DNA of 64,000 bases from contig NZ_SOBH01000004.1 of NCBI RefSeq assembly GCF_004365635.1, forward strand, positions 310,001 through 374,000, written 5' to 3'. Position 1 is the first letter of the stretch; every line of letters begins with the position of its first letter. The position numbers and the translations under genes are program-made. Source of the stretch: Litoreibacter halocynthiae (GTDB taxonomy: Bacteria; Pseudomonadota; Alphaproteobacteria; Rhodobacterales; Rhodobacteraceae). Below, in pieces: positions 1 through 64,000 of this stretch. The notes beneath the pieces are model-generated. The model made no database searches. It had not been told where the DNA came from and saw only the letters and a list, made by a program, of their open reading frames with translations.

Positions 1-1122
1 GAGCTTGCCACCAAGCCAGACGCCCAAAAAAGACCCTAACTGGTGGGAAAAGAAGACTATTCCATAAAGCGTGCCCATGTAGCGTAGCCCAAAGATATGC
101 GCCACAAGACCAGAGGTGAGCGGTACTGTCGCGAGCCACAGGCTCCCCATCGCAAGGCTGAAGATGATCACCGTTGTCGGCGTCATTGGGGTCAGGATGA
201 ACCACGCGGCAACGACCGTTCGCCCTGCGTAAATGCCCGCAAGCAGGTATTTCTTGGAATGCCGCTTTCCCAGATACCCCGCAAGGATCGTTCCACCGAT
301 ATTGGACAGCCCGATCAGAGCAATGGACAGCGCGCCCAATGCAGATGTGGTGGTGATCCCCATACCCGCCAACAAGCCGCCGCCCGAGATTGGACCGCAT
401 ACCTCTGTGATGAATGCCGGAAAGTGAGCGGTGATAAATCCGAGTTGATAGCCGCAGGAGAAGAATCCCAGAAAGATCATCGTATAGGATGGATCCCTGA
501 AGGCACGCTTGAGGACAGTCCCTAAACTGTCTTCCAGCTCCGACCGTGTCGCCATGGGTGCGCGCATAAGCGGAAGCGCGAAAAGCGACAGAAGCATGAC
601 TGCGGCGAAGATCACGAAGACCGTTTGCCAAGGGAAGTAGCCCAACAAGAGTTCCGCTGCGGGTGCGCCAAAAACCTGACCGGCGGAGCCCGCAGCAGTC
701 GCGATACCCAGAGCCATCGACCGGTTTTCATCCGACGTGGCGCGGCCAACCATAGCAAGGATCACCCCGAAGCCCGTCCCGGCGATACCGAAACCTACAA
801 GTATCTCGTAGAACTGGTGCTCGCCCGGCGTGATAGCAAAAGACGATAAAACTAGCCCTGCAGCGTAGAATAGAGCACCCAGAATAATCGCTTTCCGGTC
901 CCCCATTTTTTCCGCAATCGCGCCAAAAATGGGCTGACCGATACCCCAAGCCAAGTTCTGGATTGCGATAGCAAGACTGAAATCAGCGCGCGGCCAGCCA
1001 AATTCCTCAGCGATGGGGATCTGGAACACTCCAAAGCTTGCACGGATCGAGAAGCCGAGCATCATTATGATGCAACCGACAATGAGAACCGGAGTGAAAA
1101 GAGGGGTACGTGTTTGTTCCAT
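1..1122 (-). CDS. MFS transporter, C-terminus cut by window edge
   Basis: The minus-strand frame is open from ATG at 1120-1122 to position 1, giving 374 codons with no stop. The protein begins MEQTRTPLFTPVLIVG and consists of successive hydrophobic segments separated by short charged loops, including a GDRK loop typical of the major facilitator superfamily between helices 2 and 3. The last visible residues resemble the late helices of monocarboxylate/oxalate-type members (FGLRYMGTLYG, then a FFSHQLGSFLG-like helix). It is therefore an inner-membrane secondary transporter, probably for an organic anion, but the substrate cannot be read from sequence. About 25-40 residues are probably missing beyond the left edge. 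It is divergent from zapE. Confidence 0.85.
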   Translation of the reverse strand, partial: MEQTRTPLFTPVLIVGCIIMMLGFSIRASFGVFQIPIAEEFGWPRADFSLAIAIQNLAWGIGQPIFGAIAEKMGDRKAIILGALFYAAGLVLSSFAITPGEHQFYEILVGFGIAGTGFGVILAMVGRATSDENRSMALGIATAAGSAGQVFGAPAAELLLGYFPWQTVFVIFAAVMLLSLFALPLMRAPMATRSELEDSLGTVLKRAFRDPSYTMIFLGFFSCGYQLGFITAHFPAFITEVCGPISGGGLLAGMGITTTSALGALSIALIGLSNIGGTILAGYLGKRHSKKYLLAGIYAGRTVVAAWFILTPMTPTTVIIFSLAMGSLWLATVPLTSGLVAHIFGLRYMGTLYGIVFFSHQLGSFLGVWLGGKL

Positions 1123-1206
1123 CGCGAGACCGTCGGTGAATTTCAGGTTTGCGTCAATTCACGAATATTGCGACACGAGGTAAGCAATATTGATGAGACG
1201 TGCCAC

Positions 1207-2289
1207 ATGCTTTTGACAGACAGTTACAACGCCAAGGTCCAAGCGGGGGAAATCGACCCCGACCCCGCGCAGATCGAGGCACTGCCGTTTTTTGATGTCG
1301 TGGCCGAAGAGATGGCAAGTTCAACAGGTAAAAAGAAGCTGTTCGGACTGTTTGGCACAGATGATGTGCCTGTGAAGGGGCTGTATCTGTGGGGTGGCGT
1401 TGGTCGCGGCAAGTCGATGCTGATGGACCTGTTCTTTGAGACCGTGCCAGAGCCGCGCAAGCGCCGCGTTCACTTTCATGCCTTCATGCAAGAGGTGCAC
1501 AGTGAGATGCACGAAGCGCGGAAAACCGGTGTGGACGACGCGATCAAACCGGTTGCCGATGACATTGCCCGTGATGTCCGCCTTCTGTGCTTTGACGAAA
1601 TGCAGATCAGCGACATCACCGATGCGATGATTGTCGGGCGGCTGTTCGAAAACCTCTTTGCCAGTGGCGTCGTAATCGTAACGACTTCAAACAGAGTGCC
1701 GGATGATCTGTATAAGAACGGGTTGAACCGCAATCTTTTTGTCCCGTTCATCGACCTTCTAAAGAGCCGTATGACGGTACACGAGCTGGCATCCGAGACC
1801 GATTACCGTCAGGATCGGCTGGAAGGCGAGCAGGTCTATTTCTCACCTGCGAACGCCCAGGCGAAGGCAAAGATTTCTGATATTTGGCAAAGCCTTACGG
1901 GTGGCGCAGCCGAGCCATTGATTCTTCGGGTCAAAGGGCGCGATGTGACCCTTCCGGCGTTTCGAAACGGGATCGCGCGGGCTAGCTTCTTTGATCTCTG
2001 CGGGCAACCCTTGGGCGCGGCAGATTATCTTGCTGTAGCTGAGAACGTGCGCGTTCTGGTGCTTGAGAACATTCCCTGCCTCTCGCGTGACAACTTTAAC
2101 GAAGCGAAACGCTTCGTGACCCTGATTGACGCATTGTATGAGGGCAGGGTTCGTCTGATTTGCTCAGCAGCTGCGCAACCAGAACGGCTGTATCTTGAGG
2201 GCGAAGGCGTGTTCGAATTCGAACGCACCGCGTCGCGGCTGCGCGAAATGCAGGCTGCGGAATGGGGTACTGAACAGGCTCTAACTTAG
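1207..2289 (+). CDS. zapE: cell division protein ZapE (AFG1-like ATPase)
   Basis: This is an AFG1/ZapE-family P-loop ATPase of about 360 aa. Walker A is GGVGRGKS at residues 63-70 and Walker B is LLCFDE at about 126-131, followed by the family's QISDITDA segment; the HFHAFM motif lies between them. In Escherichia coli ZapE associates with the Z-ring under stress and low oxygen, and the mitochondrial homologue acts in protein quality control. The frame is open from 1114, but homologues begin close to the MLLTDSYNAKVQ start at 1207, and the upstream extension overlaps the divergent MFS start, so I chose 1207. It ends 4 bp into the convergent folC. Confidence 0.9.
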   Translation: MLLTDSYNAKVQAGEIDPDPAQIEALPFFDVVAEEMASSTGKKKLFGLFGTDDVPVKGLYLWGGVGRGKSMLMDLFFETVPEPRKRRVHFHAFMQEVHSEMHEARKTGVDDAIKPVADDIARDVRLLCFDEMQISDITDAMIVGRLFENLFASGVVIVTTSNRVPDDLYKNGLNRNLFVPFIDLLKSRMTVHELASETDYRQDRLEGEQVYFSPANAQAKAKISDIWQSLTGGAAEPLILRVKGRDVTLPAFRNGIARASFFDLCGQPLGAADYLAVAENVRVLVLENIPCLSRDNFNEAKRFVTLIDALYEGRVRLICSAAAQPERLYLEGEGVFEFERTASRLREMQAAEWGTEQALT

Positions 2290-3557
2290 CCGTTTTCGCG
2301 CAACACACCACCAGCAAGGTAGAGCGAACCGCAAATCAGAATGCGGGCATTTGGATCGATTGCTGTAATATCACCAATCGCAGCCAAGACCGTTTCAGAT
2401 TCATGCGCTTGCAACCCTGCCTTTCGCGCGGCAGTAGCAGTTTGTTCTGCTGACAGGGTTGCCTGCTCACCCGGAATTGGAACAGCGTGAAGAGTTTGGG
2501 CGACCTCGGCGAGCGGTCTCATATAGCCAATGACGTCTTTGGTATTAAGCATCCCACACACCAAATGGGTCGGCTTCGAGGGCAGTGTTTTCAAAAGCGC
2601 AGACAGTGCCTCCCCCGCTGCGGGGTTGTGACCGCCATCAAGCCAAAGTTCCGCGGCACCTGCGGCCTTCACCAATGGACCGGTCTTCAAGCGCTGCATA
2701 CGGGCGGGCCAAACCGCTTGAACCATTGCAGCTTCGCAGGCGGCCTCATCAAAGCCAAGATGCCGGAGAACGGCAAGCGCAGCACCCGCATTCTGGAGTT
2801 GGTGCGCACCCAACAGGGCGGGCAATGGCAGATCCATCAGGCCGCGTTCGTCCTGTAAAATCAGCCGACCGCGCTCTTCCCAGACGTGCCAGTGCTGCCC
2901 ATACGCCAGAAGGGGAGCACCAAGCTTGGCTGCTTGTGCTTCGATCACTTCCATCGCTTCATCAGGCTGAGGTCCGACAACGCAAGGCACACCACGCTTG
3001 ATGATACCAGCCTTCTCAAAAGCGATCTTGGCAAGCGTGTTACCCAGATAACTCTCGTGGTCGATAGAGATCGGCGTGATCACCGAAACCTCTGGCTTAG
3101 CGATCACATTCGTGGCGTCCAGCCGCCCGCCCAGTCCCACCTCCAAAAGTGTAAAATCGGCTCTAACACGGCTGAAGGCGAGTAATGCCGCAACAGTCGT
3201 GATCTCGAAATAGGTGATCGATTCCGGCCCATTGGACGTGTAGCACTCATCGAGAACTTCGCTTAGATACTCTTCGGAAATCAACTCCCCAGCAAGGCGG
3301 ATACGCTCGTGAAACCGTGCCAGATGTGGCGAGGTGTACGCGTGAACCAACTTGCCAGCGCCTTCCATCCCAGCGCGGATCATCGCTTGTGTTGACCCTT
3401 TTCCATTGGTCCCAGCGATGTGAATTACCGGTGGCAACTTGGTTTCGGGATGGTCAAGCGTTTCCAGCAAGCGCCAGACGCGATCAAGGGTCAGGTCTAT
3501 GATCTTTGGGTGAAGCGCCATCATCCTGTTGAGGATGGCGTCGCTGGATTGTGTCAC
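2286..3557 (-). CDS. folC: dihydrofolate synthase / folylpolyglutamate synthase
   Basis: FolC adds glutamate to dihydropteroate and then extends the polyglutamate tail of folates, using ATP. The 423-aa length is normal. The Mur-ligase-like P-loop GTNGKGS lies at residues 49-55, followed later by the ligase motif ISIDHESYLGNTL and the C-terminal domain with WLDGGHNPAA. The ATG overlaps the accD stop by four bases, so it is translated downstream of accD. The accD-folC pair is a widespread arrangement in proteobacteria. Confidence 0.95.
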   Translation of the reverse strand: MTQSSDAILNRMMALHPKIIDLTLDRVWRLLETLDHPETKLPPVIHIAGTNGKGSTQAMIRAGMEGAGKLVHAYTSPHLARFHERIRLAGELISEEYLSEVLDECYTSNGPESITYFEITTVAALLAFSRVRADFTLLEVGLGGRLDATNVIAKPEVSVITPISIDHESYLGNTLAKIAFEKAGIIKRGVPCVVGPQPDEAMEVIEAQAAKLGAPLLAYGQHWHVWEERGRLILQDERGLMDLPLPALLGAHQLQNAGAALAVLRHLGFDEAACEAAMVQAVWPARMQRLKTGPLVKAAGAAELWLDGGHNPAAGEALSALLKTLPSKPTHLVCGMLNTKDVIGYMRPLAEVAQTLHAVPIPGEQATLSAEQTATAARKAGLQAHESETVLAAIGDITAIDPNARILICGSLYLAGGVLRENG

Positions 3558-4474
3558 TTGGCAGGTTCCGCAGGTTTCGCGTCCGCCTCGGCCTCTGGTG
3601 CCGGTAAATCGCCTTTCACCGCAGGGGGTAGGCCCGTGAGCATGCGGATGATCGTTACCAACTCGTCCTTGATATTCTTGCGGTGTGTCACCCGGTCCAG
3701 CATGCCATGGTCGAGCAAATATTCTGCACGCTGGAAGCCCTCTGGCAGCTTCTCACGGATGGTTTGCTCAATCACACGCGCGCCTGCGAAGCCAATAAGC
3801 GCATTCGGTTCAGCAATCTGTACGTCGCCCAACATCGCATAGGACGCCGTTACGCCGCCTGTGGTCGGGTGGGTCAACACAACGATGTAGGGCAGGCCCG
3901 CTTCTTTTAGCATCTCGACCGCAATGGTCGTACGCGGCATCTGCATCAGACCAAGAATTCCTTCTTGCATTCGCGCACCGCCAGCGGCGGAAAAAAGCAC
4001 CAACGGAAGACGCTTTTCAACGGCGCGTTCAGCAGCCGCGATGATCGCATTGCCGACATACATGCTCATAGAGCCGCCCATGAAGCTGAAATCCTGCGCA
4101 GCAGCCACGATTGGCGTGCGAAGGATTTCGCCTTCGGCAACCAACATCGCTTCCTTCTCGCCGGTCTTCTTTACCGCAGCCTTCATGCGGTCCGGGTATT
4201 TCTTTTGATCTTTGAAGTGCAGCGGATCCGCGACAGGCGCAGGTACGGTCACCTCGGAGAATATGCCGCCGTCAAACAACGCCTTGAAACGCTCGCGCGC
4301 TGTGATTGGCATGTGATGGTCGCAGTTTGAGCACACGTTCTGGTTGTCAGACAGCTCTCGGTGGAACAGCATCGTGCCGCACTCGTCGCATTTGGTCCAA
4401 AGGTTCTCTGGCACCTCGCGGCGCGAGAATAGCGAGTTGATAGTTGGCCGGACGTAGTTGGAAATCCAGTTCAT
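3554..4474 (-). CDS. accD: acetyl-CoA carboxylase carboxyltransferase subunit beta
   Basis: AccD is the beta subunit of the carboxyltransferase that, with AccA, moves carboxybiotin's CO2 to acetyl-CoA to make malonyl-CoA for fatty acid synthesis. A four-cysteine zinc ribbon is visible (C29, C32, C48, C51) ahead of the crotonase-fold domain, where glycine-rich stretches such as SAAGGARMQEG form the oxyanion region. Length is 306 aa, as usual. The C-terminus carries a low-complexity A/P/E/K tail typical of the family. It is the first gene of the accD-folC pair. Confidence 0.96.
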   Translation of the reverse strand: MNWISNYVRPTINSLFSRREVPENLWTKCDECGTMLFHRELSDNQNVCSNCDHHMPITARERFKALFDGGIFSEVTVPAPVADPLHFKDQKKYPDRMKAAVKKTGEKEAMLVAEGEILRTPIVAAAQDFSFMGGSMSMYVGNAIIAAAERAVEKRLPLVLFSAAGGARMQEGILGLMQMPRTTIAVEMLKEAGLPYIVVLTHPTTGGVTASYAMLGDVQIAEPNALIGFAGARVIEQTIREKLPEGFQRAEYLLDHGMLDRVTHRKNIKDELVTIIRMLTGLPPAVKGDLPAPEAEADAKPAEPAK

Positions 4475-4529
4475 GAGGCTCTGCTCCCGTTGCTTATATC
4501 CAGATAATCCCGAGGCTTGGAAATTGCAA

Positions 4530-5432
4530 TCAACGCAACGCGCGGCGGAGAAGGGCCCAGATCACAAACATCACTATTATGTCAAGGATGATGTAGTTCG
4601 TAAGGATGGACGTATCATCCATCGTGAACGGCGCATGGTAAAGTGCAAGCCCCGACAGCTCACCCGGAACACCGACCAATAGTAGCGCAACAAAGTTATT
4701 GGCGAAGTGAAAGCCCATCGCAGCGGCCAGATTGCCTGTCAGGCGTGTTAGATCCGCCGCGATAATTCCGAACATTGTCGTGGCAAACACGATCAAAAGG
4801 GCAAGCGTCAGGTCTATCGTATCATCGTAGTGCCCCGCACCGAACAACAATGCTGGCAATATCATCCAAACTATCGGGCTGTTAAACCGCGCTGCGAGCT
4901 GCTGTTGGAGGTAGCCCCGAAAGACCAGCTCCTCGGACGTGGTTTGGATGAACAGCAACGGTACTGCCCAAGTCAAATGCTTGATCCAAGCCGCAAAGGG
5001 CACATTGGGAGTATAGGTTTCAGGCGCGATGAGGCGCTCTGCCACGAAGAAGGTAACATTCGCGGCGGCCAGCACCGCTATCGCAATGAAGAAGTTGCGC
5101 GAGAAGCTTGTAGAAGGTCCAAAAAGGGAGGCAGGACCACGCCAGTGCCACGCAGCCATCGCGAAGGCTCCCAATCCCATGGGGATAAAGGTCGCAAGGA
5201 TTAAGGCCATTTGGCCGGGCGATGTTCCGTTACCGTAAAGAAGCGAGAAGGCATCCAGACCTTCCAGTTCGGGGAACACACCGGAGAGCAGGTCGATCCC
5301 GAACCATAGGACAACCGCTGCACCCAACATGTAAACGCCGAGGCCTGTGAGCACGCCTATGACAATTCGCCAAAATGCTGGATAGGCGCGGGCGGGCGCA
5401 ATGAAGGCCTCGAAAGCCGGAGTTCTGAGCAT
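4530..5432 (-). CDS. CPBP (CAAX/Abi) family intramembrane protease
   Basis: This is a multi-pass membrane protein of 300 aa with the CPBP/Rce1-like glutamic protease motifs: EELVFR at about residues 167-172, FGAGH ending at H201, and HFANN at about 242-246. Such enzymes process membrane-bound peptides or proteins, and bacterial substrates are mostly unknown. The frame extends to 5582, but a GAGGCG ribosome-binding site and a helix-preceding MLRTP start at 5432 fit better; the longer form has an unlikely basic extension overlapping ilvD's leader. It is divergent from ilvD. Confidence 0.85.
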
Positions 5433-5553
5433 ATGCAAGCGCCTCAACAGTGTTTTCGCCACGCTATCGCCGCAAAACCTGAGGTGCAATCGCGCTTGTG
5501 CCTGTTGGGCTTGGGCTTTATTCCGTTTCGCAACGCTTTTGAGGGAGCCATCC

Positions 5554-7287
5554 ATGCTGAAGAAACCTACCGATAAAACCAATATGCCCAGCCGCCATGT
5601 GACCGAGGGCCCATCGCGGGCACCGCACCGGTCATATTTCTACGCGATGGGCCTTGGCGACGAGGAAATTCACCAGCCATTCGTGGGTGTCGCAACCTGC
5701 TGGAACGAGGCCGCCCCCTGCAACATCTCCCTGAACCGTCAGGCGCAAGCGGTGAAGCTGGGCGTCAAGCAAGGCAACGGTACTCCACGTGAATTCACCA
5801 CGATCACCGTCACAGACGGCATCGCGATGGGCCACGAGGGCATGCGCTCGTCGCTGGCATCTCGCGAAGCCATTGCCGATACGGTTGAGCTGACCATGCG
5901 CGGCCACTGCTACGACGCGATTGTGGGCTTGGCGGGCTGTGACAAATCCCTTCCGGGTATGATGATGGCGATGATCCGCCTCAACACGCCTTCGGTGTTT
6001 ATCTATGGCGGCTCCATCCTTCCGGGCCGATTGAACGGCAAGGACGTCACTGTCCAAGACGTATTCGAAGCGGTGGGCGAACACCAAGCAGGCAACATGT
6101 CCGACGAAGCCCTGCGCACGCTAGAGCGCGTTGCTTGCCCCTCTGCGGGCGCTTGTGGTGGTCAGTTCACGGCCAACACCATGGCCTGCGTGTCCGAGGC
6201 GATTGGTTTGGCGCTGCCAAACTCCGCTGGTGCACCTGCGCCATATGAAAGCCGCGACCACTATTCCATCGCATCCGGTCAAGCCGTCATGAACCTGCTG
6301 GAGAAGAACATTCGCGCGCGGGATATCGTGACGCTGGAGTCCCTGCAGAACGCAGCGCGGGTTGTGGCCTGTACCGGTGGTTCGACCAATGCTGGCCTGC
6401 ACCTGCCAGCAATGGCGCACGAGGCTGGTATCGACTTCGATCTGGATGACGTCTGCGAAATTTTCCGCGACACGCCATACTTCGTCGATTTGAAGCCCGG
6501 CGGGCAGTATGTTGCCAAAGACCTTTATGAAGCGGGCGGCGTTCCTGTCATCATGAAAGAGCTGCGCAAAGCGGGTCTGATCAACGAAGACTGCATGACC
6601 GCGACCGGCTACTCGATCGGTGAAGAAATCGACCGCGTGGAATTGGAAGCTGACGGCAAGGTAATTTACTCCATCGGCGAGCCTCTGTCGAAAACAGGCG
6701 GTGTTGTTGGCCTCAAGGGTAACCTTGCCCCTGAAGGCGCAATCGTGAAGGTCGCGGGCATGTCGTCGCAGCACCAGATGTTCACCGGCCCAGCGCGTGT
6801 GTTCGAGTGCGAAGAAGATGCGTTCGACGCGGTTCAAAAGCGCGAATACGAAGAAGGCGAAGTACTGGTTATCCGCAACGAAGGACCGGCGGGCGGCCCC
6901 GGCATGCGCGAAATGCTGGCGACCACTGCGGCACTTTCCGGCCAAGGCATGGGAAAGAAGGTGGCGTTGATCACTGACGGTCGTTTCTCTGGGGCGACCC
7001 GCGGGTTCTGCGTGGGCCATGTCGGCCCAGAAGCTGCGCATGGTGGTCCGATTGCGCTACTTAAGAACGGTGACGTGATTACGTTGAACGCCATCTCTGG
7101 TGAAATCAGTGTGGATCTTACCGATGACGAACTCGCAGAGCGCAAAGCCAACTGGAAAGGCCCGCGCGACACGATTTACGCCTCCGGTGCTCTGTGGAAG
7201 TATTCGCAACTGGTTGGCTCTGCGAAGTTTGGCGCGTGTACCCATCCGGGTGCCAAGAAAGAACAGCATATCTACATGGATCTCTGA
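5554..7287 (+). CDS. ilvD: dihydroxy-acid dehydratase
   Basis: IlvD dehydrates 2,3-dihydroxy-isovalerate and 2,3-dihydroxy-3-methylvalerate, the last shared step before the transaminases in valine and isoleucine synthesis. Three cysteines suited to an Fe-S cluster are present: C56 (AAPCN), C129 (GCDKSLPGM) and C201 ([11 protein letters not shown]). The family signature [15 protein letters not shown] is near the C-terminus. The frame is open from 5401, but ATG 5554 is preceded by GAGGGAG at proper spacing and gives 577 aa, matching the family, so I used it. Confidence 0.96.
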
Positions 7288-7291
7288 TCCA

Positions 7292-7918
7292 GTGCGTTTG
7301 ACGGTTGCTCTTACAACGGTTGCATTTGCAGTATCGGCTTGCGGGGAAAACCCGCTGGCCGGTCTTTCCAATAGCAGATCGAAAGCTGCCCAAACAGAGA
7401 TCACCGTCACCGCCGACCGGATTGTTTTGCGCGGACCAACTGGTTTCTGCGTTGATCGGGAATCTTCGAAACACCGTCCAGCCCAAGCGTTTGTCGTGTT
7501 CGGTAACTGCGCCGCCATTTCAGGTAACGAAGAACTGCCGCAACCCTTCGTGAACGCCATTGCAACTGCGTCTGTGCTCCCTGCTGGAAAGAACGGTCCT
7601 ACAATTGGTGAGTCAGAAACGGCCTTGGAGGAATTTTTCAACTCTGAGTCCGGAAAAGCAGTGCTTAGTGCTACTGGTGACGCGGGTACCGTCGAGATTC
7701 TCGATAGCTTCACACGTAACGGAGCGTTTTTTGTGCACGCTCGAGATACCGGCGCGCCCTTGTTGACAGGCACGACGAATACCTACTGGCGTGGTTACTT
7801 TGATGTAAAGAACTCGGTGGTTGCACTCTCGGTTCTTGGTCTAAAAAACACGCCTATCAGCAGCGCCGACGGCCTCCAGACGCTGTATGACTTTGGCAAT
7901 GTCCTGATGGAAAACTAA
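7292..7918 (+). CDS. putative lipoprotein, function unknown
   Basis: The protein is about 208 aa. The GTG at 7292 gives a compact signal sequence MRLTVALTTVAFAVSAC whose VSAC at residues 14-17 fits a lipobox, so it is probably a periplasm-facing lipoprotein. The mature part has two early cysteines (in TGFCVDRE and FGNCAA) that could pair, and no catalytic motif I recognise. An in-frame longer reading from 7100 overlaps ilvD heavily and is implausible. The start lies only 4 nt after the ilvD stop, so it is probably co-transcribed with ilvD. Confidence 0.65.
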   Translation: MRLTVALTTVAFAVSACGENPLAGLSNSRSKAAQTEITVTADRIVLRGPTGFCVDRESSKHRPAQAFVVFGNCAAISGNEELPQPFVNAIATASVLPAGKNGPTIGESETALEEFFNSESGKAVLSATGDAGTVEILDSFTRNGAFFVHARDTGAPLLTGTTNTYWRGYFDVKNSVVALSVLGLKNTPISSADGLQTLYDFGNVLMEN

Positions 7919-8000
7919 GCTGTGGCAACCAAGAACGCTGTTCGAGCCCCCGTGGGAAATGTTGCCGAGACAGGACTCCTTCGCCGAATACTTGGTTGAA

Positions 8001-8029
8001 ACCATTGTTTGCAATATAGAAACAATGGT
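8001..8029. repeat. perfect 10-bp inverted repeat between two genes
   Basis: ACCATTGTTT (8001-8010) and AAACAATGGT (8020-8029) are exact reverse complements separated by 9 nt. No T-run follows on the plus strand, so it is not a canonical terminator. It sits in the 150-bp gap after the lipoprotein gene and 41 nt before the next start codon. It could be an operator or an RNA hairpin in the leader of the downstream gene. Confidence 0.6.
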
Positions 8030-8069
8030 AGCCGTCTAATTCAAAGCTAACAGGACTGTCTCAACACCT

Positions 8070-8843
8070 ATGATGGATCGGATGCGAGAATTCGTGCGAC
8101 GGCGGCTTCACCGCCGAACCTTGCGCCGTTGGGAGGCCGCGGTGCAAGACGCCGAGACCATAGATTTATCGCTATTGAGGCACCTTCGCGCACAAGCCCG
8201 CCAAATGCGTCGGCGGGTTGATCAGGTCACCCATGTTGCAGACGCCCGGCTGACCTTGCCCCGAATCGGCTCGAACGCGATCCGCAAGCCCGCGCAATCG
8301 GATTGGTCGCACCGGCCGGAGCTTTGGCGTGGCCCGGTATCGCCCGTGGGTATCTCCGCCGTTGAAAACCGGACAAGGATTGGTAATTCAGCCACGATCT
8401 ATCATGATTGCCAAATTTCCGAGCTGACTTTGCGCCAAGTGCGAAACACCCGCGAAGGCGATCTTGCACCATTTGGACTTCGCATGGACGTATTCAAATT
8501 TGATGGAAGCTTCCTGAGTTTGGTCATCGATCTACCAGAAAATGCCATTGATGGCCTTCGGAAGAACCACATCCTGAGAATGGATACAGAAGTAGAGACC
8601 GAAAAACCGTTAGAAATTTTTGCACGCCTGAATATCAAATACGGTCCCAACGTGGAGCAAGTTGTACGCGAGTTGCCACTGGATGGCTCTGAAATGATGG
8701 TGGAATTCGATCTGGCTCATACAAAAATCAGCGAGCGCCGTTTGGAGCGTATCTGGATGGATTTGATATTTGAGGGTCCGGAAATGAATGAAATCAATCT
8801 GCGCGACGTAACATTCAGCCGTCGCCCGCGCGCCGATTTCTAA
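8070..8843 (+). CDS. uncharacterised protein, DUF6478-like
   Basis: The 257-aa protein has a strongly basic, arginine-rich N-terminal 30 residues (MMDRMREFVRRRLHRRTLRRW) that could be an amphipathic or nucleic-acid-binding helix, then a mixed alpha/beta body with a repeated 'F-D-x-S-L-x-L-VIDLP' flavour. I recall this family from Rhodobacteraceae as DUF6478, from memory only. There is no signal peptide or membrane segment. It is followed 12 nt later by the 126-aa gene, so the two are likely co-translated and may act together. Function is unknown. Confidence 0.7.
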   Translation: MMDRMREFVRRRLHRRTLRRWEAAVQDAETIDLSLLRHLRAQARQMRRRVDQVTHVADARLTLPRIGSNAIRKPAQSDWSHRPELWRGPVSPVGISAVENRTRIGNSATIYHDCQISELTLRQVRNTREGDLAPFGLRMDVFKFDGSFLSLVIDLPENAIDGLRKNHILRMDTEVETEKPLEIFARLNIKYGPNVEQVVRELPLDGSEMMVEFDLAHTKISERRLERIWMDLIFEGPEMNEINLRDVTFSRRPRADF

Positions 8844-8855
8844 GGAACACGCCAC

Positions 8856-9236
8856 ATGAGCAAAGTCATCCTGACCAAAACACGTATTCAAGCCGGAATC
8901 TATGAAGCGGTACTAAGCGCCGAAACCGAGGAAAACTACAATCCCGACTTGGTCGCGGTTCATCTGGAGCGCGAACTGGATGGCTTGTCGGTCACCGAAG
9001 ACGCAAGTCTCGGGAACACATGGCATGTGCGCTTCAATATCCCACGCGAGGTTCTGACGGATGGGGTGCAAACCTTTCTGATCAACGAAAAACCGACAGG
9101 CGATACCTTGGACAGCTTTACGATTGTGACGGGTGAAGTTCTGTCCGACGACATCCGCGCCGAGATGGACTTGCTGCGGTCGGAACTCGACATGCTGAAG
9201 AAAGCGTTTCGCCGGCATTGCGTCGAGACAACTTGA
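8856..9236 (+). CDS. uncharacterised 126-aa protein, partner of the preceding gene
   Basis: This is a small acidic protein whose first 95 residues look beta-rich and whose last 30 form a probable helix (AEMDLLRSELDMLKKAF) with heptad-like leucines, suggesting oligomerisation. It starts 12 nt after the DUF6478-like stop with an AAGGAACAC ribosome-binding region. No motif was recognised. The tight spacing suggests the two encode a functional pair. Confidence 0.7.
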   Translation: MSKVILTKTRIQAGIYEAVLSAETEENYNPDLVAVHLERELDGLSVTEDASLGNTWHVRFNIPREVLTDGVQTFLINEKPTGDTLDSFTIVTGEVLSDDIRAEMDLLRSELDMLKKAFRRHCVETT

Positions 9237-9307
9237 AGACCAGACTTATCCGAGAAGTTGCGCGCATGACGCCGCGTTTTGCGTGACGTGCGCGTAAGCC
9301 TGAGTAA

Positions 9308-12222
<2,915 letters not shown>

Positions 12223-12231
12223 AGCTCACAA

Positions 12232-12255
12232 GGAAACATATGTTTACTTGTTTCC
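12232..12255. repeat. nested palindrome upstream of the LysR gene, possible operator
   Basis: GGAAACA (12232-12238) and TGTTTCC (12249-12255) are exact reverse complements, and inside them AAACATATGTTT (12234-12245) is a perfect 12-bp palindrome. The element lies 10 nt after the CorA-like stop and about 110 nt before the LysR start. No T-run follows, so a terminator is unlikely. LysR proteins often bind T-N11-A-type palindromes upstream of their own gene, so an autoregulatory operator is one reading. Confidence 0.5.
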
Positions 12256-12366
12256 ATGCCATCAACGATCCCAACAGATACCCCTGAATCGTCCAATGGA
12301 ATTCTCATTCCTGCCCCAATTGAACAGGATAACGCCTCAAACGTCATGAGTTATTGAGGTAACCGA

Positions 12367-13278
12367 ATGGACCGACTGACCGAAATGGAAGCATTCGCCA
12401 CTGTGGTGGATCAAGGGGGCTTTACCGACGCGGCCCGCAAGATGGGGATTTCAAAATCCGCCGTCTCAAAGCACGTGTCGTCCCTTGAAACACGGCTTGG
12501 TGCGCGGCTGCTGAACCGCACAACGCGGCGCGTCAGCCCGACCGAAATCGGCCTTGCTTATTATGACCGCGCCCGCCGCGTTCTGAATGACGCTGGCGAA
12601 GCAGACGCCTTGGTCTCGTCAATGCAAAGCGCGCCTTCCGGCTTGCTACGTATCTCCGTCGCTACAGATTTTGGTGTGAACCACATGTCACCGATCTTAG
12701 GTGACTTCCTTGTGGATTATCCCGACATCACCGTGAATATGGTTCTGAACAACCGCTTTGTGGAATTGATCTCCGAGGGGTTCGATCTTGCGATCCGTAT
12801 TGGCGAGATGGAAGACAGCTCGCTGCGTGCTCGCAAACTGACCGAGACCACGAAACGGCTTATCGCAGCACCGGGCTACTTTGAGCAGTTTGGCCGCCCC
12901 GAGAAAATCGACGACCTCAACAATCACAAGCTGCTGCATTATTCCAACCAATCGGCTGGCAACGTGTGGAAGCTTACTGCGCCGTCTGGTGAAAAGCGTC
13001 AGGTGCGCACACAGGGCTGGTTGACGGTCAATGACGGGCAATCACTGCTTAACGCTTGTGTATCGGGTTTGGGCATCGCCTACCTTCCAAGCTTCCTTTA
13101 CGCAGACGCTTTGCGTCAAGGTTTGGTCGAGGAGGCCATGCCGGAGCTTCCAAAAGAAACCCAAGGCATCTACGCCGTCTATCCGCCGGGCCGCTATACG
13201 CAGCCAAAAGTGCGGACCTTTATCGACTTCCTTGTGGAAGCGTTCAAAGAAAAAGGCCCAGACGTCTGGACCAATTAG
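12367..13278 (+). CDS. LysR family transcriptional regulator
   Basis: The 303-aa length and layout are typical: a winged helix-turn-helix in residues 1-60 (MEAFATVVDQGGFTDAA, KMGISKSAVSKHV, then LGARLLNRTTRRV) and a periplasmic-binding-protein-like effector domain from about 90. The sequence resembles the subgroup annotated near CrgA/YhjC-type regulators. The ATG has a GAGGTAAC ribosome-binding site. No divergently oriented target gene lies next to it, so its regulon is not evident from context. Confidence 0.92.
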   Translation: MDRLTEMEAFATVVDQGGFTDAARKMGISKSAVSKHVSSLETRLGARLLNRTTRRVSPTEIGLAYYDRARRVLNDAGEADALVSSMQSAPSGLLRISVATDFGVNHMSPILGDFLVDYPDITVNMVLNNRFVELISEGFDLAIRIGEMEDSSLRARKLTETTKRLIAAPGYFEQFGRPEKIDDLNNHKLLHYSNQSAGNVWKLTAPSGEKRQVRTQGWLTVNDGQSLLNACVSGLGIAYLPSFLYADALRQGLVEEAMPELPKETQGIYAVYPPGRYTQPKVRTFIDFLVEAFKEKGPDVWTN

Positions 13279-13309
13279 ACGGTACGATTTTCCCCGATGT
13301 TTGGCAGCA

Positions 13310-14263
13310 TCACTCTTGGGTCGAGGTGATAATCACCTCGACCCTTCTGTTTTGTGTCCGGCCAGTTTCAGTCAGGTTATTTGCCCGTGGGGCAAGATAT
13401 CCGACACCATCCGCTTCAATCTGAGCGCTCGGGGTGCCGAATTTCTTGACCAGCCGAGCTGCCACAGATTGCGCGCGCTTTCGCGACAGGCTGACGTTCC
13501 CCTGAAGTGACCCTTCCGCATCTGTGTGTCCAACAAGAGCGATCCGGAATTCCGGATTGGCTTTCAAGTATTCGGACAAATCCGACAGCGACTGATATGC
13601 GCCTTCACCCAAGGCTGAAGACCCGGTCTCGAACTGTAAGTCATCCAGAACTGCATGGCCGTCCCGCAGTAAAGCTTCGATCACAGACCCTGCCACAACA
13701 TTCGACACAACCGGCGGCAACTGCTCATCTGCGCCACCCGGTTGCGCTGTCACAGAGGTAGCGTCCGGACTGCCTACAAGGATCATCTGCACGAAAGCTG
13801 TGTCTGAACCACGGCTGACAAACAAACTAATATACTCCGGAACCGCACCACCAAGCCGCTGCGCAGCGAGGTACCGAAAATCACCTAAATCGACATGCAT
13901 TACAGGCTCTGGAAGCACGTCAGCCGTGAAACGAAAATCGAAACCGCCGCATATCTCGGTCGTACATTCGTACAACAATTCGAAGCCGGACGATTCTATC
14001 TGTTGACGCAAGTTGTCCATGACCAACAACGACGTCCCGACATCAATGGCAACCCGCCAAGCGCGGGTGATCTGCTGACCCTCAGCCACCAGAGTTTGCA
14101 CGAATCCGTCTGCATAGGGTCCGACAGGCAGCTTGTAGCTGGCAAATGGCTCTACCTCGGAAAAAGTTTCTGTCGCAGGGCCGGGAAAAGTTAGCTCCAA
14201 ATCGGCCCAAGCCGAAGTGGCGAGCAGACAGCCCGCCAAGCAAAAAGGCAGTGTCCGGATCAT
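13310..14263 (-). CDS. secreted OmpA-C-domain protein
   Basis: The 317-aa protein has a signal sequence (cleavage probably after SAWA at residue 20), about 180 residues of unassigned periplasmic sequence with a C-x(4-5)-C pair (YECTTEICGG), then an OmpA-like peptidoglycan-binding domain (about 205-310) with the hallmark LVGHTDAEGS and SRKRAQSV. The N-terminus also contains LAGC at 9-12, a weak lipobox alternative. It is the last gene of a four-gene minus-strand cluster and overlaps the preceding stop/start by four bases. Confidence 0.85.
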   Translation of the reverse strand: MIRTLPFCLAGCLLATSAWADLELTFPGPATETFSEVEPFASYKLPVGPYADGFVQTLVAEGQQITRAWRVAIDVGTSLLVMDNLRQQIESSGFELLYECTTEICGGFDFRFTADVLPEPVMHVDLGDFRYLAAQRLGGAVPEYISLFVSRGSDTAFVQMILVGSPDATSVTAQPGGADEQLPPVVSNVVAGSVIEALLRDGHAVLDDLQFETGSSALGEGAYQSLSDLSEYLKANPEFRIALVGHTDAEGSLQGNVSLSRKRAQSVAARLVKKFGTPSAQIEADGVGYLAPRANNLTETGRTQNRRVEVIITSTQE

Positions 14264-14829
14264 CTATCAGCCGCGTGATATTCCGCGTTCGGGCGCATAT
14301 CCACGGCGGAGGCCATTCGGTTCGTCATGTTGAAGAAGCTGGCAACTGCGGCGATGTCCCAGATATCGCGATCATTAAAACCCACCTTACGCAATGCGTC
14401 GCGATCGCATTCTTCAATCCGGTAGCTGGCTTCTGTCATCTGCACTGCAAAGTCCAGCATGGCCCGTTGTCGGGCATCAAGCGGCGCCACACGGTAGTTC
14501 ATTACCAATGCCTCACCCAAAGCCGGATCGCCGGACAACTGGCGCACCGCAGCACCATGCGCCACGAGGCAGTAGAAACATTTGTTCACCGACGAGACCG
14601 CCACCGCGATCATTTCACGCTCCAGCTTGGACAGGTTGCTGTCGCCAAGCATCAAGTCATTATACATTCCGGTGAAGGCGTTCAGCTTGTCAGGATCGAA
14701 CGCATAGGACTGCAGCACGTTCGGGATCATGCCCAGTTTTTCCGTGCATATATCAAAGTATTTCTGTGTCGCCTCTGGCAGCGGGTCGGCCATCGGCAGA
14801 TCAAGAGCAGTTACATTTGGATTGGTCAC
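14260..14829 (-). CDS. peroxidase-related protein, AhpD/CMD fold
   Basis: The 189-aa protein matches the 'uncharacterised peroxidase-related' branch of the AhpD/carboxymuconolactone decarboxylase fold. The CxxCxxxH active-site motif is present (C84, C87, H91 in KCFYCLVAH), which in AhpD-like proteins supports thiol redox or peroxidase activity. The natural substrate is unknown. It starts 13 nt after the GNAT gene's stop and overlaps the OmpA-like start, so it is within an operon. Confidence 0.85.
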   Translation of the reverse strand: MTNPNVTALDLPMADPLPEATQKYFDICTEKLGMIPNVLQSYAFDPDKLNAFTGMYNDLMLGDSNLSKLEREMIAVAVSSVNKCFYCLVAHGAAVRQLSGDPALGEALVMNYRVAPLDARQRAMLDFAVQMTEASYRIEECDRDALRKVGFNDRDIWDIAAVASFFNMTNRMASAVDMRPNAEYHAADR

Positions 14830-14842
14830 GGGGCAGGGCCTT

Positions 14843-15553
14843 TCAGGGTTTCATCCGGTAATGATACCGCCCAACCACCGACAAGCCCAGAGAGCTATAA
14901 AGCGATTGTGCTGCGACATTCGATCCGGTGGTTACCAAGGAGAAATGCTCTGCGCCCTGCTCTTTTGCCCATCGCGCAGCGGCGTACATCATGTTTCGCG
15001 CAAGCCCGTGGCGACGATAATCGGGCAAGACCTCCACCGCGTGAACCATTGCTGTTGTCCCGTGGATCGCCACGAATGCGCAGCCCGCCGCACGGTCGGA
15101 TATCCGCCCGAGGATGGATGTTTTAGGGCCTGTCACCCGCTCCATAACCGCGATTCGACCTGGACCGATACCACCTTCGGACCAGACATCCTTCATGATT
15201 TGAAGGGGTGGCCAGATGTCAAATGCCGTGACCGGAGGGACGGTTTCCTCGAACAGCGACCCAATAAACAGAATCGAAGGGTCAAGCACTTCATAACCCA
15301 TTTGCGCCAGAATAGAGTCTAGTTGACCATCTTCAGGGCGAAGCGAGAACAGGGCAGGTTGCCCCAACTTCTTCATCTCGGCCACTGCCAACGCAACGTC
15401 GTTCTGCGTCACAGGGCCAACCGGTCGCGCAGCAGACACCCGTTTGCCGCCACCTTGTCCATCGCGGATCAACCATGGACCGACTTGCGTTTCCTTCGCT
15501 GCTGGCCATGTTGCCTCCACAACATCAAAGAGATCATTCGTGTTCAACGCCAA
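14843..15553 (-). CDS. GNAT family N-acetyltransferase
   Basis: The 236-aa protein has a C-terminal GNAT domain. The acetyl-CoA pyrophosphate loop is recognisable in VLPDYRRHGLARNMM, and the last strand-helix region contains SNVAAQSLYSSLGL, a common GNAT ending. The N-terminal 120 residues look like a degenerate second GNAT half. The acceptor substrate is not predictable. Its first 20 bases overlap the end of the CinA-like gene. Confidence 0.85.
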   Translation of the reverse strand: MALNTNDLFDVVEATWPAAKETQVGPWLIRDGQGGGKRVSAARPVGPVTQNDVALAVAEMKKLGQPALFSLRPEDGQLDSILAQMGYEVLDPSILFIGSLFEETVPPVTAFDIWPPLQIMKDVWSEGGIGPGRIAVMERVTGPKTSILGRISDRAAGCAFVAIHGTTAMVHAVEVLPDYRRHGLARNMMYAAARWAKEQGAEHFSLVTTGSNVAAQSLYSSLGLSVVGRYHYRMKP

Positions 15554-16265
15554 GCACCTTTGCCAATTGCCCGATAACCGCTTTTAGCCGCGAGGGATCC
15601 GTACCGCGGACCACCAAGTTGCTGCCATAGACCCCGTCCTTTTGAAACGGGTACGAACCCAAAGAGACGTCTTTATTGGCCTCAGCCAAAATCCCAAGGG
15701 GGCCTGCGACGTCTCCCTCTCCCATATATACTCTCAAGGTTTCCGAAAGAAGGGGTTGTCCGCCTGTGAGTGTCGCCAAAACGGTCGCAACCATGGCATG
15801 AAACACTGTCGGGACACCCGCCATCACATGCACATTTCCAATGCTAAACCCTGGCGCAATCGAGACCGGGTTTTCGATAAGCGTCGCGCCATCGGGGATG
15901 CGGGCCATACGTTTGCGCGCATCGTTGAACTCCATTCCCTGACGCTTGTAATGCGCGGCCAACAGATCACGCGCGTCATCACGGATGTCGACATTAACCC
16001 CGAACGCTGCCCCGATTGCATCGGCCGTGATGTCATCATGTGTTGGACCAATACCGCCCGAGGTGAAGACATGGTCGTAGCGTTTGCTAAGCACTTGGAC
16101 AGCCTCGGCGATGCGGTCATGTTCGTCCGAGACAACGCGCGCCTCCTTCAGGTCGATCGCTGCCTCGGTCAAGGCACAGGCTAGATAGTTGGTGTTGGTA
16201 TCTTTTGTGCGGCCCGAAAGAATCTCGTCGCCGATGACAAGCATGGCAGCGGTGGGGTTTGGCAT
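15534..16265 (-). CDS. molybdopterin-binding (CinA N-domain/MoaB-like) protein
   Basis: The 243-aa protein has only the N-terminal CinA/MoaB fold, with VIGDEILSGRTKDTN near the start and the pterin-binding-type loop SGGIGPTHDDIT. Full CinA carries a C-terminal nicotinamide-nucleotide amidase domain, which is missing here. Stand-alone versions are often annotated 'competence/damage-inducible protein A', although the role is unclear. The frame extends to 16313, but ATG 16265 has an AAGGAT ribosome-binding site. It is divergent from sfsA, 46 bp apart, and heads the minus-strand cluster to OmpA. Confidence 0.85.
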   Translation of the reverse strand: MPNPTAAMLVIGDEILSGRTKDTNTNYLACALTEAAIDLKEARVVSDEHDRIAEAVQVLSKRYDHVFTSGGIGPTHDDITADAIGAAFGVNVDIRDDARDLLAAHYKRQGMEFNDARKRMARIPDGATLIENPVSIAPGFSIGNVHVMAGVPTVFHAMVATVLATLTGGQPLLSETLRVYMGEGDVAGPLGILAEANKDVSLGSYPFQKDGVYGSNLVVRGTDPSRLKAVIGQLAKVLGVEHE

Positions 16266-16311
16266 GGCGTTATCCTTGATTGACGGCTTCCTTTCGGTAT
16301 AGGCCCCGCCC

Positions 16312-17046
16312 ATGCGCTTTCAAACCCCACTTGTGCCCGCCCGACTAATCCGTCGCTACAAACGCTTCCTAGCGGACGCGGTGCTGGAAAGCACGGGAGA
16401 AGAGATTACCGCTCACTGCCCGAACCCCGGCGCGATGCTGGGACTTAAAGGCGACGGAACACGCATTTGGCTGGAGGGAAACGACGACCCAAAGAGAAAG
16501 CTGAAATACGGGTGGCGCACTGCCGAACTGGCTGGGGGCCACTTCGCCTGCATAGATACAGGTTTGCCCAATAAGGTGATCAAAGAAGCGCTCCTGAAAA
16601 AACAGATCTCCGAACTCTCGTCCTACGAAACTATAAGACCCGAGGTGGCGTACGGAACTGGAAGTCGCGTGGACTTTCTGTTGGCGCAAGACGGGTTGCC
16701 GGACGCATATGTCGAAGTGAAAAGCGTCACCCTGCGACGCGACGGAAATTGGGCAGAATTTCCCGATTGCGTCACTGAACGGGGTGCAAAGCATCTGCGG
16801 GAGTTGACCGAAATTGCGCGCACCGGCGCCCGAGCAGTGATGCTTTATCTGGTTAGCCGTACAGATTGCGATCAGCTGCGAATGGCCGCTGATCTAGACC
16901 CTAAATACGCCAAAGCTTTCGACATTGCCCGTAACGGCGGCGTCGAAATGCTGTGCTACGCCAGCACTATCTCCAATACTGGGATGTCGATTGGAAAAGC
17001 GCTACCGATCGACCCCGCACCACAAAGCTGCCCAAGGGTGGTCTAA
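16312..17046 (+). CDS. sfsA: SfsA family DNA-binding protein / nuclease-like
   Basis: The 244-aa protein is a full-length SfsA homologue: an N-terminal OB-like part (VPARLIRRYKRFLADA, HCPNPGAM) and a restriction-endonuclease-like core with VDFLLAQDG and YVEVKSVTLRRDG, the E-x-K of the PD-(D/E)XK fold. In E. coli, SfsA was named for stimulation of sugar fermentation genes, and its real activity is unsettled. It precedes map by 47 nt. Confidence 0.93.
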   Translation: MRFQTPLVPARLIRRYKRFLADAVLESTGEEITAHCPNPGAMLGLKGDGTRIWLEGNDDPKRKLKYGWRTAELAGGHFACIDTGLPNKVIKEALLKKQISELSSYETIRPEVAYGTGSRVDFLLAQDGLPDAYVEVKSVTLRRDGNWAEFPDCVTERGAKHLRELTEIARTGARAVMLYLVSRTDCDQLRMAADLDPKYAKAFDIARNGGVEMLCYASTISNTGMSIGKALPIDPAPQSCPRVV

Positions 17047-17093
17047 CCTCAAACGGCATATTATATGTGTCGCAAGCAACACCGGAGTTACCT

Positions 17094-17906
17094 TTGGACG
17101 ACACGACACATAAAGGCCGCATCACCAAGCAAGGCATCCGCATCTATGACAACGTAGATTTCGCAGGCATGGCCAAGGCTGGCGCGTTGGCCGCTCAGAT
17201 ACTCGATGACGTGGCTGAACTTGTGGTGCCCGGCACCACAACAAAGGTTTTGGATACAGCGATCACCAAAATGGTGAACGACGCGGGCTCTACCTCTGCC
17301 ACCATCGGCTACAAGGGCTACCAACACGCGAGTTGCATCAGCGTGAATCATGTCGTCTGCCACGGCATACCCGGCCCGAAGCTGCTAAAAGAAGGCGATA
17401 TTCTGAACATCGACGTTACGGTGATCGTGGACGGGTGGTTCGGCGACACCAGTCGCATGTATGTCGCGGGCAAACCCAACCGCAAGGCGGAGCGGTTGAT
17501 TCAGGTGACCCATGACGCGCTGTTTGAAGGCATCAATGCCGTCAAGCCGGGGAACACATTCGGCGATATCGGGAATGCCATTCAAAAATACGTTGAAGGA
17601 CATCGCATGTCCGTCGTCCGTGATTTCTGTGGTCACGGGCTGGGCCGCGTGTTCCATGCGCCACCAAACGTACTTCACTATGGTCGACCCGGCACTGGTG
17701 CAGTGCTGGAGGAGGGCATGTTCTTCACAATTGAACCCATGGTGAACCTCGGGCGACCCGAAACAAAGGTGCTCGCTGACGACTGGACTGCGGTGACCCG
17801 CGATAAGTCACTGTCGGCGCAGTTTGAGCATTCGATTGGAGTGACTGCAGACGGGTGTCAGATTTTCACCCTGTCACCAGGCGGGAAGTTCCACCCGACC
17901 TATTGA
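17094..17906 (+). CDS. map: methionine aminopeptidase, type I
   Basis: Map removes the initiator methionine from nascent proteins. The metal ligands of the pita-bread fold are present: two aspartates in DVTVIVDGWFGDTSRM, then CGHGLGRVFH, FTIEPMVN and FEHSIGVT. No ATG sits at the homologues' usual start. I chose TTG 17094 because CCGGAG lies about 7 nt upstream and the resulting MDDTTHKGRIT N-terminus matches Roseobacter homologues; GTG 17067 is the alternative. Length is 270 aa. Confidence 0.93.
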   Translation: MDDTTHKGRITKQGIRIYDNVDFAGMAKAGALAAQILDDVAELVVPGTTTKVLDTAITKMVNDAGSTSATIGYKGYQHASCISVNHVVCHGIPGPKLLKEGDILNIDVTVIVDGWFGDTSRMYVAGKPNRKAERLIQVTHDALFEGINAVKPGNTFGDIGNAIQKYVEGHRMSVVRDFCGHGLGRVFHAPPNVLHYGRPGTGAVLEEGMFFTIEPMVNLGRPETKVLADDWTAVTRDKSLSAQFEHSIGVTADGCQIFTLSPGGKFHPTY

Positions 17907-17949
17907 GGCGCTTAACCCGCAATTAAGTCGAATCATCCGAACTGGTGCC

Positions 17950-18699
17950 ATGACACTGCACCAAGCACATATGATGGACGCCCTACCGGGATTGCAGCCG
18001 CATCGGATCTCTATTTCCCACTCTCGGGAGGCGGAGCAACACGGCCATCGCAAGCGTGTACGGGATAGGTTTTTGAAAGCCGGGGGCGATGCAACGCCTG
18101 AATCGGAACTGCTGGAACTGGTGCTATTTCGCGCGATCCCCCGCCGGGAGGTGCGTAGTTTGGCGCGACGCCTATTGGCGACATTCGGTGACTTTAACGG
18201 TGTTATCGCCGCGTCCCCCAATCGGCTTTCTGCTGTGCAGGGTGTTGGGACAAGCGTTATTCAGGAGCTGAAAGTTGTAGAAGCTGCGGCGCAAACCATG
18301 GCGCGAACCAAGGTTATGCACCGCGACGTACTGTCGTCTTGGGATGCGCTGCTGCAATACTGCCGCGCAAAGATGGCTAATATGGAGCGCGAGCAGTTCC
18401 GTGTGCTGTTTTTGGATCGCCGCAACCGCCTGATCGCGGATGAAGCACTACAGACAGGAACGGTCGATCATGTACCTGTTTATCCGCGAGAGGTGATCAA
18501 ACGGGCGTTGGAACTCAATGCTTCCGCTTTGATCTTGGTGCATAATCACCCGTCCGGAGATTCAACGCCCTCCCGTGACGACATCGCAATGACCCGCCAA
18601 ATTCGCCAAGGTGCTGAAACCTTGGGTTTGGTCTTGCACGACCACCTAATCATCGGAAGCAGCGGCACTTATTCCTTCCGCTCCAACGAGCTTCTTTAG
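17950..18699 (+). CDS. radC: RadC/YicR family JAB-domain protein
   Basis: The 249-aa protein has an N-terminal helix-hairpin-helix-like region (about 85-115) and a C-terminal JAB1/MPN-type metalloprotease-like domain whose metal motif HNHPSGDSTPSRDD supplies H198, H200 and D210. RadC was named as a DNA repair gene, but that assignment is doubtful and its biochemical role is unknown. It is convergent with the next gene, only 3 nt from its stop. Confidence 0.93.
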   Translation: MTLHQAHMMDALPGLQPHRISISHSREAEQHGHRKRVRDRFLKAGGDATPESELLELVLFRAIPRREVRSLARRLLATFGDFNGVIAASPNRLSAVQGVGTSVIQELKVVEAAAQTMARTKVMHRDVLSSWDALLQYCRAKMANMEREQFRVLFLDRRNRLIADEALQTGTVDHVPVYPREVIKRALELNASALILVHNHPSGDSTPSRDDIAMTRQIRQGAETLGLVLHDHLIIGSSGTYSFRSNELL

Positions 18700-18702
18700 G
18701 CT

Positions 18703-20253
18703 CTATTTCACCCAAACTTCGACGCGACGGTTGATTGCCCGCCCCCAATCCGTGTCATCGCACGCCATCGGTAGCGCCTCGCCAAATGCGTCTGTACGGA
18801 GTTTAAGGCGCTTGAAGTCCGCGTCCGGCGCTGCCTCTTTCAGCAACCGCAAAACTGTCTTCGCTCGTTTCAGTGACAAGGTCAGATTGGGTTCCGCTGG
18901 CCCGTCGCCGTCACTAAATCCGGCGAGCAACAAATCTTGGTCGTTGAACGCACCAGTTTCAATCGCGCGGGCTAGGCGAATGATGTTTTCTTGTGACTGC
19001 ACATCAAGGCGGGTGCCACCTGTGAACCGGAATGTGGTCGAAAGACGGTCACGATCGCGCAACGCCTCGACCATAGCTTGCAGGTCATCCAATGTGACTT
19101 CCGGTCCGGCTTGCGAAATTGCGTGGGCAAGCCGGTCACCTTGATCATCAAACCTTGTTTTGGTGATTGCCTGATCAACGAAGCCTGCCCTGCGAATAAC
19201 CAGATCAGCGGCTGGATCTTGGGTAAAGTCGAGAAATTCACGCGCGATAAGTGGCAACCGGCGCGCTGGTGTATAAAGCATCAAGGGCAATGTGAGCGGG
19301 TAATCCTCCGACCGCAAAGCAGAGAGCGTCGCGTTGGTCTCGAAGCCGCAACTTCCGGCTACCTGAAGGGGAATTGCATTTCCAATCTCGCTAAGCGTTG
19401 TCAGGCCTATCGCAAAGGTATCGCCCGCCACAGCATCTGCCAGATCTTCCAAAAATTCATGGTGGGTCGCACCTTCCGCAAGAGACGCCGCATTCGGGCG
19501 CAATACGCGGTCTTCAAATGTCTCCAAGAGCCCCGATTCCGGCTTCGGAAGGTGACGGATGATCGGAATATCCGCGCCGCCAATGTCCGACCAACGCTTC
19601 ACGCTGCCTGACAATGCGGCTGCCATTTGTTCCAAGGATATGCTGCGCAGCTGCTGACTCGGTGCGGTGATAGCCACAACTCCATCCAAAGCCACGACCC
19701 GGGCGCGCCGTCCTTTCAGCAAATCTCCTGAGGCCGCGCTGCGTGCCATCGCGATTTCGGCGCTGCGCGGCTCACGCAAGACCAAGGCAATGTCTGCCTC
19801 CTCCGCAATTAGGTCAGCATACCCCTCTGCGGTGGTTCCTGATGACAACTCGAACCGCGCCTGCACCCGCTCGCTGTCCTTAAGCTCGAAAGTGGACTGA
19901 CGGTCATTCGTCACCTCACGCGTTACCGAAAGTCCTTTCCGCATCGCGAAAGCTTGAATCATTGCAGGAATAAGCACATCAGCCATCCGGTCAGCGCCCG
20001 ACAGGCGAATGTTCGCAACAAATGCGTTTAAGTCGGGACAACCAGGGCCGTCGCATGTCACGCCCTGACCATCCAACGTCAGTGGCCCGTAGATCGTTTC
20101 AACCCGATAGAACTCGCCATCGTAAGTGAGCAAAGTCCCTTCAATCTGGATCGCACCATCGCGTGACGTCAGTTTCACGTCATTTGCGGACGCCGTCATC
20201 GCGGACGCGCAAAGCCAGATTGCCGCCCATAAGCTGCGCCATAAAAAGTGCAC
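18703..20253 (-). CDS. PstS-like substrate-binding domain fused to OmpA C-domain
   Basis: The 516-aa secreted protein has a signal peptide (cleavage near residue 23, after ASA), a short N-terminal module containing a GQGVTCDGPGCP cysteine pair, a phosphate-binding-protein-like domain (about 70-370), and a C-terminal OmpA-like peptidoglycan-binding domain (about 400-516) ending in the typical WGRAINRRVEVW. Known Rhodobacterales proteins share this fusion. A periplasmic ligand sensor tethered to peptidoglycan is a reasonable inference. It follows the secreted 290-aa gene by 4 nt. Confidence 0.85.
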   Translation of the reverse strand: MHFLWRSLWAAIWLCASAMTASANDVKLTSRDGAIQIEGTLLTYDGEFYRVETIYGPLTLDGQGVTCDGPGCPDLNAFVANIRLSGADRMADVLIPAMIQAFAMRKGLSVTREVTNDRQSTFELKDSERVQARFELSSGTTAEGYADLIAEEADIALVLREPRSAEIAMARSAASGDLLKGRRARVVALDGVVAITAPSQQLRSISLEQMAAALSGSVKRWSDIGGADIPIIRHLPKPESGLLETFEDRVLRPNAASLAEGATHHEFLEDLADAVAGDTFAIGLTTLSEIGNAIPLQVAGSCGFETNATLSALRSEDYPLTLPLMLYTPARRLPLIAREFLDFTQDPAADLVIRRAGFVDQAITKTRFDDQGDRLAHAISQAGPEVTLDDLQAMVEALRDRDRLSTTFRFTGGTRLDVQSQENIIRLARAIETGAFNDQDLLLAGFSDGDGPAEPNLTLSLKRAKTVLRLLKEAAPDADFKRLKLRTDAFGEALPMACDDTDWGRAINRRVEVWVK

Positions 20254-20257
20254 TTGA

Positions 20258-21130
20258 TTATCCGCCTTGGTTTCCTGCGAGTTTCAGGTCTCGAAGGATA
20301 TTTTTCAACTCCAGTCTTTCACCAACCGCCCCGCATCCTGGCCCTTTTAAGGTCAGGTCGTAGGTTGAAGTCGGCTCGCCCGGCACCGTTCGATGTACGC
20401 GCGCAGCATGGCCAGCTTCACAGTTGTTTGCAGTTACCGCTGCTTGCATCGACAAGCGAACCACACCAGAGGTTGCGCTGTCGCTTATCCGGCTTGAAAA
20501 GACCTGTAAAACGGCGCCACTTGTATCAAGCGACTGCCCCAGATGAAAAACCTGACCATCCAAAACCTTCGGAGCCTTCGCGACGAGCTCGCCCGGATCG
20601 GCTCCGCTCCATTGCAAAGCGACGCGGGCAAAGTTCTGCGCATCTGGCACATGGGCGGCTGCATTCAGAACAGTGCCGTCCGACAAAACCGCTTTTAGTT
20701 CGGCATACTCATCAAGCGCGGGAAGCAAAAACGATAGCTCACCCGTGAGGGGCATTGGTTGCGTGAAGGCAAGGTTCTCATGCTCAATCCGCACGACATC
20801 ATAAGGCAAACAAGGTGCAGAAACCCGGACGTTTAACATAGCATCTGGGTTGGGCGTTATGGTCAGAGACGACCCACATGCCGTGCCGAAGTTGGAAATG
20901 TTAGCCTGCCTTGCGACAATTTCCGTGACGGGATCCTGATACTCCGCAAATGGAGCTATCGCAGAGGTGAATGTTACAAGCGTTTCATCAACGTCGTGCG
21001 GAAGCTCTGGTGACGGAAGCAAAACGTTCGGCCGTGGCGGCGTAATCGCCGCGGCTATTCCGTCTGCATGTGTCGGGGATACAATACCAAACCACGCAGC
21101 CAGCGCTGCGCCTGTCAAAATTCTGCTCAT
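20258..21130 (-). CDS. secreted protein of unknown function, downstream of secA
   Basis: The 290-aa protein has a signal peptide (MSRILTGAALAAWFGIVSPTHA, cleavage after residue 22) and a predominantly beta-rich mature chain with several paired cysteines (FGTACGSS, SAPCLPYD, NNCEAG, GPGCGA). I recognise no enzyme motif. Similar proteins next to secA in this group are sometimes labelled 'translocase', which looks like a name carried over from the neighbour. It lies 85 nt after secA and 4 nt before the PstS-OmpA gene. Confidence 0.7.
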   Translation of the reverse strand: MSRILTGAALAAWFGIVSPTHADGIAAAITPPRPNVLLPSPELPHDVDETLVTFTSAIAPFAEYQDPVTEIVARQANISNFGTACGSSLTITPNPDAMLNVRVSAPCLPYDVVRIEHENLAFTQPMPLTGELSFLLPALDEYAELKAVLSDGTVLNAAAHVPDAQNFARVALQWSGADPGELVAKAPKVLDGQVFHLGQSLDTSGAVLQVFSSRISDSATSGVVRLSMQAAVTANNCEAGHAARVHRTVPGEPTSTYDLTLKGPGCGAVGERLELKNILRDLKLAGNQGG

Positions 21131-21215
21131 TTACCTGCCTTGCCGAGTATTCTCGTTGCAATAGAATTTTAGCGTAGCAGAAAATCAGCCTTGGCGAAAT
21201 AGTGAGGTTTTACCC

Positions 21216-23906
21216 TTAACCGAGCTCACCATGACAGTGCTTGAACTTCTTACCCGACCCACAAGGGCAGGGAGAGTTGCGCCCGGGATTGCCCCATGTC
21301 GTTTGATCGTTCTCGTCGAAGCCCGGAGCAGCAACACCTTCGTGTTCAGTTTCCAGTTCAGCTACGGGTTGGCCGCCATTTTGCTGTGCCAAGAACTGCT
21401 TCATCAGCTGTTCTTGCTCTTCCTCGCTTAGCGGGCGCACTTTTGACAGCTTTTCAGTGACATCGACACGCAGGCTATCCAGCATGCTTTCGAAAAGCTG
21501 GAAGCTTTCGGTTTTGTATTCGTTCAACGGATCACGTTGCGCATAGCCGCGGAAGCCCACGACCGAGCGCAGATGCTCCAGTTTCAACAGATGATCGCGC
21601 CATTTACCGTCAATGGTTTGCAGCAACAGCTGCTTTTCGATGTTCCGCATCTGCTCTGGACCAAAGTCAGCAGCTTTCTTGGCCATGAACTTGTTAGAAG
21701 CGTCATAAAGGCGTTCACGAATATCACCGTCGTCGACACCCTCTTCCTCGGCCCAAGCGATGACCGGGAGGTCCATTCCAAGGGTTTCCATCACAGCGAC
21801 GTAAAGCCCCTGCATGTCCCACTGGTCGGCATAGCTTTTGGCGGGGATAAACTGGTCAACCAGATCGTCGATCACCTGATGGCGCATGTCTTGGGCGATC
21901 TCGCCGATGTCCTCGGCTTCCATGATTTCCATGCGCTGGCCAAAGATGACCTTGCGCTGGTCATTCATGACGTCATCGAATTTCAGCAATTGTTTTCGAA
22001 TGTCGAAGTTACGCCCTTCGACCTTTGCCTGCGCCTTTTCCAGCGATTTGTTCACCCATGGGTGCGCAATCGCTTCGCCTTCTTTCATGCCCAATGTGGA
22101 CAGCATTTTGTCCAAGCGCTCAGAGCCGAAAATGCGCATCAGGTCATCTTCCAATGACAGGAAGAAACTAGAGCGACCCGGGTCACCCTGACGACCGGAC
22201 CGACCACGCAGCTGGTTATCGATACGGCGGCTCTCGTGACGCTCGGTGGCCAAAACATACAAACCGCCAGCGGCCTTAACTTCGTCTTCGGCCTTGGATT
22301 GTTCTTCCTCGATACGGGCACGGATCGCTTCTGGATCCCCATCAGGGTCGGCTTCCAAAGCTGCCATGATCTTCATTTCGACGTTACCGCCAAGTTTAAT
22401 ATCAGTCCCGCGTCCCGCCATGTTTGTTGCAATTGTCACCGCACCCAAGGTACCAGCGTTCCCGACAATCTCGGCTTCCTTCTCGTGCTGACGTGCGTTC
22501 AGGACGTTATGTGGAACGCCTGCTTGTTCCAGAAGCTGGGACAGGAATTCCGATTTCTCGATAGACGTTGTACCCACCAGAACGGGTTGACCAGTTTCGT
22601 GGGCCTTTTTGATCTCTTCGACGATGGCTTCGTATTTTTCCTTCGCCGTGCGGTAGATCGCGTCATGCTCGTCAATACGGGCGATGGGCTTGTTTGTGGG
22701 CATTTCCACCACGCCCAAACCGTAAATTTCGGCAAACTCTTCTGCTTCTGTCGCAGCGGTGCCGGTCATGCCGGCCAGCTTGTTATAAAGACGGAAGTAG
22801 TTCTGGAAAGTCACAGAAGCCAGCGTGATATTTTCAGGCTGAATCGGGCAGCCTTCCTTGGCTTCGATGGCCTGATGCAGACCACCGGACAGGCGACGGC
22901 CAGCCATCATGCGGCCGGTGAATTCGTCAACAAGCATAACCTCGTTGTTTCGAACCATATAATCCTTGTCCCGATGAAACGCCTTATGCGCCTTCAAAGC
23001 CTCGGTGACATGGTGCACGAGGGAGGTGCTTTCGGGATCGTAAAGGGATTGCTCTTCCGGCAGCAGTTCCATCTCGCGCAGACGAACTTCGATGAAATCG
23101 TTGCCAGCATCGGTGATCGTAACAACGCGGGTTTTCTCGTCGAGTTTGTAGTGCTCTTCTGTCAATTCGGGGATGAGTTTGTCGATGGTCAGATACAGAT
23201 CGGATCGGTCATCGGATGGGCCGGAAATGATCAAGGGCGTGCGCGCTTCGTCGATCAGGATCGAGTCAACTTCATCGACGATCGCGAAGTTATGGCCGCG
23301 TTGAGACATCTCGGCCAGGTTCGAGCGCATGTTGTCGCGCAAGTAATCAAAGCCCAGCTCATTGTTTGTGGCGTAGGTGATGTCGGCAGCGTAGGCAGCG
23401 CCTTTCTCGGAATCCGGCTGCTGCGGGTAAACCACGCCTGTGGTCAGGCCCAGAGCTGCATAGACTTTGCCCATCCATTCCGCATCGCGTTTGGCCAGAT
23501 AGTCATTGACCGTTACGATATGAACGCCCTTGCCCGACAATGCATTCAAATATGCGGGGAAGGTCGCTACGAGCGTTTTGCCTTCACCGGTTTTCATTTC
23601 CGCGATGTTGCCTTGGTGCAGGAAAATGCCGCCCATGATCTGGGTGTCAAATGCCCGCAGGCCTAGCGCGCGGCGTGCTGCTTCACGGACGTTGGCAAAG
23701 GCTTCCGGAAGCAGGTCATCCAGATTCTCACCGGACTGCGCCCGCATGGAAAGCTGCTCGGTACGTTGCTTGATTTCGTCGTCGCTCAGGGCCTCGAATT
23801 CGGGCTCCAGCGCATTGATCTTAGCGACCAGCGGGCGGACGGCCTTTACTTTGCGGTCATTCGGCGTTCCGAACACCTTTTTCGTAATGGTTCCCAAACC
23901 GAGCAT
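21216..23906 (-). CDS. secA: preprotein translocase ATPase SecA
   Basis: SecA drives Sec-dependent export by ATP-dependent insertion of preproteins through SecYEG. All hallmarks are present in 896 aa: Walker A MKTGEGKT (104-111), the DEVDS helicase motif, the IRR1 and helical scaffold, and a C-terminal zinc SecB-binding tail (C880, C882, C891, H892 in [13 protein letters not shown]). SecB is encoded 30 kb away at 54373. The ATG at 23904-23906 follows an AAAGGCGCGGAA leader. It is divergent from the parvulin gene. Confidence 0.97.
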
Positions 23907-24086
23907 ATTTCCGCGCCTTTTGTGATGGCTGACAAATTCGTGTGTAGGTTCACCTTGCCCCTAGGGCCGTCGCACCATATCTCGACTGCCAAGACAAGAC
24001 GCGCCTCAAACCTCTTGGCGATGTAAGGGCCGTGTCTGATAGTGTCAACGCCGCGCCCCCGTGCGGCCCCTGAGGAGACAGGTAAT

Positions 24087-24926
24087 ATGGGCAAATTTTC
24101 AACACTTCTTCGTGCAACCGGCCTTGCTGTGACCGTCGCAATGCCTGCGGCTGCACAAGATGCAACGACCGTAATGGCGACTGTAAACGGCACGGACATC
24201 ACGCTCGGTCACATGATCGCGCTGCAAGAGCGCCTGCCAGAGCAATACAAGCAACTCGAAGACGCAGTTCTGTTTGACGGAATTCTTGAGCAATTGATTC
24301 AGCAAACGGCCCTTAGCCAAGAAATGGAGAAAGACCTCTCCGGTGCAATCGAATTGAGCAAAGAAAACGAAATCCGCGCATTCCTTGCGGGTGAGTTGCT
24401 TGCGAAGATCGGTACTGCCGATGTTGATGAGGCTGCGGTTGAAGAAGTTTACAAAGAACGCTTCGCCGAAGGTGAGCCGGATATGGAATTCAACGCGTCC
24501 CACATTCTGGTGGAGACCGAAGATGAAGCCAAAGAGCTGATAACGATGCTCGCAGATGGTGCTGATTTTGCCGAACTGGCGAAAGAAAAATCCACGGGCC
24601 CGAGTGGTCCAGGTGGTGGCTCCTTGGGTTGGTTCGGCAAGGGGGCGATGGTGCCTGCCTTTGAGCAAGCGGTCGTCGCGATGGAAGACGACACCGTATC
24701 TGAACCCGTCCAAACCCAGTTCGGCTGGCATGTGATCAAGCGCAATGAAAGCCGCGTGAAGGAAGCGCCTGCTTTGGACGATGTCCGTGACGAGATCGAG
24801 CGCGAGCTTCGCGCCAAGGCAATCGACGATGAAATTACCCGCCTTACCGACACTGCAACTGTATCGCGCACTGAGGTTGAGGTTGATCCAGCTGCCATCC
24901 GCGATGTAGGCCTGTTGTCAAAGTAA
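24087..24926 (+). CDS. periplasmic parvulin-type peptidyl-prolyl isomerase
   Basis: The 279-aa protein has a signal peptide (MGKFSTLLRATGLAVTVAMPAAA, cleavage near 23), an N-terminal chaperone-like helical region (about 30-125), and a PpiC/PrsA/SurA-type rotamase domain (about 130-222) with SHILVETEDEAK, GPGGGSLGWFGKG and QFGWHVIK. It folds exported proteins, consistent with its position opposite secA. The frame is open from 24042, but ATG 24087 has a GAGGAGACAGG ribosome-binding site. Confidence 0.92.
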   Translation: MGKFSTLLRATGLAVTVAMPAAAQDATTVMATVNGTDITLGHMIALQERLPEQYKQLEDAVLFDGILEQLIQQTALSQEMEKDLSGAIELSKENEIRAFLAGELLAKIGTADVDEAAVEEVYKERFAEGEPDMEFNASHILVETEDEAKELITMLADGADFAELAKEKSTGPSGPGGGSLGWFGKGAMVPAFEQAVVAMEDDTVSEPVQTQFGWHVIKRNESRVKEAPALDDVRDEIERELRAKAIDDEITRLTDTATVSRTEVEVDPAAIRDVGLLSK

Positions 24927-24948
24927 CTGGCACAAAAGGTCCACCACC

Positions 24949-26184
24949 ATGGCCAAGATCACCAAAGTATCCCCCCTCGCACCCAAGGGGGGATTCCCCA
25001 AGCTACCCGTGATCGACGGCGTACGCTTTTCTACCATCGCTGCCGGTGTCAAATATGCTGGCCGCACAGATGTCATGCTTGCCGAAATTGATGCTGGAAG
25101 CGCGGTTGCAGGTGCGTTTACGCGGTCTTCAACACGCTCGGCCCCTGTTCTCGACTGTCAGTCGAAATTGGGCCGCGTCGAAGATGATGGCAAAGGCTTT
25201 GCGTTTCTTGTGAACTCCGGCAACTCGAACGCATTCACTGGCCGCGTTGGGGTTGAGGCGGTTAACGCCATTACAAGCGCAACAGCAAAAACCCTGAACC
25301 TGCCTTCCTCGCACATCTACACCTCGTCCACGGGCGTGATTGGCGAGCCGCTTCCCTACGGCAAAATAACCGACGCTTTGGGCGCCTTGTCGCAATCACT
25401 TGATGCCAACCGTATTGAAGACGCGGCCCGCGCTATTATGACCACAGATACCTTCCCGAAAGGATCTACGGCCACCTGCGAAATTGGCGGCATCGAGGTA
25501 ACGGTCGCTGGTATTGCCAAGGGTTCCGGCATGATTGCGCCCGATATGGCGACGATGCTTGTCTATATCTTTACCGACGCCAAGATCAGCCAAGCAGGAT
25601 TGCAAGACATGGTATCGCGCCAGAACGAGCATACCTTCAATTCGATCACCGTGGACAGCGACACGTCCACCTCTGACAGCCTGTTGGTTGCAGCGACCGG
25701 CACATCCGGTGCGGATGTTGAGGATAACGAGACTTTCGAAAGCACGCTTGGCGTCGTGATGAAAGACCTTGCGCATCAGGTCGTGCGTGACGGTGAAGGG
25801 GCAACCAAGTTTGTCGAAATTCAGGTTCAAGGCGCAGCCGACATTGTCGATGCCCGCAAGGTCGCGATGTCTATCGCAAATTCGCCCTTGGTGAAAACCG
25901 CCATCGCGGGGGAGGACCCGAACTGGGGTCGTATCGTTATGGCAGTCGGTAAATCCGGCGCACAGGCTGACCGCGACCGGCTTTCGATCTGGTTCGGTGA
26001 CGTGCTGGTTGCAGAAAACGGTTGGGTATCGCCGACCTATGTGGAAGCGGATGCCGCGGCACATATGAAAGGTGAAGACCTGCTTATCCGCGTCGGTTTG
26101 GGGCTTGGTGCGGGACACAGCACCGTTTGGACCTGTGACTTGACCCATGGCTATATCGAGATCAACGCGGACTACCGATCGTGA
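24949..26184 (+). CDS. argJ: glutamate N-acetyltransferase / amino-acid N-acetyltransferase
   Basis: ArgJ recycles the acetyl group from N-acetylornithine to glutamate in arginine synthesis and can also make N-acetylglutamate from acetyl-CoA. The 411-aa precursor is expected to self-cleave before T202 in the conserved GMIAPDMATML motif, giving alpha and beta chains with Thr as nucleophile. The C-terminus contains EDPNWGRIVMAVG, a family hallmark. It overlaps mutT by four bases. Confidence 0.96.
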   Translation: MAKITKVSPLAPKGGFPKLPVIDGVRFSTIAAGVKYAGRTDVMLAEIDAGSAVAGAFTRSSTRSAPVLDCQSKLGRVEDDGKGFAFLVNSGNSNAFTGRVGVEAVNAITSATAKTLNLPSSHIYTSSTGVIGEPLPYGKITDALGALSQSLDANRIEDAARAIMTTDTFPKGSTATCEIGGIEVTVAGIAKGSGMIAPDMATMLVYIFTDAKISQAGLQDMVSRQNEHTFNSITVDSDTSTSDSLLVAATGTSGADVEDNETFESTLGVVMKDLAHQVVRDGEGATKFVEIQVQGAADIVDARKVAMSIANSPLVKTAIAGEDPNWGRIVMAVGKSGAQADRDRLSIWFGDVLVAENGWVSPTYVEADAAAHMKGEDLLIRVGLGLGAGHSTVWTCDLTHGYIEINADYRS

Positions 26185-26579
26185 AAACCGTATTGGTTTC
26201 TGCCGTTGCGCTCATTGACGCGGATGGCAGAGTGTTGCTCGCCCAGCGCCCCGAAGGAAAATCCATGGCAGGTCTGTGGGAATTCCCCGGTGGTAAGGTC
26301 GAGCCCGGTGAAACACCGGAACACGCGCTAATCCGCGAGCTGCAAGAGGAGTTGGGCATCAACACGTGGCAAAGTTGTCTCGCCCCACTCACTTTCGCCA
26401 GCCATAGCTATGACGATTTTCATTTGCTCATGCCGTTGTTTGCCTGCAGGAAATGGGAAGGCATCCCGACGCCCCAAGAAGGCCAAATCCTGGAGTGGGC
26501 GCGCCCCAACGCGCTGAAAAACTACCCTATGCCACCGGCAGATATCCCATTGTTACCCATTTTGCGTGACTGGCTATAG
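26181..26579 (+). CDS. mutT: 8-oxo-dGTP diphosphatase, MutT/Nudix
   Basis: MutT sanitises oxidised 8-oxo-dGTP to prevent A:T to C:G mutations. The complete Nudix box is visible with G38, E44, R52-E53, E56-E57 and G59. At 132 aa it is the standard MutT length. It is translated from a GTG start overlapping the argJ stop, so expression depends on argJ. Some short Nudix proteins have other substrates, so the function is family-based. Confidence 0.93.
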   Translation: MKTVLVSAVALIDADGRVLLAQRPEGKSMAGLWEFPGGKVEPGETPEHALIRELQEELGINTWQSCLAPLTFASHSYDDFHLLMPLFACRKWEGIPTPQEGQILEWARPNALKNYPMPPADIPLLPILRDWL

Positions 26580-26672
26580 ACTTAACACCTGCGTCAAATT
26601 GTAAAAAATATTTGGTGGCATAAACGAAAAAGCTGGCTAAACTCTGCCTGAATAACTTTGGGGGAAGTTAAA

Positions 26673-26810
26673 ATGCTACGTACAGTGACAATTGGCAGCT
26701 GCGTTTCAATTCAGGGTATTTTCGTCAAGGCGCTTGAGAACGGGCTTATCCGCATCAAGGTCGACGAAAATATTTTTGAAGGCCGCCCTGTAACCCCCAG
26801 AATGAGCTAG
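26673..26810 (+). CDS. 45-aa small protein, unknown function
   Basis: An ATG at 26673 with a strong GGGGGAAG ribosome-binding site 5-8 nt upstream opens a 45-codon frame ending in TAG at 26808. The product, starting MLRTVTIGSCVSIQG and ending EGRPVTPRMS, is beta-like with one cysteine and reads as a real protein rather than random sequence. I recall comparable ~43-45-aa conserved ORFs in this family but cannot name it. Its stop codon lies in the CTAG that is also the stop of hemH on the other strand. Confidence 0.6.
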   Translation: MLRTVTIGSCVSIQGIFVKALENGLIRIKVDENIFEGRPVTPRMS

Positions 26811-27856
26811 ACCCAACCCTTTAGGTTATCTTCAATGATCTGGGTCAGCGCTGCGATGTGCTTTGGTTCGTCGTTGAGGCATGGAATATAGGTGAACTGC
26901 TCGCCACCGGCCTCTTCAAAGCTTTCCTTAATCTCTTCGTTGATCTCTTCCAGCGTCTCGATGCAGTCGGCAGAAAACGCAGGGGCGATCACGGCTATCT
27001 TCTTTTTGCCTGACTCTGCCAATCGGGCCACCTCTTCAACGGTATAAGGTTTTAACCATTCCTCGCGGCCAAAAACAGACTGGAAGGTTGTGGTGATTTC
27101 GGTGTCCCCCCAGCCTAAACGTTCCTTCAACAGACGCGTCGTTTTCTGGCATTGGCAGTGATAGGGATCGCCCTCCATCAAATAGCGGATCGGCATTCCG
27201 TGATAGGAACAAACCAAGATATCCGGCCGCTCAATCCCCTCATACGCGCGTTCTACCGAGTGAGCGAGCGCGTCGATATACGCCTCGTTCTCGAAATATG
27301 CTGGAACAGTGCGGGCAGACGGTTGCCATTTCTCCTGCATCAAAGCTCTGAAGAATTCGTCATTAGCAGTGGCGGAGGTCGCTCCCGCATAGTGGGGATA
27401 AAGCGGGAAAAACACGATCTTGTCGCAGCCCTTGGAGATCAATTCCCTGACCTTTGATTTGGTCGAAGGATTGCCATAGCGCATGCAGAAATCCACTTCG
27501 ACAGCGTCACCGTACTTGTCCTGCATTGACGCCTTGATCGCTGCGGTCTGTTCTTTGGTGATCGTCAACAACGGGCTTTCGCCCTTGTCGTGGTTCCAGA
27601 TGCTTTTGTAAGCCTCGCCGGACGCGAAAGGGCGGCGCGTCAGGATGATCAGCTGTAGCAATGGCTGCCACTTCCACGATGCGATATCCACAACACGCTT
27701 GTCGGATAGAAACTCGTTCAAATAGCGGCGCATCGGCCAGTATGTGTAGTCGTCAGGTGTACCAAGGTTGGCAACAAGGACGCCAATCTTGCCGAATTTT
27801 ACCTTGGGGTGATCTGTGTCTGCGTAGGGCAAGGGTGTCGGGTTCATCATATTCAT
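26807..27856 (-). CDS. hemH: ferrochelatase
   Basis: HemH inserts Fe2+ into protoporphyrin IX to give heme. The 349-aa protein carries the active-site SYHGMP with H219 and the acidic metal-path segment CIETLEEINEE (about 298-308), plus FFPLYPHYAG in the porphyrin-binding wall. The start is ATG at 27856, two bases after the methyltransferase stop (27859), so the two genes are co-transcribed on the minus strand. The stop overlaps the 45-aa ORF stop. Confidence 0.96.
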   Translation of the reverse strand: MNMMNPTPLPYADTDHPKVKFGKIGVLVANLGTPDDYTYWPMRRYLNEFLSDKRVVDIASWKWQPLLQLIILTRRPFASGEAYKSIWNHDKGESPLLTITKEQTAAIKASMQDKYGDAVEVDFCMRYGNPSTKSKVRELISKGCDKIVFFPLYPHYAGATSATANDEFFRALMQEKWQPSARTVPAYFENEAYIDALAHSVERAYEGIERPDILVCSYHGMPIRYLMEGDPYHCQCQKTTRLLKERLGWGDTEITTTFQSVFGREEWLKPYTVEEVARLAESGKKKIAVIAPAFSADCIETLEEINEEIKESFEEAGGEQFTYIPCLNDEPKHIAALTQIIEDNLKGWV

Positions 27857-27858
27857 TT

Positions 27859-28710
27859 CTATTGGTCCTTGTCCCCATTAACGGGTTTTGCGTCTGATCC
27901 CAACTCGGTCGTGCTTAGAAAATCCGCCAATCGCGTAGTGGCCGACCCGGGTTGCAGCGGCTTTTGCTGCGTTTCGGATGGCGCCCACCCGGTCAGGAAG
28001 ATCATCTCGAACGTGGCCGCTACTCGATCTGGTTCAGAAGTGTAATTGTCGGAATAGATACGTGCCATGCGCGCAAACAGATCACGCGGCGGTGGGGTTT
28101 TTTGACGGTCAAACAAGACGTTGCCCTCACCCATCGCCCGCAAGTCATGAAGCAGGGCCATTGGAGAGCTATAGCTAACTGTGCGGTTAGAGCTATCTGC
28201 GACCGGTAACGCAAGCCCGGCGCGTTGCAGCAAACCACCCAAGTCACGGATTTCACCCATCGGTGCCACACGGGGTGACAGACCGCCGGTAAGGGCAACC
28301 TCAGCCTCTGATAATGCGGCCCGCAATTCAGAAAGCGTTTGGCCACCAAGGAATGCTGAAAGAAACAAGCCGTCAGATTTCAAAGCGCGACGGCACTGAA
28401 CCAGTTGACCGACAGGGTCGTTTGCCCAGTGAAGGCACATTGCGTGAATAACCAGATCATGCGCCTCAGGCTCTAGGGCCAAGGTGTCTTCGTCCGGCAC
28501 AATGCGCGCATTAGGGAAAGCTTTCGCCCAGAAATCCGGATGCCCGGTAACAATCGCGGGGGACGTAAACGACCTGTTAACGTCAATCAGCCTTTCTTGA
28601 ATCTCAAACAGCGCCTCGTCGTGCAGGAACATTGCAGAGCCCTGCTGTTCCGCCCGTGCACGTTGCCGAAGCAGCGCCGCGCGGTCAGTGAGGAGGCGAG
28701 GTTGGGACAA
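27859..28710 (-). CDS. SAM-dependent methyltransferase-fold protein, NDUFAF5/BioC-like
   Basis: The 283-aa protein resembles NDUFAF5, whose human homologue hydroxylates an arginine of NADH dehydrogenase, and bacterial members often sit near heme genes. Visible motifs include AHDLVIHAMCLHWANDPVGQL, typical of BioC-like class I methyltransferases, but the glycine-rich SAM loop (normally DxGxGxG) is weak: the corresponding stretch reads SPAIVTGHPDFW. Catalytic activity could differ from methyl transfer. It heads the hemH operon. Confidence 0.8.
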   Translation of the reverse strand: MSQPRLLTDRAALLRQRARAEQQGSAMFLHDEALFEIQERLIDVNRSFTSPAIVTGHPDFWAKAFPNARIVPDEDTLALEPEAHDLVIHAMCLHWANDPVGQLVQCRRALKSDGLFLSAFLGGQTLSELRAALSEAEVALTGGLSPRVAPMGEIRDLGGLLQRAGLALPVADSSNRTVSYSSPMALLHDLRAMGEGNVLFDRQKTPPPRDLFARMARIYSDNYTSEPDRVAATFEMIFLTGWAPSETQQKPLQPGSATTRLADFLSTTELGSDAKPVNGDKDQ

Positions 28711-28754
28711 TGAAAAACTCCTGTGGCTAAGACGCCGCTACTTAGAGGAATGGT

Positions 28755-29474
28755 ATGAAATTGCAATCCGCCCTGAGGCTGATCTACCCACCACAATGCC
28801 TCACATGTGGTGCAGCGGTAGAGGACGATCTGTCGCTTTGCGGCGAATGTTGGCGCGAAACGCATTTCATTCATGGGCTCACGTGTCGCAGTTGCGGCTT
28901 ACCGCTCCCTGGCAAAGATCGCGGCACAGACATGCAATGCGATGATTGCATGACTATCGCACGGCCATGGAACCGCGGCGCGGCGGCGATGATTTATCGC
29001 GGGAAGGGGCGTGACATTGTTTTACGCCTGAAGCATGGCGATCGCACGGATCTTGCGCGACCTGCGGCGCGGTGGATGGCGCGCGTCGCCCCGCCCGTTG
29101 AGATGGGCACAGTTATCGTTCCTGTTCCGCTTCACTGGTTGCGGCAACTCAAGCGCCGCTACAATCAGTCGGCCCTGATCGCAAAAATATTGGCGCAATC
29201 GCTGAATGCGGCCTATTTGCCAGACGCGTTGCACAGGCCCCGCGCCACAGAAACGATGGATGGAAAATCGCGCGATACGCGTTTTGCCTCGCTCGACGGG
29301 GCAATTGTCCCACATCACAAAAGAGGCCAACTGCTTAAAGACCGTTCGGTATTGCTGGTCGACGATGTCATGACATCGGGTGCGACACTGGCCGCCTGCA
29401 CCGAGGCGTGCATTTCAGCAGGCGCACGGCAAGTTGACGTGCTGGTCCTAGCGCGGGTGTCAAAAGACGATTAG
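28755..29474 (+). CDS. comF: ComF family phosphoribosyltransferase
   Basis: The 239-aa protein has four CxxC-like zinc pairs at the N-terminus (C15/C18, C29/C32, C44/C47, C62/C65) and a type I phosphoribosyltransferase fold with the PRPP loop VLLVDDVMTSGATL near residues 195-208. In transformable bacteria ComF acts in DNA uptake; in alphaproteobacteria it is a core gene of uncertain role. It is divergent from the methyltransferase gene. Confidence 0.9.
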   Translation: MKLQSALRLIYPPQCLTCGAAVEDDLSLCGECWRETHFIHGLTCRSCGLPLPGKDRGTDMQCDDCMTIARPWNRGAAAMIYRGKGRDIVLRLKHGDRTDLARPAARWMARVAPPVEMGTVIVPVPLHWLRQLKRRYNQSALIAKILAQSLNAAYLPDALHRPRATETMDGKSRDTRFASLDGAIVPHHKRGQLLKDRSVLLVDDVMTSGATLAACTEACISAGARQVDVLVLARVSKDD

Positions 29475-29512
29475 ATAATACGCCAACTCAATGTGACGAA
29501 GGACTTAGCCAC

Positions 29513-29767
29513 ATGGCGAATATCGAAATCTACACCACCTCCTTGTGTGGCTACTGCCACGCCGCGAAACGACTGCTGGCCCAGAAAGGCGTTTCTTATG
29601 CCGAAACAGACGTGGGTCGCGATAGCAGCAAAAAAGCCACGATGATCCAACGCGCTAACGGGGGGCGGACTGTGCCTCAAATTTTCATCGATGATAAACA
29701 CATCGGTGGGTATGACGATCTCAACGCGTTGGATCGTGCCGGTAAACTCGACGCGCTACTTACATGA
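29513..29767 (+). CDS. grxC: glutaredoxin 3
   Basis: The 84-aa protein is a standard dithiol glutaredoxin with active site CGYC (C12, C15), the TVP cis-proline segment and the GGYDDL glutathione-binding end. It reduces protein disulfides and glutathionylated proteins. Its stop overlaps the next gene's start by four bases (ATGA), so they are co-expressed. Confidence 0.95.
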   Translation: MANIEIYTTSLCGYCHAAKRLLAQKGVSYAETDVGRDSSKKATMIQRANGGRTVPQIFIDDKHIGGYDDLNALDRAGKLDALLT

Positions 29768-30591
29768 AAATTGCCCTTCTCCAGCTTAATGTGAGCGACG
29801 ACCCTGTCGCTAATCTGCCCGCGACCCTGTCGCTGATTGAAGACGCCGTGACCGACGGGGCGGAGTTCATATTGACACCGGAAGTGACCAACTGCGTGTC
29901 GACAAGCCGAAGCCATCAAATGCAGGTTCTGTCCCATCAGGACAACGACCCAACTTTGGCAGCGCTGAGGGCTGCGGCAGCCAAGCATAATATCTGGCTG
30001 CTGATTGGCTCGCTTGGGCTGAAAACGGACGACCCAGACGGTCGATTTGCCAATCGCTGCTTCCTGATCAACCCCAAGGGTGGGATCGAGGCGTGGTACG
30101 ACAAAATCCATATGTTTGACGTCGAGATATCCAAAAGCGAAAGCTACCGCGAAAGCGAAGGATATCGGCCTGGCAATCGCGCGGTGGTTGCTGACGCGGG
30201 GTTTGCCAAAATTGGCATGTCGATCTGCTATGACATGCGGTTCCCGAAGCTTTACCGCGATCTGGCTCAGGCAGGTGCGCAAATCATCACGGTTCCCGCC
30301 GCGTTCTCCCCCATAACGGGCGCTGCGCATTGGGAAAGCCTGCTGCGCGCCCGTGCTATCGAGACGGGTTGTTTCGTGATCGCTCCGGCCCAAACCGGCA
30401 AACACAAGGCATCTAAAGGTAAATCACGGTCCACGCATGGGCATTCAATTGTTATCAGCCCGTGGGGGGAAGTAATTCTGGACGCAGGGACCGATCCCGG
30501 TATGGTTTGCGCAGAGATCGATATGGACGACGTTGCGAGGGCGCGACAGCGTGTCCCTTCCCTAACTCATGACCGTCCCTTTACGATTTGA
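29764..30591 (+). CDS. carbon-nitrogen hydrolase, Nit1/Nit2-like
   Basis: The 275-aa protein belongs to the nitrilase superfamily. Its catalytic Glu-Lys-Cys triad is E40 (LTPEVTN), K114 (YDKIHMFD) and C155 (SICYDMRFP). It groups by eye with Nit-type deaminated-glutathione or omega-amidases, and the glutaredoxin next to it makes deaminated glutathione a plausible substrate, though this is inference. Length is normal. Confidence 0.9.
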   Translation: MKIALLQLNVSDDPVANLPATLSLIEDAVTDGAEFILTPEVTNCVSTSRSHQMQVLSHQDNDPTLAALRAAAAKHNIWLLIGSLGLKTDDPDGRFANRCFLINPKGGIEAWYDKIHMFDVEISKSESYRESEGYRPGNRAVVADAGFAKIGMSICYDMRFPKLYRDLAQAGAQIITVPAAFSPITGAAHWESLLRARAIETGCFVIAPAQTGKHKASKGKSRSTHGHSIVISPWGEVILDAGTDPGMVCAEIDMDDVARARQRVPSLTHDRPFTI

Positions 30592-30594
30592 CTT

Positions 30595-31035
30595 ATGGCA
30601 GAGACCCAAGATCCAATCGCAGTATCGCTTTTTAGCGAGCTGTTTATGGCCGACCAACTTGCCCGCAGCAAGTTGAGCAAAGCGCTGCCCAAGGGGATGG
30701 AACTGTCCCACTTCACAATGCTGAACCACCTTTATCAACTGACCGAGCCTAGAACCCCCGCTCAATTGGCCAAAAGCTTTGCGCTCACCCGTGGGGCGTT
30801 GACCAACACACTCGCAAAGCTGGAATGGGCCGGCCATATCCACGTTTCACCAGACTGGGACGACGCACGGCGCAAGCAGGTGGTGATCAGCCCGGCAGGA
30901 CGCCGCGCGCGCGATACCGCATTGGAGTCTATTGCCCCGATCATCTCAAAGATCATCGAACGTGTGGGTGCTGACAGGGTTCGGGACGCCGTTCCGGTTT
31001 TGCGCGACTTGCGCCGCAGCCTCGCCGATGACTAA
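30595..31035 (+). CDS. MarR family transcriptional regulator
   Basis: The 146-aa winged-helix protein has the MarR layout, with the recognition helix in [28 protein letters not shown] and a wing [13 protein letters not shown]. It starts 3 nt after the nitrilase stop, so it belongs to the comF/grxC/nitrilase run. The target is unknown. Its stop overlaps the convergent ubiG stop in CTAA. Confidence 0.92.
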
Positions 31036-31799
31036 GCGGGCTTAACGCTGGCTGTTACATAATTGACAGACAAGTCACGATCAGACAGCGACCAGCCCCA
31101 AGTGATCGGGTTGAACACGAACCCTTTGCGATCTACGGGGCTTAACCCCGCATTTGAGATCAGCTCAAACAACTCATCCGGCGTGATAAACTTGTTCCAC
31201 TCATGGGTGCCTTTGGGCAACCAGCGCATAATGTGTTCCGCGCCAACGATGGCCATCATGAAACTTTTCGGATTGCGGTTAATTGTCGAGCACACCATCA
31301 GGCCGCCCGGCTTCAACAACGTTTTGCACGCGGTGAGGTAGGCCAGCGGATCAGAAACGTGCTCGACAACTTCCATATTCAGAACGACGTCAAACTGCTC
31401 ACCAGCGTCAGCCATCGCTTCGGCGGTTGTGTGACGGTAGTCGATTTCCAGTCCGGATTGCTCCGCATGAACTTGGGCGACCGGAATGTTCCCACCTGCA
31501 GCGTCCGCGCCAACGACCTCCGCACCAAGTCGCGCCATGGGTTCAGAAAGCAGCCCGCCACCGCATCCGATATCCAGAATGCGCAGGCCCTTAAATGGAG
31601 CGGGCGCATCCAGATCGCGATCAAACTCGGCGGAAATCTGGCTGGTGATGTAGTCCAGACGGCACGGGTTGAGCATATGTAGGGGCTTGAATTTGCCGTT
31701 CAGGTCCCACCATTCGGCAGCCATGGCCTCGAACTTTGCGATTTCCGAGGGGTCGACGGTAGACGTATTCATGTGCAGACTCATCTTTGACTTGGTCAT
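31032..31799 (-). CDS. ubiG: ubiquinone biosynthesis O-methyltransferase
   Basis: UbiG carries out both O-methylations in ubiquinone synthesis. The SAM-binding loop [12 protein letters not shown] and post-I motifs are present, as is the family's [14 protein letters not shown] and [22 protein letters not shown]. The longest frame starts [13 protein letters not shown]; starts at the second or third methionine are equally possible since none has a strong ribosome-binding site. It converges with the MarR gene. Confidence 0.94.
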
Positions 31800-31843
31800 T
31801 TTCGGGCATGGTACCCAGCGCTCAACAAACTATATAGGGCTCT

Positions 31844-32821
31844 ATGGACAGATCGTCAGGACAAAACCGCGCGGTGGCACATCTCTATCCACCGATTGAC
31901 CCATTCGACCAGCAGATGCTGGACGTGGGCGATGGCCACCGAATTTATGTCGAGCAATGCGGAAATCCGGATGGTATTCCGGTTGTTGTCTTGCACGGCG
32001 GCCCGGGCGGCGGATGTTCCCCCGCGATGCGGCGTTACTTTGATCCGGCCACATATCGTATAGTTTTGTTTGACCAAAGAGGCTGCGGCCGTTCGCGCCC
32101 GCATGCCAGTGTCGAGAACAACACCACATGGCATTTGATCCGCGATATCGAACTGATCCGCGCGCGGTTCGGCATTGATAAATGGATTGTCTTTGGTGGC
32201 AGTTGGGGTGCTACGCTGTCGCTGCTCTATGCCCAAAGCCATCCGGACCGTGCGGCGCATCTGGTGCTGCGCGGCGTGTTCTTGATGACGCAGGCAGAGC
32301 TGGACTGGTTCTATGGAGGTGGCGCGGGACAATTCTTCCCGGAACAATGGTCCAAATTCGCCGACCTTATTCCCAAAGAAGAGCGGGGCGACATGATCGC
32401 AGCCTATCAACGGCGTCTGTTCTCGGGAGATATACAACTTGAATCCCGCTACGCGCGCGCTTGGGCAGGATGGGAAAATGCACTCGCGGCCCTGACCGTT
32501 TCACATCCCGTTGGCGATGCTCCGGCAGAGTATGCCCGCGCCTTCGCCCGCTTGGAGAACCACTATTTCACCAATCAGGGCTTTCTGGAAAGCGATGGTC
32601 AGATCCTCTCAAATCGGGAGGCAATCGAGCATATTCCTGCCGTGATCGTTCAAGGCAGATACGACATGATCTGCCCGCCTATTTCCGCATATCGACTGGC
32701 TGATGGATGGACAAAGGCCGACTTGCGGATGATTAAGGCGTCGGGACACGCACTATCCGAGCCAGCCATCACTGCCGAACTCGTGCGCGCCATGGATGAT
32801 TTACGCGCCGTTTACGCGTAA
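31844..32821 (+). CDS. pip: prolyl aminopeptidase (proline iminopeptidase)
   Basis: Pip releases N-terminal proline from peptides. The alpha/beta hydrolase has HGGPGGG at 51-57 (oxyanion), nucleophile S120 in GGSWGAT, aspartate in GRYDMICP (about 273) and histidine in ASGHALSEP (about 304). At 325 aa it is the S33 family's usual length. It is divergent from ubiG by 44 bp. Confidence 0.94.
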   Translation: MDRSSGQNRAVAHLYPPIDPFDQQMLDVGDGHRIYVEQCGNPDGIPVVVLHGGPGGGCSPAMRRYFDPATYRIVLFDQRGCGRSRPHASVENNTTWHLIRDIELIRARFGIDKWIVFGGSWGATLSLLYAQSHPDRAAHLVLRGVFLMTQAELDWFYGGGAGQFFPEQWSKFADLIPKEERGDMIAAYQRRLFSGDIQLESRYARAWAGWENALAALTVSHPVGDAPAEYARAFARLENHYFTNQGFLESDGQILSNREAIEHIPAVIVQGRYDMICPPISAYRLADGWTKADLRMIKASGHALSEPAITAELVRAMDDLRAVYA

Positions 32822-32930
32822 ATGAGACCTTAGGAATACAAAAATAGCCTAATTCGGTGTTACGGGTTTACAGATCAAGAGCAACCGCTACTCTCGGTAC
32901 TCTGGGAAACTGTTGGGATGTAGAAAGCCT

Positions 32931-33929
32931 GTGGCTGGACTTTTAGGGATTATCCTCCAAAGATTGTTGCTAGGCATTGCAACGCTCTTCGCTGTTTCCA
33001 TTATCATTTTTGTTGCCGTAAATGCCCTGCCGGGTGATTTCGCACAGTCTATTCTTGGACAAGGTGCAACGCCTGAAGCCGTTGAAGCCATCCGTAACCA
33101 ATTGGGCCTGAACGAGAGCCCTCCGACCCGGTATTTCAAATGGCTTCTTGGCGCCGTGCAGGGTGATCTTGGCATTCCCATGTCCCAAGCGTTGTTCCAG
33201 TCGTTCACGGGTTCGAGCACTGGTGGCGACGTCGTCACGGTTTTCGACCAGATCATTCCCCGCCTGAAAAATACCATGTTTCTTGCCGGTGTGAGCGCCG
33301 CGATTTCGGTTCCCCTTGCTGTGACGCTCGGAATTTTGACAGCGCTTTATCGCAATACCGCATTTGACAAAGCGATGAACGTATCGACGCTGTCAGCGAT
33401 CTCCAGCCCGGAGTTTTTTCTAGCCTATATCCTGATCCTGTTTCTTGCAGTTCTGAATCCGGTGTTCCCATCCCTGTCCAACATCTTTCCGGGGATGGAG
33501 TTCAGTGACCGGTTGAATAAAACCATGTTGCCTGCGTTGACGCTCACACTTGCAGTGACAGCGCAAATGATGCGCATGACACGCGCCGCGATCATCAACC
33601 TGCTGGCTTCGCCCTATATTGAAATGGCGCGGCTAAAAGGCCTTTCGCCGATGCGGGTAATCGTGAAGCATGCTTTGCCAAATGCTTTGGCGCCGATCAT
33701 CACGGTTGTTGCATTGAACCTTGCCTACCTTGTCACCGGCGTTGTCGTAGTGGAGGTTGTCTTCGTCTATCCGGGCATCGGCCAGCTGTTCGTCGACAGC
33801 GTCAAAATCCGCGATATCCCTGTAGTGCAGGCCTGCTGCCTGATCTTCGCGGCTGTTTACATCCTGCTCAACCTAACGGCTGACGTCTTGTCCATCATTT
33901 CAAACCCACGCCTGAGGCACCCCAAATGA
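32931..33929 (+). CDS. ABC transporter permease, DppB/OppB type
   Basis: This is the first permease of a peptide-type ABC importer. The permease signature region of the binding-protein-dependent class (EMARLKGLSPMRVIVKHALPNALAPII) near residue 230 contacts the ATPase. The frame is open from a TTG at 32913, but GTG 32931 (MAGLLGIILQRLLL) better matches family starts. It overlaps the next permease by four bases. Confidence 0.88.
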   Translation: MAGLLGIILQRLLLGIATLFAVSIIIFVAVNALPGDFAQSILGQGATPEAVEAIRNQLGLNESPPTRYFKWLLGAVQGDLGIPMSQALFQSFTGSSTGGDVVTVFDQIIPRLKNTMFLAGVSAAISVPLAVTLGILTALYRNTAFDKAMNVSTLSAISSPEFFLAYILILFLAVLNPVFPSLSNIFPGMEFSDRLNKTMLPALTLTLAVTAQMMRMTRAAIINLLASPYIEMARLKGLSPMRVIVKHALPNALAPIITVVALNLAYLVTGVVVVEVVFVYPGIGQLFVDSVKIRDIPVVQACCLIFAAVYILLNLTADVLSIISNPRLRHPK

Positions 33930-35125
33930 ACGCACTTGTTTGGATCCTTGGCGGGCTTCTCGTCATTCTTGCTATCGCTTGGGTTTTCCGGTTTGCCGCG
34001 CAAAAAGCGACGGACAACAAGCCCTACTTCCGCGACATGCCGCTAAGTGTCGCATTCGGCTATGTGTTCGCAGCAGCGGCGCTATTGCTCAGCATTTGGT
34101 ACTTCTTCCAGCCCAAAGCCGTTGACGGAGTCCCATCAGCAGGCGTGATCTTCTTTCGCTGGGCTGTCATCGGATTGCTTGGCTTCGCGGCGGCGGCTTG
34201 GGTCTTTCGCACAGTGTTTCGCAATGTCGGGTCCGAGAATAGCAAAAAGCTGTTCCGCTCCATGCCGCTCACTGCCGCTTTTGGCGTGATGATCATCATT
34301 ATCTATGCAATCGTGTCGATCTTCGCTGGCCTCATCGCCCCATACGGCCAAGAAGAAATTCTAGGTGCAGCGAATGTCGTCGCGGGAGGTGATCCGGCAA
34401 TTGGTGGCAATCCTGAGTATCCGCTTGGCACAGATCAGATTGGTCGGGATATTCTTAGCCGACTTATTTACGGCGCGCAGAACACGGTCGGCATCGCTTT
34501 CGTCACCACCTGTCTGGCGTTTTTTCTGGGCGGCACCTTGGGCTTTCTTGCTGCGGTGTTAGGCGGCTGGCTGGACCAGTTGCTCTCTCGGATGGTCGAT
34601 GCGCTTATGGCAATCCCGTCCCTGATTTTCTCGCTGCTGCTGATGACCATTGCCACCGCTTGGGCGGGCAGCGAGGCCTGGCTGGTCACCATATACATGA
34701 TCTTCATCATTGCCGTGATCGACAGCACGCGTGTCTTTCGACTGTCACGCGCGGTCGGGCAAAGCATCGTCGTTATGGATTATATCGAAGCCGCGAAACT
34801 CCGCGGTGAAGGAATGGGCTATCTGATTTTCCGCGAGATCCTGCCAAACGCCTTGGCACCGCTACTCGCTGAGTTTGGTTTACGCTTTTGCTTTGTGTTC
34901 CTCACAATTGCGTCCCTCAGCTTCTTGGGTGTCGGCATTCAGCCACCTAAGGCCGACTGGGGCACCATGGTGCGCGACCTGTCACCGTTCATCAACTATG
35001 CGTCGTTCGCGCCGAATGCCGCCGTCACGCCCTTGTTGGCGGCTGGCGCTATCGCCCTGCTAACCGTCGCTGTGAACTTTGTGGTCGACTGGATGCTGCA
35101 TAAATCATCGGGGCTGAAAGAATGA
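33926..35125 (+). CDS. ABC transporter permease, DppC type, with duplicated N-terminal membrane module
   Basis: The 399-aa protein is about 100 residues longer than ordinary DppC/OppC permeases. The typical permease domain starts around residue 140 and has EAAKLRGEGMGYLIFREILPNALAPL as its ATPase-contact loop. Before it are two related modules: AWVFR(18-22)...FRDMPLSVAFG(35-45) and AWVFR(91-95)...FRSMPLTAAFG(110-120), each followed by a membrane helix. It starts at ATGA overlapping the first permease and overlaps the ATPase start by four bases, so all three are co-translated. Confidence 0.88.
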   Translation: MNALVWILGGLLVILAIAWVFRFAAQKATDNKPYFRDMPLSVAFGYVFAAAALLLSIWYFFQPKAVDGVPSAGVIFFRWAVIGLLGFAAAAWVFRTVFRNVGSENSKKLFRSMPLTAAFGVMIIIIYAIVSIFAGLIAPYGQEEILGAANVVAGGDPAIGGNPEYPLGTDQIGRDILSRLIYGAQNTVGIAFVTTCLAFFLGGTLGFLAAVLGGWLDQLLSRMVDALMAIPSLIFSLLLMTIATAWAGSEAWLVTIYMIFIIAVIDSTRVFRLSRAVGQSIVVMDYIEAAKLRGEGMGYLIFREILPNALAPLLAEFGLRFCFVFLTIASLSFLGVGIQPPKADWGTMVRDLSPFINYASFAPNAAVTPLLAAGAIALLTVAVNFVVDWMLHKSSGLKE

Positions 35126-36768
35126 GCGATCTGCTGCTAAAAATTCGTGGCCTGAAGATCGAAGGTCGCTCTGACGAGACATGGAACCCGATTATCAACG
35201 GTATCGACGTTGATCTGAAAAAGGGCGAAGTGCTGGGCATGATAGGCGAGTCCGGTGCCGGTAAGTCCACGGTCGGGCTTGCTGCAATGGGCTACACACG
35301 CGACGGCGTGCGGATCAGTGAAGGCTCGGTCGAGTTCGACGGCGTTGATCTGGTAAAGGCATCCGCTGCGGTAAAACGTGCGCTGCTTGGCAAGCGGATT
35401 GCCTATGTTGCGCAATCTGCTGCCGCCAGCTTCAACCCGGCGCATAAACTCATCGACCAGCACACTGAAGGCCCGGTTCAGCATGGCGTCTCCAGCCGCG
35501 GCGAGAGCGAGTTGGACGGTATCGAGCTTTACCGCCGCCTGCGCCTGCCAAACCCCGAAGAAATCGGTTTCCGCTATCCGCATCAGGTGTCTGGCGGTCA
35601 GCTGCAACGGGCGATGACAGCAATGGCGATGGCCTGTCGCCCCGACCTGATCATTTTTGACGAACCGACAACGGCCCTAGACGTGACGACCCAAATCGAG
35701 GTTCTCGCCTCAATCCGCGACATCGTTGAGCAGTTCGACACAGCCGCGATTTACATCACGCATGATTTAGCTGTGGTCGCGCAGATGGCGGATAAAATCA
35801 AAGTTCTGCTCAAAGGTGACGAAGTCGAAGAGGCTGATACCCGCACCATGCTGACTGCGCCGACAGAGGATTACACCAAGTCGCTTTGGGCGGTCCGCAG
35901 CTTTGAGCGGCCCGCAAAACCCGCGATCAACGTGAATGCCACACCTGTCGTCAGCGTCCGCAACGTCACCGCAGCCTATGGCACCGTCGATGTATTGCAT
36001 GACGTAAGTTTTGATATTCACGCCGGCCGGACTGTGGCTGTTGTCGGGGAATCCGGCTCCGGCAAATCAACCGCGGCGCGCTGTATCACAGGGCTACTTC
36101 CTCCGCGCATTGGCCATATCGAATTTGACGGCCAACAACTCCCCCTAAGCTACAAGCAGCGCGACAAAAGCCAGCTGCGCCAAGCGCAAATGATCTATCA
36201 AATGGCTGATACTGCCCTCAATCCGCGCAAAAGCATTGGTGAGACGATCGGGCGACCGGTCGAGTTCTACATGGGCCTGAAGGGCCGTGAAAAGCGCAAG
36301 CGTGTCGAGGAGTTGCTGGCCGAGATTGAGCTGGAACCAACGGAATATTTCAATCGCCTGCCGTCAGAGCTTTCGGGTGGACAAAAGCAACGTATCGGCA
36401 TCGCGCGCGCGCTGGCTGCCGAGCCGCAATTTATCATCTGTGACGAAGTGACGTCTGCTCTGGATCAGTTGGTGGCCGAGGGAATTTTGCGCCTGTTGGC
36501 AAAGCTGCAAGACGAATTGGGCCTAAGCTACATGTTCATCACCCACGATTTGGCCACCGTTCGCTCCATCGCCGATGAAGTCGTGGTAATGAAAGACGGC
36601 GAGGTTGTTGAGCAAGGCCCCAAGAAGGAAATGTTCAAGCCGCCGCATCACGCCTACACCGACTTGCTGCTAAGCTCGGTGCCTGAAATGGACCCGGACT
36701 GGCTGACAAATCTTCTGCAGGAACGCGGAGTTGATAACATCGGCGACGCAGCTGTTGATAAGATGTAA
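35122..36768 (+). CDS. ABC transporter ATPase, DppD-DppF fused in one chain
   Basis: The 548-aa protein joins two peptide-type ATPase domains. Domain 1 has Walker A GESGAGKST (42-50), signature SGGQLQRA (157-164) and Walker B IIFDEP (177-182). Domain 2 has Walker A GESGSGKST (309-317), signature LSGGQKQR and Walker B IICDEV, where the usual DEP proline is valine, and Q-loop IYQMAD in place of the usual FQDP. Each half ends with a short regulatory extension. The solute is likely an oligopeptide or related amphiphile, unproven from sequence. Confidence 0.92.
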   Translation: MSDLLLKIRGLKIEGRSDETWNPIINGIDVDLKKGEVLGMIGESGAGKSTVGLAAMGYTRDGVRISEGSVEFDGVDLVKASAAVKRALLGKRIAYVAQSAAASFNPAHKLIDQHTEGPVQHGVSSRGESELDGIELYRRLRLPNPEEIGFRYPHQVSGGQLQRAMTAMAMACRPDLIIFDEPTTALDVTTQIEVLASIRDIVEQFDTAAIYITHDLAVVAQMADKIKVLLKGDEVEEADTRTMLTAPTEDYTKSLWAVRSFERPAKPAINVNATPVVSVRNVTAAYGTVDVLHDVSFDIHAGRTVAVVGESGSGKSTAARCITGLLPPRIGHIEFDGQQLPLSYKQRDKSQLRQAQMIYQMADTALNPRKSIGETIGRPVEFYMGLKGREKRKRVEELLAEIELEPTEYFNRLPSELSGGQKQRIGIARALAAEPQFIICDEVTSALDQLVAEGILRLLAKLQDELGLSYMFITHDLATVRSIADEVVVMKDGEVVEQGPKKEMFKPPHHAYTDLLLSSVPEMDPDWLTNLLQERGVDNIGDAAVDKM

Positions 36769-36799
36769 AACGAATCGCCCTGTAGTGGGGCCGATATAA

Positions 36800-36816
36800 A
36801 TGCGGACGAACCGCAT
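36800..36816 (+). other. intercistronic stem-loop before the solute-binding protein gene
   Basis: ATGCGG (36800-36805) and CCGCAT (36811-36816) form a perfect 6-bp stem with a 5-nt loop in the 75-bp gap between the ATPase and binding-protein genes. No T-run follows. Such stem-loops often stabilise the binding-protein segment of ABC operon mRNAs; that role is inferred here. Confidence 0.45.
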
Positions 36817-36843
36817 CTGACTAAAACCAACTGGGAGACACTC

Positions 36844-38388
36844 ATGTCACAAATTTCAAGACGCAGCCTGCTCAAAACGGGCGTTGCTGCTGGCGTTCTG
36901 TCCGCCACGGGTCTGCCGCTCCGCGCGCAGGCCAAAAAGGGCGGTCGCCTTCGTATGGGGCTGAACGGGGCGAATACCTCGGACAGCTGGGACGCACGGA
37001 CCCATTCCGATGCATTCATGATTAACTGTGGCCACGGCTGCGTTTTCGATTGCTTGACTGAAGTTGGCCCCGACGGCCAACTGCGCGGCGAGCTTGCCGA
37101 AAGCTGGGAAGCCAGCGCGGACGCGGTCAAATGGACCTTCAAACTGCGTCAGGGCGTTACCTTCCACAACGGTAAGGCATTCGGTGCGGATGACGTGCTG
37201 GCCTCGCTGGCGATGCACACCGAAGAAGGTGCCAAATCTGCGGCGAAACCGATTGTGTCGGCGATCAGCGAAATGAAAAAGATCAACGACCACGAGGTTG
37301 AATTGACGCTTGCTGCTGGCAACGCCGACTTCCCGTTCTTGCTGTCGGATTATCACATCGTCATGTTCCCTGCGGGCCAGATTGACGAAGCGATCGCCAA
37401 AGGCATCGGGACGGGCATGTATGAGGTCGTTTCCTTCGATCCGGGCGTGCGCTTTGTCGGGAAGCGGGTTGCGAGCCACTACAAGGACGGCTCCGCAGGT
37501 TGGTTCGACGAGATCGAGTATATCGCAATCAACGACACCTCCGCACGGATGAACGCGCTGATGACGGGTCAGGTCGACGCCGTGAACCGCGTCGATTTCA
37601 AGACCGAGCCGTTGATGCGTGCAAACCCGCGCGTCACGATTTTCGAAGTGACCGGCAACCAGCACTACACGCTGCCAATGCTGTCTGACGTTGCTCCTTT
37701 CGACAATCTGGATGTCCGTCTGGCGCTGAAATACGCCGTTGATCGTAATGAATTGGTGGACAAAATCCTCCAAGGTCACGGCGCCGTGGCAAACGATCAC
37801 CCGATCGGCCCTGCAAACCAATACTATGCCGCCGATCTTCCTCAGATCGAGTACGACCCCGACAAAGCCAAGTTCCACTTGGATAAATCCGGTATCGGTG
37901 AACTGAATGTCGACCTTCATATCGCAAACGCTGCCTTTAACGGCGCGGTGGATGCGGGGCAGTTGTATCAATCGTCTGCGAAGAAGATCGGCATCAATAT
38001 CAACGTCGTCCAAGAACCTGATGACGGGTATTGGTCCAACGTCTGGCTTAAGAAGCCGTGGTGTGCCAGCTACTATTCCGGCCGCGCGACCGAAGACTGG
38101 ATGTTTGCAACTGCCTATGAGGCTGGCGTTCCTTGGAACGAAAGCAACTGGGATGATCCTCGCTTCCAAGAGCTGCTATATGCAGGTCGCAAAGAGTTGG
38201 ATTCCGCGAAGCGCCGCGTCATTTACCATGAAATGCAGGAAATCCTGTCGACCCGTGGCTCCACCGTCATTCCGATGTACGCCAACTACGTGGACGCTGC
38301 GTCCTCTGCATTGGCCCATGGGGAAAACATCGGGAACAACTTCCAGATGGACGGCTCCCGTATGGCGGAGCGCTGGTGGTTCTCTTAA
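36844..38388 (+). CDS. peptide-type ABC solute-binding protein, Tat-exported
   Basis: The 514-aa protein is a family 5 solute-binding protein. Its N-terminus reads SRRSLLKT followed by a moderate hydrophobic stretch and cleavage near AQA (residue 30), so it is predicted to be exported folded by Tat. Characteristic segments include LAESWEASADAVKWTFKLR, GVTFHNGKAFGADDV and VRLALKYAVDRNEL. It is the last gene of the importer operon. GGGAGACACTC precedes the ATG. Confidence 0.93.
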   Translation: MSQISRRSLLKTGVAAGVLSATGLPLRAQAKKGGRLRMGLNGANTSDSWDARTHSDAFMINCGHGCVFDCLTEVGPDGQLRGELAESWEASADAVKWTFKLRQGVTFHNGKAFGADDVLASLAMHTEEGAKSAAKPIVSAISEMKKINDHEVELTLAAGNADFPFLLSDYHIVMFPAGQIDEAIAKGIGTGMYEVVSFDPGVRFVGKRVASHYKDGSAGWFDEIEYIAINDTSARMNALMTGQVDAVNRVDFKTEPLMRANPRVTIFEVTGNQHYTLPMLSDVAPFDNLDVRLALKYAVDRNELVDKILQGHGAVANDHPIGPANQYYAADLPQIEYDPDKAKFHLDKSGIGELNVDLHIANAAFNGAVDAGQLYQSSAKKIGININVVQEPDDGYWSNVWLKKPWCASYYSGRATEDWMFATAYEAGVPWNESNWDDPRFQELLYAGRKELDSAKRRVIYHEMQEILSTRGSTVIPMYANYVDAASSALAHGENIGNNFQMDGSRMAERWWFS

Positions 38389-38409
38389 CCACCCCGATCT
38401 GACGATATA

Positions 38410-38446
38410 AAAACGCCCCGCCGATTTGGCGGGGCGTTTTTTATTG
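38410..38446 (+). terminator. intrinsic terminator of the ABC importer operon
   Basis: A perfect 13-bp GC-rich stem (38410-38422 with 38428-38440) and 5-nt loop GATTT is followed by a run of T's, a strong Rho-independent terminator. It lies 21 nt after the importer's last stop codon. Its A-rich 5' flank also makes it usable for the convergent small gene at 38448, i.e. bidirectional. Confidence 0.92.
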
Positions 38447-38447
38447 G

Positions 38448-38591
38448 TTAGGCTGCGGTCGCCGCGCGTTCAGTACGCTCCGCATCCCGCTTTTTCCAAG
38501 TGCGGTTCATCACCACATACATGACGGCCACGCCGCACAGAAACGCGCCGCCGCCAACAGTGGCGACTACGCCAAGGCTGCTAAAGTCCAT
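38448..38591 (-). CDS. 47-aa single-pass membrane protein
   Basis: ATG at 38589-38591 is preceded by AAGGAG with good spacing, and the frame runs to TAA at 38448. The product starts [20 protein letters not shown], with one hydrophobic helix (about 5-27), followed by a basic KK-R tail and a terminal A/E/R-rich segment. It is too short for most annotation pipelines and I cannot assign a family. It converges on the importer's terminator. Confidence 0.65.
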
Positions 38592-38692
38592 TTTCGTTCT
38601 CCTTCCGAATTGACTGCCGCAATGGTTAATTTCGGAATAGGGCAGATTTTGGACGGGTTTGCGGCCCTTGCCGGAATACTCTTAAACAAAAC

Positions 38693-38721
38693 TTGCAGAC
38701 TCACCTGCCTTCCCCTATATC
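38693..38721 (+). promoter_or_regulatory. predicted sigma-70-type promoter of the rimP operon
   Basis: TTGCAG (38693-38698) and TATATC (38716-38721) are separated by 17 bp. Expected initiation is around 38728, giving an approximately 90-nt leader before rimP. Confidence 0.55.
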
Positions 38722-38774
38722 CCCCTCAACAGCGGCGTGCTGGTCTCCACCCCCAGCGCTCCACCGGGAAACAT

Positions 38775-38800
38775 CAACGGGCCGCGCGCCCGTTTTTTTG
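38775..38800 (+). promoter_or_regulatory. attenuator-like terminator in the rimP leader
   Basis: ACGGGC (38777-38782) pairs with GCCCGT (38788-38793) around a 5-nt loop and is followed by seven T's (38793-38799), 17 nt before the rimP start codon. Upstream, GCTGG and CCAGC segments can form a competing hairpin. The arrangement reads as attenuation control of the essential rimP-nusA-infB operon, although it could also terminate a short transcript starting at the promoter at 38693. Confidence 0.6.
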
Positions 38801-38816
38801 TGCCTCTAAGGAAACT

Positions 38817-39392
38817 ATGACTGATCTGATCGCAAAAGCTGCCATCGACCGCCGTCTGGCCGAGATCGCCCAACCCGTTATCGAGGGTCTGGGTTATGAA
38901 CTCGTGCGGATGCGCCTGCTCACTGGTAAAGCCGATATTGTGCAAGTTATGGCTGAGAAGCCCGAAGGCGGCATAGAAGTCGATGATTGTGCCAAAATCT
39001 CTACTGCATTGTCTGCGATTTTCGATGTCGAAGATCCAATCTCTGGCGAATATAGCCTAGAAGTGTCGAGCCCCGGCATCGACCGCCCACTGACCCGCTT
39101 GAAAGATTTCGAGATGTGGGACGGGTACGAGGCAAAGATTGAAACCGAAGAACTCATCGACGGCCGTCGCCGCTTTAAAGGGCAGTTGGCTGGCGTTGAG
39201 GGTGACGAAGTTCTAATCACCATCGAAGAAGGCACCATCGGCCTGAAATTCGAATGGCTCACTGATGCGAAGCTGGTTCTGACCGACGAGCTGATCCGCG
39301 ATGTTCTTAAAAACCGCAAAGACGCGGGCGAAATTGACGAAACCCAATTCGACGAAGTTCAACAGATCGTCGATGGCGAAGGAGACGACTAA
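38817..39392 (+). CDS. rimP: ribosome maturation factor RimP
   Basis: RimP assists 30S subunit maturation. The 191-aa protein has the two-domain family layout, with [12 protein letters not shown] marking the centre and an SH3-like C-domain (about 90-170). The frame extends back to 38610, but ATG 38817 carries the AAGGAAACT ribosome-binding site and homologous [14 protein letters not shown] start. The stop overlaps the nusA start by one base (TAATG). Confidence 0.94.
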
Positions 39393-41011
39393 TGGCAATT
39401 ACTTCAGCCAACCAACTTGAGCTGCTGCAAACCGCAGAAGCCGTGGCCCGCGAGAAGATGATCGACCCGGAACTGGTTGTCGAAGCGATGGAAGAATCCC
39501 TCGCCCGCGCCGCCAAGTCTCGCTATGGCGCAGAGTTGGACATCCGCGTTTCCATCGACCGTAAGACCGGTAAAGCAACTTTCACCCGTGTGCGTACGGT
39601 TGTGGCAGATGACGAGATCGAGAACGACCGCGCCGAGTTGAATGTCGAGGACGCCAAAGATTATCTGGACGACCCGAAAATCGGCGACACAATCGTAGAC
39701 GAAGTACCGCCGGTTGAAATGGGCCGCATCGCCGCGCAATCCGCCAAGCAGGTTATCTTGCAGAAGGTGCGCGAAGCAGAACGCGACCGTCAGTACGAAG
39801 AGTTCAAGGATCGCGCCGGCACGATCATCAACGGTCAGGTCAAACGCGAAGAATACGGCAACGTCATCGTCGATATCGGCCGTGGCGAAGCCATTCTGCG
39901 CCGCAACGAGAAAATCGGCCGCGAAAGCTACCGCCCGAACGACCGCATTCGCGTCTATATCAAGGATGTGCGCCGCGAAGTGCGTGGCCCGCAAATCTTC
40001 CTGTCGCGGACCGACCCGCAATTCATGGCCGAACTGTTCAAAATGGAAGTGCCGGAAATCTATGATGGCATCATCGAGATCAAGGCCGTTGCCCGTGACC
40101 CCGGCTCGCGCGCCAAAATCGCCGTGATTTCGCACGATAGCTCCATCGACCCAGTCGGTGCCTGCGTCGGTATGCGCGGCTCCCGCGTTCAGGCCGTCGT
40201 GAACGAGCTTCAGGGCGAAAAGATCGACATTATCCCGTGGAATGAAGACCAGCCGACCTTCTTGGTGAACGCGCTTCAGCCCGCTGAAGTCTCCAAAGTG
40301 GTTCTGGACGAAGAGGCCGAGCGTATCGAAGTTGTGGTTCCCGAAGAGCAGCTGTCGCTGGCGATTGGCCGTCGCGGCCAGAACGTGCGTCTTGCGTCGC
40401 AGTTGACCGGCCTCGACATCGACATCATGACCGAGGAAGAAGAATCCGCACGTCGTCAGGCTGAGTTCGAAGTCCGTACCAAGCTGTTCATGGAAACACT
40501 GGATCTGGACGAATTCTTCGCACAACTGCTGGTCTCCGAAGGCTTCACCTCGCTGGAAGAAGTGGCTTACGTCGAAGTTGACGAACTGCTGGTTATCGAC
40601 GGCGTCGATGGTGACACAGCGTCCGAGTTGCAGGCTCGTGCTCGTGATTATCTGGAAGCTGCTGCGAAGAAGGCCTTGGAAACGGCTCGCGAACTTGGTG
40701 CGCAGGACAGCCTCATTGAATTCGAGGGTCTGACACCCCAAATGGTGGAAGCACTTGCGAAAGACGATGTAAAAACGCTGGAAGATTTCGCAACCTGCGC
40801 TGACTGGGAACTGGCCGGTGGCTGGACGACTGTTAACGGCGAGCGTTCAAAAGATGACGGTGTTCTGGAGCCCTTCGACGTGTCGTTGGAAGAAGCTCAG
40901 AACATGGTCATGACGGCCCGTATCCAACTTGGCTGGGTAGATCCTGCCGATCTGGTGTCTGAGGAAGAAGCCGAAGACGGCGCCGAAGAAACTGCGGAGG
41001 CTGAGGCCTGA
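39392..41011 (+). CDS. nusA: transcription termination/antitermination protein NusA
   Basis: NusA modulates pausing, termination and rRNA antitermination. The 539-aa protein has the N-terminal RNAP-binding domain (1-125), S1 domain (about 130-205), two KH domains (about 225-375, with [14 protein letters not shown] and [13 protein letters not shown]) and two C-terminal acidic helix-hairpin-helix repeats. It ends with an acidic E/A-rich tail. It is in the rimP-nusA-ylxR-infB operon. Confidence 0.96.
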
Positions 41012-41034
41012 TTTCAGGCCTCAGGGATCCCGGC

Positions 41035-41670
41035 ATGAGCCGCGGCGGTCAGGAAAAAGAACAAAACGGCCCGGAGCGACGTTGCATCGCTACGGGAGAG
41101 TTGCGCGATCCTGCGTTGATGATCCGTTTTGTGGTCGGACCGGAAGGTCAGGCCGTACCCGACGTGCGTAACAAGTTGCCTGGTCGTGGCATCTGGGTAA
41201 GCGCCGACAAAGACGCCTTGGAAAAGGCGATCAAAACGAAGGCGTTCTCGCGCTCCGCTAAGGAGCAGGTAACTGTGCCGGACGGTCTGTTCGAACAGAC
41301 CGACAAACTGCTGGCACGAAGGCTGGTTGATCTGATCTCGCTTGCGCGCAAGGCGGGGCAGGCAGTCACCGGTTACGAAAAGGTAAAAAGCCTGCTGGAG
41401 AACGAGCGCGCGACGCTGTTGGTGCAGGCAAGTGACGGGTCCGAACGGGGCAAATCAAAGCTCCATTCGCCGCCCGGAAAAGACGTATTTATTGGCTGTT
41501 TGACCTCTCAGGAATTGGGTTTGGCTTTCGGTCGGGAAAGTGTGATACATGGCGCCTTAACGGCAGGTGGACTCAGCAGACAGATAAAAGCTGAGGGCAT
41601 CAGGCTGAAAGGTGTCCGCGGACATAGCGGCGGAAAGAAATCCCGCCCGAAAGGAAAAGACGACGCATGA
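41035..41670 (+). CDS. YlxR-domain RNA-binding protein fused to L7Ae/YlxQ-like domain
   Basis: The 211-aa protein combines an N-terminal YlxR (DUF448) domain (about 10-90, with ERRCIATGE and [11 protein letters not shown]) and a C-terminal L7Ae/L30e-like RNA-binding domain (about 95-190). In Bacillus these are separate genes (ylxR, ylxQ) in the same nusA-infB location, so this is a natural fusion of neighbours; alphaproteobacteria commonly have it. It overlaps infB by four bases. Confidence 0.92.
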
Positions 41671-44162
41671 GCGATAGTGACGGTAAAAAACCCCTTGGCC
41701 TTAAAGGTGGCGCACGTCCCGGTAACGTGAAGCAAAGCTTCAGCCACGGGCGCACCAAGAACGTGGTGGTGGAAACCAAGCGCAAGCGCGTAGTGGTGCC
41801 AAAACCCGGTGGCGCAAAGCCTTCAATTACTGGATCGCCCTCTGTTGGTGATCCTTCCAAACGTCCTGCCGGTATCTCCGATGCAGAAATGGATCGTCGC
41901 ATGAAGGCGCTTCAGGCTGCAAAAGAGCAAGAAGCAGCCGACATCGAACGCCGCGCCGCCGAAGAGGCTGAACAGCAAGAGCGCCGCGAACGCCGTCGCG
42001 CCGAGGCTGAAGAAAAAGAACGTGAAGAAAAAGAACGCGAAGACGCGCTCAAAGCCAAGGCTGATGAAGAGGCACGCAAACTTCGCGAGGCCGAGGAAGC
42101 TAAAACGCGGGCAGAAGCACCTGCCCCTGCGGCCGCCGCACCGGGCGAGCCCGCTGTGTCTCCGTCCGGCCCACGCGGTGGTGGCAAAGCAGCGCCAACA
42201 CCTGCGGTACGCCGTGACCGTGACGATCGCGAAAGCAAAGGTGGCAAAGCCCGTGTCGATGACGCGCGCCGTTCCGGCAAGCTGACGCTGAACCAAGCCC
42301 TTCGTGGTGGCGAAGGCCGTCACAAATCCATGGCCGCGATGAAGCGTAAGCAAGAACGCGCGCGTCAAAAGGCGATGGGCGGATCTGTTGAGCGCGAAAA
42401 GGTTGTTCGTGACGTAAAGCTTCCAGAAGCCATCGTGGTTTCGGAACTGGCCAATCGCATGGCAGAACGCGTCGCTGACGTTGTGAAGGCCCTGATGAAC
42501 AACGGCATCATGGCGACTCAGACCCAGTCAATCGACGCCGATACGGCTGAATTGATTATTGAGGAATTCGGCCACAACGTGGTCCGCGTTTCTGACTCGG
42601 ACGTGGAAGACGTCATCACGGAAGTGGCTGACGACGACAAAGACCTTAAACCACGCGCGCCCGTGATCACGATTATGGGCCACGTTGACCACGGTAAAAC
42701 GTCCCTGCTTGACGCTATCCGCAACGCTCGCGTCACCGCTGGCGAAGCTGGCGGCATCACGCAGCACATCGGTGCTTACCAAGTCGACCAAGACGGCACG
42801 AAGCTTACGTTCCTTGATACACCGGGTCACGCGGCGTTTACGTCAATGCGTGCTCGTGGTGCTCAGGTAACGGACATTGTTGTGCTGGTTGTCGCTGCTG
42901 ATGACGCGGTCATGCCGCAAACCATCGAAGCGATCCACCACGCGAAAGCGGCTGGCGTTCCGATGATCGTAGCGATCAACAAAGTCGACAAGCACGACGC
43001 CAACCCTGACAAAGTTCGCACCGACCTGCTTCAGCACGAAGTGATCGTTGAGAAAATGTCCGGCGACGTCCAAGACGTCGAGGTCTCTGCAACCACCGGC
43101 CAAGGCCTTGATACCCTGCTTGAAGCCATCGCGCTTCAGTCGGAGATCCTAGAATTGAAAGCCAACCCTGATCGTGCCGCTTCTGGCGCTGTGATCGAGG
43201 CGCAGCTTGACGTGGGTCGCGGCCCTGTCGCCACCGTGCTGGTACAAAACGGCACCTTGCGCCAAGGCGACATTTTCGTTGTAGGCGAGCAGTACGGTAA
43301 AGTCCGGGCGCTGATCAACGACCAAGGCGATCGCATCAAGGAAGCCGGTCCTTCGGTTCCTGTAGAGGTTCTAGGCCTGAACGGCACACCCGAAGCCGGT
43401 GATGTTCTGAACGTCGTTGATACCGAAGCACAAGCCCGTGAAATCGCAGAATACCGCGAGAAAGCCGCCAAGGATAAACGCGCCGCCGCTGGTGCCGCAA
43501 CAACCCTTGAGCAGCTGATGGCTAAAGCCAAGGACGACGAGAACCTGACCGAAATGCCAATTCTGGTAAAAGCTGACGTGCAGGGTTCTGCCGAGGCAAT
43601 CGTTCAGGCGATGGAGAAAATCGGCAACGACGAAGTTCGCGTTCGCGTTCTTCACTCCGGCGTTGGTGCGATCACAGAAAGCGATATCGGTCTGGCGGAA
43701 GCCTCCGGTGCGCCCGTTTTTGGCTTTAACGTGCGGGCCAATGCATCCGCGCGGAACACCGCCAACCAGAAGGGTGTGGAAATTCGCTACTACTCGGTCA
43801 TCTACGACCTTGTGGATGACGTGAAACAAGCCGCATCCGGGCTTTTGTCCGCCGAGGTCAAAGAAACCTTCATCGGCTACGCCGAAATCAAAGAAGTCTT
43901 CAAAGTCACCGGTGTTGGCAAAGTTGCAGGGTGTATCGTCACCGAAGGGGTGGCCCGCCGCTCCGCCGGCGTTCGACTGCTACGCGACAACGTCGTGATC
44001 CACGAAGGCACGCTGAAGACCCTCAAGCGCTTCAAAGACGAAGTGCCTGAAGTTCAGTCCGGCCAGGAATGCGGTATGGCGTTCGAAGCTTACGACGACA
44101 TTCGCCCGCAGGACGTTATCGAAATCTTCACGCGTGAAGAAGTTGAGCGTTCGCTGGATTAA
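41667..44162 (+). CDS. infB: translation initiation factor IF-2
   Basis: IF-2 is the GTPase that positions initiator tRNA on the ribosome. The 831-aa chain has a long low-complexity charged N-terminal region (about 60-250, coiled coil of K/E/R/A), then G domain with GHVDHGKT at 338-345, DTPGHA switch II, NKVD, and C-terminal domains II-IV. The start is ATG overlapping the preceding stop. It is the operon's last gene, followed by a terminator. Confidence 0.97.
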
Positions 44163-44182
44163 GCTCGAAGTTCATAAATTTG

Positions 44183-44218
44183 AAAAGGCTCCGCGCAGAA
44201 ATGTTCGGGGCCTTTTTT
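44183..44218 (+). terminator. intrinsic terminator after infB
   Basis: An 11-bp stem (44183-44193 with 44206-44216, including one G-T pair) with a 12-nt loop is followed by a T-run. It ends the rimP-nusA-infB operon; the convergent LTD-Hint gene stops 15 nt farther on. Confidence 0.8.
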
Positions 44219-44232
44219 GCTTTTGAACTACT

Positions 44233-45429
44233 CTAAAATGCGCGAAGGGGCGCTTTTTCGTTCTTTACGTAACGGTCGATCATATGCCGCACCCGCGCAC
44301 CGGACTGTAATGGCCTCACAGGACATGATTGCACCATCATGGCTTTGCCATGCCCCTCCGGAAACAGGATGGCCAACTCTTCACGCGCAGTACTTGAAAT
44401 CGCTTTAAGCGATTCAGGCCCAAGATACAGGCTCTCTGCGGCCACGCCATTGGCGTTCAAAACGTGGTGGCCGTCCAGAAGCAGGTGGAAATAGAAGAAG
44501 GCTGTCTTCGACGTATCAATCGAAACACCGGTACATCCCAACAAGTCTTTCGCAGGGACGAGAAGCTCGTCGTAGCCAAACATGCGCTGCGCAATCTTGC
44601 CGGTGACAAGAAGCCGGTGCTGACACGACACGCGAAGCGGGCGTTGCTCGGCAGCGAGCCCTACAGCCTTCGCGTTGATCGAGATAGGTGCAAGATTGTC
44701 ATCAGCCAGTAGATCCCAGACGCTGACGCGCCGTGCGAATATCCAACGGATCGGCTGAAAACCACCGTCGCGGGTATTCACAAAGTCGCCCACGCGCAAC
44801 TCCTCGATATTGGCAAATCCTTGTGGCGTTTCCAGAAGTGTTCCTGAAGCAAAGCACACATTTTGCGAACCGGGTGTTGGGGTAGAATTGTTGGTAAAAC
44901 TGGCCCCACCGCGCTGAATCGAGAAACCGTCCTGATCATTTCCAAAGTTTTCGCCCGAGCCAACACGAGTGGCTGTGCTCGAAAATCCAGCATAATTAGA
45001 GCCTGTTGTTGGATCATCCAGCGCGTCACCGTTGAATGTCGCCTGAATGAATTCGTCATTCGTAGGATCATAAACAACCAGATTGTCGCCGCCGTTGTTG
45101 AAGACGTTGCTGCTATAATTGGCGTCAAACGCCAGGTTATCGCCAGTCACACTGGGAAGGCTGCCCCCGTTTTGGACGTTGCGCACAACGACTGCTACCG
45201 CCCCCGCTTCCAAAACGGTGCCGGGGGGAAAGGTAAACCAGTTGTCGCGTCCAGCGTCCCAAAGCTCGAGACCTGAAATATCAATAGCGCTGCCGGAGGT
45301 GTTTATGAGCTCAAGAAATTCGTCGCCGCCACGAGCGGCGCCGTTTCCATCCGTGTCAAAGTTGTTTGCGCCATTGGGGTCAACGAGGACCTCGTTAATC
45401 GCAATACCGCCCAGCAATAAGTCGGGCAC
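44233..45429 (-). CDS. LTD-domain / Hint-domain fusion protein
   Basis: The 398-aa protein starts from GTG at 45429. Residues about 8-130 resemble a lamin-tail (LTD) domain (AINEVLVDPNG, FLELINTSGSAIDISGLELWD). Residues 192-340 are a Hint_2-type (hedgehog/intein) domain beginning at C192 in NVCFASGTLLETPQGF, then VGDFV, SCQHRLLV and HHVLNANGVAAES. Hint domains self-cleave by N-S acyl shift at the first Cys. There is no signal peptide, so type I secretion or an intracellular role are both possible. Substrate is unknown. Confidence 0.8.
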   Translation of the reverse strand: MPDLLLGGIAINEVLVDPNGANNFDTDGNGAARGGDEFLELINTSGSAIDISGLELWDAGRDNWFTFPPGTVLEAGAVAVVVRNVQNGGSLPSVTGDNLAFDANYSSNVFNNGGDNLVVYDPTNDEFIQATFNGDALDDPTTGSNYAGFSSTATRVGSGENFGNDQDGFSIQRGGASFTNNSTPTPGSQNVCFASGTLLETPQGFANIEELRVGDFVNTRDGGFQPIRWIFARRVSVWDLLADDNLAPISINAKAVGLAAEQRPLRVSCQHRLLVTGKIAQRMFGYDELLVPAKDLLGCTGVSIDTSKTAFFYFHLLLDGHHVLNANGVAAESLYLGPESLKAISSTAREELAILFPEGHGKAMMVQSCPVRPLQSGARVRHMIDRYVKNEKAPLRAF

Positions 45430-45461
45430 TGCTCTGCTCTTTATATTTCATGATCTAGACG

Positions 45462-45489
45462 ATTCTAACTTATCTGAGCTTTTAGGCAA
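45462..45489 (-). promoter_or_regulatory. possible promoter for the LTD-Hint gene
   Basis: Read on the minus strand, TTGCCT and TAGAAT are 16 bp apart, upstream of the GTG start at 45429. The match to sigma-70-type elements is decent but unverified. Confidence 0.35.
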
Positions 45490-45553
45490 AATTGCGGGGA
45501 AACAATGCCAACCGAATGCACGAAGTCAATTCTAGAGGAGTTCTGACACCTCT

Positions 45554-45582
45554 TTGCGCTCACTCCCATCCATGACTATATG
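45554..45582 (+). promoter_or_regulatory. predicted promoter of hslV, possibly heat-shock
   Basis: TTGCGC (45554-45559) and TATATG (45577-45582) are separated by 17 bp and lie 25 nt upstream of hslV. The -10 element within CTATAT is also the typical form for alphaproteobacterial RpoH promoters, which suits a heat-shock protease gene; the -35 does not clearly separate sigma-70 from RpoH. Confidence 0.5.
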
Positions 45583-45607
45583 TCCTCAAGGAACTAAGGA
45601 GAGCGGC

Positions 45608-46165
45608 ATGTCTGACGACAAATTTCCCGGCTGGCACGGCACCACCATCATTGGCGTCCGCAAGGGTGGCAAGGTTGTTATCGCAGGTGACGGGCAGGTC
45701 TCCGTTGGCCAAACCGTGATGAAGGGCACCGCGCGCAAGGTCCGCCGCCTGTCTCCGGGCGGGATGGATGTCGTTGCCGGGTTTGCGGGATCTACCGCAG
45801 ATGCATTCACTTTGCTTGAACGGCTCGAAAGCAAACTGGAGGCCGTTCCCGGCCAACTGGCCCGCGCCGCTGTCGAATTGGCAAAAGACTGGCGCACCGA
45901 CAAATACCTGAAGAATCTAGAGGCTATGCTGATCGTCACGGACGGCAAAGACCTGTTCGTCATAACTGGCGCAGGGGACGTGCTGGAGCCGGAACACGAT
46001 GTCACAGCCATCGGCTCTGGCGGGAATTTCGCGCTCGCGGCAGGTCGCGCGATGATGGACACCGACAAAGACGCCGAAACCATTGCGCGCGACGCAATGA
46101 AGATTGCGGCAGATATCTGCGTTTACACAAACGGCAATCTAACCGTCGAGACAATCGATGAGTGA
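45608..46165 (+). CDS. hslV: ATP-dependent protease peptidase subunit HslV
   Basis: HslV is the dodecameric proteasome-like peptidase that works with HslU. The nucleophile threonine is T12 in [11 protein letters not shown], so about 11 residues ([11 protein letters not shown]) must be removed to expose it, longer than the single Met of E. coli. [10 protein letters not shown] and VRRLSPG follow. The frame opens at 45554, but ATG 45608 has AAGGAGAGCGGC. The downstream gene begins 8 nt before its end. Confidence 0.95.
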
Positions 46166-47243
46166 TGGTGTTTCGCGCGACGATCTTCGCGCCGCGGTCG
46201 CGTCCGGTGTTCTGGACGAGGCCCAAGCCAGCAAACTGATGATCTTGTCAGACCAGCGGCAAGGCTACCGTGCTAATATGATTGGCGATGATGAGCCGTT
46301 CGAGCTGTTCAAGGGCTTTGCCGAGATTTTCGTGACGGTTGGCCTTGGCTTGCTGATGTCCGGGTTGATTGGCCTAACAGCAATCTTCGGCGAGGTGGCT
46401 TTGATACCCGCATTCGCAATGGTGATTTCTGTCGCGCTGGCCTTCTACTTCACCAAGAAGCGCCGCATGTCGTTGCCATCAATTGCGCTTTGCATCGCGT
46501 TTGCCTCGACCCTCGCACTAACGGTCGTGGCGGCAATCATTGGCAAATACGGGGACATGACACCGTTGAAAACGGTGATCATTGGCGTGATCGGCATGGC
46601 AGGCATGCTGGGCTATTTTCGCGTGTTCCGATTGCCTTTCGCCATGTTCGCACTTGGTGTGTTTGGCATCATCACGATTATCGGCGCCGTTGACTTGATG
46701 TTTCCGGGCAGTGCCTCGACCAATGCTGGCCTAACGGATTACTTCGATCTGCGCCGCCAGCCATATCTTGCCCTAGGAACGCTCGTGTTTGGCGTTTTCG
46801 CCTTTGTTGGCGCGTTATGGTTTGACCTACAGGACCCCCATAGGGTCAGCCGCAAATCGGCATCTGCATTTTGGCTGCATATCCTCGCAGCACCCGCCTT
46901 GGTCAACACTCTGGTGATGTCGAACTATCAAGCTGGAGGCACCGTCGGCACGAGCCTCGCTATTGTTGTTCTGGCCCTGTTCACGCTGCTGGCAATCATC
47001 ATTGACCGACGCAGCTTTCTGACCGCTGGATTGGTGTATATGGGGCTGCTGTTGGCCTCAGCAATCAATGAAACGGGTGCCGACTGGGCACCCGTTTTGA
47101 CCATGCTGCTCCTCGGCCTTTTCGTAACCTCGTTGGGTGCGTTCTGGACGCAAACCCGTGCTTGGCTGCTTGGTCTACTGCCCGACTTCCCGGGCAAACA
47201 CCGACTGCCACCCTATGAGGACGGTCTGGCGGTGTCCGAGTGA
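46158..47243 (+). CDS. multi-pass membrane protein of unknown function
   Basis: The 361-aa protein has about ten hydrophobic segments from residue 55 to 350 and a short soluble N-terminus ([19 protein letters not shown]), resembling the helical head of DUF2157-like membrane proteins. No transport or enzyme motif is recognised. It overlaps hslV by 8 bases and so is likely co-translated with it. It converges with the DM13 gene, abutting exactly at its stop. Confidence 0.75.
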
Positions 47244-47627
47244 TTACAGCTTGGCAACACCTAACGGTACGTTGAACTTTTCGCACCAAATCCAGACCTC
47301 GTTGTAGTCATCGGGGTTGATTCCCGCAGGAATCTTGTATGTGGAAGCGCCCTTGTTCGACTTTAGGGGCCCCATCAAAGTTTTTGGATCGAACCCATTC
47401 TTGCCCAAAGCGACTTTAGGGTCAGGGGCGCCGTCAAAAGTGAAGTCGCCCATCAGTTCCACGGAACCTCCGGAACCCGACTTCACAAGCTCGGCACGAC
47501 CAGTGGTCTTGTGGTTGCTTGCGCCTTTAAACTTGCCGATGCGGCCGTGGCCGCCCGCAAATGCCGGAAGGGCTGCAACAGTCGAAACGGTGACCGCGCC
47601 GCGTAAAATAGCTCGACGAGAGATCAT
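47244..47627 (-). CDS. DM13-domain-like secreted protein
   Basis: The 127-aa protein begins with MISRRAILRGAVTVSTVAALPAFAGG, a Tat- or Sec-type signal, and the mature part (GKFKGASNHKTTGRAELVK, LMGDFTFDGAPDPKVALGKNG, YNEVWIWCEKFNVPLGVAKL) matches the DM13 domain, a cytochrome-b561-related predicted electron-transfer domain; its WCEKF cysteine is conserved in that family. ATG 47627 has AAAGGAGC upstream. It is on the minus strand between hslV and hslU. Confidence 0.85.
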   Translation of the reverse strand: MISRRAILRGAVTVSTVAALPAFAGGHGRIGKFKGASNHKTTGRAELVKSGSGGSVELMGDFTFDGAPDPKVALGKNGFDPKTLMGPLKSNKGASTYKIPAGINPDDYNEVWIWCEKFNVPLGVAKL

Positions 47628-47786
47628 GGGATGCTCCTTTGATTGAACTCTTGGGTTCGAGTATTCGACGTAATTCTGTAAATCGGAAGCCCTCACACGC
47701 AAACGTCAACATCTGTGAAGCCACCCTTCAAGTTGCGGGTGATGAACCATAGGTCTAAAACAATCTCAAACTAGAAGGATGTCGCC

Positions 47787-49106
47787 GTGACCGACCTAAC
47801 TCCCCGCGAAATTGTATCCGAACTGGATCGATTCATCATCGGGCAAAAAGACGCCAAAAGAGCCGTTGCAGTGGCTTTGCGTAACCGTTGGCGGCGCAAG
47901 CAACTGGCAGACGATCTTCGTGACGAAGTATACCCGAAGAATATCCTGATGATCGGCCCCACCGGTGTAGGTAAAACCGAAATTTCGCGCCGTTTGGCCA
48001 AACTTGCCCGCGCACCGTTCTTGAAGGTCGAAGCGACTAAATTCACCGAGGTCGGTTATGTTGGCCGCGATGTGGAACAGATTGTGCGCGACTTGGTTGA
48101 CGCTGCGATCATAATGACCCGCGAACAGATGCGTGAAGATGTCAAAGCGGCCGCACATGAAGCTGCGGAAGAACGGGTTATTGATGCCCTTGCCGGAACT
48201 GATGCCCGCGAAGGCACGCGTGAAATGTTTCGCAAGAAGCTACGCGACGGGTTGCTTGATGATAAAGAGATCGAGCTGGACATCGCCGACAATAGCGGCG
48301 GCAACCCGTTCCAGATGTTTGAAGTCCCCGGCCAGCCCGGCATGGGTGGTGGTCCGGGCATGATGAACCTCGGAGACCTGTTCGGCAAAGCCATGGGTGG
48401 CAAAACCACCAAGCGCAAACTGAAGGTGTCGGAATCCTATGAAGTGCTGGTTGCCGATGAGGCTGACAAGCTGCTTGATCAGGAGGCCGTGACAGAAAAC
48501 GCCATCGAAGCGGTAGAGCAAAACGGGATTGTTTTCCTTGACGAGATCGACAAGGTCTGTGCGCGCGCCGATGCGCGTGGTGCGGACGTCAGTCGCGAAG
48601 GCGTTCAGCGCGATTTGCTGCCACTTATTGAAGGTACAACGGTGTCGACCAAACATGGTCCGGTGAAAACCGACCACGTCCTGTTCATCGCTTCGGGTGC
48701 GTTTCACATCGCCAAACCTTCGGATTTGCTGCCCGAATTGCAAGGACGTCTTCCTATTCGGGTCGAACTCCGCGCCCTGACGGAAGAAGATTTTGTACGT
48801 ATCCTGACCGAAACCGATAATGCGCTGACGCTTCAATACACTGCATTGATGGGAACCGAGGAAGTAAAAGTATCCTTCACAGACAACGGAATCGCAGCCT
48901 TGGCGCGGATCGCCGCCGAAGTGAACCAATCCGTTGAAAATATCGGTGCGCGTAGGCTTTACACCGTTATGGAACGGGTCTTCGAAGATCTAAGCTTCAC
49001 CGCACCTGATCGCGCTGGCGAGGACGTCGTGGTCGATGCCGATTTTGTCGAAACACATCTGGGCGAGCTGAGCAGATCAGCGGACCTGAGCAAATACGTG
49101 CTGTGA
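47787..49106 (+). CDS. hslU: ATP-dependent protease ATPase subunit HslU
   Basis: HslU is the AAA+ unfoldase partner of HslV. The 439-aa chain has Walker A GPTGVGKT (57-64), Walker B FLDEID, the I-domain insertion (about 110-230), and the C-terminal sensor-2 region. The start is GTG at 47787 after AGAAGG. It is separated from hslV by 1.6 kb and two unrelated genes, so the two subunits are probably expressed from different promoters. Confidence 0.96.
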
Positions 49107-49110
49107 CAAT

Positions 49111-50202
49111 ATGAAAGCCAAAGCCCTCCTCCTTTTCGCTGCGATTATACTGACAGCATGCACACATAGAGGAGGGCTTGCCCGTATTCCTGCCGGTTTA
49201 GCACCCGCGGTGGAACGTCCGATCTTTTTTGCCACAACGCGCCAAACAGATCGTCTTCCGTTCGGAACGCTTCGCTCGCGCAAATCAATCTATGGTCTCG
49301 TGGATGTCTCCATACCGCCAGTTCACAAAGCGGGGCAGATTGAGTGGCCAAATGCGAAACCTGACCCACAGAAGCACTTCCTGTTGGCAAGCACCGAAGC
49401 CTTTGAAAACAGCACCGGAATGCGGGCAGCATTAAACAAGGAGCTCGCGACCAAGGACGCGAAAAACCGCGCTGTGATCATCTATATCCATGGGTTCAAC
49501 AACCGGTTTAGCGACGGCCTGTATCGTATCGCGCAGATGAGCCACGATCTTGGCCTGCCCGGGGTCGCAATAACATATTCATGGCCTTCTGCTGGGAACC
49601 CACTGAATTATGCGTATGACCGTGATAGCGCGCTGTTCGCCCGTGACGGATTGCATCGCTTGATTGAGGTTGCCACTAGATCAAACGCCCGCGAAGTCAT
49701 CCTCGTTGCGCATTCCCTTGGCTCGATGGTCACAATGGAAACTTTGCGGGAACTTAGTGTTTCGGGTAACAAGCGCGCGCTCAACAGGATTGGTGGCGTT
49801 GTTCTCATGTCGCCAGACCTTGATCTAGATGTCTTCAAGTCGCAAGCCGATGCCATCGGGGAACTGCCTGACCCGTTCATCATCTTCTCGTCCAAGAAAG
49901 ACCGCGCGCTACGATTGATTGAACAGCTCACCGGTCAGAAGAACAGACTTGGGCGGCTCGAAGATGTGAGCGAAATTGCTGAATATGACATCACTTATGT
50001 TGACGTGACTGCGTATAGCGAAGGTGGAACTAACCACTTTCCCGCGGCCAAATCACCAGCATTGCTAAAGCTGCTTGGTCAGATACCAGACCTGGAAAAT
50101 GCGCTTTCCCGCGACGGCGCGCGCATCGGCCTGTTGCCGGGGTCCGTTTTGACTGTTCAGAATGCCACCGCGTTAATCCTATCACCGGTGGCGAGCCGGT
50201 AG
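49111..50202 (+). CDS. lipoprotein alpha/beta hydrolase (DUF900-like)
   Basis: The 363-aa protein has a lipoprotein signal with LTAC at residues 14-17 (C17), and an esterase-like fold: FATTRQTDR near the start (typical of DUF900 hydrolases), IYIHGFNN oxyanion segment, nucleophile S202 in AHSLGSM and aspartate in LMSPDLDLD. Natural substrate is unknown. It starts 4 nt after hslU and overlaps the MFS start. Confidence 0.85.
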   Translation: MKAKALLLFAAIILTACTHRGGLARIPAGLAPAVERPIFFATTRQTDRLPFGTLRSRKSIYGLVDVSIPPVHKAGQIEWPNAKPDPQKHFLLASTEAFENSTGMRAALNKELATKDAKNRAVIIYIHGFNNRFSDGLYRIAQMSHDLGLPGVAITYSWPSAGNPLNYAYDRDSALFARDGLHRLIEVATRSNAREVILVAHSLGSMVTMETLRELSVSGNKRALNRIGGVVLMSPDLDLDVFKSQADAIGELPDPFIIFSSKKDRALRLIEQLTGQKNRLGRLEDVSEIAEYDITYVDVTAYSEGGTNHFPAAKSPALLKLLGQIPDLENALSRDGARIGLLPGSVLTVQNATALILSPVASR

Positions 50203-51446
50203 TGGACACCCTTCGATTTATTCGCAGCAACGCCCATTGGCTTAGCGCGGGACTGCTCCTCACATTCGCATCATCGTTTGGGCAAACTTTCTTCCTTTCG
50301 ATTTTCGCAGGCGAAATACGCGCCGAGTTCGGGCTGACACATGCGGCGTGGGGCGGCATCTATATGTTGGGCACGCTGTGCTCTGCCGCTGTGATGATCT
50401 GGGCTGGCGTCCTGACGGATTTGCTAAGGGTGCGTGTTCTAGGACCAGCAGTTCTTATTGTTCTGGCACTTGCCTGCGCTTCGATGGCCCTTGTTTCATC
50501 AATCCCAATGCTTGTCGCGCTCATCTTTATGCTGCGCTTGATGGGGCAAGGAATGTCCAGCCACGTGGCAAGCACGGCAATGGCGCGATGGTTTGTGGCT
50601 GCAAGGGGCCGGGCGCTCGCCGTTGCAAGCTTTGGGTTCTCGATCGGGGAGGCGTTACTGCCAATTATGTTCGTAGCCCTAATGGGATTGATCGGTTGGC
50701 GCAGCTCATGGCTTATCGCCTGTGGCGCGCTTGTCGTACTCGCACCTTTAGTTTTCTTGCTGCTAAAGCAAGAACGCACACCCCAATCGTCATCGTCTGA
50801 TGATCATGTAGCTGGGATGGGAGGGCATCACTGGACGCGGCTTGAAGTTTTGCGATCACCGCTGTTCTGGATGGTCGTGCCTGTATTGATTGGCCCGCCC
50901 GCCTTCGGGACTGCGTTCTTCTTCCTTCAAGTCCATTTGGCAGACGTAAAAGGGTGGACCCATCTCGAGCTTGTCCAACTCTTTCCCGTTTACACAGGCA
51001 TGTCGATCTGCGCGATGATCGCGTCAGGCTTTGCGATCGACAGATTTGGAACCGGCCGGATGATGTCAGTTTACACGCTGCCCTTGGCCGTCGGGTTTCT
51101 GGTATTCTCGCAAAGCACTTCGCTGGCCGGAGGCGCCCTTGGCATTGCGTTTTTCGCCATGACGTCCGGCATGCAGGCGACCCTTCCCGCAGCGTTCTGG
51201 GCCGAGTTTTTCGGGACACGGTATTTGGGAAGCATTAAGGCAATGGCCACCGCTATCATGGTGTTCGGATCTGCCATCGGGCCGGGATTAACCGGCCTGA
51301 TTATCGACTTCGGGATTGATTACACGCGGCAGATGGTTAGGGTCGCCCTATACATGATCGCGGCAACTGTATTCGCAATGACCGGCTTGAAAAAGGCGCG
51401 ATCTCTTTTACCGCGAGCGCCTGAGGTAGACGTAATAGGCACCTGA
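50202..51446 (+). CDS. MFS transporter, MCT/OFA-like
   Basis: The 414-aa protein starts with a GTG overlapping the hydrolase's TAG by one base. It has about 12 hydrophobic segments and ends near FGTRYLGSIKAMATAIMVFGSAIGP, close in style to the partial MFS protein at the left edge. Substrate is not identifiable. It converges with the Smr gene and overlaps it by 39 bases. Confidence 0.87.
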   Translation: MDTLRFIRSNAHWLSAGLLLTFASSFGQTFFLSIFAGEIRAEFGLTHAAWGGIYMLGTLCSAAVMIWAGVLTDLLRVRVLGPAVLIVLALACASMALVSSIPMLVALIFMLRLMGQGMSSHVASTAMARWFVAARGRALAVASFGFSIGEALLPIMFVALMGLIGWRSSWLIACGALVVLAPLVFLLLKQERTPQSSSSDDHVAGMGGHHWTRLEVLRSPLFWMVVPVLIGPPAFGTAFFFLQVHLADVKGWTHLELVQLFPVYTGMSICAMIASGFAIDRFGTGRMMSVYTLPLAVGFLVFSQSTSLAGGALGIAFFAMTSGMQATLPAAFWAEFFGTRYLGSIKAMATAIMVFGSAIGPGLTGLIIDFGIDYTRQMVRVALYMIAATVFAMTGLKKARSLLPRAPEVDVIGT

Positions 51447-52001
51447 ACCGCCATGCTTCAGGCTTGCTTGTGTCACCTGTAAAATATGGGGTTTCAGCGG
51501 GTATTGTTGGAACCAATTCGGAACCTGATGACGCAAAACGCCCAGCCGTGTGGGGATTGGCCCCCCGTCATCGCGGCTTTTTCCTTTGCCCGTGATTACC
51601 AGAACCAACCGTTTCCCCTGCGCATGAGCATCGAGAATAAACCGGTTAAGACGTGGGTGCGCCTGATCAAGGGTCATGCCATGCAAGTCCAGTCGCGCCT
51701 CGGGGCTTAGCTTTCCTTGCTTTAATCGCGTGAACGCTTTCTTGTCCATCGCCACTGGAGTTTTCGCCAAATGCTGGTCCAGACTTGGCGCCAGGTTATG
51801 TTTGGACGTCTTACTGGTTGCACGCTCTCCAAGCTTGAATGACTTGATTGGGCGTGGCGACACGGGATCGGCAACTTTGGTTTTCAATGGTCGGTTCGAG
51901 ATTTTAGACTTCGACCGCACCTGCATCGGAATTGCCGTCTCGGTGACACGCGCCCAAAGCTCTTGCTCCTCTGGGTTTAGCTTTCGTTTACCGCGTCGCA
52001 T
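51408..52001 (-). CDS. Smr-domain protein
   Basis: The 197-aa protein has a basic disordered N-half and a C-terminal Smr domain (about 102-195) with LDLHGMT and VITGKG motifs. Smr domains nick or cut DNA/RNA and in MutS2 act on ribosomes or branched DNA. Stand-alone Smr proteins in alphaproteobacteria have unclear roles. It is 4 nt after mltA in the same minus operon. Confidence 0.9.
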   Translation of the reverse strand: MRRGKRKLNPEEQELWARVTETAIPMQVRSKSKISNRPLKTKVADPVSPRPIKSFKLGERATSKTSKHNLAPSLDQHLAKTPVAMDKKAFTRLKQGKLSPEARLDLHGMTLDQAHPRLNRFILDAHAQGKRLVLVITGKGKSRDDGGPIPTRLGVLRHQVPNWFQQYPLKPHILQVTQASLKHGGSGAYYVYLRRSR

Positions 52002-52005
52002 CCGG

Positions 52006-53043
52006 TTAACCGCCGGGGGCCAGTGTGTAGGCAGTCTGGATCGGCATCAACGCAACCAACCTGCCGCGATCACGGATGCGGCCCGCAGCGCGGCCTGCCT
52101 GATCACCGGTGCCATAGTAAATATCCGCACGTTGCGCGCCTTTGATCGCAGAACCGGTATCCTGCGCAATCATCAAGCGTTGCAGCGGCTTTGCCCCGCC
52201 TTTCTCTATCCAAACAGGTCCGCCCAGAGTATTGAACTTCGGATCAACCGCGATGGAGCGCATCGGAGTGATCGAGCGGTTCATCGCACCAAGCGGGCCC
52301 TTGTCAGCAGGAACCTCGGATACTTCGCGGAAAAACACGTAGGACGGGTTGTGGCGCAAAAGCTCCGCCCCCTCAATCGGGTTTCGCTGAACCCAACGCC
52401 GAATGACCTGCGCCGAGACTTGGTGCGGCTCATAGGTGCCTCGGCGGATCAATTCCTGACCGATTGACCTGTATTCGTGACCATTCTTGCCACCATAACC
52501 CACACGCATCGCGCCGCCCTCGGCCAGCTTAACGCGACCCGACCCCTGAACTTGCAAGAAAAACTTTTCAACCGGATCGTCGATCCAGACCAGTTCCAGC
52601 CCCCGACCTTCCAGCAGGTTTTGCTCTTCAATCTCACGGCGCGAGAACCATGTGCTTCCGTTTTGAACTTCTGGAGGCTTGCTGTGGAGCGGGTATTGAT
52701 ATGGTCCACCGCGCCTTCGGGAACCGTGTAACTCTGGTTCAAAATATCCAGTAAACAGGGCTTGGTCTTCTCCGTTGATCAAAACGGGGCGGAAGAACAA
52801 CTCAAAGAATGTGCGCGCTGATGGCTGGCTTGTCGCTAAGGCGCACAGGGTCGCCCACTCCGTATCTTTTATGTCGGCACAGGTTTCTTGAAACACAGCA
52901 AGGGCTGCGGAATGGTCATCGTCCTCCCAGCCGTCCAAATCCTCGAATTTGAGGATTTCATAGGTGGGCGCGGCGTCAGCTGAGTTGAGAGTCATGGTCG
53001 CCCCCAACGCAAATATTGCCGCTGCCCACCGGACATGCCTCAT
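52006..53043 (-). CDS. mltA: murein transglycosylase A
   Basis: MltA cleaves peptidoglycan glycan chains to 1,6-anhydromuropeptides. The 345-aa protein has a signal peptide (about 1-24) and the MltA and 3D domains, with DTGSAIKGAQRADIYYGTG carrying the catalytic aspartate. It overlaps the upstream Tim44-like gene by four bases. Confidence 0.93.
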   Translation of the reverse strand: MRHVRWAAAIFALGATMTLNSADAAPTYEILKFEDLDGWEDDDHSAALAVFQETCADIKDTEWATLCALATSQPSARTFFELFFRPVLINGEDQALFTGYFEPELHGSRRRGGPYQYPLHSKPPEVQNGSTWFSRREIEEQNLLEGRGLELVWIDDPVEKFFLQVQGSGRVKLAEGGAMRVGYGGKNGHEYRSIGQELIRRGTYEPHQVSAQVIRRWVQRNPIEGAELLRHNPSYVFFREVSEVPADKGPLGAMNRSITPMRSIAVDPKFNTLGGPVWIEKGGAKPLQRLMIAQDTGSAIKGAQRADIYYGTGDQAGRAAGRIRDRGRLVALMPIQTAYTLAPGG

Positions 53044-53696
53044 TCCCCGGTTGCGACCAATTGCCAGTTGGGATCGTCACTGCCCATGATGCGCGCAAAG
53101 GTCCAGACATCCTTGACCCGCTTAATCGCATTCGGGTCACCTTCGACAATGTCGCCGGCAGAGTCGCGGACAACAGAGGTAAGCTCACCCACAAATCTGA
53201 CCTTCAACTCACCTTCTTTGGTGTCTTTGTCGTATTCTGCGTCAAGCAGCGTCAATTCGCGGACACCAACAAAGTTTGCTTGAACCAAAAGACCTTCTTT
53301 TTGACGTTGCTCGATCACTTCTTCAAATGCCTCAAGAACATCGCCCGATAGGAACGGGGCAATATCGTCGATCTCGCCCAACTCGAAAGCCATCAGGATC
53401 ATCTCGTAAGCACCACGTGCGCCGCCAAGAAAGTCACTTACGCCAAAGGACGGATCAACGCGTTTCATTTCCGCAAGTGCCTTCGCGGCGTCGCTGTCTT
53501 CGTCAACGTGATCAGTAATATCACGATCCACGCCACCGTCGATAACCTCGAACTTCTGACGGGCTTTTTGTGCAGGGCCATTCGCGGGGGGTACCGGCAG
53601 CGGAGGTTTTTCAAAACCTTCACGTGTGCCGAGCACCGATTTCAACTTGAGAATGAGAAAGACGGCGATGCCCGCCAAGACAAGAAGTTCGATCAT
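53040..53696 (-). CDS. Tim44/TimA-like domain protein
   Basis: The 218-aa protein has one N-terminal membrane helix (IELLVLAGIAVFLILKL) and a Tim44-like C-terminal domain (about 75-218), with FLGGARGAYEMILMAFE and WTFARIMGSDDPNWQLVATGE. The family is related to mitochondrial Tim44 and in bacteria seems membrane-associated near the cell envelope or translocation. It is the first gene of the minus operon timA-mltA-smr. Confidence 0.88.
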   Translation of the reverse strand: MIELLVLAGIAVFLILKLKSVLGTREGFEKPPLPVPPANGPAQKARQKFEVIDGGVDRDITDHVDEDSDAAKALAEMKRVDPSFGVSDFLGGARGAYEMILMAFELGEIDDIAPFLSGDVLEAFEEVIEQRQKEGLLVQANFVGVRELTLLDAEYDKDTKEGELKVRFVGELTSVVRDSAGDIVEGDPNAIKRVKDVWTFARIMGSDDPNWQLVATGE

Positions 53697-53730
53697 AGTG
53701 TGCTCTTCAACGCCTCTGTGTGCCGGAAAG

Positions 53731-53760
53731 TTGGCAAATTGGAACTCAGCCTCTTATGTA
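53731..53760 (+). promoter_or_regulatory. possible promoter for fxsA
   Basis: TTGGCA and TATGTA are 18 bp apart on the plus strand in the 118-bp gap between the divergent Tim44-like and fxsA genes. The match is plausible but unverified. Confidence 0.3.
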
Positions 53761-53814
53761 GGTGCTAGGGGGACACAAGTCCACCAAACGCTCTACTAGG
53801 AATAGGCTTTTGCC

Positions 53815-54303
53815 ATGTGGCTATTTTTGCTCTTTGTGACGATCCCGATTGTGGAGATCGCATTGTTTATCCAGGTCGGTGGGTGGCTTGGCCTGTGGCC
53901 GACATTGGCAATCGTAATTCTGACGGCGATTCTGGGGACGTTTCTTGTGCGTGCGCAGGGACTTATGGCCATGTCGCAAATTCGGTCCAACTTGCAGGAA
54001 TTTCAGGATCCAACTGAGTCTCTAGCTCATGGCGCCATGATTCTAGCGTCTGGGTTGCTGCTGCTGACGCCCGGGTTCTTCACCGATGCTGTCGGCTTTG
54101 CATTGCTGATTCCTCCTCTTCGTTTGGCATTGTTCAACTGGATCAGGAGCAAAGTGAAAGTGCAAAGTTTCGTTCAAACAGATTATCGCCGCGAGCAAAG
54201 GCCGCGGCCCGACAGTGATGTGATTGATGGCGATTTTTCCGAATTGGACGACGATACCCCCCGCCCGACGCATCAACCACCTTCAGGCTGGACACGGCAT
54301 TGA
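53815..54303 (+). CDS. fxsA: membrane protein FxsA
   Basis: The 162-aa protein has an N-terminal four-helix FxsA region (1-110; LFLLFVTIPIVEIALFIQVG, LGTFLVRAQGL) and a charged C-terminal tail. FxsA was named for suppressing phage T7 F exclusion in E. coli; its normal role is unknown. ATG 53815 is the natural start. Confidence 0.9.
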   Translation: MWLFLLFVTIPIVEIALFIQVGGWLGLWPTLAIVILTAILGTFLVRAQGLMAMSQIRSNLQEFQDPTESLAHGAMILASGLLLLTPGFFTDAVGFALLIPPLRLALFNWIRSKVKVQSFVQTDYRREQRPRPDSDVIDGDFSELDDDTPRPTHQPPSGWTRH

Positions 54304-54372
54304 GTTGAGGCGAACGTGACGACCTGTTAAGCACATCGCAGCTTTATTTCTCGCTTTAAGGAGACGCCTCAG

Positions 54373-54873
54373 ATGGCCGAAGAAAACGGCGCGGCACCTG
54401 CCGCCCCAACACCACCCCGCATGCAAGTTCTGGCTCAGTTCATTAAGGATATGTCCTTTGAGAATATCGCCGCCCAAAAGGGTCTGGGCGAGGGTGATCA
54501 GACGCCGGACATTCAGGTTCAGGTAAATCTCGACGCGAAAAAACGTGGCGACGAGAACCAGTTTGAAGTGTCCACCAAGCTGGAAGTCACCGCCAAAACA
54601 ACTGGCGAAGGCAAGCCGATCTTCCTGATGGAACTGGAGTATACAGGCATCTTCCACGTTGAAAACGTGCCGGAAGACCAGTTGCACCCATATCTGATGA
54701 TCGAGTGCCCGCGCATGTTGTTCCCGTTCCTGCGTCGTATCGTATCCGACGTGACTCGTGACGGCGGCTTCCCGCCATTGAACTTGGAAACGATCGACTT
54801 CCTTGCGCTGTATCGCAACGAGCTGGCACGCCGTGCGCAGGCCGAAGCCGCAGCAAAAACCGCAGACGCTTAA
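54373..54873 (+). CDS. secB: protein-export chaperone SecB
   Basis: SecB keeps preproteins unfolded and hands them to SecA's zinc tail. The 166-aa protein contains the IYVKDLSFE-like FIKDMSFENI, EVTAKTTGEGKPIFLMELEYTGIF and GGFPPLNLETIDF motifs. The ATG has AAGGAG at good spacing. Its TAA overlaps dnaQ's TAA in a TTAA palindrome. Confidence 0.95.
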   Translation: MAEENGAAPAAPTPPRMQVLAQFIKDMSFENIAAQKGLGEGDQTPDIQVQVNLDAKKRGDENQFEVSTKLEVTAKTTGEGKPIFLMELEYTGIFHVENVPEDQLHPYLMIECPRMLFPFLRRIVSDVTRDGGFPPLNLETIDFLALYRNELARRAQAEAAAKTADA

Positions 54874-54880
54874 GTCTGCG
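54861..54880. repeat. inverted repeat spanning the secB and dnaQ stop codons
   Basis: CGCAGAC (54861-54867) and GTCTGCG (54874-54880) are exact complements around GCTTAA, which contains both stop codons. It could act as a bidirectional transcriptional pause or terminator, but has no T-run. Confidence 0.5.
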
Positions 54881-55562
54881 ACTTCCACAAAGCAGCGTCG
54901 CCCAGTTTGTCTACGAAGACTTGGTGGGCGGCGCGCTCTTCCTCGGTAATCCGAGGCGCTAGCGGCTCCGGCCTTGGCATAGGACGCCATGCCTCTGAAG
55001 CCGAACCTTGGCTGGTTGATCCGCTTGAAGCAGACAGCACCAAATCGGGCTGGCGGCCACCAATCAACTCCAGATACACCTCCGCCAGAATCTCGCTATC
55101 AAGAAGCGCCCCGTGCTTTTCGCGCGCAGAGTTGTCGATACCAAAGCGGCGGCACAGTGCATCCAGCGACGCAGGCGACCCCGGGAACTTCTTTCGTGCA
55201 ATCGCCAAGGTATCCAGCGCCTGATTGTTGGGCAGTAGCGCGAACCCGCCCCACCCAAGCTCCGCATTCAGAAACTTCATGTCGAAAGCTGCGTTATGAA
55301 TAACCAGCGTAGCGTCGCCGACAAAATCCAGAAACGCCTGACCGACCTTTTTAAACACTGGTTTGTCGCGAAGGAATTCATCGCCAAGCCCGTGAACTTC
55401 AAACGCCCCTTGGGGCATGGCGCGCTCAGGGTTGATATACTGGTGATACACCTTGCCAGTTGGCATGTGATTGAAAAGCTCAACCGCGCCGATCTCGACG
55501 ATGCGATCACCTTCTCCCGGTTCAAAGCCGGTGGTCTCGGTATCTAGTACAATTTCACGCAT
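54870..55562 (-). CDS. dnaQ: DNA polymerase III epsilon subunit
   Basis: DnaQ is the 3'-5' proofreading exonuclease of the replicative polymerase. The 230-aa protein has Exo I LDTETTG (D7, E9), Exo II HNAAFDMKFL and Exo III HGALLDSEIL. A C-terminal region of about 50 residues probably binds the alpha subunit. It overlaps coaE by 8 bases. Confidence 0.95.
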   Translation of the reverse strand: MREIVLDTETTGFEPGEGDRIVEIGAVELFNHMPTGKVYHQYINPERAMPQGAFEVHGLGDEFLRDKPVFKKVGQAFLDFVGDATLVIHNAAFDMKFLNAELGWGGFALLPNNQALDTLAIARKKFPGSPASLDALCRRFGIDNSAREKHGALLDSEILAEVYLELIGGRQPDLVLSASSGSTSQGSASEAWRPMPRPEPLAPRITEEERAAHQVFVDKLGDAALWKSQT

Positions 55563-56154
55563 GTCTGGTCCTCAAATCCTCGACCAAAGATGTCACGTCA
55601 GCCTTCGTGCCTTCAAGGGTCAGGGTTTCTATAATGTAGTCTGCACGGGCGCGTTTTTGCGCGTCCGGGAGCTGCTTGGCGAGGATCGCCTCAAACATCT
55701 CCGGCGACATGGTTCCCCGCTCAAGTACCCGTTCCCGCTGCACATGAGTTGGTGCTGAAACGACCAGAATCGCATCAACCTGATCCTGTGCACCGGTTTC
55801 AAACAGAAGCGGAATGTCTAGGACAACAAGCTTGTCGTTGGCATGACTTGAAAGAAACTTCTCTCGATGAGCACGCACTAGTGGGTGAATTACATTTTCG
55901 ATTTTTGTCAGAACAGACGGGTCTGTGGCGATGGCGTGCTTCATTGCCTGACGGTCAGCCGCACCATCTACAACGAAGTTCGAGTTTAGCGCGTTCAACG
56001 CTTCAACTGCACCGCCGCCTTTCGAGTAAAGTTCAGCCACTGCCTGATCTGCGTCCCAGACGGGCACACCAAGATCGCGGAACATTTGGGCCGTCGTCGA
56101 CTTTCCCATTCCGATGGAGCCGGTCAGGCCCAAAATGAAACGCTTGTTGGTCAT
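55555..56154 (-). CDS. coaE: dephospho-CoA kinase
   Basis: CoaE phosphorylates dephospho-CoA, the last step of coenzyme A synthesis. The 199-aa protein has P-loop TGSIGMGKST (11-20), DADQAVAELY and LDIPLLFETG. It is within the maf-aroE-coaE-dnaQ operon, with overlaps on both sides. Confidence 0.95.
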   Translation of the reverse strand: MTNKRFILGLTGSIGMGKSTTAQMFRDLGVPVWDADQAVAELYSKGGGAVEALNALNSNFVVDGAADRQAMKHAIATDPSVLTKIENVIHPLVRAHREKFLSSHANDKLVVLDIPLLFETGAQDQVDAILVVSAPTHVQRERVLERGTMSPEMFEAILAKQLPDAQKRARADYIIETLTLEGTKADVTSLVEDLRTRHA

Positions 56155-56984
56155 CCCAAAACAGCGCGACGCAGGTCTTCATCCACTTCAGGCGCCCGGC
56201 CAAACCATCTCTCGAACCCAGGTACGGCTTGGTGAAGCAGCATTCCAAGTCCGTCCACAGTGAAGCATCCACGTTCTTGGGCGCGTGCTAGGAATGGGGT
56301 GATCAGCGGGTTGTACACGATGTCGGTCACCAGCGTTTTTGGCGTTAGCGCATCCAAATTGAATTTCAACTCCTCTTTACCAACCATACCCAAAGCGGTC
56401 GTGTTGATAAGAGTGGTCGCGTCTTCAAGGTGGCTTGCGGCTTGTGTCCAATCCACGACTTTGATTTTTCCGCCAAAATGCGCCTTCAACGCGTCTGCCC
56501 TGGCTCGGGTACGGTTGGTCAGGATAATTTCCGGTACTTTTTCATGCAAAAGCGCGGCAACGATGGCCCGCGAAGCGCCACCCGCGCCAAGAACCAAGGC
56601 AGGACCCGCTTTGGGATCCCATCCCGGTGCTTCCTGTTTCAAATTCGAGATGAACCCGATGCCGTCGGTATTGTCCGCATGAAGCTTTCCATCGCTTTGG
56701 AATGTAAGCGTATTCGCCGCACCAATCAGCGCGGCTCTGTCAGAGATGACATCCGCAATATCCAGAACGCTTTCCTTGTGAGGCAGCGTGATATTCACGC
56801 CACGGAACCCCATTTTCGGCAGGTTGTTCAATACATGGGACAAATTCACGCTGGAAACATCCATCGGAATGTAGTGACCGTTGATACCATATCGTTTCAG
56901 CCAGTGCCCGTGCAGCGCCGGTGACTTGCTTTGCGTTATCGGTTGGCCAATTACTCCCGCGAGGAGGATTGTCTCTTTGGTCAT
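56151..56984 (-). CDS. aroE: shikimate dehydrogenase
   Basis: AroE reduces 3-dehydroshikimate with NADPH in aromatic amino acid synthesis. The 277-aa protein has K70 in NITLPHK, the substrate DNTDGIG segment and NADPH loop [10 protein letters not shown]. The ATG overlaps the maf stop by four bases. Confidence 0.95.
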
Positions 56985-57580
56985 CCGTCAATTGCTCCCG
57001 ACATGGTAAGATAGCCTAGTACTTCTAATAGCGGCAGACCGAGCACTGTGAAATAGTCGCCATCCACACGGGCGAAAAGCCGCGCGCCCTCGGCTTCCAG
57101 TTGATACCCGCCAACGCAGTGGCGGATTTCCTCCCAATTTCGTTCAACGTAGCCCTCGATATAGGCGGGGTTGAGCGTGCGCATGGTTAAACGGACCTGA
57201 CCCACAGTTCGCCAGACAGGCTTGGCATCTTGATAGATGACGGCTGCTGATAGCAACTTGTGTTGTTTGCCCGACATTTGCTTGAGTTGAGCGATTGCGT
57301 CGTCCGGAGACTTTGGCTTCGAAAAGACTTTGCGTTCAAACTCGAGAACCTGATCGCTGCCAATGACGATTGCTTCCGGGTGCTGATCGGCAACGCGGCG
57401 CGCCTTGAACTCGGCCAAAGTATCAGCGACATCGCGGGCCGTTGCGTCCTCGGCAAGAAGCGAGACTTTAATACTATCTTCATCAATCCGCGCAACTTTG
57501 GATGTGAAAGACAGCCCTGCCTGACGCAGCATTGTCTGTCGCGTTTCGGAGCCGGATGCGAGGATAATTAGTCGGTTCAT
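56981..57580 (-). CDS. maf: Maf family nucleotide pyrophosphatase
   Basis: Maf proteins hydrolyse noncanonical or pyrimidine nucleoside triphosphates. The 199-aa protein has the [13 protein letters not shown]-terminus, [11 protein letters not shown] and [10 protein letters not shown]. It is the first gene of the minus operon. Its start codon is touched by the first DnaA-box-like 9-mer, so its promoter lies within the putative origin. Confidence 0.93.
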
Positions 57581-57974
57581 GTGGATAACTCTGAGGGAAA
57601 CCTCAGGGATACTTATTGCGTTAAGGAGGTCTTATCCACCGCGTTTGCGCAGATCGGTCATTCCACCCACACAGTTCGTTTTTTGGACCTACTCTTATCC
57701 TTTGTGGAGTATGCTATACACGGGTGTGTGCAAGGGACCTCAATGCAATTCCATTCACTATTTACCCACAGATTCTCCACCAGATAGAATTATCCTAACT
57801 TATTGTGATTTATAAGTTTTTATTGGTTCAGAGTTTTCTGTTAAGAACTCTTCTCTGTCAATCGACAATCCGTGGACAAGTATTTGATCCACACTATCCA
57901 CTGTACCTACTAACAACATCATCTTTTCTTTCTTTTTTATTTATTTAAGAAGGAAAGCCGAGAGCGAGGCGCAC
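57581..57974. other. candidate chromosomal replication origin (oriC)
   Basis: This is the only gap longer than 300 bases. It carries DnaA-box-like 9-mers (consensus TTATCCACA): an exact one on the minus strand at 57580-57588, 8/9 matches at 57632-57640, 57762-57770 and 57885-57893, and weaker 7/9 matches at 57703-57711, 57871-57879 and 57894-57902. From about 57771 to 57957 it becomes very AT-rich. Flanking operons diverge from it. A hairpin at 57591-57606 (CTGAGG-GAAA-CCTCAG) and a TTAA-N7-TTAT CtrA-like site at 57621-57635, overlapping a DnaA box, are also visible. A 12/13 match to an IHF site (57877-57889) is present. Confidence 0.72.
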
Positions 57975-58427
57975 ATGACAGATTTTCTGGCAGAGATTTA
58001 CCCATGGACCAAAAGTCTGCACGTGATGTCTGTGATCGCCTGGATGGCAGGGCTGTTCTATCTGCCACGATTGTTCGTTCATCACACAGAGAAAGTTGAA
58101 GTTGGATCCGAGACTGACAAGTTGTTTCAAATGATGGAGCGGAAGCTGCTCAAGCTTATCATGAATCCAGCGATGACCAGCACTTGGATTTTCGGGCTGG
58201 CCTTGGTTTTCACACCGGGCATCGTGGATTGGTCTGAGGGTTGGCCTTGGATCAAAGCTGGTGGCGTGCTGGGAATGACTTGGTTTCACGGCTGGTTGGA
58301 TCAACGTCACAAAGAATTCAGGGATGGCCAGAATACGCGATCAGGCCGGACCTACCGGATGATGAACGAGCTGCCGACTGTTTTTATGATCATTATTGTT
58401 ATCATGGTGATCGCACGTCCGGTTTGA
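57975..58427 (+). CDS. hemJ: protoporphyrinogen oxidase HemJ
   Basis: HemJ oxidises protoporphyrinogen IX to protoporphyrin IX, the step before ferrochelatase (hemH at 26.8 kb). The 150-aa protein has four or five membrane segments and the SLHVMSVIAWMAGLFYLPRLFVHH start, whose histidines bind heme. GAGGCGCAC precedes the ATG. In many alphaproteobacteria hemE lies beside the origin, but here hemJ does and hemE is not in this window. Confidence 0.92.
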   Translation: MTDFLAEIYPWTKSLHVMSVIAWMAGLFYLPRLFVHHTEKVEVGSETDKLFQMMERKLLKLIMNPAMTSTWIFGLALVFTPGIVDWSEGWPWIKAGGVLGMTWFHGWLDQRHKEFRDGQNTRSGRTYRMMNELPTVFMIIIVIMVIARPV

Positions 58428-58472
58428 CGCGCATTGACTCACGCAGTCATGGTTGCTACCCAGCACCCCTAG

Positions 58473-58486
58473 CAGCCGTCCGGCTG
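58473..58486 (+). other. small hairpin in the rho leader
   Basis: CAGCCG (58473-58478) and CGGCTG (58481-58486) pair around a 2-nt loop in the 124-bp gap upstream of rho. It has no T-run and might take part in known autogenous attenuation of rho or only terminate hemJ; neither is shown. Confidence 0.35.
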
Positions 58487-58551
58487 TGATGACTCCCGAA
58501 CTTATACATTTACGACTTGGCTTAACTGCCACCTGAATTGGGTGATCCCTT

Positions 58552-59823
58552 ATGTCTGAAGACACGCTGAATCTCGCTGACCTCAAGAAAAATAGCCCTG
58601 CCGATCTGGTGGCTATGGCTGAGGAGCTGGAAATTGAAAACGCTTCCACGATGCGGAAAGGGGACATCATGTTCTCGATCCTCAAGGAGCGGGCGGAAGA
58701 AGGCTGGGAAATCTCTGGCGACGGTGTGCTGGAAGTTCTGCAGGACGGCTTCGGATTTCTGCGCTCTCCAGAGGCAAACTATCTGCCGGGCCCCGATGAT
58801 ATTTATGTCTCGCCCGATATGATCCGCAAGCACTCGCTGCGCACGGGTGACACGGTTGAAGGCGTCATGAGCGCGCCGGGTGAAAATGAAAGCTACTTTG
58901 CGATCACGTCGGTGACGCTGATCAACTTCGAGGATCCGGAGAAAGCACGCCACAAGGTGTCCTTCGACAACCTGACGCCGCTTTATCCTGACGAGCGGAT
59001 GACAATGGAGCGGCAAGACCCAACGGTTAAAGACCGCTCCGCACGGATCATTGATCTGGTTGCACCCATCGGTAAAGGCCAACGGTCTTTGATCGTGGCG
59101 CCGCCACGGACTGGTAAAACGGTCTTGTTGCAGAATATTGCCAAGTCGATCGAAGAAAACCATCCGGAATGCTATCTGATCGTTCTGCTGATTGACGAGC
59201 GTCCTGAAGAGGTGACGGACATGCAGCGCTCGGTTAAGGGCGAAGTTGTCAGCTCCACTTTTGATGAGCCTGCAACACGACACGTTGGTGTGGCGGAAAT
59301 GGTCATTGAAAAAGCCAAGCGACTGGTCGAACATAAGCGCGATGTTGTGATCCTTTTGGACTCCATCACCCGTTTGGGTCGTGCGTTTAACACCGTGGTC
59401 CCTTCATCCGGTAAGGTTTTGACCGGTGGTGTCGATGCGAACGCGCTACAGCGGCCTAAGCGCTTTTTCGGGGCTGCACGTAACATCGAAGAAGGTGGCT
59501 CTCTGACGATCATCGCTACGGCTCTGATCGACACCGGCTCGCGTATGGACGAAGTGATCTTTGAAGAATTCAAAGGGACGGGTAACTCGGAGATTGTTCT
59601 GGATCGCAAAGTTGCTGACAAACGCGTCTTCCCTGCGATGGATATTCTTAAATCTGGTACGCGGAAAGAAGAGCTGTTGGTCGATAAGAACGATCTTCAG
59701 AAGACTTTCGTCCTGCGCCGTATTCTGAACCCTATGGGGACAACAGATGCGATCGAGTTCCTGATTGGGAAGCTCAAGCAGACCAAGTCAAATGCAGATT
59801 TCTTCGACTCAATGAACACCTAA
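58552..59823 (+). CDS. rho: transcription termination factor Rho
   Basis: Rho is the hexameric RNA helicase that ends transcription. The 423-aa protein has the N-terminal CSD/primary RNA-binding site (about 50-125, [17 protein letters not shown]), Walker A APPRTGKT (183-190), LLIDERPEE and the Q- and R-loop region ([14 protein letters not shown]). The start [11 protein letters not shown] is the natural ATG. Confidence 0.97.
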
Positions 59824-59854
59824 TTTCTGTTTAAAAACAGTAAGGTATATGAAT

Positions 59855-61135
59855 ATGGACACGATATTCGCCCTCGCCACGGCGCGGGGTAAAGCTGGTG
59901 TTTCTATAATTCGTCTCAGCGGCCCGTTGGCTTTCGACGCTGCCGCAACCTTGGCTGGTCGCGATATTCCGATCCGGACACCTTTGTTAGCCAAGCTTCG
60001 GGATGGCAACGGAGGCATGATTGACCAGTCGCTTGTCCTTGGGTTCGCCGAGGGTGCAAGCTTCACCGGTGAGCGGGTCGTCGAGCTTCAAGTACATGGC
60101 AGTCCGGCAATCGTATCTGCCTTGTTGAAGCTGCTTGGCGACATGGATGGTTTGAGGCTTGCCGAGCCCGGGGAATTCACGCACCGCGCTTTGGAAAACG
60201 GGTGTCTGGATTTAGCCCAGGTCGAAGGGCTAGCCGACCTGATTGATGCAGAGACTGAAGCTCAACGTCGGCAGGCGGTTCGGGTTTTCAGCGGGGCGTT
60301 GGGCGACAAAGCGGAAGGGTGGCGTCGTGATCTGATCCGCGCGGCAGCGCTTCTTGAAGCTACCATTGATTTCGCCGATGAAGATGTTCCCGTGGATGTA
60401 TCGCCTGAGGTTCGTGCGCTTACCTCAGGCGTTCGCAGCGAACTAGATCAAATGGCTGAAGGTGTTACTGCTGCAGAGCGGATCCGTGACGGGTTCGAAG
60501 TCGCGATCGTTGGCCCTCCGAATATTGGCAAGTCCACGCTGTTGAATACATTGGCAGGCCGAGAGGCGGCGATTACGTCTTCTGTGGCGGGCACAACGCG
60601 GGACATCATCGAAGTTAGAATGGATTTACGCGGATTGCCCGTGACGTTTCTTGACACGGCTGGGTTGCGTGACACCGATGATGAGGTTGAATCCATTGGT
60701 ATTGACCGAGCGTTGAGGCGTGCAGAAATGGCTGATCTGCGTGTTTTCTTGGTAGAAAACACTGATGCTTTACTTCCATTGAAGGTTTTGCGGGATGATA
60801 TCGTTGTACGTGGAAAAGCCGATCAAACAGGCTCCGGTCTGTCTGGTTTAACGGGCCAAGGGGTTCCGGACCTGCTGGAAAAGGTGCATGCGGTTTTGGA
60901 ACATCGCGCATCAGGTGCGGGTTTGGCGATAAGAGAACGGCATAGAATTGCGCTGCATCGAGCGTCTGGCGCGTTGGAGGGCTGCGACCGAGAGATGCTT
61001 TACGGCATGGATCGGGCGGAGATTGCAGCCGAGGAGCTTAGGACCGCTGTCAGGGCGCTAGAAAGTATGATAGGACGCGTCGACGTCGAATCCGTGCTGG
61101 ATGAGATATTCGCGAGTTTTTGTTTGGGCAAATAG
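59855..61135 (+). CDS. mnmE: tRNA modification GTPase MnmE
   Basis: With MnmG, MnmE makes 5-carboxymethylaminomethyl-uridine at the wobble position of several tRNAs. The protein has the TrmE N-domain, a G domain with GPPNIGKST (about 220-228) and DTAGLRDT, and the C-terminal FCLGK whose cysteine is part of the family's CxGK signature. ATG 59849 and 59855 are both possible starts; I use the second, which gives MDTIFALAT. mnmG follows directly. Confidence 0.95.
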
Positions 61136-61138
61136 GAG

Positions 61139-61154
61139 TGTTTCACGTGAAACA
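61139..61154. other. parS site 1 (ParB-binding palindrome)
   Basis: TGTTTCACGTGAAACA is a perfect 16-bp palindrome and the canonical parS of alphaproteobacterial ParABS systems. It lies right after the mnmE stop, and encodes the start region of mnmG (VFHVKH). parA begins 2.5 kb downstream. Confidence 0.93.
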
Positions 61155-63012
61155 TTCATCATTCGATGTGATTGTAATTGGCGGCGGTCACGCTGGCACC
61201 GAAGCTGCGCATGCTGCGGCGCGCACCGGTGCGCGTACTGCGTTAATCACTCAAAAAGCTGAAACCATTGGCGTAATGTCGTGTAATCCGGCAATTGGCG
61301 GCTTAGGAAAAGGGCATTTGGTTCGTGAGATCGATGCGCTTGACGGTTTGATGGGGCGAGCTGCGGACCTCGCGGGCATCCAGTTCAGGCTTCTGAACAG
61401 GCGCAAGGGGCCTGCAGTACAAGGGCCCAGGGCGCAAGCGGATAGAGCGCTATATCGGTCGGCAATTCAAAAACTTATGGCCAGTCAACCCAATCTGTCG
61501 GTTATCGAGGCGGAAGTAGAAGATCTTATCGTCGCGAATGGTTCAGTTGGAGGGGTTGTTCTATCTGACGGGTCTGAGGTCACCTCTCGTTCGGTGGTTC
61601 TGACAGCAGGCACCTTCTTGCGTGGCGTTATTCATATAGGTGATGATTCTCGACCGGGGGGACGCGTCGGGGATGCGCCTGTCGTGCGATTGGCAGAGCG
61701 GATTGATACATTTGGTGTAGAAATGGGCCGCCTAAAAACCGGCACACCTCCAAGGCTTGCTAGCGATTCGATCAATTGGTCGATCTTGGAGCTTCAGCCC
61801 GGAGATGACGAGCCGGAGCTGTTTTCCTTCATGTCCAAGAAGGTTTCGGCAAAGCAGATTTCTTGCGGTATTACGCACACGAATGAGAAGACTCATGATC
61901 TCATTCGCGACAACCTTGAACGGTCTGCAATGTATGGGGGTCATATCGATGGAGTTGGCCCCCGTTACTGTCCCTCGATTGAAGATAAAGTTGTGCGCTT
62001 TGCAGATAAAACCTCTCATCAGGTTTTCTTGGAACCTGAAGGGATCGATAGCAACAGTTTGTATCCCAATGGAATCTCCACATCTCTACCCGAGGCAGTG
62101 CAAGAGAAGTATGTTCAATCAATACAAGGGCTTGAAGCTGCTCGTATTTTGCAGCCGGGCTATGCGATCGAATATGATTTTGTTGATCCGCGAGCGTTGA
62201 ATAGGACGCTAGAGCTTGATGTTATGCCGGGATTGTATTTGGCGGGCCAGATCAACGGAACAACTGGATATGAAGAAGCGGGCGCTCAGGGATTGGTTGC
62301 CGGAGTTAACGCGGCTCGTCGCGCCCTAGGTCAGGATGAATTTATTCTGGGCCGTTCTGAGGCATATATTGGGGTCATGATCGACGATTTGATCACGCGC
62401 GGTGTTCAAGAGCCATATCGAATGTTTACATCGCGGGCGGAGTATCGAATGTCGCTGAGGGCAGACAATGCAGATCAACGTTTGACTGAAATTGGTGTTG
62501 CCATCGGATGCGTCGGGTCAGAGCGCGCCTCGGTGTTTGGTGAAAAGAAAGAAAAGCTGGTAAGTCTTCGTTCGGAGATGGAGGCGATCCGCGTGTCTCC
62601 TCAAGAAGCAGAGAAAGCAGGTTTGCGGGTTAACAAGGACGGTCGTTTGAGGTCTACATTTGAACTGCTTTCGTTCCCGGATGTGACGCTTGATGCGGTT
62701 GAGTCTTTGGTTCCAACGATTTCTTCTTACCCAACCGAGATCGGGGTTCAGGTGGCGCGAGATGCTTTGTACGCCAATTATCTGGAACGGCAGAACAGAG
62801 ACGCAGAGGCGCTTCGCAAAGATGAAGCCATCGTTATTCCAAGGGATTTTAGCTTTGATGAGTTGAAAGGCCTTTCTAATGAACTGAAAACCAAGCTTAC
62901 CCGCGCGCGGCCTGCAACACTGGCTCAAGCGTCGAAGGTGGACGGAGTCACCCCCGCTGCGCTTACGCTTATTCTTGGAAAGATTAAGGCAGAAAAGGCG
63001 CGTGCAAGTTGA
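61147..63012 (+). CDS. mnmG: tRNA uridine 5-carboxymethylaminomethyl modification protein MnmG
   Basis: MnmG is the FAD enzyme partner of MnmE. The N-terminal dinucleotide fold is GGGHAG (12-17), with later [16 protein letters not shown] and RPGGRVGD signature regions. The start is uncertain: GTG 61138 gives MFHVKHSSF, and GTG 61147 gives [14 protein letters not shown] with an AGGAG 8 nt upstream. I chose 61147 on that basis. Both starts overlap parS. Confidence 0.94.
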
Positions 63013-63641
63013 TGATGGGTGAACAAGACCAGTTCGCCTCGCAGTACGATGTTTCACGTGAAACAATTGAGCGACTTTGCATTTATGAAGATTTGCTAAA
63101 GAAATGGACAACCAGAATCAATTTGATTGCCAGGTCGACGATATCTCAGATTTGGTCTCGACATTTCGCCGACTCAGCACAGATTTTCAACGAAATACCG
63201 GTTAACTCGGAAAAACTCAGTGACTTTGGCTCTGGTGGTGGCTTTCCCGGTCTCGTGATTGCAGCACTAGGACTGGAGAAAATGCCGGAACTTCACGTGT
63301 CCCTTGTAGAATCAGATGTTCGCAAAGCCTCGTTCCTTGTCACCGCCGCTCGCGAAATGGGGCTAAGAGTTGATGTTCATGCAGATCGCGTAGAGTCGTT
63401 GCAACCACAGGCTGCAGATGTTGTTACGGCCCGCGCATTGGCACCGTTGGGGGACCTGCTTTCTCTTGCCGAGATGCACCTGAAAAACCATGGAACGGCC
63501 ATGTTTTTAAAGGGTGAGCGGCATCAAGAGGAACTGGACATAGCCTCAACGATGTGGGACTTCAAAGTGAACAAACAGAAAAGCACGACCAATGATGCGT
63601 CAGCGCTTTTGATAATAACAAATCTGAGGCGAGCAGCTTAA
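63012..63641 (+). CDS. rsmG: 16S rRNA (guanine-N7) methyltransferase RsmG
   Basis: RsmG methylates G527 of 16S rRNA and its loss gives low-level streptomycin resistance. The protein has SAM loop DFGSGGGFPGLV and VESDVRKASFL, typical of the family. The start is ATG 63012 or 63015 (a TTG at 63009 also opens the frame), overlapping the mnmG stop. The 16-bp parS 2 is in frame near residue 13, encoding VSRET. Confidence 0.94.
   Translation: MMGEQDQFASQYDVSRETIERLCIYEDLLKKWTTRINLIARSTISQIWSRHFADSAQIFNEIPVNSEKLSDFGSGGGFPGLVIAALGLEKMPELHVSLVESDVRKASFLVTAAREMGLRVDVHADRVESLQPQAADVVTARALAPLGDLLSLAEMHLKNHGTAMFLKGERHQEELDIASTMWDFKVNKQKSTTNDASALLIITNLRRAA
63050..63065. other. parS site 2 inside rsmG
   Basis: A second perfect TGTTTCACGTGAAACA lies in the rsmG coding sequence, 1911 bp from the first. 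It encodes VSRET and lies about 0.6 kb before parA. Confidence 0.93.
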
Positions 63642-64000
63642 ATGGCCAAGAAGCCACCAAGAATCATCTCTGTCGCCAACCAAAAAGGCGGTGTGGGAAA
63701 GACTACGACGACAATCAATCTGGGAGCCGCATTGGCGGCGAAGGGATTGAAGGTCGCGTTGATCGATCTTGATCCCCAAGGCAACGCGTCAACCGGGTTG
63801 GGCATTGATCACAACGACCGCGACAAAACTACCTATGATTTGCTACTCAATGAGATGCCCTTGGCAGATATTTTGAGGAAAACAGCAGTTCCAGGTCTGG
63901 TTATTTCACCGGCCAACTCCGATCTCAGCTCTGCGGATTTGGAACTGGTTTCGACAGCACGACGGATATTCCTTATAAAGGACGCACTGACGGGACCTGA
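63642..64000 (+). CDS. parA: chromosome partitioning ATPase ParA (C-terminus beyond window)
   Basis: The start of ParA: MAKKPPRIISVANQKGGVGKTTTT with deviant Walker A KGGVGKTT at residues 15-22, and DLDPQGNASTGLG. It drives segregation of ParB-parS complexes toward the poles. The ATG follows the rsmG stop directly. About 119 codons are visible and the gene continues past the right edge, presumably followed by parB. Confidence 0.95.
   Translation, partial: MAKKPPRIISVANQKGGVGKTTTTINLGAALAAKGLKVALIDLDPQGNASTGLGIDHNDRDKTTYDLLLNEMPLADILRKTAVPGLVISPANSDLSSADLELVSTARRIFLIKDALTGP

Follow-up and report, generated by a model that had tools for sequence, protein, structure and literature searches.

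Where does chromosome replication start in Litoreibacter halocynthiae, whose genome (3.68 Mb) is available as nine contigs? The window, i.e., the whole stretch of 64,000 nucleotides analysed here, corresponds to C4:310001-374000 on contig C4 (418,995 bases). For this window, the initial annotation had proposed a candidate chromosome origin between maf and hemJ, a proposal that is supported by the box cluster, the AT content, the turn of the corrected skew, the parS sites and the conserved module described below. The maf-hemJ intergenic region (57581..57974, no strand; 394 bp) is thus very probably the chromosome oriC, of a known type; this prediction draws on its box cluster, AT content, skew change and 50 further maf-hemJ gaps. 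The claimed position is exact, with maf (56981..57580, minus strand) starting at 57580 and hemJ, encoding protoporphyrinogen oxidase (57975..58427, plus strand), starting at 57975; both genes score above the cut-offs of their families, namely, Maf (TIGR00172) and HemJ (TIGR00701). The top named HemJ relative belongs to Litoreibacter ascidiaceicola (98% identity), and the next ones are mostly from other Litoreibacter. Around the gap, the order is dnaQ-coaE-aroE-maf / hemJ-rho-trmE-gidA-gidB-parA, and the dnaQ-to-maf (minus) and hemJ-to-parA (plus) operons diverge as had been described. Here, trmE and gidA are the genes that we take, by eye from their sequences, to be such, and parA is truncated in the window, its matches to ParA-type families scoring below their cut-offs. 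The gap had also been called the only gene-free one above 300 bp; this holds when ORFs of at least 100 aa are counted as genes, but two or four other gaps appear at cut-offs of 130 or 150 aa, respectively (one of them ending at the window edge), so that the statement hinges on the gene caller. The stretches 8844-9334, 26185-26806 and 30592-31031 of the window are without ORFs of 130-150 aa or more, and one of the window's five most AT-rich 30-mers starts at 26596. Rfam and tRNA scans of the window gave no match.

DnaA boxes were sought by scoring 9-mers by their mismatches (at most one, or at most two) to the reference TTATCCACA. A perfect box is located at 57580..57588 on the minus strand, where it shares one base with the maf start codon (the first of the box, the last of the codon); this base lies one position outside the interval between the two genes. 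Three boxes carry one mismatch, namely, TTATCCACC (57632..57640), TTACCCACA (57762..57770) and TGATCCACA (57885..57893), all on the plus strand. Five weak boxes carry two mismatches: TACTCCACA (57703..57711, minus), TTCTCCACC (57773..57781, plus), TTATCCTAA (57790..57798, plus; directly followed by four NTN trinucleotides), TTGTCCACG (57871..57879, minus) and CTATCCACT (57894..57902, plus). TGATCCACA and CTATCCACT are the first and second members of a tandem pair within the conserved module. The gap plus the one maf base therefore contains four boxes at up to one mismatch, in agreement with the earlier count of at least four 9-mers matching at 8/9 or better, and nine at up to two; shuffled sequences contained on average 0.15 and 1.63, and the observed numbers were reached in 0 of 2000 shuffles. 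This is the densest cluster in the scanned part of the own genome (1,230,939 bases, 33% of the total; C4 whole, with samples of C1, C2, C3, C5 and C6), where every other 400-bp stretch contains at most two boxes at up to one mismatch. Exact copies of TTATCCACA occur unclustered at 14 places genome-wide, including the gap's own, versus 9 for the pattern read backwards, so lone exact boxes mean little. A search of the own genome for two near exact boxes close together returned no match.

The very AT-rich tract that had been reported next to the boxes was likewise found, as the most AT-rich 30-mer (starting at 57921, 87%), 50-mer (57902, 78%) and 100-mer (57747, 70%) of the window all fall in the gap. 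Scanning the gap for CtrA yielded a single CtrA-like site (57621..57635, no strand), which is palindromic, has one mismatch to TTAA-N7-TTAA and overlaps the box at 57632; it may be a chance match. Over the 51 gaps (the window's own included), such sites average 1.10 per gap versus 0.74 in shuffles, with 20/51 gaps having any. Neither of two IHF consensus forms has a match in the window; over the 51 gaps they average 0.16 versus 0.03 and 0.29 versus 0.17 in shuffles, while being present in only 8/51 and 15/51. GANTC occurs once in the gap and is no commoner than chance over the 51 gaps (1.55 versus 1.77). At the gap edge next to maf, there is a terminator-like hairpin, CTCTGAGGGAAACCTCAGGG (57589-57608); matches of this kind were at chance level in the terminator scan of 57400-58100.

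What singles out one part of the gap is its conservation in relatives. A maf-hemJ gap below 700 bp is present in 50 of the 80 HemJ loci taken from other genomes; these gaps are 350-467 bp long and contain 1-7 boxes each at up to one mismatch, and with the window included, the 51 aligned gaps average 2.96 such boxes versus 0.13 in shuffles. Conservation is concentrated in the final ~75 bp ahead of hemJ, the rest being mostly weakly conserved. This conserved module consists of the tandem boxes, a CCTAC tract and an AT-rich tract or, part by part, a weak T[G/A]ATCC box, a second box, CCTAC, a broken trinucleotide tract with ATCATC, and a pyrimidine and AT tract. Its first box reads T[G/A]ATCC in 35/51 gaps, followed by the second box, and CCTAC is found in 32/51. 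In the window, the DnaA-trio-like tract CCTACTAACAACATCATCTTT (57906..57926, plus), as read in the sequence, comprises CTA CTA, a break, and ATC ATC TTT, and it runs into the AT-rich tract (57921..57957, no strand), a putative DNA unwinding element at the first base of which the most AT-rich 30-mer starts. One of the most conserved 9-mers is TATTTAAGA, located at 57942. In Litoreibacter, CCTAC is followed by AACAACATCATC, the pyrimidine tract, TATTTAAG and then a Shine-Dalgarno-like stretch. The module also contains TGTACCTACT (57902-57911), of which a second copy (9/10) lies 218 bp to the left at 57684-57693, followed by TTATCC.

A profile (R1) was built from 30 gap-end sequences, the window's among them, and has one match in the own genome, which covers the whole conserved module (57867..57956, plus). 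Of eight genomes reached through loci, seven match (L055 with four matches at E up to 1), and the genome of L066 gave no match. In a family sample at E 0.01, 157/198 genomes match, 156 of them once and one twice, and 41/198 are without a match; the sample includes genomes that built R1 (at least L010, L012 and L047 among the best loci), which match by construction because they supplied the profile, and the stricter filters applied to more than 40 family genomes may lose further matches. In a class sample, 74/190 genomes match (three of which are the own genome or members of its family) and 116/190 do not. Since nine of these 74 have two to four matches, and since hemE, hemJ and rho are all absent beside the match in 4/27 loci from outside the family (L249, L255, L259 and L261), the weak matches include false ones.

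For each search, the loci with its 30 best matches were inspected for neighbours of the module. In the family (own genome included), maf lies on one side in 30/30, and the other side is occupied by hemJ in 28/30 and by rho in 2/30, namely, L166 and L174, where rho follows the module directly, without room for hemJ. Among the best class matches, the 27 loci outside the family have hemE next to the module in 19 cases and rho in another 4. When the other 30 HemJ loci were searched with a second profile, made from all 51 gap ends, the module was located in 14 (E up to 0.01), of which 12 are at or just upstream of hemE and two just upstream of hemJ; for four of the 12 (L063, L067, L071 and L080), the hemE start could be placed only tentatively, and it overlaps the match. 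The hemJ pair consists of L025, where the contig starts at this point, and L057, from a Paracoccus MAG in which aroE is upstream and maf was not found. Several of these loci are ordered maf-COG1806-[gap]-hemE-(hemH)-hemJ, often followed by rho. COG1806, hemE and hemH in the fetched relatives are presumed names, given by eye from typical N-terminal stretches, and two of these relatives' genes served as queries in the neighbour search. The conservation of the module is independent of hemJ; like the sites, their clustering, the conservation itself and the skew change, this was computed here.

These data bear on one of two alternatives, according to which the gap is only the divergent maf/hemJ promoter region, with DnaA acting as a transcription regulator and the conserved block being the hemJ promoter and leader. 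Divergent genes do need promoters, the block reaches the Shine-Dalgarno-like stretch ahead of hemJ, and a scan of 57400-58100 found one promoter-like match (57761-57790); yet shuffles gave 1.0 such matches, and the module precedes hemE in other gene orders or rho in L166 and L174, so it is not simply the promoter of hemJ. The skew change and the parS sites would also be left unexplained. We regard this alternative as very improbable; a promoter may be present in the gap alongside the origin.

An origin between maf and hemJ had been expected to show as a GC-skew minimum at 57.6-58.0 kb. The raw cumulative GC minimum of C4 lies at contig position 333,003 (window 23003), 34.6 kb left of the gap, and the keto-skew minimum at 356,154, 11.4 kb from it; the former sits on a plateau from ~290 to 368 kb (-7687 at the minimum versus -7623 at 368,000, a difference of 64 units in about 7,700). 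The raw curve was dropped as a locator and supplemented by the strand-corrected GC3 skew (computed on third codon positions in ORFs of 200 aa or longer), which does change sign at the gap: -0.12, -0.03, -0.08 and -0.04 in the four left segments, and +0.09 to the right. As the corrected skew turns there, the raw plateau may reflect gene orientation. In 20-kb samples, C4 is mostly minus left of the site and plus to its right, C1 turns from mostly plus to minus, C2 is close to zero or minus, and C3 is plus except for one sample; these signs are compatible with one origin, on C4, and with a terminus on C1. For three single-contig relatives, each represented by 20 samples and taken as a closed chromosome, the distance between the interpolated skew minimum and the module is 18, 149 and 78 kb, which corresponds to 0.5, 3.6 and 1.9% of the chromosome. 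Between the two 10-kb segments that flank the module, the skew rises from -0.069 to -0.001 and from -0.001 to +0.063 in two relatives, and in G182 it runs the wrong way (-0.008 to -0.029).

Searches for hemE and COG1806 relied on PF01208 and PF03618, which we take to be their respective Pfam families. The hemE gene lies at C4:15551-16570, 352 kb from the gap, and no box at up to one mismatch is present in the gene, the 2 kb preceding it or the 1 kb following it; PF03618 had 0 matches in the own genome. The dnaA gene (C3:209261) has two single boxes at up to one mismatch in 20 kb. The proposal that hemJ replaces hemE is thus correct in that hemJ flanks the gap, but a simple swap did not take place, with hemE 352 kb away and COG1806 not found; as a consequence, maf and hemJ, the next genes outward, border the origin. 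The simplest reading is that the family lost the inner neighbours, an order of events that we infer, so that maf and hemJ now border the origin. Two perfect parS palindromes are located 3.4 and 5.3 kb from the gap (61139..61154 and 63050..63065, no strand). Both match the parS consensus, and no other parS with up to two mismatches was found on the rest of C4 or in the further samples of the own genome (811,944 bases).

The remaining alternative, that replication starts at another place (next to dnaA, together with the relocated hemE, around contig position 333-356 kb or in unscanned sequence) and that the gap is a DnaA-titrating or relic cluster, is even less probable, for although the raw GC and keto minima fall at 333,003 and 356,154, hemE, the usual neighbour, is at C4:15551 and the box-cluster scan covered one third of the genome, a stronger cluster was sought and found neither at dnaA nor near hemE nor in the 1.23 Mb scanned with C4 whole, the strand-corrected skew changes sign at the gap, and 3/3 sampled relatives have their interpolated minimum near the module.

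An origin between maf and hemJ can be compared with Cori of Caulobacter crescentus by means of the literature on Cori and of fetched relatives, with which outer gene order and module were compared. The initial annotation had placed the gap in the same neighbourhood as alphaproteobacterial origins, and the outer order, maf-aroE-coaE-dnaQ / hemJ-rho, indeed agrees with that of alphaproteobacteria having a COG1806-hemE gap (e.g., L049-L051, L066, L076 and L077); this agreement is with the fetched relatives rather than with Caulobacter, and the immediate flanks differ, as Cori lies between hemE and COG1806, neither of which flanks the maf-hemJ gap. In other alphaproteobacteria with COG1806-hemE gaps, the module sits upstream of hemE. 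Further likenesses are that the box TGATCCACA has the letters of the Cori G-box (PMC4285127) and that parS, which is within 8 kb of Cori, lies a few kb from the origin in both (PMC4468827). Cori carries five CtrA sites (PMC1914354), whereas the maf-hemJ gap has one imperfect site instead of an array, is without an IHF consensus match and, as a further difference, contains a perfect TTATCCACA box. Judged by sequence, a Caulobacter-like control of the gap by CtrA has little support.

The second comparison concerns the basal unwinding system (BUS) of Bacillus subtilis, which, according to PMC8287927, is made up of tandem DnaA boxes, a spacer, and trinucleotides that have A as the middle base on the bound strand (consensus 3'-GAT-5', read as CTA on the opposite strand); the rule given there asks for at least three trios after a box, with a spacer not exceeding 16 bp. 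The module resembles this in having tandem boxes, a short spacer, trinucleotides and then AT-rich DNA, and its first CTA, 13 bp after the first box, is inside the published 10-13 bp peak (PMC8287927). It differs in that its trio run is broken (CTA CTA, then ACA ACA, then ATC ATC TTT): by eye, the first box has two trios (CTA CTA) at spacing 13 before the run breaks, and three trios are found only from the second, two-mismatch box (spacer 15: ATC ATC TTT). The longest run that a script found in the gap, four trios after the weak box at 57790, is outside the module; thus, it is conservation and not the trio rule alone that singles out the module. Runs of at least three trios occur in 32/51 gap ends versus 4.1 in shuffles, which also destroy boxes and are an unfair control for trios alone. 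The module is described here as BUS-like and may belong to the BUS type. Within the same family, Ori-Finder oriCs of Rhodobacteraceae have been called by DnaA boxes, the GC disparity minimum, a local GC minimum and nearness to parAB, and the available portion of that paper (PMC6699656) names neither flanking genes nor the conserved module. Searches of the open-licence PMC literature brought up neither a Rhodobacteraceae origin located between maf and hemJ nor a description of the module; DoriC may already list the position.

From the B. subtilis and Caulobacter literature, we infer how DnaA binding, strand choice, melting, helicase loading and segregation would proceed at the maf-hemJ origin. 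DnaA would bind the perfect and near-perfect boxes across the gap, and the filling of the weak tandem pair (57885-57902) would set the start point of a DnaA filament. This filament would grow rightwards onto one strand of the CCTAC...ATCATC tract, upon which the adjoining AT-rich tract (57921-57957) would melt and the helicase would be loaded there. The two parS sites 3-5 kb to the right would let ParA/ParB segregate the new copies early.

Draft sequence alone thus places the probable replication origin of this marine Rhodobacteraceae within some 400 bp, and hemE is an unsafe landmark for origins in this family. On a wider scale, the balance tilts slightly towards a single ~75-bp unwinding module being the deeply conserved core of alphaproteobacterial origins, which stayed in place while its downstream neighbour went from hemE to hemJ or rho, with the broken trio run as a class-specific BUS variant. 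If this is true, then, because the module stayed while the neighbour changed, one profile could pinpoint the origins of draft genomes with no need for skew or closed assemblies. Across the family, the conserved module provides a one-profile origin test. None of the species tested in PMC8287927, as far as its accessible part names them, is alphaproteobacterial, and the DnaA-trio model would become testable in alphaproteobacteria by way of the module. It is the module, together with its changing neighbours, that is the part worth following.
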